This document shows, piece by piece, positions 1 through 39,643 of a stretch of 39,643 nt of DNA (within the stretch, counting starts at the first letter, position 1; each line of letters starts with the position of its first letter). The stretch covers positions 1 to 39,643 of the forward strand of contig WRIU01000014.1 of the NCBI GenBank assembly GCA_009782565.1, given 5' to 3'. The notes under the pieces were generated by a model. That model worked only from the letters and a program-made list of their open reading frames with translations. It searched no databases and was not told the origin of the DNA. A program made the position numbers and the translations under genes. This DNA comes from Betaproteobacteria bacterium (GTDB lineage Bacteria > Pseudomonadota > Gammaproteobacteria > Burkholderiales > Rhodocyclaceae).

Positions 1-122
1 ACAATGTGTCGATCACGGTGAAGCTGATCTGCCCGATCGCGATGGAGGAGGGCTTGCGCTTCGCCATCCGCGAGGGGGGCCGAACGGTCGGCGCCGGGGT
101 CGTCGCTAAGGTTATCGAGTAA
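1..122 (+). CDS. tuf: Elongation factor Tu, C-terminal end (partial)
   Basis: The frame beginning at base 3 reads through the last 39 residues of EF-Tu, the GTPase that delivers aminoacyl-tRNA to the ribosome, and stops at TAA 120-122. The C-terminal segment is diagnostic: the [20 protein letters not shown] motif and the ending VAKVIE lie in the third beta-barrel domain. The gene start lies outside the window. It is followed 58 bases later by rpsJ on the same strand, the usual tuf-rpsJ order at the end of the str operon in betaproteobacteria. Confidence 0.97.
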
Positions 123-180
123 CATTTACATCGGCGCGCGGGGCGAGTAGCCTTGCGCGCCCTGCTCTTTTGGAAAAATC

Positions 181-492
181 ATGCAAAGCCAGAAAATCCG
201 CATCCGTCTCAAAGCCTTCGACTACAGGCTGATCGACCAGTCCGCGCTTGAAATCGTCGACACTGCCAAGCGCACCGGCGCAGTCGTGCGCGGTCCCGTC
301 CCCCTGCCCACCCGCATTGAGCGTTTCAACCTGCTGCGTTCGCCGCACGTCAACAAAACCTCACGCGACCAGATGGAAATCCGCACTCACCTGCGCTTGA
401 TGGACATCGTCGACCCGACCGACAAGACCGTCGACGCCCTGATGAAGCTGGACCTTCCGGCAGGCGTGGATGTGGAGATCAAGCTGCAATAA
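181..492 (+). CDS. rpsJ: 30S ribosomal protein S10 (NusE)
   Basis: The 103-residue product has the length and sequence of bacterial S10, a protein of the 30S head that also acts as NusE in NusB-dependent antitermination. Family segments are visible: [17 protein letters not shown] at the N terminus, the central [20 protein letters not shown] loop region, and [20 protein letters not shown] at the end. The ATG at 181 follows a modest GGAAAA ribosome-binding site. The gene is complete. In most bacteria it heads the S10 operon and is followed by rplC, but here a strong terminator hairpin overlaps the stop codon and no other ribosomal protein gene follows. Confidence 0.97.
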
Positions 493-503
493 TGCAGCTT
501 TTT
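481..503 (+). terminator. Intrinsic terminator overlapping the rpsJ stop codon
   Basis: An 8-base perfect inverted repeat (AAGCTGCA at 481-488, TGCAGCTT at 493-500) encloses a four-base ATAA loop that contains part of the rpsJ stop, and is followed at once by a T run (499-503). This is the standard Rho-independent layout. It would end the tuf-rpsJ transcript immediately after the coding sequence. Confidence 0.8.
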
Positions 504-635
504 CGTTCCGGACAATGTGGCCGTAAAATGACTTTTTCCAAACGGAAGCGCCATATTTGAATTGAGTTATCTCGGCCTGAAAGCCCAGAATTCCTCAATA
601 TGCGGACACTGTTTCTCACAGAAGTTTGAATAGCC

Positions 636-682
636 AAAAAAGCCTGGGGTCTGGATGGAAACATCCAGACCCCAGGCTTTTG
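636..682. terminator. Bidirectional terminator between rpsJ and the PEP-CTERM gene
   Basis: A perfect 17-base inverted repeat occupies 641-657 and 662-678 with a GAAA loop. It has an A run on its left (635-641) and a T run on its right (678-681), so both strands would carry a GC-rich hairpin followed by U residues. It lies between convergent genes: tuf-rpsJ reading right and the PEP-CTERM gene reading left. It therefore probably insulates both. Confidence 0.8.
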
Positions 683-722
683 GATCGACCGCGCTTGTTG
701 TAGCGCGGTGTGCCGCTGCCGT

Positions 723-1628
723 TCAGATGCGCCGACGGCGAGCCACCATACCGATCATGCCCAAGCCTATCAGCATCATCATGTAGGTTTCAGGCTCCGG
801 AACTTGGGAGACAGAGGTGATTACGAAATTCACCTCGTAGGCTTGGCCCTTATGCAACTTCTCTCTCCCCCCCAGTACGAAACACGTTTCGAAACCAGAG
901 AACCCGCATGCGTTGCCATAGTTTGTATCGCCTTTTTTATTATAGATGTCGTCACCGGCAACGACAGGCGTAAGCTTATTGCCGTTCTTGTCTGTCAGGT
1001 AGTAGTAGACTTCGAGGCCGTCTTGAAAGGATACGCCGAGGCCATCAGCGTCGAACTTTAGGGCATCGATATACACAAACCCACCACCAGGTTCTATGTC
1101 CCAGAGAAAGTCATTGGCACTTTTTCTCCATTCCTTCGTAGCCTTTGCCTTCTGGTGATATAGATCGAACGAGTCGGATATTGACGCGATCACTCCGTCG
1201 GAGGACACCACAGAAAACAGCGCATCCATCGTCATGTTTTCTGGGTAATAAAAGTCATCATTCAAGTAATTGTTATAGAACGTGAGCGTACTCGTCTTTA
1301 CGTTTCCAGTGACGGGGTCAGTTTTCACCTTCCCGTTTGTAATCTCGAGCGCACTTTGCGAATAGGTGCTGGATCTGTTGAATATCGTATAGTCGGGCAC
1401 TTTGCTTTTAACCCTCTGAACCCCATAGCCCCATACGATCGTTGTTGAGTCAGCAAAATATTCCGTATATTTTGGTTTCTCCTTTGCGTCTCCAGGCAGG
1501 TAGTTGATACTGTCGACATCCCAGCTAAGAATGACATCGTCAATCGTCCAGTCCGCCGCCTGTGAAGCCGAGGCCGAGAATGCAAAAACGCTGACGGCCA
1601 GTAGTTTTGTGATGGCTCTTGTTTTCAT
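723..1628 (-). CDS. PEP-CTERM sorting domain protein (exported, function unknown)
   Basis: This 301-residue protein begins with a signal peptide (basic MKTR, hydrophobic core, cleavage near ASQAADW). It ends with a classic PEP-CTERM sorting tail: VPEPETYMMMLIGLGMIGM followed by VARRRRI, that is, the PEP motif, one transmembrane helix and an Arg cluster. Such tails direct proteins to exosortase (EpsH/XrtA), which cleaves them and releases them to the surface or exopolysaccharide matrix. The roughly 240-residue middle is rich in Tyr, Asp and Asn, with Cys pairs near the C-terminal third. The segment STLTFYNN together with the overall order vaguely recalls THxN-type PEP-CTERM proteins, but I am not sure of that subfamily. 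The ATG at 1628 has an AAGGAAG ribosome-binding site. The gene is AT-richer than its neighbours, and no exosortase gene lies in the window. Confidence 0.85.
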   Translation of the reverse strand: MKTRAITKLLAVSVFAFSASASQAADWTIDDVILSWDVDSINYLPGDAKEKPKYTEYFADSTTIVWGYGVQRVKSKVPDYTIFNRSSTYSQSALEITNGKVKTDPVTGNVKTSTLTFYNNYLNDDFYYPENMTMDALFSVVSSDGVIASISDSFDLYHQKAKATKEWRKSANDFLWDIEPGGGFVYIDALKFDADGLGVSFQDGLEVYYYLTDKNGNKLTPVVAGDDIYNKKGDTNYGNACGFSGFETCFVLGGREKLHKGQAYEVNFVITSVSQVPEPETYMMMLIGLGMIGMVARRRRI

Positions 1629-1692
1629 GGTAAAACTTCCTTCGAATGAGAGAGAAACTACTTACGTAACACTTCCTAAGCAATATCCCTTA

Positions 1693-1708
1693 AGCAAAAA
1701 CCGAACCA
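1693..1708 (-). promoter_or_regulatory. Sigma-54-like promoter of the PEP-CTERM gene
   Basis: Read on the minus strand, the sequence is TGGTTCGGTTTTTGCT. It has the invariant GG and GC dinucleotides separated by exactly 10 bases and a good TTTGCT -12 element. It lies about 65 bases upstream of the PEP-CTERM start, which leaves room for a normal leader. RpoN with an enhancer-binding protein (PrsR) is known to drive PEP-CTERM genes in related floc-forming bacteria, so the assignment is plausible; it rests on the motif and position only. Confidence 0.55.
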
Positions 1709-1965
1709 TTTTCTATCTATTTGATTTTTCAAGAGTAAACATCTCATGATAAAAAAATGTAAAAAGTATCGACAACAACGTCAAACTACCCGGGCATTCA
1801 GACTGGAGATTGCAGTTGAGACGAGACTTGAGCGTGATCATAATATGTTGATTTTTAATATGTTATTATTTTTATAATAGAGTTTCTTTATAGAATAGAT
1901 TTTATTAATAATATTGGGTGTGTAAAAAAAACTGACAATAAACTCCGGGCTTCCTGGCTATGAAA

Positions 1966-2012
1966 AGAGGAGGGGAATTATCAGGCGCTTCGCGCAACCC
2001 ATCCCCTCCTCT
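1966..2012 (-). terminator. Probable terminator behind the metallo-hydrolase gene
   Basis: An 11-base perfect inverted repeat (AGAGGAGGGGA at 1966-1976 and its complement at 2002-2012) flanks a 25-base region with a smaller GCGC-type hairpin. On the minus strand it is followed by a short T run (TTTT), and it lies about 37 bases past the stop of the metallo-hydrolase. The long loop and short U tract make it weaker than the other terminators in the window. Confidence 0.5.
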
Positions 2013-2048
2013 GCTCTGATTGGAGCATCCTTCGAGCACTCACTGAAG

Positions 2049-2936
2049 CTACTTGAATTTCCACCCCTTTCCGTCTTTTTCGACCGCCCCCACAGCACTC
2101 GCAAAGGGGAAATGTATCCCAGCGATCGGCGTTGCGTTCTGCTCGGCGAGAGCAAAGACGCGCTTGCGGGCAGAAATGGCCTGTGGCGAGTTCATATCGT
2201 ATGACGCGCACTCATCGGGCAGGGCAAATTGCAGGGGCATGCTGTGAATCAGGTCGCCGACGATAAACAGGCTTTTTCCGTCAGCCGTGAGTTGGTACAC
2301 CGTGTGACCCGGTGTGTGGCCGGAGGCGTCCAGCGCCGTAACACCCGGTAGTGGGACGTCTCCAAAGGCGATGGGCTGTACGTCAGCCCCATAGGCAGCA
2401 AGCATGGCCTTGACCTTGGCCGCGTTGGCGTTGGAAGGGTCTTTTTCCGCAAGGGCGCTCCACGATTCCAGTTCGGGTTTCGAGACCAGCACTTTTGCCT
2501 TGGGGAAAGCGCGTTTTTCTCCTTGCAGCAGCCCACCGATGTGATCCATGTGCATATGGGTGAGCAGGACGAAGTCAACGTCTTCCGGCTTGACGTTCAG
2601 GCTGGCGAGTCCCTCCAGCAGCTTTCCCGGTGATTGGAACAATGTCCCTGTACCCGAATCGAACAACGCGATCTTATCTCCCGACCGCAGCAGGAAAACG
2701 TTGATACCCGCTTCGGCCTTGCCGTTGGTGAAGTACTTTGATTTTTCCTCTTCGGAAGCGGGGCCGCTGAAAATGGAAGCCGACATTTCACCCGGCAAAT
2801 CTTGGATGACCGTGACGGCCATGTTGCCCGCCTTCCAGATTTCGCGGCTCAAGGCCTCTTGGGCACAGACAAAGGACGGGATGAGCGTGCAAGCCAGGAA
2901 CGCGATGACACTGCGCGATGTGTGAAGAGAAAACAT
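2049..2936 (-). CDS. Exported MBL-fold metallo-hydrolase
   Basis: The 295-residue protein starts with a signal peptide ending near SFVCAQEA, so it probably acts in the periplasm. The rest is a metallo-beta-lactamase fold. The zinc-binding motif LLTHMHMDHIGG (HxHxDH) is at about residues 126-137, a further metal His lies in SGHTPGHTVY, the bridging Asp in FIVGDLIH, and the last His in AGIHFPF near the C terminus. This arrangement matches the broad glyoxalase-II/lactonase-like hydrolase group; the substrate cannot be told from sequence. The ATG at 2936 has a strong GGAGG ribosome-binding site. It is on the same strand as terC, with only about 18 bases between terC and this start, so the two are probably cotranscribed. 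Confidence 0.85.
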   Translation of the reverse strand: MFSLHTSRSVIAFLACTLIPSFVCAQEALSREIWKAGNMAVTVIQDLPGEMSASIFSGPASEEEKSKYFTNGKAEAGINVFLLRSGDKIALFDSGTGTLFQSPGKLLEGLASLNVKPEDVDFVLLTHMHMDHIGGLLQGEKRAFPKAKVLVSKPELESWSALAEKDPSNANAAKVKAMLAAYGADVQPIAFGDVPLPGVTALDASGHTPGHTVYQLTADGKSLFIVGDLIHSMPLQFALPDECASYDMNSPQAISARKRVFALAEQNATPIAGIHFPFASAVGAVEKDGKGWKFK

Positions 2937-2954
2937 ATGCAGGTTCCTCCGAAT

Positions 2955-4025
2955 TTATTCTTTTTCAGGAAAAAGAAAGGAAGCAATGACACCGGCAGAC
3001 AGCATACCAAGAACAATGACAAGGCTCCATCCCGGCGAGAGATGGAGGCCGGTGTCGGAAACGGCGTGGTTCCAGGATTGAAGTGCCATTTTCGCGCCGA
3101 TGAAGAAGAGCAGCCCAATGACGGCCTTTTCGAGGTGCACAAGATACTTGGTGAGCGCGGCCAGCACGAAATAGAGGCTGCGTAGGCCGAGAATGGCAAA
3201 AATCATCGCGGCATAAACGAGCAATGGCTCCTGTGTGATGGCAATGACGGCGGGAACGGAATCGAAGGCGAAAGCGATGTCGGAGGTCTCGATAGCCATC
3301 AGGCACAAGAAAGCCGGGGTAGCATACAGAGCATCTTTACCTATTCCCCTCCCTGGAGGGGTGGCGCGAAGCGACGGGGTGGTCATTCCCCTCCCTGGAG
3401 GGGTGGTAGAAGTGGCCTGGAGCGCCGGGACGGTATCGTTGCCGGGAATCTGTGAGTGGCGGATGAAGAAGCGATTCAGGTGCAGTTTGGTGTAGATGGG
3501 GAGCAGTCTGCCGGTAAGCCGGACAGACCAGTGGTTAGAGTAGTCTTCGATCTCTTCCTCGTGATCGGGCTGTTGCAGCATTTTGAACGCGCTCCAGATC
3601 ACGAAAGCGGCGAACATGAATCCTACCCAGGGGCTTGCGTGGAAGAGCCCTGTCCCGATGACGACGAAAATGGCGCGAAAGACCAACGCGCCAATGATAC
3701 CGTAGTAAAGAATGCGGTGTTGCAGGACGCCCTTGATGCTGAATGAGGCGAAAATAGCCATGAAAACCATCAGGTTGTCGACCGAGAGAGATTTTTCGAG
3801 CGCGTAACCCGCGAGGTAGAGATCGGCCCATGTTTTGCTGAAACGAACCCACAGATAACCATAGAACACGAGCGCAAGGGCAACCCAGAACAGCGTCCAG
3901 TAAGCGGCGTCTTTCAGCGAAATTTCAGTGCTTTTCTTATGGGCAAAGAGGTCGAGATAGACGGAGAGGGCGACGATGCCGACAAAGATCAGTATTGCTT
4001 CCAGCGGGAAGCCGAAGTGTTCCAT
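2955..4025 (-). CDS. TerC/Alx-family integral membrane protein with an in-frame repeat insertion
   Basis: This 356-residue protein has about eight hydrophobic segments and the TerC-family core. The acidic membrane motif EKSLSVDNLMVF is in the first half; the matching ETSDIAFAFDSVPAVIAI and FAILGLRSLYF segments are in the second half. TerC/Alx proteins act in metal (especially manganese) export or tolerance, and often serve exported metalloenzymes. I chose the ATG at 4025 (protein start MEHFGFPLEA) over an in-frame start 17 codons upstream because AGGAAA precedes it and the family starts there. Residues about 207-228, in a loop before the second half, are encoded by a palindromic repeat (3343-3407). 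This gives the sequence TPPGRGMTTPSLRATPPGRG, which is foreign to the family. It is probably cotranscribed with the downstream metallo-hydrolase. Confidence 0.88.
   Translation of the reverse strand: MEHFGFPLEAILIFVGIVALSVYLDLFAHKKSTEISLKDAAYWTLFWVALALVFYGYLWVRFSKTWADLYLAGYALEKSLSVDNLMVFMAIFASFSIKGVLQHRILYYGIIGALVFRAIFVVIGTGLFHASPWVGFMFAAFVIWSAFKMLQQPDHEEEIEDYSNHWSVRLTGRLLPIYTKLHLNRFFIRHSQIPGNDTVPALQATSTTPPGRGMTTPSLRATPPGRGIGKDALYATPAFLCLMAIETSDIAFAFDSVPAVIAITQEPLLVYAAMIFAILGLRSLYFVLAALTKYLVHLEKAVIGLLFFIGAKMALQSWNHAVSDTGLHLSPGWSLVIVLGMLSAGVIASFLFPEKE
3343..3407. repeat. 42-base palindromic repeat plus half unit, inside terC
   Basis: A full 42-base unit (3343-3384) is followed directly by the first 23 bases of a second unit (3385-3407). 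Each unit begins with ATTCCCCTCCCTGGAGGGGT, a perfect 7-base hairpin with a 2-base loop. In the full unit this is followed by a second small hairpin around a GAA loop (GCGCGAAGCG). The same unit recurs in tandem at 22491-22574 between fliG and fliH, differing by a single base in the first copy. Within terC it is read in frame as 14 codons per unit. Confidence 0.85.
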
Positions 4026-4045
4026 GACGTTTCCTGTTGTTGCAT

Positions 4046-4092
4046 CCCCTCTCCCGCTTGTGGAGAGGGCGCCCAAAAGGGGCGGGAGAGGG
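4046..4092. repeat. Alternating palindrome upstream of terC
   Basis: CCCTCTCCCGC at 4047-4057 can pair with its exact complement at 4082-4092. Alternatively, its CCCTCTCC part can pair with GGAGAGGG at 4062-4069. The element lies in the 104-base gap between the CHAP gene and terC. Its style (C-rich arm, G-rich arms, GCGCCC spacer) resembles the dispersed palindromic repeats of many proteobacterial genomes and is loosely similar to the 42-base unit found in terC. No U tract supports a terminator role. Confidence 0.55.
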
Positions 4093-4129
4093 ATCGGCGA
4101 TCAGGCAGCATGAGGGTCATTATAGGCTG

Positions 4130-4732
4130 TCATCTTGCGTGGGTTGTTATTTCATCATTTTTTCGCAGCCAACCCAAAATTCGACTTTTTTCAATGCTCC
4201 ATAATCCATTCTGAAAATTCACCGGGATATTGATTCTCGACTTCTCAAATAAACCTGGATTTTGTTGGATGATTTCAATTTCATCATCCTTGACTTCTGA
4301 GATAATCGCCACATGACCGTAGCGATTCCCTCCAAAAATCAGCAAATCACCAACCTTTGGCTGAGATTGGCTAGGATTCCTGTACTGAGTTAATGCACGT
4401 TTTTCATTAAAATCCCCGTCCTTGAGATTGCTGTTAAAAAAATCTTTCGCGTGACCATACGAATCCGGCATTTTGTGATGGTAATATTCATAGTAATAAC
4501 GCTTCACGAATTCGACACACTGGTATTTTTGACCTAAATTATAATTATCGGCAGTCACATTGCGCCCTGAAACATTACTGACCGAACCATTGTAATAAAC
4601 ATTCACGCCATTGAAATTATCAATAACGTCACCAATCATGTGATCACTGAATACCTGAGTGTTCTCAATCATAATAAAAACGATTGCAGCTAGAATCAGC
4701 ACACCCAAAATGAGCAAAAGTTTGCGTTTCAT
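4130..4732 (-). CDS. CHAP-domain (cysteine peptidase/amidase) protein, membrane-anchored
   Basis: The 200-residue protein starts with a short basic end and a hydrophobic helix (LLLILGVLILAAIVFIMI), which is either a signal anchor or an uncleaved signal peptide. The rest is a CHAP-type domain: the catalytic Cys is in GQKYQCVEFVKRYYYEYY at about residue 72, the catalytic His in RYGHVAIISEV at about residue 140, and a polar third residue in IEIIQQNPG. CHAP enzymes cut peptidoglycan peptides or related amide bonds, and the anchor suggests action in the periplasm. The coding DNA is markedly AT-rich and rich in Asn, Lys, Tyr and Ile codons compared with the flanking genes, which suggests horizontal acquisition. 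It lies upstream of terC on the same strand. Confidence 0.75.
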   Translation of the reverse strand: MKRKLLLILGVLILAAIVFIMIENTQVFSDHMIGDVIDNFNGVNVYYNGSVSNVSGRNVTADNYNLGQKYQCVEFVKRYYYEYYHHKMPDSYGHAKDFFNSNLKDGDFNEKRALTQYRNPSQSQPKVGDLLIFGGNRYGHVAIISEVKDDEIEIIQQNPGLFEKSRINIPVNFQNGLWSIEKSRILGWLRKNDEITTHAR

Positions 4733-4829
4733 GTTAGCTTAATATTATAATAGAAAATTGGCGTGTCGTCGTCATCTGCTTCAGCCGACTGATATCAGGA
4801 GGCATCCTGGGAAAATTTTTTGATATGGC

Positions 4830-5459
4830 ATGATTTCCATCTACCAATTAAAGCCCGCTTTTCAAGGGCTATTGCGCCCGCTGGTGCGCCGCCTTGCAGT
4901 GGCGGGCGTAACTGCCAACGCAGTCACGATCCTGGCGATGATCGTTTCGATACTCATCGGGGGATGGCTCTACATCGTCAGATGCGATGCCCCCCTCTGG
5001 TATCTGCTTGTGCCGATCTGGATGTTTCTTCGCATGGTGCTGAACGCTGTTGATGGGATGCTTGCGCGCGAATTTGGGCAAAAAACGCCGCTCGGAGCCT
5101 ATCTCAACGAGCTATCGGATGTCATCTCGGATGCCGCGCTCTATCTGCCTTTCGCGTGGATCGCCCCTTTTAGTTGGCAAACCGTTTGTCTCATCATTGG
5201 GTTGTCTGTGGTCTCGGAAATGGCGGGTGCGCTCGGACCGATGGTCGGCGCGCCGCGCCAATATGATGGACCGATGGGCAAAAGCGACCGGGCTTTCCTG
5301 TTCGGTGCTCTGGGACTCTGGGCAGGACTGGCCGACGGCAAATTGCCGGACTGGGTTTTCTGGGTTATGGCCGTCGTTGTACCGCTCTGCATTGTTCTCA
5401 ACATATTCAATCGTATCTGTAGCGGTTTAGCGGCTATTTCATCAGGGAAAGGTTCATGA
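4830..5459 (+). CDS. ynbA: CDP-alcohol phosphatidyltransferase family protein (YnbA-like)
   Basis: This 209-residue membrane protein has several hydrophobic segments and the CDP-alcohol phosphotransferase signature at about residues 73-96. Such enzymes join an alcohol head group to a phosphatidyl moiety from CDP-diacylglycerol, releasing CMP. In the signature NAVDGMLAR-x8-GAYLNELSD, the first and third canonical Asp residues are Asn, while the second and fourth Asp residues remain. It is the first gene of a compact plus-strand run whose order (YnbA, YnbC, YnbD, then a CdsA-like YnbB) recalls E. coli ynbABCD, and its length is close to E. coli YnbA. The stop overlaps the next gene by 4 bases. 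The head-group substrate is unknown. The ribosome-binding site is weak. Confidence 0.82.
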   Translation: MISIYQLKPAFQGLLRPLVRRLAVAGVTANAVTILAMIVSILIGGWLYIVRCDAPLWYLLVPIWMFLRMVLNAVDGMLAREFGQKTPLGAYLNELSDVISDAALYLPFAWIAPFSWQTVCLIIGLSVVSEMAGALGPMVGAPRQYDGPMGKSDRAFLFGALGLWAGLADGKLPDWVFWVMAVVVPLCIVLNIFNRICSGLAAISSGKGS

Positions 5460-7207
5460 CACGCGTTGAAGAAAAACTCAATTTCACCACGCATGACGGG
5501 GTTGCCCTCTTTTACCGCCGCTGGCCTGCCACGACGGCTGCCCGACGCGGTGCGGTCGTGCTTTTTCATCGTGGTCACGAACACGGCGGGCGTATGGCGC
5601 ATCTGGTCGATGAACTGAACTTGCCCGATTTCGATTTTTACGCTTGGGACGCGCGCGGTCATGGCCTGTCGCCCGGTGTGCGGGGCGACTCGCCCAGCCT
5701 CGGGCATTCGGTGCGCGACATCCAGGCTTTCGTCGATCATCTCTGCAACACTTTTGACTTTCAGGAATCCGACATTGCGGTGGTCGCGCAAAGCGTCGGG
5801 GCGGTGCTGGTGAGCACTTGGGCGCACGATTACGCGCCACGCATCCGCTGCCAGGTACTCGCTTCACCTGCCTTCAAGGTGAAACTCTACGTGCCTTTCG
5901 CGCGCCCGGGCCTGCAGCTGTTGCGCTCCTTGCGCGGTAATTTCTTCGTCAACAGCTACGTCAAATCGAAATTCCTGACGCACGACCCAGAACGTCAGAA
6001 ATCCTTCGATTCCGACCCGCTCATCAGCCGCGCGATTTCGGTCAACATTCTGCTCGGCCTCTATGAAGCCGCCGAACGGGTGGTTTCGGACGCCGAGGCG
6101 ATCACTATCCCGACCCAATTACTGATTTCCAGCGACGACTGGGTGGTACACCACTGGCCGCAACACGCTTTTTTCGCGCGCCTGGGCACGACGGAAAAGG
6201 AGAAACATGTGCTGCCAGGTTTTTACCACGACACCCTCGGCGAGCTATACCGAGCCGACGCGGTTGCCAAGGTGCGTGATTTCATCCTGCGGAAGTTCGA
6301 CGCCCCATTCAACCGGCCCAGCCTGCGCGACGAGCACAAACACGGCCATACGTTCGAGGAGGCCAAGAACCTGTCCGTGCCATTTCCGCCCCTCTCGCCC
6401 AAAGGCATTTACTGGAGCACTTACAGGTTTTTGCTGAAACTTGCAGGGCGTTTGTCCGATGGCGTCAAGCTCGGCCATGCCACCGGGTTTGACTCCGGCA
6501 GTTCGCTCGACTACATCTATCGCAACACGCCTTCCGGGAAGGGGTTTTTCGGACGGTCTATCGACCGTATTTATCTCAACGCAATCGGTTGGCGCGGCAT
6601 TCGCCAGCGCAAGCTCCATCTCGAAGAAATACTGAAAAAGGTAATGAACGATCTGGAGCAGGAAAAACGCCCCGCGCGCATCCTGGACATTGCTGCTGGG
6701 CACGGGCGTTATGTGCTTGATGCGCTGCAATACGGCATGCGCCCTGAAGCCATCCTGTTGCGTGATTTCAACGAACTGAACATCGAAAAAGGCCGCGCCA
6801 TGATTACGGAGCGCGGCCTACAAAACATCGCCCGTTTCGAGAAAGGGGACGCATTCGACCGTAAAAACCTTGAGGCGCTCACCCCGAAGGCCACGGTAGG
6901 CATCGTCTCCGGCCTGTATGAACTCTTTACCGATAACGACATGCTTGCCGCTTCTCTGGCCGGTTTGCACAGCGCTATCGAAAAAGACGGCTACCTGATC
7001 TATACCGGCCAGCCTTGGCATCCTCAGCTTGAAATGATCGCCCGCGCCCTCACGAGCCATCGGGACGGCGTGGCCTGGGTGATGCGGCGCAGGACTCAGG
7101 CCGAGATGGATCAACTTGTCCGGGAAGCCGGGTTCGAGAAGATCACGCAGAGAATCGACGAGTGGGGGATTTTCAGCGTATCGCTTGCGCGACGAACAGG
7201 TAAATGA
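5456..7207 (+). CDS. ynbC: Alpha/beta hydrolase-SAM methyltransferase fusion (YnbC-like)
   Basis: The 583-residue protein is a two-domain fusion. Residues about 1-280 form an alpha/beta hydrolase of the monoacylglycerol-lipase type: YAWDARGHGLSPG in the strand-3 region, the nucleophile elbow VVAQSVGAV (Ser at about 104), an acid in ISSDDWVVHH, and a catalytic His in GFYHDTLGE. Residues about 390-580 form a class I methyltransferase with the SAM-binding motif RILDIAAGHGRYVLDAL. Architecture and length match E. coli YnbC. It overlaps ynbA by 4 bases (ATGA) and ynbD by 4 bases, so translation is coupled. In the operon it could deacylate a lipid or methylate a head group, but neither substrate is known. 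Confidence 0.85.
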   Translation: MTRVEEKLNFTTHDGVALFYRRWPATTAARRGAVVLFHRGHEHGGRMAHLVDELNLPDFDFYAWDARGHGLSPGVRGDSPSLGHSVRDIQAFVDHLCNTFDFQESDIAVVAQSVGAVLVSTWAHDYAPRIRCQVLASPAFKVKLYVPFARPGLQLLRSLRGNFFVNSYVKSKFLTHDPERQKSFDSDPLISRAISVNILLGLYEAAERVVSDAEAITIPTQLLISSDDWVVHHWPQHAFFARLGTTEKEKHVLPGFYHDTLGELYRADAVAKVRDFILRKFDAPFNRPSLRDEHKHGHTFEEAKNLSVPFPPLSPKGIYWSTYRFLLKLAGRLSDGVKLGHATGFDSGSSLDYIYRNTPSGKGFFGRSIDRIYLNAIGWRGIRQRKLHLEEILKKVMNDLEQEKRPARILDIAAGHGRYVLDALQYGMRPEAILLRDFNELNIEKGRAMITERGLQNIARFEKGDAFDRKNLEALTPKATVGIVSGLYELFTDNDMLAASLAGLHSAIEKDGYLIYTGQPWHPQLEMIARALTSHRDGVAWVMRRRTQAEMDQLVREAGFEKITQRIDEWGIFSVSLARRTGK

Positions 7208-8613
7208 ACATCCTCGGAGTTGCAGACGAAGACGCTCACTGGCTGCGTAAAGCCTTTGGGCGGGGTGTGCTCTGGCTCCTCTTCCTTGGGCCGTTTTTCT
7301 TTCTTACCTACGGCTTCGCCAACCAGCATGCTGCCCAGATAGATACTGCCTCCGGGGTGGGGAGCCTCGTTTTCGGCTGGGAGCGCCATGTTCCCTTGTG
7401 GCCCTGGACGATCATTCCGTATTGGTCGATCGACCTGCTCTACGGTTTCGCGTTTCTCTGCTGCCGCAACAAGGCGGCAACGAACCGCCTCGCCTTGCGG
7501 CTACTGAGCGCGCAGTTGATCTGCGTGGCCTGTTTTTTCCTGTGGCCGTTACGGTTTACGTTCGACCGTCCGGCTGTCGAAGGGATATTCGGCGCGCTTT
7601 TCAATGCGTTGACGAGTTTCGATTTGCCCTATAACCAAGCTCCCTCGCTACACATTGTTCTGCTCGTCATCATCTGGCGGCAATTCGCCGCATTTGCGGC
7701 TACGCGTACCGTGCGGGGGCTGATTCACGCCTGGGCACTGCTGATTGGCCTCTCGGTGCTTACCACATGGCAACACCATTTCATAGACATACCGACGGGA
7801 TTTGCCGTGGGTCTTCTTTGCCTCTGGCTTTGGCCGGAGGAAGGCAAGACCCCCTTGAAGAAAGCCGCAGTGCGCCGTCCGGCGCTCGCCTTACGCTATT
7901 TTATCGGGGCAGCGCTGTTTTTTGCCGGTGCAATCGGGCTGGGCGGCCTCGGCCTCTTTCTCTGTTGGCCCGCGCTCTCCCTGGCGCTTGTCGCGTTCAA
8001 CTACGCGTGGGCTGGCGCGGCGGGGTTCCAGAAACAGAACGGGCGATGCTCGCTCGCCGCAAAATGGCTTTTTGCGCCTTACACATTGGGAGCCTGGATC
8101 AATTCGCGGCTTTGGACGCGGAGCTATCCCGACCCCAGCCTGGTAGGCGACGGCCTCTGGCTTGGAAGACTTCCCACGGCGCGCGAATTCGCCGCTTGGG
8201 CAAAACAACGCGGCGGCAAGGCTGCACTTTTCGATCTAACCGCCGAACTGCCTGCTCCCAGGTTACCCGCTGGGGCAGCCTACACCGGCATGCCTTGCCT
8301 CGACCTCGTACCCGTCCCGGTGTCGTCCCGACCGGACGGCAATCTACTGGAAGCCATGCAGCAGTTGCTCATCCTGAAACGCGCCCATCCAGGTTGCGAG
8401 ATATGGGTCGCCTGCGCCTTGGGCGTGTCGCGTAGCGCCAGTGTCGTCGCCGCCTGGCTGTGTTCCACGCCAGAGAGCGCCGCCTGCATCGAAGATGCCG
8501 TAAAACAGGTACGGCTCGCGCGTCCGCATGCCGTGATCGGCCAGAATAGCATTGCGTGCCTCGAAGAATTTCGTGAAGGGTTCTATCGAAATGAACGCCA
8601 GATTGCAGAATAG
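7204..8613 (+). CDS. ynbD: PAP2-dual-specificity phosphatase fusion membrane protein (YnbD-like)
   Basis: The 469-residue protein has an N-terminal multi-pass membrane part with a PAP2-type lipid phosphatase signature: FDRPAVEG, then PSLHIVLL at about residue 148, then TWQHHFIDIPTGF at about 188. The C-terminal 150 residues form a tyrosine/dual-specificity phosphatase domain with the active-site loop VACALGVSRSA (C-x5-R). The residue before the catalytic Cys is Ala rather than the usual His. PAP2 and DSP domains each occur in phosphatidylglycerophosphate phosphatases elsewhere, so a role in dephosphorylating a lipid intermediate made by YnbA is reasonable but inferred. It starts with ATG at 7204, overlapping the ynbC stop. 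Confidence 0.83.
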   Translation: MNILGVADEDAHWLRKAFGRGVLWLLFLGPFFFLTYGFANQHAAQIDTASGVGSLVFGWERHVPLWPWTIIPYWSIDLLYGFAFLCCRNKAATNRLALRLLSAQLICVACFFLWPLRFTFDRPAVEGIFGALFNALTSFDLPYNQAPSLHIVLLVIIWRQFAAFAATRTVRGLIHAWALLIGLSVLTTWQHHFIDIPTGFAVGLLCLWLWPEEGKTPLKKAAVRRPALALRYFIGAALFFAGAIGLGGLGLFLCWPALSLALVAFNYAWAGAAGFQKQNGRCSLAAKWLFAPYTLGAWINSRLWTRSYPDPSLVGDGLWLGRLPTAREFAAWAKQRGGKAALFDLTAELPAPRLPAGAAYTGMPCLDLVPVPVSSRPDGNLLEAMQQLLILKRAHPGCEIWVACALGVSRSASVVAAWLCSTPESAACIEDAVKQVRLARPHAVIGQNSIACLEEFREGFYRNERQIAE

Positions 8614-8654
8614 TTTTTTTGTATTGATGATTTATTTGCTGTGGGGTTTCAATC

Positions 8655-9269
8655 ATGTTTGAAAAGACCCTGGCATCCATCTTTTGCGCCATTATCAGGA
8701 TATTGACCGGCGCGCGGGCAGTCTGGCGCGGCACACAACCCGAAACGCGGGCGCAGATCTATTACGCCAACCATCGCAGCCACGGTGACTTTATCCTCAT
8801 TTGGGCGATATTGCCCCCGGCGCTCAGGGCTGTCACCCGTCCGGTTGCGGGAGCCGACTACTGGCTCGCTGGCTGGCTGCGGCGTTACCTGATCGAGCGC
8901 GTGTTTCGCGGTGTGCTCATTGATAGGCACGTAAAACGTGGCGACGACCCCATCGGAGCCATGCTTGGACCACTTGAAGCAGGCGAATCGCTGATCGTGT
9001 TTCCCGAAGGTACACGCAACCAAGGCGATGGCATCCTGCCCTTCAAGCCAGGGATTCATCACCTGGCCGAAAAACGACCCGATACCGAATTCATTCCGGT
9101 CTGGATCGAGAACCTCGGGCGTGCCATGCCAAAGGGAGGAATACTGGTCGTACCTCTCTTGTGCACGGTGACAATCGGTACGCCGGTTACACTTGAACCA
9201 GGCGAACGCCGCGCCGATTTCCTTTCCCGTTGCCAGGATGCACTACTTGTCCTGGAACCTTCCGAGTAA
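8655..9269 (+). CDS. PlsC-like 1-acylglycerol-3-phosphate acyltransferase
   Basis: The 204-residue protein has the acyltransferase blocks of the PlsC family: motif I YANHRSHGDF (H-x4-D, catalytic) at about residues 38-47, motif III VFPEGTRNQGDG at about 115, and a following PVWIENLG segment. These enzymes transfer an acyl chain to a lysophospholipid or lysophosphatidate at the inner membrane. It lies 41 bases behind ynbD and just ahead of the CDP-diglyceride synthase, in the same direction. It would therefore supply or remodel the phosphatidate used by that enzyme. E. coli ynbABCD has no such gene, so this is an extension of the operon. It may instead act on the specific product of the operon. 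Confidence 0.85.
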   Translation: MFEKTLASIFCAIIRILTGARAVWRGTQPETRAQIYYANHRSHGDFILIWAILPPALRAVTRPVAGADYWLAGWLRRYLIERVFRGVLIDRHVKRGDDPIGAMLGPLEAGESLIVFPEGTRNQGDGILPFKPGIHHLAEKRPDTEFIPVWIENLGRAMPKGGILVVPLLCTVTIGTPVTLEPGERRADFLSRCQDALLVLEPSE

Positions 9270-9276
9270 ATCAAGC

Positions 9277-10233
9277 ATGAGTACCCTGGAATATTCTTCA
9301 TCGCATACCCTGTTGCTCGTCTTCGCAGGTATCACCGGATGCCTGTTTGTTGCCAGCCTCGTCGGGCTCATTTTGCGAATGTGCTTGACCGGAGGACGGA
9401 CGAACTCCGTCATCATCAACCTGAACGCGCGCATCAACGCATGGTGGGTCATGGTGCTCATCCTGGCATTGGCGTTCTGGGCAGGGAACACGGCCGTCAT
9501 CGTGCTCTTCGCTTTCATTTCTCTCCAGGCGCTACGGGAATACATTTCGGTGACATACACCCGGCGAGGCGACTACCGGGCGCTTCTCTGGTGTTTTTTC
9601 TTTTTTCTGCCCCTGCAATACTGGCTGATCGGCATTGGCTGGTATGGCTTGTTCTCAATCTTGATCCCTGTCTATGCCTTTCTGCTGCTTCCCATTTCAT
9701 CGACGCTCGGCGCAGACACGACGCGCTTCCTGGAGCGCGCCGCCAAGGTGCAATGGGGGCTGATGATCTGCGTGTATTGCCTCTCGCATGTACCCGCGCT
9801 GCTGGTGCTCGATATTGCCGGTTTCACCGGACGCAATTTGCAGTTGATCGTCTTTCTGCTACTGACTGTTCAGTCGAGCGACGTGTTCCAGTATGTGTGG
9901 GGCAAACTTCTGGGAAGCCGCAAACTTGCCCCGGAAATTTCTCCCTCAAAAACACTGGAAGGGCTCATCGGTGGCGTACTGACCTCGACTGCCGTAGGGG
10001 CGGCGCTCTGGTGGATTACGCCATTTACATGGTGGCAAGCTGCGCTGATTGCGCTAACGATCAACGTCCTCGGATTCTTCGGCGGTTTTGTGCTCTCGGC
10101 CATCAAACGCGATCGCGGCATCAAGGACTGGGGTCAGATGATCGAAGGCCACGGCGGAATGCTCGATCGCGTCGACTCGGTGAGTTTCTCCGCGCCGATC
10201 TTTTTTCATATCGTCCGGTATTGGTGGACCTAG
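9277..10233 (+). CDS. ynbB: CDP-diglyceride synthase paralogue (YnbB-like, CdsA family)
   Basis: The 318-residue protein has about eight membrane segments and the full phosphatidate cytidylyltransferase signature at its C-terminal end: SAIKRDRGIKDWGQMIEGHG continuing into GMLDRVDS. The family makes CDP-diacylglycerol from CTP and phosphatidate. An earlier in-frame ATG at 9193 would overlap the acyltransferase by 77 bases. I prefer the ATG at 9277, 7 bases after its stop, because the protein then begins like the family. In E. coli the YnbB paralogue is reported to share with CdsA a role in making the glycolipid MPIase, so this enzyme may serve a special lipid rather than bulk phospholipid. It closes the operon and converges with the DsbC-like gene. 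Confidence 0.85.
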   Translation: MSTLEYSSSHTLLLVFAGITGCLFVASLVGLILRMCLTGGRTNSVIINLNARINAWWVMVLILALAFWAGNTAVIVLFAFISLQALREYISVTYTRRGDYRALLWCFFFFLPLQYWLIGIGWYGLFSILIPVYAFLLLPISSTLGADTTRFLERAAKVQWGLMICVYCLSHVPALLVLDIAGFTGRNLQLIVFLLLTVQSSDVFQYVWGKLLGSRKLAPEISPSKTLEGLIGGVLTSTAVGAALWWITPFTWWQAALIALTINVLGFFGGFVLSAIKRDRGIKDWGQMIEGHGGMLDRVDSVSFSAPIFFHIVRYWWT

Positions 10234-10262
10234 AAATCGAGCTTTATGAATATTGCCCTTCA

Positions 10263-10829
10263 TTAAAAATCGGCTATCCGGATTTGGCGGTGTTCCTTCT
10301 CTAGCGAGTCGAATTTGCCTACTTTTTGTTTTACCTGAAACAGACGCGGTAAGCCCTGGATGCCCAATGTTTCCCCAAGTTCAAGATTTCTGTCGAGCGC
10401 CGAGGTGTCGCAATCGCCCGCGCCAGATGGCAGCCGGCGTTTCAGCATCCAGTCGTTCCAAGCTGCTGCGGGGTTGGGGTCGCACCATATGCGGCGGGAT
10501 TTGGTGATGGAATCGTCCGACAACAGGGGTATCAGGAAGGTGTAGAGGGTGACGTTGTCCAGGCGGTTCAGCTTTTTGTCCAGTTCGATGCAGTACGGGC
10601 AGTTCGGGTCTTCAAAGCTCACCAGGATTAGTTCGCCATTGCCGTGAACCTGTTTGAGGGCATCTTCCAGAGGAAGCCCGCTGAGTTCTATCGAGCCATC
10701 TACCCTGGCGAGCACGGCCAGGAGGATTTCTTCTGGCGTGACGGGCTCCTTGTCACGGGGACGGAAATAGAGGCTGGCGACTACACAAAGGATAAGGAGT
10801 GCGGCGACGAAAATGTCTTGTTTCTTCAT
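10263..10829 (-). CDS. DsbC-like thioredoxin-fold protein
   Basis: The 188-residue protein starts with a membrane anchor or signal peptide (MKKQDIFVAALLILCVVASLYF) and then a thioredoxin-fold domain with the active site FEDPNCPYCIELDKKL, a CPYC motif at about residue 77 in the DsbC/DsbG context. A probable cis-Pro lies in IQGLPRLF near the C terminus. Such proteins reduce or isomerise disulfides in the periplasm. It is shorter than DsbC and has only a short stretch where the dimerisation domain would be, so a monomeric reductase is possible. Its ATG follows the hisC TGA with no gap, which suggests cotranscription and translational coupling; a functional link to histidine synthesis is not evident. 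Confidence 0.78.
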   Translation of the reverse strand: MKKQDIFVAALLILCVVASLYFRPRDKEPVTPEEILLAVLARVDGSIELSGLPLEDALKQVHGNGELILVSFEDPNCPYCIELDKKLNRLDNVTLYTFLIPLLSDDSITKSRRIWCDPNPAAAWNDWMLKRRLPSGAGDCDTSALDRNLELGETLGIQGLPRLFQVKQKVGKFDSLEKEHRQIRIADF

Positions 10830-11921
10830 TCATTGAGCCGCATGCAGGATGTCCCGAAAAGCGTCGATCAGTGCCGCGCACTGGTTGTCGTCGCCAATGG
10901 TGATGCGGAGATATTGCGCGATTCTTGGTGTATTGAAGTGGCGCACGATGATGGCGCGCTGGCGGAGCATGGCGGCAAGGCGAGCCGCGTCGAAACCGGG
11001 ATGGCGGGCAAAAACGAAATTGGCCGCCGAAGGGATGACTTCAAAACCGAGTGCCTGACATTGCGCGATGAGTGTGGCGCGGGTAGCGATGACTTTGCGG
11101 CAACTCGTCTGAAACCAGGGTTCATCTTCCACCGAGGCCAGCGCGCCCGCGAGCGCCAGACGGTCGAGCGGGTAGGAGTTGAAGCTGTTTTTGACGCGCT
11201 CCAGTCCGGTAATCAGTTCGTGCTGGCCGATGGCAAAGCCGATCCGCAGTCCGGCGAGCGCCCGGCTTTTCGAGAAAGTGTGAACGACCAGCAGGTTGGG
11301 ATAGCAGCCAACGAGGGCAATGGCGCTGGCGTTGTCCGACGGGTCGGCGAAGTCGATGTAAGCCTCGTCGACCAGCACGACGGCTTCCGGATTGGCGGCG
11401 ACGATGCGCTCGATGTCGGCAAGCGGCAGCAGGCGACCCGTGGGGGCGTTCGGATTGGGGAAGATGATGGCTCCGGCGCGATCTTCTCCACAGGGGGAGT
11501 AATCTTCCGGGCGCAGGATGAAATCGTCATCGAGCGGTATCTGGCGATATTCGATGCCGTAGAGGCCGCAGTAAACCGGGTAGAAACTGTAGGTGACATC
11601 CGGCATCCACAGCGGGCGTTCGTTTTTCAGCAGGCCGATGAAGGCATGAGCCAGCACTTCGTCGGAGCCGTTGCCGATGAAGACTTGCGCCGGACTGACC
11701 CGGTAGCGGTTGGCGAGCACGGCTTTAAGGGCTTTGGCGTCCGGGTCGGGATAGAGCCGCAATGAGTCCTCAGTCGCTGCGCGAATGGCAGCGAGCGCCC
11801 TAGGGGAAGGCCCATAGGGGTTTTCATTGGTATTGAGCTTAACGAGGTTGTCGAGCACGGGCTGTTCGCCCGGAACGTAGGGAATCAGCCCGTGGGTGAC
11901 GGTGCTCCAATAACGACTCAT
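10830..11921 (-). CDS. hisC: Histidinol-phosphate aminotransferase
   Basis: The 363-residue product is a fold-type I PLP aminotransferase of the HisC family. Visible features are [17 protein letters not shown] near the N terminus, [10 protein letters not shown] (cofactor phosphate cradle), [27 protein letters not shown], and the PLP Lys in [17 protein letters not shown]. It converts imidazole-acetol phosphate to histidinol phosphate, the step after HisB dehydratase. I chose ATG 11921 ([18 protein letters not shown]) rather than an in-frame start 19 codons upstream because it matches the family start. In many betaproteobacteria hisC lies between hisD and hisB on the same strand; here it is turned round and divergent from hisB, with 85 bases between the two starts. 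Confidence 0.93.
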
Positions 11922-12006
11922 ACGAAAACTGCGTAGATGAGGGATAAACGAGTGATTGATAATGGTATCATGCTGCAATTTCTTCCATCCGCTTTACCAG
12001 TTGAAC

Positions 12007-12594
12007 ATGCGTCAGGCCAGCCTTACCCGTAACACTGCCGAGACCCGTATTTCGGTGCGTATTGACCTGGATGGCGCAGGGCAGGCCAGGCTCGACACCG
12101 GCGTACCGTTTCTCGATCACATGCTCGACCAAGTCGCGCGGCATGGTTTCATTGATCTCGATGTGCATTGCGAAGGCGATATTCATATCGACGACCATCA
12201 TTCGGTCGAAGATATCGGTATCGCGCTTGGGCAGGCGCTCGCCAAGGCGCTTGGGGACAAAAAGGGCGTGTGCCGTTACGGTCACGCCTATGTGCCGCTC
12301 GATGAATCGCTCTCGAGGGTGGCGCTCGATCTTTCCGGGCGTCCGGGGCTGTTTTTTTGCGTGGATTTCGCCCGCGAGCGCGTCGGTGGTTTCGATGTCG
12401 ATCTCGCGCGCGAGTTTTTCCAGGGTTTCGTCAATCACGCCGGGGTGACGCTGCATATCGACAATTTGCGCGGCGACAACGCGCATCACCAATGCGAAAC
12501 CATCTTCAAAGCGTTTGGCCGCGCGTTGCGCGTGGCCGTCGAGCGCGATGAACGCGCGGCGGGCGTTGTGCCTTCGACCAAGGGCGCTCTCTGA
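12007..12594 (+). CDS. hisB: Imidazoleglycerol-phosphate dehydratase
   Basis: The 195-residue protein is the monofunctional HisB dehydratase, acting in histidine biosynthesis between HisF/HisH and HisC. Metal-binding repeats are clear: [20 protein letters not shown] in the first half, and [20 protein letters not shown] in the second. The start [19 protein letters not shown] is the usual one; an upstream in-frame ATG at 11956 adds residues foreign to the family. There is no fused phosphatase domain of the enterobacterial type, so histidinol phosphatase must be encoded elsewhere. It is the first gene of the plus-strand his run. Confidence 0.95.
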
Positions 12595-12658
12595 GGCGCA
12601 AAACTTTTTCCCGTTGCGGCGGTCTCTCCCATTATCCGGTATTGAGCAAGTAAACACG

Positions 12659-13294
12659 ATGAGCACGGTAGCCATCATCGACTACGGCATGGGTAATCTG
12701 CATTCGGTCGCCAAGGCCATCGAGCATGTCGCGCCAGCGCTCCGGGTGGAAGTCACCGCCGATGCGGCGCGAGTGGCCGCCGCCGACCGGGTGGTGTTCC
12801 CCGGCCAGGGGACGATGCCCGACTGCATGCGCGAACTCGATTCACGCGGCCTGCGCCCGGCGGTGCTGGACGCGGCGGCGTCGAAACCTTTCCTGGGAAT
12901 CTGCATCGGCCAGCAAATGCTGTTCAGACATAGCGACGAGGGCGACGTACCGGGCTTGGGCATATTCGCGGGCAACGTGGCGCGTTTCTCCGGGGAGATG
13001 TTCGACGCGGCGGATGTGCGCCTGAAAGTGCCGCACATGGGTTGGAACAAAGTGTGGCAACGGCAGCCACATCCGCTCTGGGAGGGGATTCCCGACGGAG
13101 ACCGTTTTTATTTCGTGCATAGCTATTGCGTGTGCCCCGCCACTTCTTCCATGACCGCCGCTGAAACGAACCATGGCGTCCGCTTTACCAGCGCAGTAGG
13201 GCAAGCTAACATTTTCGCGGTACAGTTCCATCCCGAAAAAAGCGCGCGCGCGGGCTTGCGTTTGCTGTCTAATTTCATCCGTTGGACGCCCTGA
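12659..13294 (+). CDS. hisH: Imidazole glycerol phosphate synthase, glutamine amidotransferase subunit
   Basis: The 211-residue protein is a class I glutamine amidotransferase. It has the start [20 protein letters not shown], the oxyanion region [12 protein letters not shown], the nucleophile Cys in [13 protein letters not shown] at about residue 82, and the His/Glu pair in [14 protein letters not shown]. It makes ammonia from glutamine and channels it to HisF. The ATG at 12659 gives the family start; in-frame upstream codons overlap hisB and do not fit the family. It lies 64 bases after hisB and 41 before hisA. Confidence 0.95.
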
Positions 13295-13335
13295 ATCGCG
13301 GCGTTGCCTGTTTCCACTGTTCAAGATGTTTCACT

Positions 13336-14082
13336 ATGCTGCTCATTCCCGCCATTGATCTCAAGGACGGCCATTGTGTTCGCCTCAAACAAGGCGAAAT
13401 GAACGAGGCCACGGTATTTTCGGATGCGCCAGCCAAAATGGCGCGCCATTGGATCGAAAAGGGCGCACGCCGTCTGCACCTGGTCGACCTGAACGGCGCA
13501 TTCGCTGGCAAGCCTGTCAACGGCAAGGCCATCCGCGCCATCGTCGAGGAAGTCGGTGACGACATCCCGGTACAACTCGGTGGCGGCATCCGCGACCTGG
13601 ATACCATCGAACGGTATCTCGACAGCGGTATCAGCTACGTCATCGTCGGCACGGCAGCCGTCAAGCATCCCGGCCTGTTGCATGATGCCTGTGGCGCTTT
13701 TCCGGGGCACATCATCGTCGGGCTGGACGCGCGCGACGGCAAAGTAGCTGTCGACGGCTGGTCGAAAATCACCGGCCACGACGTGATTGATCTGGCGAAA
13801 AAATTTGAGGATTACGGTGTCGAAGCGGTGATCTACACCGACATCGGGCGTGACGGCATGCTTTCCGGGGTCAACATCGACGCGACGGTGCGTTTGGCGC
13901 AAGCGTTGCGTATTCCGGTGATTGCCAGCGGTGGCGTGGCGAACCTGGCCGACATCGAAGCCCTGTGTGCCATCGAGGATGAGGGCGTGGTGGCCGCCAT
14001 TACCGGACGTGCGATTTACGAAGGTACACTCGATTTTGCTGCGGCACAAATCCGTGCCGACGAACTCATGGAGAAACGCTGA
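13336..14082 (+). CDS. hisA: ProFAR isomerase
   Basis: The 248-residue beta/alpha-barrel protein isomerises ProFAR to PRFAR. The two catalytic Asp residues are in [18 protein letters not shown] at the N terminus and in [15 protein letters not shown] at mid-protein. Phosphate-binding loops [18 protein letters not shown] and [16 protein letters not shown] are also seen. The ATG at 13336 (MLLIPAID) is the family start. The TGA stop shares one base with the ATG of hisF. Confidence 0.95.
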
Positions 14083-14840
14083 TGCTGGCCAAACGAATCA
14101 TTCCCTGCCTGGACGTGCATGCTGGAAGAGTGGTTAAAGGTACGAACTTCGTCGACCTGCGCGATGCGGGCGACCCGGTGGAAATTGCAAGCCGCTATGA
14201 CGAACAGGGCGCGGATGAGTTGACATTTCTCGACATCACGGCCAGTTCGGACGAGCGCGACATCATTCTCCATGTGGTCGAACAAGTGGCCGGACAGGTT
14301 TTCATCCCGCTGACCGTAGGTGGCGGTGTACGCACGGTCGAAGATGTACGCCGCCTCCTCAACGCCGGGGCGGACAAGGTGAGTATCAACACGGCGGCGG
14401 TCAACAACCCGGAACTCATAAAAGAAGCCAGCAGCAAGGTAGGCAGCCAGTGCATCGTGGCGGCTATCGACGCCAAGCAAAAAGCGCCAGGCCAGTGGGA
14501 AGTGTTTACGCATGGCGGGCGCAGGGGCACGGGGCTGGACGCGGTGGAATGGGCGCGCAAACTGGAGAGCCTGGGCGCGGGAGAAATTCTGCTCACCAGC
14601 ATGGATCGGGACGGAACCAACGCCGGGTTCGACCTCGAACTCACCCGCGCCGTAGCCGACGCGGTGCGTATACCGGTCGTTGCCAGCGGCGGGGCAGGTA
14701 CGCTCGAACACCTGGCCGACGGCGTGAGCGTCGGGCATGCCGACGCGGTGCTGGCGGCAGGCATTTTTCACTTCGGCAAGTACACGATACGCGAGGCCAA
14801 GGAATTCATGCGCGAACGCGGAATCGAGGTACGTTTGTGA
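14082..14840 (+). CDS. hisF: Imidazole glycerol phosphate synthase, cyclase subunit
   Basis: The 252-residue beta/alpha barrel is homologous to HisA and forms the synthase with HisH, converting PRFAR plus ammonia to imidazole glycerol phosphate and AICAR. The catalytic Asp residues lie in [19 protein letters not shown] and [10 protein letters not shown]; phosphate-binding segments are [18 protein letters not shown] and [16 protein letters not shown]. Start and stop both overlap neighbours (TGATG with hisA; GTGA with hisI), so translation is probably coupled. Confidence 0.96.
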
Positions 14841-15256
14841 GTGCCGGTGCGGATGCGGGCTGGCTCGACGCCCTCCGATGGGACGCTGACGGCCTGATTC
14901 CGGCTATCGCGCAAGAAGCGGCAAGCGGCAAGGTGCTGATGTTTGCCTGGATGAGCCGCGAGGCGCTGGCGCGTACCGTAGCGACGGGGGAAGCCGTGTA
15001 CTGGTCACGCTCCCGCGCGCGCCTCTGGCACAAAGGCGAGGAATCGGGCCATGTGCAAAAGGTGCTCGAACTGCGTACCGACTGCGATGGCGACGTGCTG
15101 TTGCTTTCCATCGAGCAGGTAGGCGGCATTGCCTGCCATACCGGGCGGCAAAGCTGTTTTTTCCAGCGGCTGGCCTGTGAGGGCAGAAAATGGGAAGATG
15201 CCGAGCCGGTGCTGAAAGACCCGAAAGATATCTACAAGGAAAGCCCTGAAAAGTGA
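14837..15256 (+). CDS. hisI: Phosphoribosyl-AMP cyclohydrolase
   Basis: Starting at GTG 14837, inside the hisF stop, the frame gives 139 residues of the cyclohydrolase that opens the adenine ring of PR-AMP. Family motifs are [38 protein letters not shown], the metal site [10 protein letters not shown], and the Cys pair in [12 protein letters not shown]. The longer frame that opens about 390 bases upstream is only the out-of-frame shadow of hisF. HisI and HisE are separate proteins here, unlike the enterobacterial fusion. Confidence 0.94.
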
Positions 15257-15594
15257 GCGAAGCCCCCTCCCTCGCCGATGACGTATTCACTCGGCTTTCC
15301 GCTCTGCTGGCCGAGCGCCGCGAAGCCGACCCGGAAAGCTCTTACGCGGCAAAGCTCTACGCCCGTGGGCCGGACGCGATTCTGAAAAAAATCGGCGAAG
15401 AGTCCGCCGAACTCATCATGGCGAGCAAGGACGGGCGTCTCGATGGTATCGTCCATGAAGCGGCGGACGTGTTTTTTCACATCATGGCGCTGCTCGCCTT
15501 CCACGGCCTGTCGATCGACGATGTGCGCCGCGAACTGGCGCGCCGCGAAGGTGTTTCAGGCATTGAGGAAAAACGGGCGCGGCAGCCCGGATAA
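15253..15594 (+). CDS. hisE: Phosphoribosyl-ATP pyrophosphatase
   Basis: The 113-residue all-alpha protein has the MazG-like HisE motifs: [19 protein letters not shown] and [20 protein letters not shown], whose acidic residues bind magnesium. It hydrolyses PR-ATP to PR-AMP. The GTG at 15253 overlaps the hisI TGA by 4 bases. It is followed after 33 bases by hinT, the standard order in betaproteobacteria. Confidence 0.94.
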
Positions 15595-15627
15595 AAAGCA
15601 TCCGTATCCGAACTGACGGGGAACGAT

Positions 15628-15978
15628 ATGAGTGATTGTATTTTTTGCAAAATCGCGGCGGGCGAAATCCCCGCTAGAAAATGCTATGAAGACGATCTGG
15701 TCGTTGCCTTCCACGACATCCACCCTTTGCGGCCTACGCATGTGCTCGTGATTCCCAGAAAGCACATTGCCTCGCTGGCTCATGTGGACGCGGGGGACGA
15801 GTCGGTACTGGGGCGGATGCTGTCCGTCGCGCAAAAACTTGCGGCAGAAAATGGCAGCGGGGACGGTTTTCGTTGCATTATCAACACGGGCAGGGTCGGT
15901 GGGCAGGAAGTGCCGCACCTGCATTTACACATTTTGGGCGGGCCGGAGCCGGTTGGCCCGATGGTGGCAAAAATTTAA
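15628..15978 (+). CDS. hinT: HIT-family purine nucleoside phosphoramidase
   Basis: The 116-residue protein is a Hint-type histidine triad protein. It has the zinc-type N terminus [14 protein letters not shown], the [13 protein letters not shown] segment, and the catalytic triad in [13 protein letters not shown]. Hint enzymes hydrolyse nucleoside phosphoramidates and acyl-adenylates; the physiological substrate is uncertain. The ATG follows GGGGAACG. It lies between hisE and tatA and is probably cotranscribed with both. Confidence 0.93.
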
Positions 15979-15991
15979 AGGAGAATCCCCG

Positions 15992-16240
15992 ATGGGTTCG
16001 TTCAGCATCTGGCACTGGGTCGTTGTCCTGTTGATTGTCGTGCTGGTTTTTGGCACGAAGAAGCTCCGCAATATCGGCCAGGACCTTGGCGGCGCGGTGC
16101 GCGGTTTCAAGGAAGGAATCAGGGAAGGCGATGCCGCCGCCGGGGCAGCGCCGCCGCCCCAGGTGACCGCGCAGGAAGGCACCGTCATTGAAGGCGAAGC
16201 GCGCGAGAAAGTCGCCAATGGTTCGGAAAAATCCGCCTGA
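15992..16240 (+). CDS. tatA: Sec-independent translocase subunit TatA
   Basis: The 82-residue protein has one N-terminal transmembrane helix ([19 protein letters not shown]), the typical F-G-x-K-K-L-R hinge and an amphipathic helix [19 protein letters not shown], then an Ala/Pro/Glu-rich tail. TatA assembles into the pore for folded proteins with twin-Arg signals. The ATG at 15992 has a strong AAAGGAGA ribosome-binding site, so the longer frame running into hinT is discounted. It starts the tatABC set. Confidence 0.95.
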
Positions 16241-16299
16241 ACCCTTATTTGCGTTTCGCGTGGCAGCGATAACCTCCAAAATGGTGAGTTCTTAGAACC

Positions 16300-16704
16300 G
16301 TGTTCGATCTTGGTTTTTCGGAACTCGTCGTCATCGCCGTCGTGCTGCTGGTGGTGGTCGGCCCTGAGCGCCTCCCCGGCGTAGCGCGCACTGCCGGACA
16401 TCTGTTCGGGCGGATGCAGCGTTACATCACGGATGTGAAAGCCGACATTCGGCGCGAAATGCAGCTCGACGAACTGAAAAAGTTGCAGGAGCAAACGCGG
16501 GCACTGGAGCAGTCTTTGCGCGAAGGGGTGGGAGCGATTCAGTCCGACGTGCAGGAAGCGTTGAGTTTGCCTGAAGCCGAGGTAGGCGGTGATATTGGAA
16601 CGCAAGATGGCGAGCAAGAACCGCAATCCGTACAGGAATCGGATGCGCCGATTCTAGCTGCGATAGTTCCAGACGCCCCCGCGAAGCCGGTAGATTCCGT
16701 ATGA
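16300..16704 (+). CDS. tatB: Sec-independent translocase subunit TatB
   Basis: The 134-residue protein begins with GTG at 16300. It has the TatB start MFDLGFSELVVIAVVLLVVV with the FSE motif, then the VGPERLPGVARTAG hinge and a long amphipathic helix containing ADIRREMQLDELKKLQEQ. With TatC it forms the receptor for twin-Arg signal peptides. Its last codons overlap the tatC start by 4 bases (ATGA). Confidence 0.94.
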   Translation: MFDLGFSELVVIAVVLLVVVGPERLPGVARTAGHLFGRMQRYITDVKADIRREMQLDELKKLQEQTRALEQSLREGVGAIQSDVQEALSLPEAEVGGDIGTQDGEQEPQSVQESDAPILAAIVPDAPAKPVDSV

Positions 16705-17510
16705 GCATCGAACAACAGGAAGAAAATTCCAGCCGACAAGAGAATTTCATTTCTCACCTGATCGAGTTGCGCTCCCGCCTGATGCGCTCCCTCGTCGCTG
16801 TGGGGCTGCTTTTCATTTGCCTGATGCCTTGGTCGAGCAACATTTATGATTTTCTCGCCAGCCCGTTGATGGCGACCTTGCCGCCCGGCGCGCACATGAT
16901 TGCGACTGGAGTGGTCACGCCGTTTTTCGTGCCGATCAAGGTGACGATGCTGGTGGCTTTCGTGTTGGCGCTTCCCTACGTGCTCTATCAGGCGTGGGCT
17001 TTCGTCGCTCCGGGGCTTTACGCGCACGAACGTCGCATGGCTTTACCCCTGGTTGCGGGAAGCGTGTTGCTTTTCTTTGCAGGCATGGCATTCTGCTATT
17101 TCTTCGTATTCCGCATGGCATTTCGCTTCATTGCCAGCTTTGCCCCCGAAAGCGTGCAACTGGCGCCGGACATCGAGCAATACCTGTCTTTCGTGTTGAC
17201 GATGTTTCTTGCTTTCGGCGTCACGTTTGAAGTGCCCATCGCCGTGATCCTGCTTGCCAAGGCGGGGGTCGTGTCAGTGGCGAAGCTGCGCGAAGTACGG
17301 CCTTACGTAATCGTCGGCGCGTTCATCGTCGCGGCCATCGTGACGCCGCCGGACGTAGTATCGCAAATCATGCTCGCGATCCCGATTTGCCTGTTGTACG
17401 AAGCGGGAGTCTTCATTGCCTCCGCCGTCTCGAAGGAACAGGAAGCCGCTGCCAAGCCGGAGAGCGTCGCCGTTGTGCCGATTGAACCGGGAGAGTCTGG
17501 CGGCGGGTAA
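16701..17510 (+). CDS. tatC: Sec-independent translocase subunit TatC
   Basis: The 269-residue protein has six transmembrane segments and TatC motifs: FISHLIELRSRLMRSLVAVG near the N terminus, the VTPFFVPIKV loop, ALPYVLYQAWAFVAPGLYAHE, and FGVTFEVPIAVILL with its conserved Glu. It binds twin-Arg signal peptides. It is the last gene of the his-hinT-tat run and converges with telA; no clear terminator is visible in the 80 bases between them. Confidence 0.96.
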   Translation: MSIEQQEENSSRQENFISHLIELRSRLMRSLVAVGLLFICLMPWSSNIYDFLASPLMATLPPGAHMIATGVVTPFFVPIKVTMLVAFVLALPYVLYQAWAFVAPGLYAHERRMALPLVAGSVLLFFAGMAFCYFFVFRMAFRFIASFAPESVQLAPDIEQYLSFVLTMFLAFGVTFEVPIAVILLAKAGVVSVAKLREVRPYVIVGAFIVAAIVTPPDVVSQIMLAIPICLLYEAGVFIASAVSKEQEAAAKPESVAVVPIEPGESGGG

Positions 17511-17590
17511 GCCTGCTTCTTGCCCGTATAAGGGGCGATTGCCCATCGTCTCCCAATCCGCCACATGCCCCTCATCCCGGATATTAAAAC

Positions 17591-18775
17591 TCAGCTTGGT
17601 TTGCGGGAAATATCCCTGATCTCAAGCAGCTTTGCTTTGAGCTCCGACTCGATCATGGCAAGCTCGTGCTCTGCGGCACGGCGCTTGTCTCGGCCTTCCT
17701 GCTGGATGTGGAGAACCTCGTCCAGGGTATTGATGAGTGATTGGTTGGTGTACTTGAGGGTCTCGATATCTACAATGCCACGTTCCGATTCCTTTGCCGC
17801 CTCGATGCTGCTCGTTTTCAAGGTGTCTGCGTTTTTTCGCAAAAGATCGTTGGTGATGTTCGTTACGGCTCGCTGAGCCTGGATGGCCTGGGAAGAATGA
17901 GCCAACCCCAGAGCCAATACCATCTGGTTTTTCCATAAAGGAATTGTATTCACGATAGAAGACTGGATTTTCTCTACCATGACGCTATCGTTTGCCTGGA
18001 CGAGCCGAATCTGCGGCCCCATCTGGATACAGATATTTCTGGTCAATTCAAGGTCATGGAGTTTCTTGTCAAAACGGTTGCATCTTTCGCTCAGATCACT
18101 GGCCGCCTGAGCATCCTCCGGTTTGTTCGTATTTCTGGCCTTTTCCTGCAAGGCGGGAAGTTCTGTTTCAAGAACATCCGACAGTTTTTCTCGACCGGCC
18201 AAAATATACATAGTCAGTTCTTTGTAATAAGACAAATTCATTTTGTACATACTGTCCAGCATCGCCACATCCTTGAGGAGCACCATTTTGTGACCCTCAA
18301 GGGAATCAACGATCTTATCGACATTCTTTTCTACAGAATCGTACTTGATTTTTAATTGCTGAAGTTTGTTGACGTTTTTCTTGAAAAATCCCAAGAAGCC
18401 CTTTGGTTGCTCATCCACATTGAAACCTTGAAGCTGAGAGACGAGACTGCCAATCATGTCACCTACCTCGTCCATCTCCTTGGTGCGGACATTGGCCAGC
18501 GCGCTCTCTGAAAATCCCAGCATCTTTTTCTGAGCGGCAACACCATACTGGAGCATCTGAGTGGAATTGGTAATGTCTATTTGCGCGACGAAACTGCGGA
18601 CTGCCGTTTTTTCTTCTTCTGTCAGGCTCCCTTCCAAATCAATGGGTTTAGGTTCGCCCGCTACGACAATGTCGTTGCTTTCCGGCATCAGAGTCAAGGT
18701 AGGCGCCGCCAGTTTTTCCAATTCGGAAAAATCATCCAGAACCAGCTTTGGGGTGGTGCTTTCGTTGGAACTCAT
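17591..18775 (-). CDS. telA: TelA-family toxic anion resistance protein
   Basis: The 394-residue protein is largely helical with long coiled-coil stretches and no membrane segment. It matches the TelA/KlaA/YaaN family: FLGFFKKNVNKLQQLKIKYD, the DVAMLDSMYKMNLSYYKEL segment, and LWKNQMVLALGLAHSSQAI near the C terminus. The family is named for tellurite resistance, but its biochemical role is unknown; it also takes part in envelope stress responses and often pairs with XpaC. The ATG at 18775 has GGGAG 9 bases upstream and is preferred over an in-frame GTG five codons earlier. The gene is AT-richer than the flanking flagellar and tat genes. Confidence 0.87.
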   Translation of the reverse strand: MSSNESTTPKLVLDDFSELEKLAAPTLTLMPESNDIVVAGEPKPIDLEGSLTEEEKTAVRSFVAQIDITNSTQMLQYGVAAQKKMLGFSESALANVRTKEMDEVGDMIGSLVSQLQGFNVDEQPKGFLGFFKKNVNKLQQLKIKYDSVEKNVDKIVDSLEGHKMVLLKDVAMLDSMYKMNLSYYKELTMYILAGREKLSDVLETELPALQEKARNTNKPEDAQAASDLSERCNRFDKKLHDLELTRNICIQMGPQIRLVQANDSVMVEKIQSSIVNTIPLWKNQMVLALGLAHSSQAIQAQRAVTNITNDLLRKNADTLKTSSIEAAKESERGIVDIETLKYTNQSLINTLDEVLHIQQEGRDKRRAAEHELAMIESELKAKLLEIRDISRKPS

Positions 18776-18877
18776 TGTTTGATCTCCCACGGTGTAAACA
18801 AAAACAGGTTTATTTTGTCATACTTGTATAATCAAAAAAATATACAGTATGAGCAATCATGGCCAAAGGAAATGCGT

Positions 18878-20032
18878 TTAACCATTGTTGTTGGACAAAA
18901 TTTCGTTTTGGTTAATCATATTTTCCATTACCGCAATATCGGCGGAAATGTCAATATTTTTATCCCGGTACAGATCATCCAGATGCTGACGGAAGGTGGA
19001 TAAGATGCCGTCCATGATACCTTCGATCTTCTGTATGGACTCCTTGATGTTGTCACCTTTGGTTGGCTGGCGGTTCAATTCCTCGTAATTGCGGAGCAAT
19101 TTGATGGCGGTAGGAAGATAATATGTTACAAACTGCCGGATTCGCTTTGCTTTTTCAGGTTGTTTCTTCACATAATCAAAAATTTGCCTGGTAATATCCA
19201 GTAACTCCCGGACGGTTTCCGCTAGTTTTTCGTTACCCAAGGTTTTATCCAGGTCGACAAGATGGCTAAAATGTGAAAGCCCTTCTCTAAGCAGATTATC
19301 CGTTTCTTCTATTCCGGTCTTTATGGCCTCAGGTTTATCTACCTTGACCGCGCACTGGCTGACCGTTATTTTCTTGGGAAAAGCCATCAAGCTCGCCAGG
19401 AGAGCCAGAATGGAAATGACTCCGGCGATGACGTAATCCTGCCAGGAACCAAGACCAGGATTAATTATATAGAGAAGCCAAATTACCGCGAAAAAGCCAA
19501 AACAGACCCGCGAGTGCCGAGTAGATTCACAGAAAGTAAAATCAGGATCCGCAAGAATTGTCCCTGAATTCTTTGCACCGTCCACAAGAATAAAAGTGGA
19601 ATCCGTTACGTCATAACCACTCCAGTAACGACCATTGAGAGATCTGCTCAAATCAACAAAAACATCAGAAGGAGTGCACCCGAGTTCTTCGGAAATCTGC
19701 TGGACAGTAACTGCCTCGGATTTGGGCATGATGACCTTTGCCAGCTTACGGTATTTGTCGTAGACGACGCAGCCCCGGATACCAAAACACAGCAACAGAA
19801 CGGACAACACCAAAAGCTGGAGAGAGGACAGCGACATCGTGCTGCCAATGAAACTTTCCGCAAGCCAGGAAATGAGATATATGACGGCAAACAGAAAACT
19901 CAAAACGCTGCCGCCGACAGCTTGAAAAACTGCGACCATAAATGAGGCAGAAGGGGGGCGATAACGCAAGTTCTTGATTTTCATACTCACATGAGTCCAT
20001 CCCTGCCAATACAGATGACGGTATTGTGCCAT
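18878..20032 (-). CDS. XpaC-like (5-bromo-4-chloroindolyl phosphate hydrolysis) membrane protein
   Basis: The 384-residue protein has two hydrophobic hairpins, at about residues 32-85 and 178-210. A roughly 170-residue helical cytoplasmic domain then follows, containing TDNLLREGLSHFSHL, KKQPEKAKRIRQFVTYYLPT and AIKLLRNYEELNRQ. That C-terminal block and its place directly upstream of telA match the XpaC family of Bacillus and many other bacteria. The function is unknown; the family name comes from a chromogenic phosphate assay. The start is uncertain: ATG 20032 or an internal ATG at 19984 (MKIKNLRYRP); neither has a good ribosome-binding site. It begins only 23 bases after the fliI stop, in the same direction. 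Confidence 0.72.
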   Translation of the reverse strand: MAQYRHLYWQGWTHVSMKIKNLRYRPPSASFMVAVFQAVGGSVLSFLFAVIYLISWLAESFIGSTMSLSSLQLLVLSVLLLCFGIRGCVVYDKYRKLAKVIMPKSEAVTVQQISEELGCTPSDVFVDLSRSLNGRYWSGYDVTDSTFILVDGAKNSGTILADPDFTFCESTRHSRVCFGFFAVIWLLYIINPGLGSWQDYVIAGVISILALLASLMAFPKKITVSQCAVKVDKPEAIKTGIEETDNLLREGLSHFSHLVDLDKTLGNEKLAETVRELLDITRQIFDYVKKQPEKAKRIRQFVTYYLPTAIKLLRNYEELNRQPTKGDNIKESIQKIEGIMDGILSTFRQHLDDLYRDKNIDISADIAVMENMINQNEILSNNNG

Positions 20033-20055
20033 TAAATTCAGGAATGAAACAATTT

Positions 20056-21489
20056 TTACTGGGCTCTTTGCGGCTCTAATGCAAAGAGCCCATCGAGTTT
20101 TTCGCGCGCGCCGGGATAGTCCTCGTGCTCTTCGATGCGCTGTTGCAGGTAGGCTTCTAATCGCGGATACATGCTGACGGCATTGTCGAGCAAGGGGTCA
20201 CCGCCGGGCTGATAAGCGCCGACGGCGATGAGGTCGCGCGAACGCTGGTAACGGGAAAAGAGTTGCTTAAACTGGCGTACACGGTCGAAATCTTCGTCAC
20301 TGATGAGGCCGTGCATGGCGCGCGAGATCGACTGCTCGATGTCGATGGCCGGGTAGTGGCCCTGGTCGGCGAGTGTGCGGGTCAGGACGATGTGGCCATC
20401 GAGAATGGCGCGTGCAGAGTCGGCGATGGGGTCTTGCTGGTCGTCGCCTTCCGCGAGTACGGTGTAGAAGGCGGTGATGGAGCCGCCGCCTTCCGGGCCG
20501 TTTCCAGCGCGTTCGACGAGTGCGGGCAGGAGGGCGAACACCGAGGGCGGATAACCGCGCGTGACCGGCGGCTCGCCGATGGCAAGCGCGATTTCACGCT
20601 GGGCCATCGCGTAACGGGTAAGGGAATCCATCACTAATAAAACCTGCTTGCCCTGGTCGCGGAAGTGCTCGGCAATACTCGTAGCGTAGGCCGCGCCTTG
20701 CAGGCGCATGAGGGGGCTGGTGTCCGCCGGGGCGGCGACGACGACGGAGCGTTTCAGCCCCTCTCCACCCAGGTTTTGTTCAATGAATTCCTTGACCTCG
20801 CGCCCCCGCTCGCCGATAAGCCCGACGACGATGAGATCGGCTCCGGTGTAGCGCGCCATCATGCCGATGAGCACGGATTTACCCACGCCGGAACCCGCGA
20901 AAAGCCCCAGGCGTTGCCCGCGTCCGACGGTCAGCAGCCCATTGATGGCACGGATGCCCACGTCGAGCGGGTCGCGGATGGTGGAACGGTTGAGCGGGTT
21001 GATCGGGCGGCCTTGCAGGGAGCGGGTTTCCTCGGTGTAAAGGGGGCCAAGCGAATCCAGCGGACGCCCCGCGCCATCGACGACCCGGCCCAGCAGGGCT
21101 TCGCCGACCGGCAGGTGTTTTGCGCGGTCGGAGGCTCGCCGCCGCGGCCTGACGCGTTGACCCGGTACGAGTTGAGGATAAATCGTCCCCACGGGCTGTA
21201 CCAGCGCGCCGGGGAAAAGGCCGAACACGTTGTCCGTGGGCATCATGAAAAGCTTTTCGCCGCTGAAACCGACAACCTCGGCTTCCACGATACCGCCGCC
21301 GGGAGCCGTGATCTGACAGCCGGAACCCAAAGGCAGTTTGAGCCCGGAGGCTTCCATCACCAGCCCGTTGATCCGGGTGAGCCGTCCCGCGTTCTGGAAT
21401 GGATTGACGGTATCGACCAGGCGGCGGGCGTCTTCCATGAAGGCTCGCCAGAGTTCGGCGTACTTCATCTTGGGCGCGGCAGGTTTCAT
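20056..21489 (-). CDS. fliI: Flagellum-specific ATP synthase FliI
   Basis: The 477-residue protein is an F1-beta-like ATPase that drives flagellar type III export. It has Walker [21 protein letters not shown], the [15 protein letters not shown] segment, Walker [19 protein letters not shown], and the export-ATPase segments [19 protein letters not shown] and [20 protein letters not shown]. The ATG overlaps the fliH stop by 4 bases. A perfect 11-base inverted repeat is formed by its last codons. Where fliJ would normally follow, xpaC-telA is found. Confidence 0.96.
20061..20091. other. Perfect stem-loop within the last codons of fliI
   Basis: GGGCTCTTTGC at 20061-20071 is the exact complement of GCAAAGAGCCC at 20081-20091, with a 9-base loop. 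The stem encodes the last 11 or so residues of FliI on the minus strand. It is followed on that strand by AGTAAAAATTG rather than a U tract. It could protect the 3' end of the flagellar message or reduce readthrough into xpaC, but it is not a standard terminator. Confidence 0.45.
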
Positions 21490-22454
21490 TGCGAAGGCTC
21501 TGGGGGCGTGTCCGGAACAGCCGGAGTGGAGGATGCGGCATCTGCGGGTTCGGAGGCGGTTTGGGCGCTCCCTTTTGCGGAAGAGGCTCTTCCTCTTGTT
21601 TTTGCGGGTGTTTTATCACTCGCCCGCCGCGTTTTCGTCCTTCGGTCGCTTGCGGGAACCCATGCGGAATGCTCCCGGCCCAGGCTTTCAATCGCGCGCC
21701 GCCAGCGCGTTTCCATCGTAGCGTCGATCTGCGCCCCCGGCATTTCCACCCGGCAGCCGCCACGGGAAACGGTTTCATCCTCAATCAAAACGTGCCCCGC
21801 CTGTTCGAGAACTTCCTTGAGGTAGCTGTGGGCGAGCGCCATATCGTCCGGGTTGAGGTGAATCTGCGCGCGGGACTGGGGCAGGGTTTGCAACACGGCG
21901 CGAATGGCACTCACGACAGCTTCCGGTTCCACGGCCAGCGTGTGCTGGATGATCTTGCGGGCGAGTTCGACAGCAAACGACAGCAGTTCTTCGGCAATTT
22001 CGGCATCGAGTTTTGCAAGCGCCTGTTCGAGTTGCACAGTCAGTTCGTGCAACTGGCGGGCTTCGTTCTCGGCGGCAGCCCTGCCTTCCGAAAATCCGGC
22101 CTCGCGCCCTTCCCTGAAACCCTCTTCCCTGCCTTCGGCGTAGCCTTTCTCGCGCCCCTGGGTCAATCCTTCATCGAAGCCCTCATCAAAACCGTTGCGG
22201 CGCGCTTCTTCGTTGATTTGTTCGATTTCTTCCGCCGTAGGAAAAACCAGAGACACGACTTCTTCCTCAACCGGGTGCGGGGCGGTTTCCGGCAGCCCTT
22301 CCGTGGCGGGAGGCGAGGAAGCGGCGGGTTCAGGAACAGGCACGGGTTCTGGCTCGACCCCTGGGAGTGGAGGCGGTACGCCGAAATCCGGGGGTTCCCA
22401 TCGGCGATACGCGCCTACGGCCTGATGGCGCGCGAAGGAAGCGGTCTTGTTCAT
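21486..22454 (-). CDS. fliH: Flagellar assembly protein FliH
   Basis: The 322-residue protein is the FliI regulator and stator. The middle has the characteristic G-x3-G repeats of FliH, running from [20 protein letters not shown] through [17 protein letters not shown] (about residues 94-127), followed by the helical domain [19 protein letters not shown] and a C-terminal domain similar to the V-type stator. The N-terminal 75 residues are Pro/Glu-rich. The last 50 residues (after WVPASDRR) form a Lys/Ala/Ser/Pro-rich low-complexity tail not typical of the family. I take the ATG at 22454; a TTG two codons upstream is also in frame. It overlaps fliI and is separated from fliG by about 126 bases that hold the tandem 42-base repeat. 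Confidence 0.88.
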
Positions 22455-22490
22455 AGCCAACGAGTAGAAGCCTCAACCCTACGGATACCC

Positions 22491-22574
22491 ATTCCCCTCC
22501 TTGGAGGGGTGGCGCGAAGCGACGGGGTGGTCATTCCCCTCCCTGGAGGGGTGCCCCGAAGGGGCGGGGTGGTC
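22491..22574. repeat. Tandem pair of 42-base palindromic repeats between fliG and fliH
   Basis: Two 42-base units lie head to tail (22491-22532 and 22533-22574). The first differs by one base from the unit inside terC (3343-3384). Both carry the CCCCTCC-YT-GGAGGGG hairpin. In the second unit the following small stem is GCCCCGAAGGGGC, where the first unit and the terC copy have GGCGCGAAGCGAC. One pair is flipped (G-C to C-G) and one mismatch is repaired, around a constant GAA loop. The array begins about 36 bases before the fliH start and ends 6 bases past the fliG stop. Confidence 0.88.
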
Positions 22575-22580
22575 ACGGCG

Positions 22581-23600
22581 TTAGACAAAGGCATCGTCGC
22601 CTCCTTTGCCGCCGAGGACGATGCGGCCTTCCTCGGAGAGCCGGTGGACGATCTTGAGGATTTCCTTCTGCTCGACTTCGACTTCCGAGAGGCGCACCGG
22701 GCCTTTGGCTTCGAGGTCTTCGCGCAGGATCTCGGCGGCGCGGCTCGACATGTTCTTGAAAATTTTCTCGCGCAGTTCGGGCGACGCGCCCTTGAGGGCG
22801 ACGATGAGCGAATCGGACTGGACTTCGCGCAGAACGGTCTGGATGCCACGGTCGTCGATTTCGAGCAGGTTCTCGAACACGAACATTTCGTCGAGGATTT
22901 TCTGCGCCAGGTCGGCGTCGTATTCGCGCACGTTGTCGAGAATGGCCGTTTCGGCAGCCGAACCCACGAAATTGAGAATCTCGGCAACATGGCGCACTCC
23001 GCCAAGGGCCGCTTTCTTGGCTGTTTGCGCGCCGGAAAGCATGGTGGTGAGAGATTCGTTGAGTTCTTTCAGAGCTTGCGGCTGTACGCCATTGAGCGTA
23101 GCGATTCTCAGTACCACGTCGTTGCGTAGGCGATCCGAAAAATGTTTGAGAATTTCCCCTGCCTGGTCGTAGCCGAGGTGGACGAGGATAGTGGCAATGA
23201 TCTGCGGGTGCTCGTTTTTGATCAGGTCAGCAGCGGTAGAGGCATCGAGCCATTTCAGGTTTTCGATCCCGGCGGTATCGGAACCTTGCAGCACACGGGC
23301 GATGAGGTTGGCTGCCCGTTCGTCCCCGAGCGCCTTGGTCAGCATCTCGCGGATTTGATCCTGGTCGGCGTGGACGGATGCGCCCTTGCTGAAATGGGAT
23401 TCAAGTTCGCCCAGGATGGGTTCGAGCCTGGAACGATCTTGTGCAGGCATGCTCGCCATTTTCATGCTGAGTTTCTGCACTTCGCGCGGGCCCAGGTGTT
23501 TGAGGATACCCGCCGCTTCATCGGTGCCGAGCGCGACGAGCAACAGGGCAGATTTTTCCAGCCCCTCTTCGGGCATGGCGGCTACAGGACTCGGACTCAC
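22581..23600 (-). CDS. fliG: Flagellar motor switch protein FliG
   Basis: The 339-residue protein is the C-ring subunit that binds FliF and the stator. Visible family segments are EKSALLLVALGTDEAAGILK at the N terminus, ENLKWLDASTAADLIKNEHP and QIIATILVHLGYDQAGEIL (middle domain), and LREVQSDSLIVALKGASPEL with the charged torque-helix region near MSSRAAEILREDLEAKGPVR. The best start is GTG 23600, which overlaps the fliF stop by 4 bases (GTGA). A longer frame adds 11 residues that are only the shadow of fliF. The 3' end is next to the 42-base repeats. Confidence 0.94.
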   Translation of the reverse strand: MSPSPVAAMPEEGLEKSALLLVALGTDEAAGILKHLGPREVQKLSMKMASMPAQDRSRLEPILGELESHFSKGASVHADQDQIREMLTKALGDERAANLIARVLQGSDTAGIENLKWLDASTAADLIKNEHPQIIATILVHLGYDQAGEILKHFSDRLRNDVVLRIATLNGVQPQALKELNESLTTMLSGAQTAKKAALGGVRHVAEILNFVGSAAETAILDNVREYDADLAQKILDEMFVFENLLEIDDRGIQTVLREVQSDSLIVALKGASPELREKIFKNMSSRAAEILREDLEAKGPVRLSEVEVEQKEILKIVHRLSEEGRIVLGGKGGDDAFV

Positions 23601-25375
23601 TTGTGGCCTCCTTCCTCGTTGACGCCAAGCCATTGATTGAGCAGTTCGGCGACACTCTTCGGGTCTTCTCTGGCGATCTGGCGAGCGCGTTCCAGCCGGG
23701 TATCGAACTCGTTGCCGCGCAGGGCAGCAACGGAGAGCACAACACTTTCGTCCCCTTCCGCGTATTTTCTTCCTTCCGCGCTTTCTTCTCTCTCCTCTTC
23801 GCCTTCTTCGCCCTTCTTGCCTTTCCTGTGTTTCTTGCCTTCCGCCAAACCGGGGGCTCGCTCCAGCGGCGTTGCGACGACGCGCAGCAGCGGGCGGATG
23901 ATCCCGAAGTACACAAAGAGGATGAGGATGAGCAGCCCCAGGTATTTGCCGCCCTCAATGCCTATCTCGATCATCTGCGGGTCTTTCCAGACAGGAAGTT
24001 GCTGATCGGGCATATCCGCAAACGGGCTGCTGGCAACGCTGATGGTGTCGCCGCGCGCATCGTTATAACCAACGGCATCACGAACGAGGTTGGTAATGCG
24101 GGTAATTTCGTCGTCGCTGATAGGCATGGGCTGCGCTTCTTCACCGGGTGGCTGCACAGCGCGATGGTTGATGACCACGGCAACCGATAGGCGCTTGATT
24201 TGCCCAAGCGATTGCTTGACGTGCTGGATGGTGCGGTCCAGTTCGTAGTTGATGACAGCCGCGCGGTTACTGGTTTGCGTTTTTCGCTCACCTCCCTGCG
24301 ACAACACAGGTGGAATGGTGATCGGTGCGATGGCCGGAACGGGAGGCTGGTTGGTGAGTGCGCCGGGGACGCCTTCCGGGCCTTCGTCGCGGCTTTGCTG
24401 CTCATTGGTTTGCTGGCTGCGAATGGCTTGTTCGGGAGCCGGGTTGGGACGGAAAGTTTCGGCTGTCTGCTCGACCTTGTTGAAGTCGATGTCTGCTGCG
24501 ACCTGGGCGCGGAAGTTGTCTTTGCCGTACATGGGGGTGAGGATGTTTTCGACACGGCGGATGAGCCCGGCTTCGACTTCTTCGACGTAGCGCAGTTGAG
24601 CAGGGTCCAACTCGGAGCGCCGCGTCGGGTCTTCGCCCGTGAGCAGGCTGCCGTTCTGATCGACGACGCTGACGCCGGAATCGTTCATCTTGGGGACGGA
24701 AGACGACACCAGATGCACGATACCGGCAATCTGTTTTTCATCCAGCGTCCGGCCTGGGCGCAGTTGCACCATGACCGAGGCAGTCGGTTTCTGGTCGTCG
24801 CGCAAGAAGGAGGTTTGCTTGGGCATCGCCAGATGCACACGGGCCGCCGTCACGGAAGCAAGCGACTGGATGGTGCGCGCGAGTTCGCCTTCCAGGGCGC
24901 GCTGGTAATTGACTTGTTCATTGAATTGCGAGACGCCGAGTTTTTGAGTGTCCATCAACTCGAAGCCGACCAGCCCGCCCTTGGGCAGTCCCGCAGCCGC
25001 CAGCCGCAGACGGGTTTCATAAACGATGCCTGCGGGCACGAGGATGGAACGGCCATCGCTGGAGATGCTGAAGGGGACGTTCTGTTGCTGGAGGGTGTTA
25101 ATGATTTCGCCGCCGTCCTGATCATCGAAATTGGTAAACAGCACTGCCTGATTGCTGGGGCGGCTCCATAGCGCGATTCCGACGATAAGAGAGATGACCA
25201 GCGCAAGGGCGACGATGGCGGCAATGCGTTGCCGTTGGTCGAGCGCCCTGATGCTGGAAAGCGCCTGTTGCAAGCGCCCGCGCGGGGAACCCGGAGGAAA
25301 TGCGGGCGCCCTGGGCGGCATGTCGGAAACGCTGTCGGCGGCAATGTCGTCTGCGGTGTTTTCGGCGGCGGCCAT
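23597..25375 (-). CDS. fliF: Flagellar MS-ring protein FliF
   Basis: The 592-residue protein has two transmembrane helices, at about residues 50-70 (IAAIVALALVISLIVGIALW) and 470-490 (LGLLILILFVYFGIIRPLL), around the periplasmic ring-building domains. Family segments are VLFTNFDDQDGGEIINTL, VNYQRALEGELARTIQSL and ARVHLAMPKQTSFLRD. The C-terminal end (FDTRLERARQIAREDPKSVA) is the FliG-binding region. Between the second helix and this region lies a Lys/Glu/Gly-rich low-complexity insert of about 30 residues (around 23755-23845). It is the first gene of fliFGHI and is divergent from fleS with about 180 bases between them. No convincing sigma-54 site was found on the minus strand there. Confidence 0.96.
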   Translation of the reverse strand: MAAAENTADDIAADSVSDMPPRAPAFPPGSPRGRLQQALSSIRALDQRQRIAAIVALALVISLIVGIALWSRPSNQAVLFTNFDDQDGGEIINTLQQQNVPFSISSDGRSILVPAGIVYETRLRLAAAGLPKGGLVGFELMDTQKLGVSQFNEQVNYQRALEGELARTIQSLASVTAARVHLAMPKQTSFLRDDQKPTASVMVQLRPGRTLDEKQIAGIVHLVSSSVPKMNDSGVSVVDQNGSLLTGEDPTRRSELDPAQLRYVEEVEAGLIRRVENILTPMYGKDNFRAQVAADIDFNKVEQTAETFRPNPAPEQAIRSQQTNEQQSRDEGPEGVPGALTNQPPVPAIAPITIPPVLSQGGERKTQTSNRAAVINYELDRTIQHVKQSLGQIKRLSVAVVINHRAVQPPGEEAQPMPISDDEITRITNLVRDAVGYNDARGDTISVASSPFADMPDQQLPVWKDPQMIEIGIEGGKYLGLLILILFVYFGIIRPLLRVVATPLERAPGLAEGKKHRKGKKGEEGEEEREESAEGRKYAEGDESVVLSVAALRGNEFDTRLERARQIAREDPKSVAELLNQWLGVNEEGGHK

Positions 25376-25553
25376 GTTTCTTACTCTCTACCCTAAGCCC
25401 TTTGACGGATGAGGCCATTGTCCGCCGCCCGCATGGGCAAGGTTGGCCGAAAAGCGGCACTTTTTACTGGCTGTTCGCCGATTGGCATGGAAGCATGCGG
25501 CTCTAGAGTGCGATCATGAACACGCCATGAACGGGACGCACGGAACATCTCCC

Positions 25554-26840
25554 ATGACACAGCCCGAGGACTTTCTCCCCGACCGGATAGACGCGCCCCC
25601 TTCCGCCGCGCAACTCGCACAAGCCTTTGCCGTCTTCAACCGTGCGTCGGAAGAACTTTCCGGCGCATACAACGCGCTTCAGGCGCAGGTCGAGCAGTTG
25701 AGCGAGCGCTTCAAGGTGCTCATGGGCGCGCTGCCCGCTGCCGTGGTGGTGCTTGACCGTGAAAGCCGCATCGAGCAGGTCAACCGCGCGGCTGAATGCT
25801 TGCTGGGCGAAGAACTGGTCGGACGCAACTGGGAAGACACATCCTCCGACCTCCAGCCAGGCGAAACACCGGGCGAGATGTGCCTGCCTCACGCCGGCGG
25901 TCAACGCCGGTTGGCGGTTTCCGAAACCGCGCTCGATTCCGGCGAAGGGCGCATCATTCTCTTGAACGATGTCACCGAAACGCACCGGATGCGACAGGCG
26001 GTGGAGCGCAGCGAACGACTGGCGGCCATGGGTGAGATGGTAGCGGGGCTCGCGCACCAGTTACGTACCCCCTTGTCGGCAGCCCTGCTCTACGCCGGCA
26101 ACCTGCGCCAGCCCGACCTCGGTCCCGCCGAGCGCCTGAAAGTCGCTGAACGCGCCATCGAGCGCCTGCGCTACTTGGAGCGGCTGATCCGCGACATGCT
26201 GCTTTTCGCGCGCGGCGACAGCCTCGGTCGGCAGGATTTCGATGTCGGTGAATTGCTGGCCGAACTCGTCCATACCCTGGAGCCGCTCGCCAGGGCGCGC
26301 CAGGTCGATTTTCAGAGCCACTGCGATTGCGAGGGCGCGGTCGTGCATGGCGACCGCAAAGCCTTGGGCGGAGCCATCGCCAACCTGATCGAAAACGCAA
26401 TCCAGGCCACTGCCGCAGAAGGCACGGTGAGTTGCGAAGTGATACGCGCCGAATCCTGCCAGGGTGGGCAAGCAGGAGAAGAGTTGCGTTTCATCGTCCG
26501 CGACAGCGGCATCGGCATCGCCCCGGAGTTGCAGGCGCGGCTTTTCGAGCCTTTCTTCACGACCCGCGCCGAGGGGACCGGGCTTGGGCTCGCCATTGCG
26601 CGGGGCGTAGCGCGGGGGCACGGCGGGGACATCCTGCTGGAATCCACGCTTGGCGAGGGTTCCGCTTTCATCCTGACCTTGCCCCTGCTGCCGCCCGATT
26701 GGCTATACCGCGACCGGCGCAACGGGGAAAGGGATCGGCGGCGCACAGGTCGGCGAGCGAGCGACACCATGCCCGACATCCTGGCGCAATCCCCAGCGCT
26801 CATAACGGAGCGGATCGAGGTTGGAGCATCAATGTCATGA
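25554..26840 (+). CDS. fleS: Flagellar sensor histidine kinase FleS/FlrB
   Basis: The 428-residue soluble kinase has a PAS-like domain at about residues 60-140 (VVVLDRESRIEQVNRAAECL), the phospho-acceptor H box GEMVAGLAHQLRTPLSAALL, and an ATPase domain with the N box IANLIENAIQAT and the G boxes FIVRDSGIGIAPEL, FEPFFTTRAEGTGLGLAIA. No membrane helix is present, as in FleS/FlrB. It is translationally coupled to fleR (ATGA overlap), and the pair is placed among flagellar genes. The start is uncertain: ATG 25554 (MTQPEDF) is the best match, with ATG 25527 as the alternative. Confidence 0.88.
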   Translation: MTQPEDFLPDRIDAPPSAAQLAQAFAVFNRASEELSGAYNALQAQVEQLSERFKVLMGALPAAVVVLDRESRIEQVNRAAECLLGEELVGRNWEDTSSDLQPGETPGEMCLPHAGGQRRLAVSETALDSGEGRIILLNDVTETHRMRQAVERSERLAAMGEMVAGLAHQLRTPLSAALLYAGNLRQPDLGPAERLKVAERAIERLRYLERLIRDMLLFARGDSLGRQDFDVGELLAELVHTLEPLARARQVDFQSHCDCEGAVVHGDRKALGGAIANLIENAIQATAAEGTVSCEVIRAESCQGGQAGEELRFIVRDSGIGIAPELQARLFEPFFTTRAEGTGLGLAIARGVARGHGGDILLESTLGEGSAFILTLPLLPPDWLYRDRRNGERDRRRTGRRASDTMPDILAQSPALITERIEVGASMS

Positions 26841-28288
26841 TCGGAAAATTGAACATCCTGATCGTCGAAGACGACGATGCCCTACGCGACGCGGTATGCC
26901 TCACTCTGGAAATGGCCGGTCACGGCGTAACCGGAGCCAATGGAGGGCCAGCGGCACTCTCCGAACTCGAACGCGCGCACTTCAACCTCGTTGTTTCCGA
27001 CCTGCGAATGCAGCCGATGGACGGGCTGGAACTGCTAGGCGAAATCCGCGCTCGCCAGCCGCAATTACCCGTGTTGCTGATGACCGCCTACGGGGATGTC
27101 GACAAGGCCGTTGCAGCGATGCGCGGCGGGGCCTGCGACTTCCTGATGAAACCTTTCGAACCGGAAACGCTGCTGGAATGCGTGCGTCGCTACGCCGCTG
27201 CGCCGCCCGAAGCGGATGAGGCAATCGCCGAGGATAGCCGTACTCGCCAGTTGCTCGCGCTGGCTGCCAGAGTGGCCGAAAGCGACGCCACCGTGTTGCT
27301 CACCGGCGAATCCGGCGTGGGCAAGGAAGTCATCGCGCGCTACATTCATCATCACTCCCCGCGCAGTACCGCGCCGTTCGTAGCGATCAACTGCGCGGCC
27401 ATCCCGGAAAACCTGCTCGAAGCCACACTCTTCGGTTATGAGAAAGGCGCGTTTACCGGCGCGCAAAGCGGGCAGCCCGGCAAGTTCGAGCAAGCCCAGG
27501 GCGGCGTGATCCTGCTCGATGAAATTTCCGAGATGCCGCTCGGTTTGCAGGCAAAGCTCCTGCGGGTCTTGCAGGAACGCGAAGTGGAGCGCGTCGGCGG
27601 CAAAAAGCCGATTTCCCTGGACATCCGCATATTGGCGACCAGCAACCGGGACATGGAACAGGAAATTGCGCGCGGGCGCTTCCGCGAGGATTTGTACTAC
27701 CGGCTGAACGTTTTCCCGCTCTTTATCCCACCGTTGCGCGAACGCCCGGACGACATCGTGCCGCTGGCCCGGTATTTTCTCGCGGGTCATGCCCGGCAAA
27801 CCAAGCGGCAAGTCCGGTTCTCGCCCGAGGCCGAGTCGATTCTGCGGCACTACACCTGGCCAGGCAACGTGCGCGAACTGGAAAACAGCGCGCAACGCGC
27901 CCTGATCCTCACACCGGGCGACACAATAAGCGCCGAAGCGATACGGCTCTGCCTGCCGCGCTGGCAGGACGAAAGCAACGGATGCGGCAGCGGGAACAGC
28001 GGATATTCGCCGGGACTCCCCGCCACGATCGGGACGTTTGCGGCAAGTTCACCTCTCGTTGCGTGCAAAGATGCCGCCCAACCTGCGGCAGATTTTGCCG
28101 CGCCGCCCGCGCCTGCAAACCCGGCACTGCCCTCCGCCAATATGCGTGACTTCGAGCGCGAGCACATCCTGGCGACCTTGCGGGAAGTAGGCGGCTCGCG
28201 CAAGAAAACCGTTGAAAAGCTGGGCATTTCGGAACGCACCCTGCGCTACAAACTTCAGCAATACCGCGAAGAAGGTTACGAAGTCTGA
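26837..28288 (+). CDS. fleR: Sigma-54-dependent flagellar response regulator FleR/FlrC
   Basis: The 483-residue protein has a receiver domain (acidic pair in ILIVEDDDALRD, phospho-acceptor Asp in LVVSDLRMQPMDG, Lys in FLMKPF), a sigma-54-activating AAA+ domain (Walker A LLTGESGVGKEVIARY, the sigma-54 contact loop YEKGAFTGAQ, Walker B GGVILLDEISEM, arginine finger region FREDLYYRLNVFPLFIPPLR), and a Fis-type helix-turn-helix ending SERTLRYKLQQYREEG. It would activate class III flagellar promoters with RpoN. Immediately downstream is a sigma-54 promoter in front of fliE, its likely target. Confidence 0.93.
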   Translation: MIGKLNILIVEDDDALRDAVCLTLEMAGHGVTGANGGPAALSELERAHFNLVVSDLRMQPMDGLELLGEIRARQPQLPVLLMTAYGDVDKAVAAMRGGACDFLMKPFEPETLLECVRRYAAAPPEADEAIAEDSRTRQLLALAARVAESDATVLLTGESGVGKEVIARYIHHHSPRSTAPFVAINCAAIPENLLEATLFGYEKGAFTGAQSGQPGKFEQAQGGVILLDEISEMPLGLQAKLLRVLQEREVERVGGKKPISLDIRILATSNRDMEQEIARGRFREDLYYRLNVFPLFIPPLRERPDDIVPLARYFLAGHARQTKRQVRFSPEAESILRHYTWPGNVRELENSAQRALILTPGDTISAEAIRLCLPRWQDESNGCGSGNSGYSPGLPATIGTFAASSPLVACKDAAQPAADFAAPPAPANPALPSANMRDFEREHILATLREVGGSRKKTVEKLGISERTLRYKLQQYREEGYEV

Positions 28289-28302
28289 ATGAAACGGCTT
28301 CG

Positions 28303-28318
28303 TGGCATGGAGCTTGCT
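28303..28318 (+). promoter_or_regulatory. Sigma-54 promoter of fliE
   Basis: The sequence TGGCATGGAGCTTGCT has GG and GC separated by exactly 10 bases, with near-consensus -24 (TGGCATG) and -12 (TTGCT) elements. It begins 15 bases after the fleR stop and lies about 45 bases ahead of the fliE start. The neighbouring FleR protein has the GAFTGA loop needed to activate such a promoter. Confidence 0.85.
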
Positions 28319-28361
28319 CTGCTATGCTCAAAACGATGAATCCTTTCCCGGAGCGAGGATG

Positions 28362-28685
28362 ATGGATACGCGCGGAATCGAGCAAATGCTCTCCGAGCTG
28401 CGCGCGATGTCGCAGGCGGCGCAGGGTAAGTCCGTCCAGGCCAACGATCCGCCCGCCGGAGGGGTCAGTTTCGCCGACGTGCTCAACAACGCGCTCAAGG
28501 ACGTGAGTGCCGCACAGAAAGAGGCGCGCGCGATGGCGGAAGATTTCTCCTCCGCCGACTCCAGCGTCAACTTGCAGGACGTGATGGTGAACCTGCAAAA
28601 AGCCAACCTCTCATTCCAGCAAATGGTGCAGGTACGCAACCGGCTCGTGTCCGCCTACCAGGACATCATGAATATGTCAGTGTAA
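28362..28685 (+). CDS. fliE: Flagellar hook-basal body protein FliE
   Basis: The 107-residue protein joins the MS ring to the rod. The family C terminus is clear: VNLQDVMVNLQKANLSFQQM followed by VQVRNRLVSAYQDIMNM, with the SFADVLNNALKDVSAAQ segment before it. Two adjacent ATG codons at 28359 and 28362 are possible; I chose 28362 because its spacing from GGAG is better. In many relatives fliE heads fliEFGHI, but here it reads in the opposite direction from fliFGHI and is separated from them by fleSR. Confidence 0.93.
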   Translation: MDTRGIEQMLSELRAMSQAAQGKSVQANDPPAGGVSFADVLNNALKDVSAAQKEARAMAEDFSSADSSVNLQDVMVNLQKANLSFQQMVQVRNRLVSAYQDIMNMSV

Positions 28686-28699
28686 TGGCATTGAGTTAA

Positions 28700-29767
28700 C
28701 TAGGCACGGCTCGCATTCCCACAAGCAGCCCTTCCCGAAACACCCAGAACTCCATCGAGAATCACAAAATGATCCTCGAACAGTTCCGTCTCCATGCCCG
28801 GCAACTCGGCAATGGGGAACCAGCGCGCCTCGGCAGCGTCGTCCGCGCCAGTGACGGGGGGAAGGGCCGATAGCGGCAAATCGAACCAGTGCGCGTGCGT
28901 GATGACGCGGCCGCGCTGGCTGCGGTCGGGATGGTCGAAAACGGCTACGGAGCGGCATGTTGCTGCAAGCTCCGCTCCTTCGACGGCAAGCCCGGTTTCT
29001 TCCTTCAGTTCCCGGATTGCGCCTTGAAGTAATCGCTCGCGGCCTTCGAGAAAGCCGCCGGGAATGGCCCATAAACCCTTTCCCGGTGGGTTCTTACGCC
29101 GCACCAGCAGGACGTGCCCGACAGCCGTCACTACCGCGTCCAGCGTAATGAAGGGGCCGAGTCCCCATTCTTGCTTGCCCGCTTCAATGGATTCGTATTC
29201 CTCACGCATGGCAGCGAAAGCGGGCAGCAATCGCCAGTTTTCGAGATATTGGGCGACCGTTGACGGAACCTGGGCGCGTAACGTGACCCAAGCCGTCTCG
29301 TTGCTGTCGAAATAAAGCCCACGGATCGGCGTCGCGTCGAATTCGCCCTGCCGTTCTGAGGCAGCGAACGACCATTGCGGGAACAGTTTCAGATAGTCGC
29401 TCGAAGCATCCTTGTGAAAACCGGCAAGCGCAATACGAGGCGCGGCATACCCTTGTTTTTCCATTGCCACGCGCGTGCCTTCTTCCACAGCGGCAGCCCA
29501 TCGCGCATCGTCATAGTAGTCCCGAACCGGGACAAAGATGATCCGCCGTGCATCGGCTTCATCGAAACTCGCGGCAATCATTGCGGCGCGTTCTTCCCAC
29601 GTAAAAGGATTTTTGGCGTTTCGCGCCCGGAACGAAGAACCAAGCACGACCAGGGCATGGTCGGCTATCTCCAGCGCTTGCCTGAGCAGCGCTGCGTGTC
29701 CGTTGTGAAAAGGCTGGAAGCGGCCAATCAGGATTGCCGCGTCGAAACGCACGCGCGTGGTGTTCAT
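28700..29767 (-). CDS. Bifunctional NMN adenylyltransferase-Nudix hydrolase
   Basis: The 355-residue protein has an N-terminal nucleotidyltransferase domain with LIGRFQPFHNGHAALLRQAL (the HxGH-type motif at about residues 13-25) and a later DATPIRGLYF segment carrying the S/T-x-x-R-like motif. A C-terminal Nudix domain follows, with the box GGFLEGRERLLQGAIRELKE continuing into ETGL at about residues 245-268. This matches the NadM-Nudix fusion known from cyanobacteria and various proteobacteria. There the first domain makes NAD from NMN and the second hydrolyses ADP-ribose-type compounds. It overlaps nadE by 4 bases, so the two are coupled in NAD metabolism. It converges with fliE. Confidence 0.9.
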   Translation of the reverse strand: MNTTRVRFDAAILIGRFQPFHNGHAALLRQALEIADHALVVLGSSFRARNAKNPFTWEERAAMIAASFDEADARRIIFVPVRDYYDDARWAAAVEEGTRVAMEKQGYAAPRIALAGFHKDASSDYLKLFPQWSFAASERQGEFDATPIRGLYFDSNETAWVTLRAQVPSTVAQYLENWRLLPAFAAMREEYESIEAGKQEWGLGPFITLDAVVTAVGHVLLVRRKNPPGKGLWAIPGGFLEGRERLLQGAIRELKEETGLAVEGAELAATCRSVAVFDHPDRSQRGRVITHAHWFDLPLSALPPVTGADDAAEARWFPIAELPGMETELFEDHFVILDGVLGVSGRAACGNASRA

Positions 29768-30690
29768 GGTGTTTTTTTATTGAAATGTTCATACCCTGCC
29801 GCAATGGGCAACGGTTGCCCGCTTCCAAAGGGCGGTTGGCGCAGATACAGGATGGGCGCGCTCTGCCGACGTTTGAATTCACTTTTCCAGATCATCTGCC
29901 GGACTCGCGCAACGAGCGCCTCGCCGTCCTTTGTTCCTGTCAGTTCGTCCCAGGCAGCCTTGATCTCATCCCGTTCTTCGGTACGCAGACGTTCGCCTTC
30001 GATCAGGGTTTTCAGGATTGCGTCCAGTATCGGGTAAGGCGGCAGGCTGTCGCTGTCTTTTTGGCCGGGTGCAAGTTCGGCGGAAGGCGGTTTGTCGATG
30101 ATGGCCTTGGGGATCAGTTCGCGTCCGGCGGTTTCGTTGATGTGTCGGGAAAGCGCGAAAACTTCCGTTTTGTAGAGATCGCCGATGGGCCCCAGGCCGC
30201 CGTTGGTGTCTCCGTAAAGCGTGCAATAGCCGACCGAAATTTCGCTCTTGTTGCCGGTAGTCAGCAGCAAGGCCCCGAACTGGTTGGCGTATTCCATCAA
30301 CACCGTGCCGCGCGCGCGAGCCTGCATGTTTTCCAGCGCCAATCCCCGGAGCGGTTCGCCAAACGCGGCGTTGAACCCCTGTTCATAAGTCGTGACGAGA
30401 TCACGGATAGGGTGCTCGAAGAGTTTGATGCCGAGATTCCGGCACAACGCGACGGAGTCTCTGACGCTGCCCATGCTCGAAAAGCGGGACGGGAGCGTGA
30501 CCGCGATAACGTTTTCCGGCCCCAGCGCCTCGACCGCCAGCGCCAGCACGAGCGCGCTGTCAAGGCCGCCGGAGGAGCCGACGACGACCTTGTCGAAGCC
30601 GCAACAGCAGGTGAAATCACGTAGGCCAAGGACGATCTGGCGGCGGTAAAACTCCATAAGGTCGGGTTGAGCTTGGAAGAGGGTGGGCAT
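29764..30690 (-). CDS. nadE: NAD synthetase, stand-alone synthetase domain
   Basis: The 308-residue protein has the ATP-pyrophosphatase P loop VVVGSSGGLDSALVLALAVE at the N terminus, ENMQARARGTVLMEYANQ, the LTTGNKSEISVGYCTLYGD segment and GPIGDLYKTEVFALSRHIN. It converts deamido-NAD to NAD. The sequence around these motifs looks like the synthetase half of the glutamine-dependent enzyme, but there is no N-terminal glutaminase domain, and only 18 bases separate its start from the upstream gene. It may use free ammonia or borrow a separate glutaminase. It is cotranscribed with the NadM-Nudix gene. Confidence 0.9.
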   Translation of the reverse strand: MPTLFQAQPDLMEFYRRQIVLGLRDFTCCCGFDKVVVGSSGGLDSALVLALAVEALGPENVIAVTLPSRFSSMGSVRDSVALCRNLGIKLFEHPIRDLVTTYEQGFNAAFGEPLRGLALENMQARARGTVLMEYANQFGALLLTTGNKSEISVGYCTLYGDTNGGLGPIGDLYKTEVFALSRHINETAGRELIPKAIIDKPPSAELAPGQKDSDSLPPYPILDAILKTLIEGERLRTEERDEIKAAWDELTGTKDGEALVARVRQMIWKSEFKRRQSAPILYLRQPPFGSGQPLPIAAGYEHFNKKTP

Positions 30691-30708
30691 TTCTCAAGAT
30701 TCCATTAT

Positions 30709-31632
30709 TCAACGCGCGGCGAGCGCCGCCATGAGCGTGTCGAGATTGTGCCGCATCATGGAGATGTAAGTGGGCGCGGGGCCTTCGGCGGGGGAAAGCG
30801 CGTCGGAATAGAGCGTGCCGCCCATCGTCGCGCCGGACTCGGCGCGGATGCGTTCGATGAGGCGGGGATCGCTGATGGTCTCGATGAAGACGGCGGGCGC
30901 TTTTTCGTTTCGCAACTGCTCGATGAGGCGCGCAACATCGCGCGCGCCGGGCTTGCTGTGTCCGGCAGCGCCTACCGGGGCAAGGAAGGCCAGACCGTAG
31001 GCGCGGGCAAAATAGGCAAAGGCGTCGTGCGAACTCACGACCCGCCGCCGTTCTTGCGGCAGACGGGCAATGGCTGCGCGGATGTCGGCGTCGAGCGCGT
31101 CGAGTGCGTCGCGGTAACGGGCAGCGTTGGCGCGGTAGGCGTCTGCACCGTCGGGATCGGCGGCAATCAGGGCGGCAGCGATATTGGTGACGTAAGCTCG
31201 AACATTGACAACGTCTTGCCAGGCATGGGGGTCGATACGCGCATTCTGTCCGTCGTTTCCGCCGCGCATCGCCAACGGGCGGATACCGTCGCTGGCGACG
31301 AGCAAGGTGCCTTGATAGCCGGAAGCGCGCGCCAACCGGGGCAGCCAGTCGTCAAATCCGAGGCCATTGAGCACGACCAGCCCCGCATGCTTGAGGCGAC
31401 GGGCGTCGGATGGGCGAGGCTCATAGGCATGGGTATCCTGCCCCGGCCCGACGAGGGTGTGTACGCTGACCCGCTCGCCGCCGATCTGGCGGACGAAGTC
31501 GCCGAGGATGCTGAAACTGGCGATGACTTCGATCTCTGCGGCGCGCGCGCCGGAAACCATGAAAAACGCGAGCGCGATGAACGCCGTTTGCCACGCATGG
31601 CGCAATGGATGCCGGAAAGGGAAACGCCTCAT
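30709..31632 (-). CDS. aztC: Zinc/manganese ABC transporter substrate-binding protein (AztC/ZnuA-like)
   Basis: The 307-residue periplasmic protein has a signal peptide ending near SGARAAEIEV and the cluster A-I binding fold. Metal ligands are visible in GQDTHAYEPRPSDARRL, ARIDPHAWQDVVNV, VVSSHDAFAYFARAYGL, and an Asp in IETISDPRLIERI. It lacks the long His/Asp-rich loop of ZnuA, which fits AztC or the manganese-type binders. The matching permease and ATPase genes lie upstream on the same strand. The name Azt is based mainly on the ATPase sequence; manganese specificity cannot be excluded. Confidence 0.8.
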   Translation of the reverse strand: MRRFPFRHPLRHAWQTAFIALAFFMVSGARAAEIEVIASFSILGDFVRQIGGERVSVHTLVGPGQDTHAYEPRPSDARRLKHAGLVVLNGLGFDDWLPRLARASGYQGTLLVASDGIRPLAMRGGNDGQNARIDPHAWQDVVNVRAYVTNIAAALIAADPDGADAYRANAARYRDALDALDADIRAAIARLPQERRRVVSSHDAFAYFARAYGLAFLAPVGAAGHSKPGARDVARLIEQLRNEKAPAVFIETISDPRLIERIRAESGATMGGTLYSDALSPAEGPAPTYISMMRHNLDTLMAALAAR

Positions 31633-31636
31633 GATG

Positions 31637-32509
31637 TCACGAACTCAAATGCCGATGCCTTTGCCAGCGCGGGGTGATGAGGCCGTTGGGCGCGGCAAGC
31701 AGGGAAACGAAGTACGCGAGCCCGCATACGAGAATGATGGCAGGCCCTGCGGGCACATCGGTATGGAAGGAAAGCAATAGCCCTGCGACGCCCCCGGCGA
31801 GCGCCAGCCCCGCCGCGAGTGCCAGCATGGCCGACAGTTTGCGCGTCCAGAGCCGCGCGGAGGCGGCGGGCAGGATCATGATGCCGACGGCCATCAATGT
31901 ACCGAGGGCGTGGAAACCGCTCACGAGGTTGAGCACGGCCAGCAGCAGGAAACCATAGTGCGCGACCGGAGACATGCGGCTGACCGCGCGCAGGAAGGCG
32001 GGGTCGAAGCACTCCAGCGTCAATGGCCGGAACAGCAGGGCGATCCCGAAAAGCGAAATGCTGGCAATGGCGGCGATGAGCAACAGGGAAGCGTCGTCGA
32101 GGGCGAGCACCGAGCCGAACAGCACATGCAGGAGATCGAGGTTGCGCCCGGACTGCGATATGATCGTCACCCCGGCGGCAAGCGAGAGCAGGTAAAAAGC
32201 AGCCAGGCTCGCGTCTTCTCTGAGGTTGGAGGCGCGCGCCACCAACCCGGCGGCAAACACCACAGCCAACCCGGCAAGGATGCCGCCGGTCGTCATTGCC
32301 CCCAGGGACAGGCCGCAGACGAGATAGCCAAGCGCCGCGCCGGGAAGAATGGCGTGGCTCACCGCGTCGCCCATCAAACTCATCCGCCGCAGCAGCAAAA
32401 ATACGCCCACAGGGGTGGCTCCCAGCGCCAGTGCCAGCGTTCCCGCCAGTCCCCTACGCATGAAGCCGAAATCGGCAAACGGGGCGATAAAGAAATCGTA
32501 AAGACTCAT
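31637..32509 (-). CDS. aztB: Zinc/manganese ABC transporter permease (AztB/ZnuB-like)
   Basis: The 290-residue inner-membrane protein has about eight hydrophobic segments and the ABC-3 family order: FMRRGLAGTLALALGATPVG near the N terminus, RRMSLMGDAVSHAILPGAAL, and SGFHALGTLMAVGIMILPAA in the second half. It carries the metal ion across the membrane. The ATG at 32509 (MSLYDFFIAPF) overlaps the stop of the ATPase gene by 4 bases, so the longer frame starting 7 codons upstream is less likely. The substrate-binding protein starts 4 bases after its stop. Confidence 0.87.
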   Translation of the reverse strand: MSLYDFFIAPFADFGFMRRGLAGTLALALGATPVGVFLLLRRMSLMGDAVSHAILPGAALGYLVCGLSLGAMTTGGILAGLAVVFAAGLVARASNLREDASLAAFYLLSLAAGVTIISQSGRNLDLLHVLFGSVLALDDASLLLIAAIASISLFGIALLFRPLTLECFDPAFLRAVSRMSPVAHYGFLLLAVLNLVSGFHALGTLMAVGIMILPAASARLWTRKLSAMLALAAGLALAGGVAGLLLSFHTDVPAGPAIILVCGLAYFVSLLAAPNGLITPRWQRHRHLSS

Positions 32510-33297
32510 GCCAGCCCCGGCAGCGGGCATCTCATGGCATGTTCATCGAACGCTTCAGACAGTTTCCGGGCATGAGCAAGCAGCGGTTCGGTCATCACTT
32601 CGGCGGTAGGACCGAAGGCGATGAGTTCGCGTGCCAGTAGCAGGCAGGAGGGGAAGTAACGGTGAACCTGTCCGAAGTCGTGCACCACGGTCAGCACGGT
32701 ACGTCCTTCGGTATGCCAGCGCAGGATCAGGTGCGCCAAGTCGTCGACCGTGCGCTCGTCAATGGCAGCGAAAGGCTCATCGAGCAGGATGGTGGGCGCG
32801 TCCTGCAAAATCAGGCGGGCGAAGCGCGCGCGTTGTAGCTGCCCGCCCGAAAGCGTCCCGATGGGGCGCGACTCGAACCCGGCCAACCCCACGGTGTTGA
32901 GCGCGTCGCATACCCTGCCCTGACCTGCGTAGCCGAGTCCCCGAAACGCGCCGATTTCGTGCCACAGCCCCATTGCCACCATGTCGAACACTGTGATCGG
33001 AAAGGCGATGTCCAGTTCGTTTCTTTGCGGCATGTAGGCCAGCGCGGCACAGTCGTGCCCCGGCGGACAAACACCTAGTGGGCTCTCGATACGGATATGG
33101 CCTTCGAGCGGGCGCAACTCCCCTGCCAAGCCTTTGAGCAAGGTTGATTTTCCTGCGCCGTTCGGGCCGACGACGGCGACCAGCGATCCGGCGGAGATTT
33201 CCGCGTCCAGGTGATGCACGGCCGGGTGATACTCGTAACCGAGGGTCAGGTTCTCGAAGCGGATCGTGGGGCCGGGGGCGGCTAACGTAAGCGGCAT
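32506..33297 (-). CDS. aztA: Zinc ABC transporter ATP-binding protein (AztA/ZnuC-like)
   Basis: The 263-residue ATPase has Walker A VVGPNGAGKSTLLKGLAGEL, the signature GTLSGGQLQRARFARLILQ, Walker B TILLDEPFAAID and the H loop TVVHDFG. The strings HPAVHHLDAEISAGSL and FPITVFDMVAMGLWHEIGAF closely resemble the AztA group that powers zinc uptake. I chose ATG 33297 (MPLTLAAPG) because the longer frame overlaps a small upstream ORF and adds no family sequence. It is the first transporter gene of the operon aztA-aztB-aztC-nadE-NadM/Nudix. Confidence 0.83.
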   Translation of the reverse strand: MPLTLAAPGPTIRFENLTLGYEYHPAVHHLDAEISAGSLVAVVGPNGAGKSTLLKGLAGELRPLEGHIRIESPLGVCPPGHDCAALAYMPQRNELDIAFPITVFDMVAMGLWHEIGAFRGLGYAGQGRVCDALNTVGLAGFESRPIGTLSGGQLQRARFARLILQDAPTILLDEPFAAIDERTVDDLAHLILRWHTEGRTVLTVVHDFGQVHRYFPSCLLLARELIAFGPTAEVMTEPLLAHARKLSEAFDEHAMRCPLPGLA

Positions 33298-33301
33298 CGC
33301 T

Positions 33302-33448
33302 TCAGGCCAGCGCCCAGAGAACAACCAGCCACAACAGACCGCAAGCCACGGCGGCAAGCGCCATCCGCGCGCCAGCGCCGTGCATCAGAAGGCTCGGCGA
33401 AGGCGAGCCGGGTTCAGCGGAAAATGGGACTGTACGCGGAAAATTCAT
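33302..33448 (-). CDS. Possible small single-span membrane protein ahead of the metal transporter
   Basis: A 48-codon frame begins with ATG 33448 and ends with TGA only 4 bases before the aztA start. Its product has a polar N-terminal half (MNFPRTVPFSAEPGSPS) and a hydrophobic C-terminal helix (MALAAVACGLLWLVVLWALA). An in-frame TGA lies one codon before the ATG, so the frame cannot be longer. GAGG is present, but only 1 base from the ATG, which weakens the case. If real, it is a tail-anchored peptide translated in the same operon as the ABC transporter. I do not recognise a family. Confidence 0.35.
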   Translation of the reverse strand: MNFPRTVPFSAEPGSPSPSLLMHGAGARMALAAVACGLLWLVVLWALA

Positions 33449-33534
33449 ACCTCATACCGGACGTAGGTTTCGGCCAGAAGTTGGCAGGAAGCGGGATAAA
33501 ATAACGTCCGGAAAGGAGTTTTGCAACAGTGCGC

Positions 33535-33900
33535 CTAACCGTGCTCTGCAAGCAGCACCGAGAACTCACGGTTCAGCAGCGAAGTGTCGCCCAGGTTGAG
33601 GGAAAGCAGGCGGCGCAGATGGCTGATACTGTCGAGATCGGTTTCGTCGCAGACGATGCCGACCTGGTTGGCGTAATGGTGCGCGACGTGCCCTTCCATT
33701 CGCACACAAACATCGTCATCGAGGCGCAGTTCAAGCAGACAGGGAAAACCGGGTGCGATATCGGGAACGGCAACGGTAATCAATGCGCCACGCAAGGACA
33801 AATCGAGCACATCGCATGGCCATTGACCGAGGCCGGCCTGAAAAACGGCAGAGCCACGAAAACGAATGCGCGAATAACGCCTGCGCTGGACGGAATTCAT
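33535..33900 (-). CDS. PilZ-domain protein (c-di-GMP receptor)
   Basis: The 121-residue protein is a single PilZ domain. It has the c-di-GMP binding motif QRRRYSRIRFRGSA (RxxxR) at about residues 5-18 and the second motif DVLDLSLRGALI (D-x-S-x-x-G) at about 32-43. Such proteins report cyclic di-GMP to partner proteins. I chose ATG 33900 (MNSVQRRRYSR) because an upstream in-frame ATG at 33975 adds residues not typical of the family. It is divergent from the lapBC type I secretion genes. Large-adhesin systems of this type are usually controlled by c-di-GMP, so a link is plausible but not shown. Confidence 0.85.
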   Translation of the reverse strand: MNSVQRRRYSRIRFRGSAVFQAGLGQWPCDVLDLSLRGALITVAVPDIAPGFPCLLELRLDDDVCVRMEGHVAHHYANQVGIVCDETDLDSISHLRRLLSLNLGDTSLLNREFSVLLAEHG

Positions 33901-34072
33901 GCGGGTTCCCGGTGAAAATCGATATTGAAAGTTTGTTTTGAAGCAGCTTCTAACAATAAGTAGTGTGCTCGCCACGTTGTGATGGCAGACGTGTAGAATT
34001 CACGCTGCTTTTCAATCTCCGGCATTGTGTCCGGATAACATTAAGACCATCCGAACATCAACGGGATTTTCA

Positions 34073-36226
34073 GTGACCGAAGCGCAAATCGACCCACATC
34101 AGCAGCCCACCGTTGATGCGTTACTCAATAGTTTGCTGATATTGGTGCGCGCATTTGGCGGCAACCAGACGCGCGACGCAATTGTGGCCGGTTTGCCGTT
34201 GAAGGATGGCAAGCTCACGCCGGCGCTTTTCGAGCGCGCCGCGCGCCGTGCCAGCATGCGGAGCAATATCGTCGCGACTTCGCTCGACAATATCAATCCA
34301 GCGCTGCTGCCGGCAATACTGCTGCTCGATAACGGCGGCTCCTGCGTGGTAATGCAGATGAGCACGCACCGCAGCCGCTGGCGGGTTATCTTCCCGGAAC
34401 TCAGCGATGCCGCAGTGATGCTGAATCGCGAGGATCTGGAAAAGCGCTACAGAGGGAACGCGATCTACGTACGCCCGGAGTTCCGGTTCGACGAGCGCGC
34501 GTCGCATGGCAGCAGGATAGTACGCAGCGGGCACTGGTTCTGGAGCGTTATCGCTGCCAACAAGCGCATCTACAACGATGTGCTGTGGGCCGCGTTCATC
34601 ATCAACCTGTTCGCAGTGGCGATGCCCCTGTTCGTGATGAACGTGTACGACCGCGTAGTACCGAACAGTGCCCTCGAAACCCTTTGGGTACTGAGTGTCG
34701 GGGTGTTCATCGTATTGTTCTTCGAGATGATCCTTCGCACGATGCGGGGCTATTTCGTCGACCTTGCGGGCAGCCGGATCGACGTAGAACTTTCGGCGCA
34801 CATCATGGAGCGTGTACTGGGCATGCGAATGGAAGCGCGTCCGGCATCGGCAGGCTCGCTCGCTGCCACTATGAAGGCTTTCGAGAGCGTCCGGGATTTC
34901 ATCAGTTCGGCAACGGTAACGGCTTTCGTCGATCTGCCGTTTGCGCTGCTTTTCGTGCTCGTCATCGCCTGGATCGCCTGGCCGTTGGTACTGCCCTTCG
35001 TGCTCGGCATCGTTGTGCTGGTCGTCTATTCGCTGGCGGTGCAGGGCAAGATGCACGACCTGGCGAAGACCTCCTACAGCGCCGGGGCGCAGCGCAACGC
35101 CACCCTGGTGGAAGGGCTGGTTGGCGTGGAAACGCTCAAGGCAATGGGGGCGGAAGCCACTGTGCAGCACCAGTGGGAAACGAGTACGGCTCTGTTGGCG
35201 CGGGTCAGTACGCAGTTGCGTCTGCTTTCGGCTTCGGCCACCAATGGCGCGAACTGGATCATCCAGTTGGTCAGTCTGATGGTGATACTCATCGGCGTTT
35301 ATCTGATCAGCGACCGTGAACTCAGTGTCGGCGGGCTGGTGGCCTGTTATATGTTGTCGGCGCGCGCCATGGCACCGATCGGGCGCATCGCCGGACTGCT
35401 CGTGCAGTATCACACTGCCGCTACCTCGCTGGAATCGGCTGACGGCTTGATGAACCTGGAGTGCGAGCGTCCACAGGGCGCGAACTTCATCAGCCGCAAG
35501 AACATCTCTGGCGAGATCGAGTTCCGCGATGTCGCCTTCCATTATCCGGCTCAGGGAGTCTCTGCCCTGAACGGCATGTCGTTTCGCATCAAGCCGGGCG
35601 AGCACGTCGGCATTATCGGGCGTGTCGGCTCCGGCAAGACCACGCTCGAAAAGCTGATTCTCGGCCTTTATCGCCCATCATCCGGCGCGGTGCTGGTTGA
35701 CGGCGTCGATGTCCGCCAGCTCGATCCGGCGGAATTGCGCCGCCACATCGGCTATGTGCCGCAAGACCCGATGCTTTTCTACGGTTCCCTGCGCGACAAC
35801 ATTGCATTTGCCAGGCCGCACACCGAGGATACCGAGATATTGCGCGCCGCGACCATCGCCGGGCTGACCGAATTCGTCAACGCGCATCCGCAGGGTTTCG
35901 ATATGGTGGTGAGCGAACGCGGCGACTCGCTCTCCGGCGGGCAGCGCCAGAGCGTGGCCATTGCCCGCGCCGTCATCCACGACCCGCCCATCCTGTTGCT
36001 GGACGAGCCCACGGCGTCGATGGATCACACGACAGAAGAAGGAATCAAGCATAGCCTGAGGGAATTCGGCCAGGGCAAGACTATACTCGTCATTACGCAC
36101 CGTACTCCATTGCTGGAGTTGGTTGACCGTATCATTGTCATCGACGGTGGCCGTGTTGTCGCCGATGGCCCGAAGGCGCAGGTCATCGAAGCCCTGCGCC
36201 AGGGCAAGGTAGGGAGGGCCAGATAA
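34073..36226 (+). CDS. lapB: Type I secretion ABC transporter/ATPase for a giant adhesin (LapB-like)
   Basis: The 717-residue protein has an N-terminal C39-like domain without a catalytic Cys (about residues 1-130, LLILVRAFGGNQTRDAIVAG), a six-helix membrane domain (FVMNVYDRVVPNSALETLWV is a hallmark of the LapB/RtxB group) and an ATPase domain. The ATPase has Walker A IGRVGSGKTTLEKL, signature DSLSGGQRQSVAIARA, Walker B ILLLDEPTASMD and the H loop VITHRT. It exports the adhesin encoded a few genes downstream. A start at GTG 34073 (GGGA 8 bases upstream) gives a length close to LapB; a TTG at 34025 is also in frame. The stop overlaps the next ATG (TAATG). Confidence 0.9.
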   Translation: MTEAQIDPHQQPTVDALLNSLLILVRAFGGNQTRDAIVAGLPLKDGKLTPALFERAARRASMRSNIVATSLDNINPALLPAILLLDNGGSCVVMQMSTHRSRWRVIFPELSDAAVMLNREDLEKRYRGNAIYVRPEFRFDERASHGSRIVRSGHWFWSVIAANKRIYNDVLWAAFIINLFAVAMPLFVMNVYDRVVPNSALETLWVLSVGVFIVLFFEMILRTMRGYFVDLAGSRIDVELSAHIMERVLGMRMEARPASAGSLAATMKAFESVRDFISSATVTAFVDLPFALLFVLVIAWIAWPLVLPFVLGIVVLVVYSLAVQGKMHDLAKTSYSAGAQRNATLVEGLVGVETLKAMGAEATVQHQWETSTALLARVSTQLRLLSASATNGANWIIQLVSLMVILIGVYLISDRELSVGGLVACYMLSARAMAPIGRIAGLLVQYHTAATSLESADGLMNLECERPQGANFISRKNISGEIEFRDVAFHYPAQGVSALNGMSFRIKPGEHVGIIGRVGSGKTTLEKLILGLYRPSSGAVLVDGVDVRQLDPAELRRHIGYVPQDPMLFYGSLRDNIAFARPHTEDTEILRAATIAGLTEFVNAHPQGFDMVVSERGDSLSGGQRQSVAIARAVIHDPPILLLDEPTASMDHTTEEGIKHSLREFGQGKTILVITHRTPLLELVDRIIVIDGGRVVADGPKAQVIEALRQGKVGRAR

Positions 36227-37725
36227 TGAACAGGCCGGTTGCGCCGTATGATGCCCTGGATACCATACAACCCGAATCGCGCATGCCGCCGGATATGGAT
36301 AAGGCTGCGCCACGCCATGAATCCATGCGGCATACCCGTAAGGCGTTTGAGCAAATGGGCAGGATGAAAGCGCCGGCGCAACCCCTTTTCGAGCGTTTTT
36401 TCGACCGCCTGCTGCCTGCCCTGCCGGATTCCCGGAAACTGGACTGGGGCGATGAGGCCGATTGGGCGCGTTTGCAGCAGGAGCCGCTACGCGCCAGATG
36501 GCTGTTGAGAGTTGTCATTATTGTCGTGATATTGCTGCTGATCTGGGCGGCGCTGGCGGAGATCGACGAAGTAGCGCGCGGCGAAGGCAAAGTCATCCCT
36601 CCGTCGCAGCTACAGATCGTCCAGGCGGTCGACCAGGGTCAGGTTGAAGAAATACTGGTAAGGGAAGGCCAGGAAGTCATGCCGGGGCAAGTGTTGTTGC
36701 GAATCGACAAGTCCCGGTATGTGTCCGAACTGGGCGCTGCCGATGCCGAACGCTTCAGCCTGATGGCAAAAGCAGCGCGTTTGCAGGCGTTATCGGAAGG
36801 CCACGAGTTCGTCGTGCCTGTGGAAGTGCTCAAATCCAGCCCCGAAACCGCCGCCCAGGAACTGGAACATTACCGATCCTCACTCAGCGAAGCCGATGCC
36901 CAGCTTGCCATCACCCGCCAGCAACTCACGCAGCGCCATCAAGAACTCAGGGAAGTCGAGGCAGCCCACACCCAGGCCGCCAACGGCCTCAAGCTTGCCG
37001 TGGAAGAGTTGGAAAAAAATGAACCCTTGCTCGCATCCGGCGCGGTTTCCGAGGTCGAGATCATCAGGCTGAAACAGAGCGTGGAGAAATTCGACGGGGA
37101 TCGCAAGCAGGCGGCGCAAAAAATTGGGCGCGTACAGGCGATGATCGACGAAGCCCAAAGCAAAATACAGCAAGTCGAGCTTGACAAGCGCAACCAGTGG
37201 CGCAAGGAATTGCTCGAAGCAAGGGGGCGGCTCGAGTCGGTCACGGCCGGAGCGGGGGTAGGCCGTGACAAGGTCGAAAACGCCGATGTGCGCTCGCCTG
37301 TGCGGGGTACGGTTCAACGTGTGCTGGTCAATACGGTTCGCGGGGTGGTGCAGCCAGGCAAGGACTTGGTCGAAATCGTGCCTCGGGAAGATAAATTGCT
37401 GATAGAAGCAAAGGTCAAGCCCAGGGATATCGGATTCCTGCGTAAGAACCAGCAAGCATTGGTCAAGATCACCGCTTACGACTTCGCCATATTTGGAGGT
37501 TTGGAAGGCTCGCTTGAGCATATTTCGGGGGATACTGTCACGGATGAAAAGGGCAACACGTTCTATGTCATAAAAGTGCGGACGGAAAAGGACACTTTGG
37601 GCGGCAATGAAATCACGCCCGGCATGGTGGCGGAAGTCGATGTGCTGACCGGCAAGAGAAGTGTGCTTTACTATCTCCTCAAGCCCGTAATGCGGGCAAA
37701 GGCAAACGCACTGACGGAGCGATAA
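36226..37725 (+). CDS. lapC: Type I secretion membrane-fusion protein (LapC/HlyD-like)
   Basis: The 499-residue protein has a cytoplasmic N-terminal part of about 90 residues, one membrane helix (LRVVIIVVILLLIWAALAEI), then the periplasmic HlyD arm. The arm contains GEGKVIPPSQLQIVQAVDQG (lipoyl/barrel-sandwich half), long coiled coils from about 190 to 330, and NADVRSPVRGTVQRVLVNTV (second half). It bridges LapB to an outer-membrane TolC-like channel (LapE type), which is not in the window. GGGAGGG precedes the ATG. It is coupled to lapB and, through TAATG, to the regulator gene that follows. Confidence 0.9.
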   Translation: MNRPVAPYDALDTIQPESRMPPDMDKAAPRHESMRHTRKAFEQMGRMKAPAQPLFERFFDRLLPALPDSRKLDWGDEADWARLQQEPLRARWLLRVVIIVVILLLIWAALAEIDEVARGEGKVIPPSQLQIVQAVDQGQVEEILVREGQEVMPGQVLLRIDKSRYVSELGAADAERFSLMAKAARLQALSEGHEFVVPVEVLKSSPETAAQELEHYRSSLSEADAQLAITRQQLTQRHQELREVEAAHTQAANGLKLAVEELEKNEPLLASGAVSEVEIIRLKQSVEKFDGDRKQAAQKIGRVQAMIDEAQSKIQQVELDKRNQWRKELLEARGRLESVTAGAGVGRDKVENADVRSPVRGTVQRVLVNTVRGVVQPGKDLVEIVPREDKLLIEAKVKPRDIGFLRKNQQALVKITAYDFAIFGGLEGSLEHISGDTVTDEKGNTFYVIKVRTEKDTLGGNEITPGMVAEVDVLTGKRSVLYYLLKPVMRAKANALTER

Positions 37726-38315
37726 TGCACAACCTGTTTCTCGTGGCAGGCATGGTGGCACCTTCAACGCGCTGGCGGGATGCTTTTGCCGATGGCGTCT
37801 ACGTCACATGGGACGTAGCCGTTTCCGCGCGGCTAAAGGCCGATGTCGTCTGGCTGGGCGCGGCGGCGCCCAATTGGAAAGAACTGCTTGCCAAGGCGTT
37901 GCAGCAGTTCGCCGATGCACCCGTGATCGTTGTTTCCAACGCTCCCAACGAACGCGAGGCCATGTCGGCGATGGTTGCCGGAGCGCGCGGCTACTGTCAT
38001 GCCTGGGCGTCGCCGGAGCAACTGCGCGAAGTCACCCAGGTCGTAAGCCGGGGGGGGTACTGGATCGGGCAAGCCTTGATGTCCAGGCTGATCAGTGTCG
38101 TCAACAAGGGCCTGCCCATGGCAGACGAGTTGCCGGAGGAACTCTCCGGACGCGAGGCCGAAGTCGCCCGCGAGGTGGTTGCTGGTCGTTCCAACAAAGA
38201 AATTGCCCGTGTTCTCGGAATTACCGAGCGCACAGTCAAGGCACACCTGGGAGCCATTTTCGCCAAACTCGGCGTGCGTGACCGTCTGCAACTGGCATTA
38301 CGGCTCCGGCGATAA
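37725..38315 (+). CDS. LuxR-type transcription regulator with a degenerate receiver domain
   Basis: The 196-residue protein ends in a LuxR/NarL helix-turn-helix (ELSGREAEVAREVVAGRSNK, then EIARVLGITERTVKAHLGAI). The N-terminal 120 residues look like a receiver fold: the strand ADVVWLGAAAP, the loop VIVVSNAPNEREAM and the segment VAGARGYCHAW. However, the acidic pocket, the phospho-acceptor Asp and the conserved Lys are all missing, so phosphorylation is not expected. It overlaps the lapC stop (TAATG) and is therefore made together with the secretion apparatus. The adhesin gene downstream is the most obvious target, but this is inference. Confidence 0.83.
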   Translation: MHNLFLVAGMVAPSTRWRDAFADGVYVTWDVAVSARLKADVVWLGAAAPNWKELLAKALQQFADAPVIVVSNAPNEREAMSAMVAGARGYCHAWASPEQLREVTQVVSRGGYWIGQALMSRLISVVNKGLPMADELPEELSGREAEVAREVVAGRSNKEIARVLGITERTVKAHLGAIFAKLGVRDRLQLALRLRR

Positions 38316-38321
38316 AGAAAA

Positions 38322-38672
38322 ATGAGTACGCTCATCTACGTCAGAAAAAATGCGGATGGACGCATCGTGGCACTCAGCCGCGACCCTGACGGCCTTACCG
38401 GTCCCGGCTGGGTCAGTCTGCCGGATGATGACCCGGAAGTGCTGGAGTTCATTGAGGAACTGACAGGGCAAAACAGGGAAGACAATATTTTGCGCGATTC
38501 CGATTTGTCTTTCGTGCGGGTACTCGAAGACGTCATCGACCTTCTGGTTGAGCGCTCCATCATCCGTTTCACCGATCTGCCGCTGCCCGCGCAGACCAAA
38601 CTGCTGCAACGGCGTGACCGCCGCAAACAACAGCAGGGGCTAAAACTGCTTGGCGACGAAGACCTGATCTGA
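38322..38672 (+). CDS. Small conserved protein, often mislabelled tryptophan synthase beta-like
   Basis: The 116-residue protein contains IYVRKNADGRIVALSRDP, SDLSFVRVLEDVIDLLVERS and IRFTDLPLPAQTKLLQRRD. Small proteobacterial proteins with this pattern carry the database label tryptophan synthase subunit beta-like, yet nothing here resembles the PLP enzyme TrpB in length or motif. It is soluble, acidic in the middle and basic toward the end. It starts 6 bases after the LuxR-type gene in the same direction. Its function is unknown; its position suggests a link to adhesin secretion or regulation. Confidence 0.72.
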   Translation: MSTLIYVRKNADGRIVALSRDPDGLTGPGWVSLPDDDPEVLEFIEELTGQNREDNILRDSDLSFVRVLEDVIDLLVERSIIRFTDLPLPAQTKLLQRRDRRKQQQGLKLLGDEDLI

Positions 38673-38894
38673 ACGCGTACCGGCGGAAATACAGGGCGGG
38701 TGTGTTCTTTTTATGCATCTGTACGTCAGTACAATTTCCTTTCTTCCAGGAACTTTATACCCTTGCGTCACCGTGGATAGCTGTCTGCTCTGTGTAGTGC
38801 GTCATAAACCGGGGCGGTAGCAGCCATCTGATGAATTCCGGCTCATGTGGTCACATCGAGCAGATTACGAAAGGGCATTTCAGGAGAAAGAAAA
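38673..38894. other. Intergenic region ahead of the giant adhesin gene
   Basis: These 222 bases hold no convincing ORF. A short inverted repeat, TGTACGTCAGTACA, lies near 38730. A weak sigma-54-like sequence, TGGATAGCTGTCTGCT (38774-38789), has GG and GC 10 bases apart but a poor -24 element. A strong ribosome-binding site (AGGAGA) precedes the adhesin ATG. The gap suggests the adhesin has its own promoter. Confidence 0.4.
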
Positions 38895-39643
38895 ATGGCT
38901 AAAAATCAAATCGTTGCAGCCGTTGATTCGGTGAAAGGTCAAGCCTTCGTGCGCGACCAGGATGGCGCGGTTCGCCCCCTCAATGTCGGCGACCCCCTCT
39001 ATGAGGGTGAAACTCTCGTTGCCGATCCGGGTAGCCATGTTGTGGTGGCTCCTGACGATGGTGCCACGCCATACCATATCGACGGGCCATTGCAACTTGC
39101 CATGGCGCAAGACATTCCGGCTGACGATGCCGAAATAGATCCGGGAACCCTTGCCGATATCATTGAAAAATTCAAGAACCTCGAAGACTTACCGCCCCCT
39201 GAAGCGGGCGGTGGCGGAGGAAGCCGTCCGCACAATTTCGTCGTACTGGAACGCATCTTCGAAGTGCTCGATCCCATGGACGTCGAGTTTAATACCCCAA
39301 CTTTCCGCGACGAAGGGCCTTTCCAGTGGCTCAACATTTCTGCTTCTGCCGGAGGAGGAGGTGATGGTGACCCACCCCCACCCCCTCCGCCTGTACCAGA
39401 CAACTACGAAGTGGTGGAAGCCAGCATCACGCAGCAGCATAGCGTGCTGGACAACGACCCCGGAAACTACGTCACAGTCGCCAAGGTAGTCATCGGGGGC
39501 GTGGAATATGACGTCCCGGCGGGCGGCCTTGAGTTCATGACCGAGCTCAGGGGCGGCGTCAAGATCATGCCCGACGGCACCTTCACGTACGTCGCGCCGG
39601 TGCGCGACCATGGCGGCCGGGGATACGACTCGGACGGCCCGGG
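38895..39643 (+). CDS. lapA: LapA-like giant adhesin with N-terminal retention module (partial, 5' end)
   Basis: The reading frame from ATG 38895 is open to the window end (249 residues seen). Residues 1-70 (IVAAVDSVKGQAFVRDQDGA and VGDPLYEGETLVADPGSHV) match the start of the LapA/BrtA retention module that holds type I-secreted adhesins in the outer membrane. A Gly-rich linker, a second alpha/beta-like segment and ISASAGGGGDGDPPPPPPP (about 148-167) follow. The SASAG stretch is a possible LapG-type cleavage site. From about residue 170 a VCBS/Ig-like repeat begins (VLDNDPG and PDGTFTYVAP). The protein is expected to be very long, with repeats and a C-terminal secretion signal beyond the window. 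The lapB-lapC genes just upstream would export it. Confidence 0.85.
   Translation, partial: MAKNQIVAAVDSVKGQAFVRDQDGAVRPLNVGDPLYEGETLVADPGSHVVVAPDDGATPYHIDGPLQLAMAQDIPADDAEIDPGTLADIIEKFKNLEDLPPPEAGGGGGSRPHNFVVLERIFEVLDPMDVEFNTPTFRDEGPFQWLNISASAGGGGDGDPPPPPPPVPDNYEVVEASITQQHSVLDNDPGNYVTVAKVVIGGVEYDVPAGGLEFMTELRGGVKIMPDGTFTYVAPVRDHGGRGYDSDGP

Follow-up and report, generated by a model that had tools for sequence, protein, structure and literature searches.

Gene content of the locus

The window (the whole stretch of DNA analysed, 39,643 nucleotides from a Rhodocyclaceae genome) contains orthologues of YnbA, YnbB, YnbC, and YnbD of Escherichia coli together, as identified by BLASTP and in agreement with their domain make-up, and an acyltransferase gene beside them. 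A preliminary description of this DNA had reported five such genes, and all five are present on the forward strand at exactly the coordinates it gave; they are here referred to as A, C, D, E, and B, in the order in which they occur:

4830-5459, + strand: A, YnbA-type CDP-alcohol phosphotransferase of 209 aa (ORF, Pfam, BLASTP; motif N72-x2-D75-G-x2-AR-...-G89-x3-N93-E-x2-D97-x3-D101)
5456-7207, + strand: C, YnbC-type alpha/beta hydrolase fused to Methyltransf_20 (ORF, Pfam, BLASTP; Ser113, Asp228, and His258 near-invariant)
7204-8613, + strand: D, YnbD-type membrane protein with a PAP2 domain, a TM segment, and a DSP phosphatase, Cys404...Arg410 (ORF, Pfam)
8614-8654, no strand: D-E gap of 41 nt, the site of gene X in relatives; X absent here
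8655-9269, + strand: E, PlsC-like acyltransferase of 204 aa (HX4D, with His40 and Asp45, and FPEGTR intact)
9277-10233, + strand: B, YnbB-type CDP-diglyceride synthase (Pfam, BLASTP; CDS signature intact)

Overlaps of 4 bp join A to C and C to D, and D is followed by E after 41 nt. The reading frame of B is open from a TTG at 9193, and the ATG at 9277, 7 nt past the stop of E, is the likelier start. Pfam gave matches for each of the five enzyme families named earlier, i.e., CDP-OH_P_transf for A (PF01066, 40.2 bits, cut-off 22), Methyltransf_20 (488 bits) and Hydrolase_4 (228 bits) for C, Acyltransferase for E (62 bits), and CTP_transf_1 for B (229 bits). In the window protein D, DSPc (29 bits) and PAP2_3 (20 bits) both scored below their own cut-offs; among the aligned D orthologues, DSPc was matched in 29/29 and PAP2_3 in 26/29 (E-value ≤ 0.1). 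It was likewise borne out that four of the genes have counterparts in E. coli ynbABCD, with BLASTP identities to the K-12 proteins of 46% (YnbA), 58% (YnbC), 39% (YnbD), and 41% (YnbB); E had no match among these four proteins, to which this comparison was confined. The E. coli genes are also clustered on one strand, but in the order A-B-C-D instead of A-C-D-E-B, and the operon contains neither E nor the gene X described below.

The presumed catalytic residues of C, D, E, and B are near-invariant across the aligned loci. In E, both HX4D and FPEGTR, presumably the motifs of PlsC-type LPA acyltransferases, are intact; its score against NCBIfam AGP_acyltrn is 47.6 bits, under the cut-off of 102.95, and its acceptor may therefore differ. 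B combines the CTP_transf_1 profile with a CDS signature that we regard as the mark of CdsA-type enzymes. For D, the 50 matches listed out of 418 in a fold search are to DSP-type phosphatases, the solved relatives of its DSP domain include PTPMT1, and the best solved sequence match of its PAP2 part is phospholipid phosphatase 1 (E-value 0.016). The DSP domain is probably cytoplasmic and the PAP2 motifs probably periplasmic. The TM-plus-DSP part of D is reused beside a lipid-kinase domain in the PRK12361 family (NCBIfam 55.5 bits, profile about 218-440), homologues of which were found in 8/299 genomes; there the DSP is fused to DAGK_cat and YegS_C rather than to PAP2, as judged from one member.

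Gene order, gene X, and nested distribution

Of 82 loci compared (the window, E. coli, and the best 80 of 447 matches), 65 share the order A-C-D-X-E-B, so the gene set is not a chance grouping. Gene X encodes a small membrane protein of about 140-175 aa that carries no annotation and gave no useful match in Pfam or PDB; it lies between D and E in 67 of the 69 loci where this region is visible and comparable. X was detected neither in the 41-nt gap of the window nor anywhere else in the source genome. The locus had been described as an extended ynb operon with an extra acyltransferase, and both terms need to be turned around: the window is instead one gene short of what nearly all of its relatives have, and E looks like a core part, with E. 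coli resembling a reduced case.

Presence of the genes is nested within the same 299 genomes: A of the YnbA type occurs in 25, C in 17 (all within the A set), D in 16 (all within the C set), and X in 14 (all within the D set). These counts ignore kinship, and the step from C to D, which suggests a dependence of D on C, rests on one genome of 299. In one genome (G204), D and X occur together, apart from the other genes. Six of the 299 genomes have A, B, and E without C, D, and X. Since these six retain just this set, acyltransferase E, CDP-diglyceride synthase B, and phosphotransferase A look like the core, which speaks for a dedicated route from lysophosphatidate to a product carrying a head group and agrees with the earlier view that the acyltransferase clarifies the logic of the pathway. 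B adjoins E in 36/36 loci examined, but 9/22 further E-B loci have no A-type gene within the 12 kb read; the E-B pair can thus serve something else. The source genome carries further CTP_transf_1, CDP-OH_P_transf, and Acyltransferase genes elsewhere, and these paralogues of B, A, and E support the idea of a side pathway.

The altered metal site of phosphotransferase A

Although A matches its family profile, it departs from the signature DxxDGxxAR(x8)GxxxDxxxD, with N72 at the first aspartate position (D1) and N93 at the third (D3). The pattern N-D-R-N-D-D is present in 89/92 A entries (88 by pattern and L112 by eye); the remaining three are the two halves of the frameshifted L047 and L066, which is cut at a contig end, and the visible parts of both loci have no Asp at D1 or D3. 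A sister family next to the same E-B pair also has Asn at both positions, and a divergent lone A copy, in genome G287, carries Ser at the D1 and Asn at the D3 position. Two A paralogues in the source genome have the canonical motif. In the related enzyme MjPSS, substitution of any of the four aspartates reduces or eliminates activity, and added Mg2+ rescues D62N, altered at the D3 position, negligibly or not at all (PMC8633023). As A has Asn at this same position, it may be unable to carry out the canonical reaction.

One reading of these substitutions is that A has lost catalysis and binds CDP-diglyceride as a carrier, regulator, or scramblase, with the operon serving to remodel pools of phosphatidate and CDP-diglyceride rather than to attach a head group. 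It is favored by the double Asn that the two subfamilies share and by the severe impairment of MjPSS D62N, but the strong conservation of D75, D97, D101, E94, K151, R154, and R195 speaks for a kept active site, and we consider a dead enzyme unlikely. A more far-reaching reading, less likely than not, is that YnbA and its sister family form a separate class of CDP-alcohol phosphotransferases, in which two of the four metal-ligand aspartates are replaced by Asn and which is linked to an acyltransferase and a CDP-diglyceride synthase of its own. Such a class might build a phospholipid with an undescribed linkage or head group (e.g., one in which a phosphate rather than an alcohol accepts the phosphatidyl group), elaborated stepwise by C, D, and X.

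The nearest solved relatives of A are phosphatidylinositol phosphate (PIP) synthases, both by sequence (E-value 1e-9) and by fold (AlphaFold model with a mean pLDDT of 92; Foldseek E-value 9e-5), and NCBIfam matched A to archaetidylinositol-P synthase (67 bits) and PIP synthase (46 bits). This raises the possibility of an inositol-lipid pathway, in which A would be a PIP synthase, the DSP domain would dephosphorylate PIP, and PAP2_3 would transfer phosphoinositol, as in BT_1522-BT_1526 of Bacteroides thetaiotaomicron. That system follows a similar logic, combining a CDP-alcohol phosphotransferase, a head-group phosphatase, and an AUR1-like enzyme (BT_1522 being the AUR1-like member, alongside BT_1523 and BT_1525), but has an inositol-phosphate synthase, and the portion of PMC9246714 consulted names no dedicated acyltransferase or CDS. 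The NCBIfam scores are far under the cut-offs (180 and 170, respectively), and the 99%-complete source genome has no match to the Ino1 family, which was matched in 6/14 control genomes, E. coli not among them. With mycobacterial PIP synthase PgsA1 (MtPgsA1; PDB 6h53/6h59), A shares the fold and two phosphate-site arginines, R195 aligning directly and R154 pairing with R155 only if the HMM alignment is shifted by one residue. However, D68 and D89 of PgsA1 (D1 and D3) are Asn in A, and Arg94, described in the excerpt of PMC6506517 as crucial and conserved in inositol-phosphate users, aligns with Val98. Because both an Ino1 gene and this arginine are missing, an inositol product is very unlikely.

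A back-up route to phosphatidylglycerol, with A as PGP synthase and D as a PGP phosphatase of the PTPMT1/PgpB type, would fit the overall set of families and the presence of PTPMT1 among the solved DSP-domain relatives. PgsA is, however, a poor match to A (E-value 0.16 by sequence and 0.11 by fold), and a canonical PgsA-like gene is present separately in the source genome. E. coli YnbD, as reported in the section of PMC7413402 consulted, does not complement the loss of PGP or C55-PP phosphatases, which makes a phosphatidylglycerol product extremely improbable.

A putative accessory phospholipid pathway

We consider it reasonably likely that the operon encodes an accessory phospholipid pathway with E, B, and A acting in line, followed by C and D, and with X assisting; its probable product is a minor membrane lipid, made by a separate set of enzymes. 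At the cytoplasmic face, E would acylate lysophosphatidate to phosphatidate, B would convert this to CDP-diglyceride, and A would move the phosphatidyl group to an acceptor via its altered metal site. C, by its hydrolase and methyltransferase, and D, by its DSP phosphatase and PAP2 domain, might then trim, methylate, or transfer parts of the product. Where present, X may assist D; in the window the pathway would run without it. Gene content, order, conservation, nesting, and intact motifs are observed here; all substrates beyond the CDP-diglyceride that E. coli YnbB makes in vitro are inferred, as are the sequence in which C and D act and the placement of D on both sides of the membrane. The product may be an undescribed lipid, since the metal-binding site of the head-group enzyme is altered.

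In the excerpts of PMC7018664 and PMC6362211 consulted, E. coli YnbB makes CDP-DAG in vitro but cannot carry bulk synthesis, which favors an accessory phospholipid pathway. Its knockout in otherwise normal cells causes no growth, phospholipid, or MPIase defect; this counts against such a pathway, as do the Asn at D3 of A, the E-B loci that have no A-type gene, and the score of E below the AGP_acyltrn cut-off. The same excerpts bear on another role, namely, back-up synthesis of an MPIase-type glycolipid anchor (GlcNAc-PP-diacylglycerol), for which B would give CDP-diglyceride and A or B would join the sugar phosphate. Overproduction of YnbB raises MPIase and, in CdsA-depleted cells, restores MPIase and not phospholipids, and Tam41-expressing cells without YnbB accumulate export precursors; ynbB deletion alone leaves the MPIase level unchanged. 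A TraDIS screen for genes required by cells whose ECA is exclusively of the phosphoglyceride-linked form recovered ynbB, but the gene was later found not to be necessary for this form of ECA (PMC8609368). As such a role also leaves A, C, D, E, and X unexplained, we regard it as quite unlikely, and an accessory phospholipid pathway is preferred.

Expression of ynbA is activated by BglJ-RcsB (Salscheider 2014, as cited in the part of PMC12871917 consulted). While ynb operons are already known, the open-access literature searched gave no product for E. coli ynbABCD and did not contain the A+B+E core, the nesting, X, or the Asn/Asn motif, which are apparently new. If E. coli ynb represents a reduced version of a cassette of six genes with an acyltransferase, CDS, and phosphotransferase core, this would indicate which genes to express together and explain why studies of individual ynb genes may have yielded no product. 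The Asn/Asn motif raises a testable question, i.e., how, or on which acceptor, an enzyme works with residues that impair its canonical relative.

Constant flanking partners were considered and rejected, as the flanks differ in 13 loci inspected by eye. A metallophosphoesterase-like cluster flanks 36, and a cation-transporter-like cluster 27, of the same 82 loci. Both families, taken as chromosomal neighbours, lie upstream in loci whose titles mostly name Variovorax and its relatives; a single Pseudomonas locus (L055) also has each of them on its downstream side.

The operon in the window and its common form

The preliminary description placed five genes of an extended ynb operon at 4830 to 10233 of the window, which the plus-strand gene calls confirm, and the domains it named for their products match the domain search:

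4830-5459, +, A, YnbA-type CDP-alcohol phosphotransferase
5456-7207, +, C, YnbC-type hydrolase-methyltransferase
7204-8613, +, D, YnbD-type PAP2 and DSP phosphatase
8655-9269, +, E, PlsC-like acyltransferase
9277 (likely start; ORF opens 9193)-10233, +, B, YnbB-type CDP-diglyceride synthase

A and C overlap by 4 bp, as do C and D, and the spacing is 41 nt between D and E and, given a B start at 9277, 7 nt between E and B. Identity to the E. coli K-12 Ynb proteins is 46% for A (YnbA), 58% for C (YnbC), 39% for D (YnbD), and 41% for B (YnbB); E matches none of these four. Just 5' of A, a terminator-like hairpin with a T run behind it (4795-4820) spans an AGGAGG; it may serve as a leader control or be fortuitous (4600-10400 contains 14 such sites vs. 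7.6 expected). Divergent from the operon lies a gene for a CHAP-domain protein (4130-4732, -) with weak similarity to glutathionylspermidine amidase/synthase (amidase part), and a TerC/Alx-type gene (2955-4076, -) contains an in-frame stretch with TPPGRG repeats, which may be a small repeat element within the reading frame.

A scan with C gave 447 matches, and because the best 80 were retained, the locus counts are weighted to close kin. Nearest to C among these 80 are MAGs of Betaproteobacteria and Azoarcus sp., presumably from termite gut. With E. coli and the window included, 65 of 82 loci have the order A-C-D-X-E-B, in which X encodes a small membrane protein of about 140-175 aa (three hydrophobic segments in each of two members scanned) with no usable match in Pfam or PDB. 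X is present in 67 of the 69 loci that show D together with an E or B further along; the two lacking it are the window and a relative, L001, and X was not detected anywhere in the window's own genome (2.27 Mb, 99% complete, searched whole). The loss in this lineage looks recent, since a second relative, L002, as near by C as L001 (90% identical in each), retains X. When 11 regions from sampled genomes, taken as sufficient by length, were added (93 loci), all six genes were found in 69 of the 75 loci with enough flank. Flanking genes vary among 13 loci inspected by eye, two flank families occur in many of the Variovorax-type loci, and the operon gene set looks self-contained. In 27 of the 82 loci, mostly of Variovorax kin, the operon has a cation-transporter-like gene within about 2 kb: 5' in 26 (e.g., L040:4033-4995) and 3' in one Pseudomonas (L055:12551-13486).

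Nested presence and a probable E-B-A core

Presence was counted across a single set of 299 genomes from the phylum: A occurs in 25 (>160 bits; next match 63 bits), C in 17, full-length D in 16 (>450 bits; next match 119), and X in 14, while a 33-bit match in L114 suggests that G253 also has X. The nesting is complete, with all X genomes within D, D within C, and C within A (chance <1e-20 at every step by a hypergeometric count that ignores kinship). The C-to-D step depends on one genome, G296, and agrees with a locus of order A-C-E-B that has no D within its 12.6 kb (L059). In G204, D and X adjoin each other, with A-C-E-B lying about 41 kb away. C is missing from eight of the genomes with A: A, B, and E are adjacent in six of them (G190, G298, G103, G262, G257, and G008), A and B are both broken in G110, and a divergent A-like gene stands alone in G287.

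E-type acyltransferases (E<=1e-30) were found in 42 of the 299 genomes, including 22 of the 25 with A, and B adjoins E in 36/36 regional E loci examined. Based on the nesting, the A+B+E genomes, and this constant adjacency, E, absent from the E. coli operon, appears to belong to the core as the partner of the YnbB-type synthase, and not to be the extra gene it had been taken for. The dedicated lipid pathway proposed earlier gains support in outline, refined to a probable core E-B-A with add-ons C, D, and X. In two A+B+E-core genomes, similar-looking membrane proteins are encoded directly 3' of E (L170:858-1397, -, VTT-domain match below cut-off; L168:10035-10718, +, no Pfam match).

Asparagines at two metal-ligand positions

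In the CDP-alcohol phosphotransferase signature DxxDGxxAR(x8)GxxxDxxxD, all four Asp (D1-D4) are metal ligands, according to the retrieved text of PMC8633023 and PMC6506517. The motif of A reads NAVDGMLARE...GAYLNELSDVISD, with Asn at D1 and D3; D75, E94, D97, D101, K151, R154, and R195 are kept. The same Asn/Asn motif is found in 89 of 92 A entries (88 by pattern, L112 by eye), and the other three (a frameshifted gene entered as two halves, plus one truncated at a contig end) show Asp at neither D1 nor D3 in their visible part. It recurs in seven C-less loci (six intact and the G110 fragment), the divergent copy in G287 combines Ser at D1 with Asn at D3, and two other CDP-OH genes in the window's own genome have the canonical motif. 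In the retrieved sections on MjPSS (PMC8633023), any change of the four Asp reduces or abolishes activity; extra Mg2+ partially rescues D41S, D62S, and D66N, with negligible or no rescue of D62N, at the D3 position. A may have an altered chemistry or acceptor, or may have lost catalysis. Ynb-type operons are already known, and the Asn/Asn class is the part likely to surprise a specialist; no report of it was found in the open-access literature searched, and subscription journals could still hold one.

A second, weakly related CDP-alcohol phosphotransferase family also adjoins E and B. Of 22 further E-B loci, 13 have such a gene; in the other nine, the 12 kb read contains no A-type gene. Asn occupies D1 and D3 in 12 of the 13 members, the motif stretch being missing from the last; AR is replaced by A-[VIM] (A-[VIM]-E vs. 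A-R-E), and Arg follows D4.

L180-L184, L186, L187, L191-L194, L200: second-family Asn/Asn genes clustered with the same acyltransferase and CDS

Both families occur in G043. In G284, the C profile gives a 74-bit match (L193:1602-2462, -) some 2 kb away from a second-family triad, perhaps a hydrolase relative that stands alone.

Protein D and candidate products

The N-terminal part of D has the motifs RP, PSLH, and HHxxD, which we take to be PAP2-type, and its C-terminal part groups with DSP phosphatases by sequence and by a fold search with its AlphaFold model (mean pLDDT 87). By a crude hydropathy and charge count, the PAP2 motifs fall on the outer side and the loop following TM6 on the inner side. 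The TM-plus-DSP segment recurs in 8/299 genomes within frames of about 540-570 aa, one of which, when checked, was DSP + DAGK_cat + YegS_C. Since kinases of the DAGK_cat type use ATP, this fusion indicates that the DSP part is probably cytoplasmic. We can only infer the two-sided topology, because a single long helix in the model (226-275) is compatible with one or two membrane crossings. A PAP2-only relative of D in G222 (L177:4372-5025, +) lies in a cluster that may serve another unusual lipid; by eye, the genes around it resemble those for a ketoacyl synthase, an epimerase, a metallo-hydrolase, an adenylate-former, and two desaturases.

The closest solved structures to A are PIP synthases. 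An inositol lipid is nevertheless unlikely, since the window's own genome (99% complete) has no Ino1 and A has Val98 in place of Arg94, described as crucial in inositol-phosphate users in the retrieved text of PMC6506517. Phosphatidylglycerol is likewise unlikely, because E. coli YnbD, in the part of PMC7413402 available, complements loss of neither PGP-phosphatase nor C55-PP-phosphatase. According to the accessible text of PMC7018664 and PMC6362211, YnbB synthesizes CDP-diglyceride in vitro; in CdsA-depleted cells it brings back MPIase without restoring bulk phospholipid; a ynbB knockout alone is normal in growth, phospholipid, and MPIase, and YnbB loss has an effect in Tam41-expressing cells. 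The retrieved parts of other papers report ynbB as a TraDIS hit in a strain restricted to phosphoglyceride-linked ECA, for which it was later shown dispensable (PMC8609368), ynbA in a table of insertions with an effect on c-di-GMP (PMC13031359), ynbC among altered genes listed for persistence (PMC13313352), and ynbA upregulated 3-fold in a study of acid tolerance that cites its activation by BglJ-RcsB (PMC12871917). In the retrieved text of these open-access papers, none names the ynb product. The lone A-like gene of G287 (L189:739-1407, -; motif SLDGTLAVE...LNETGDILSE) adjoins a gene that by eye resembles a TagD/ECT-type cytidylyltransferase, which may point to a head group activated with CDP in this relative.
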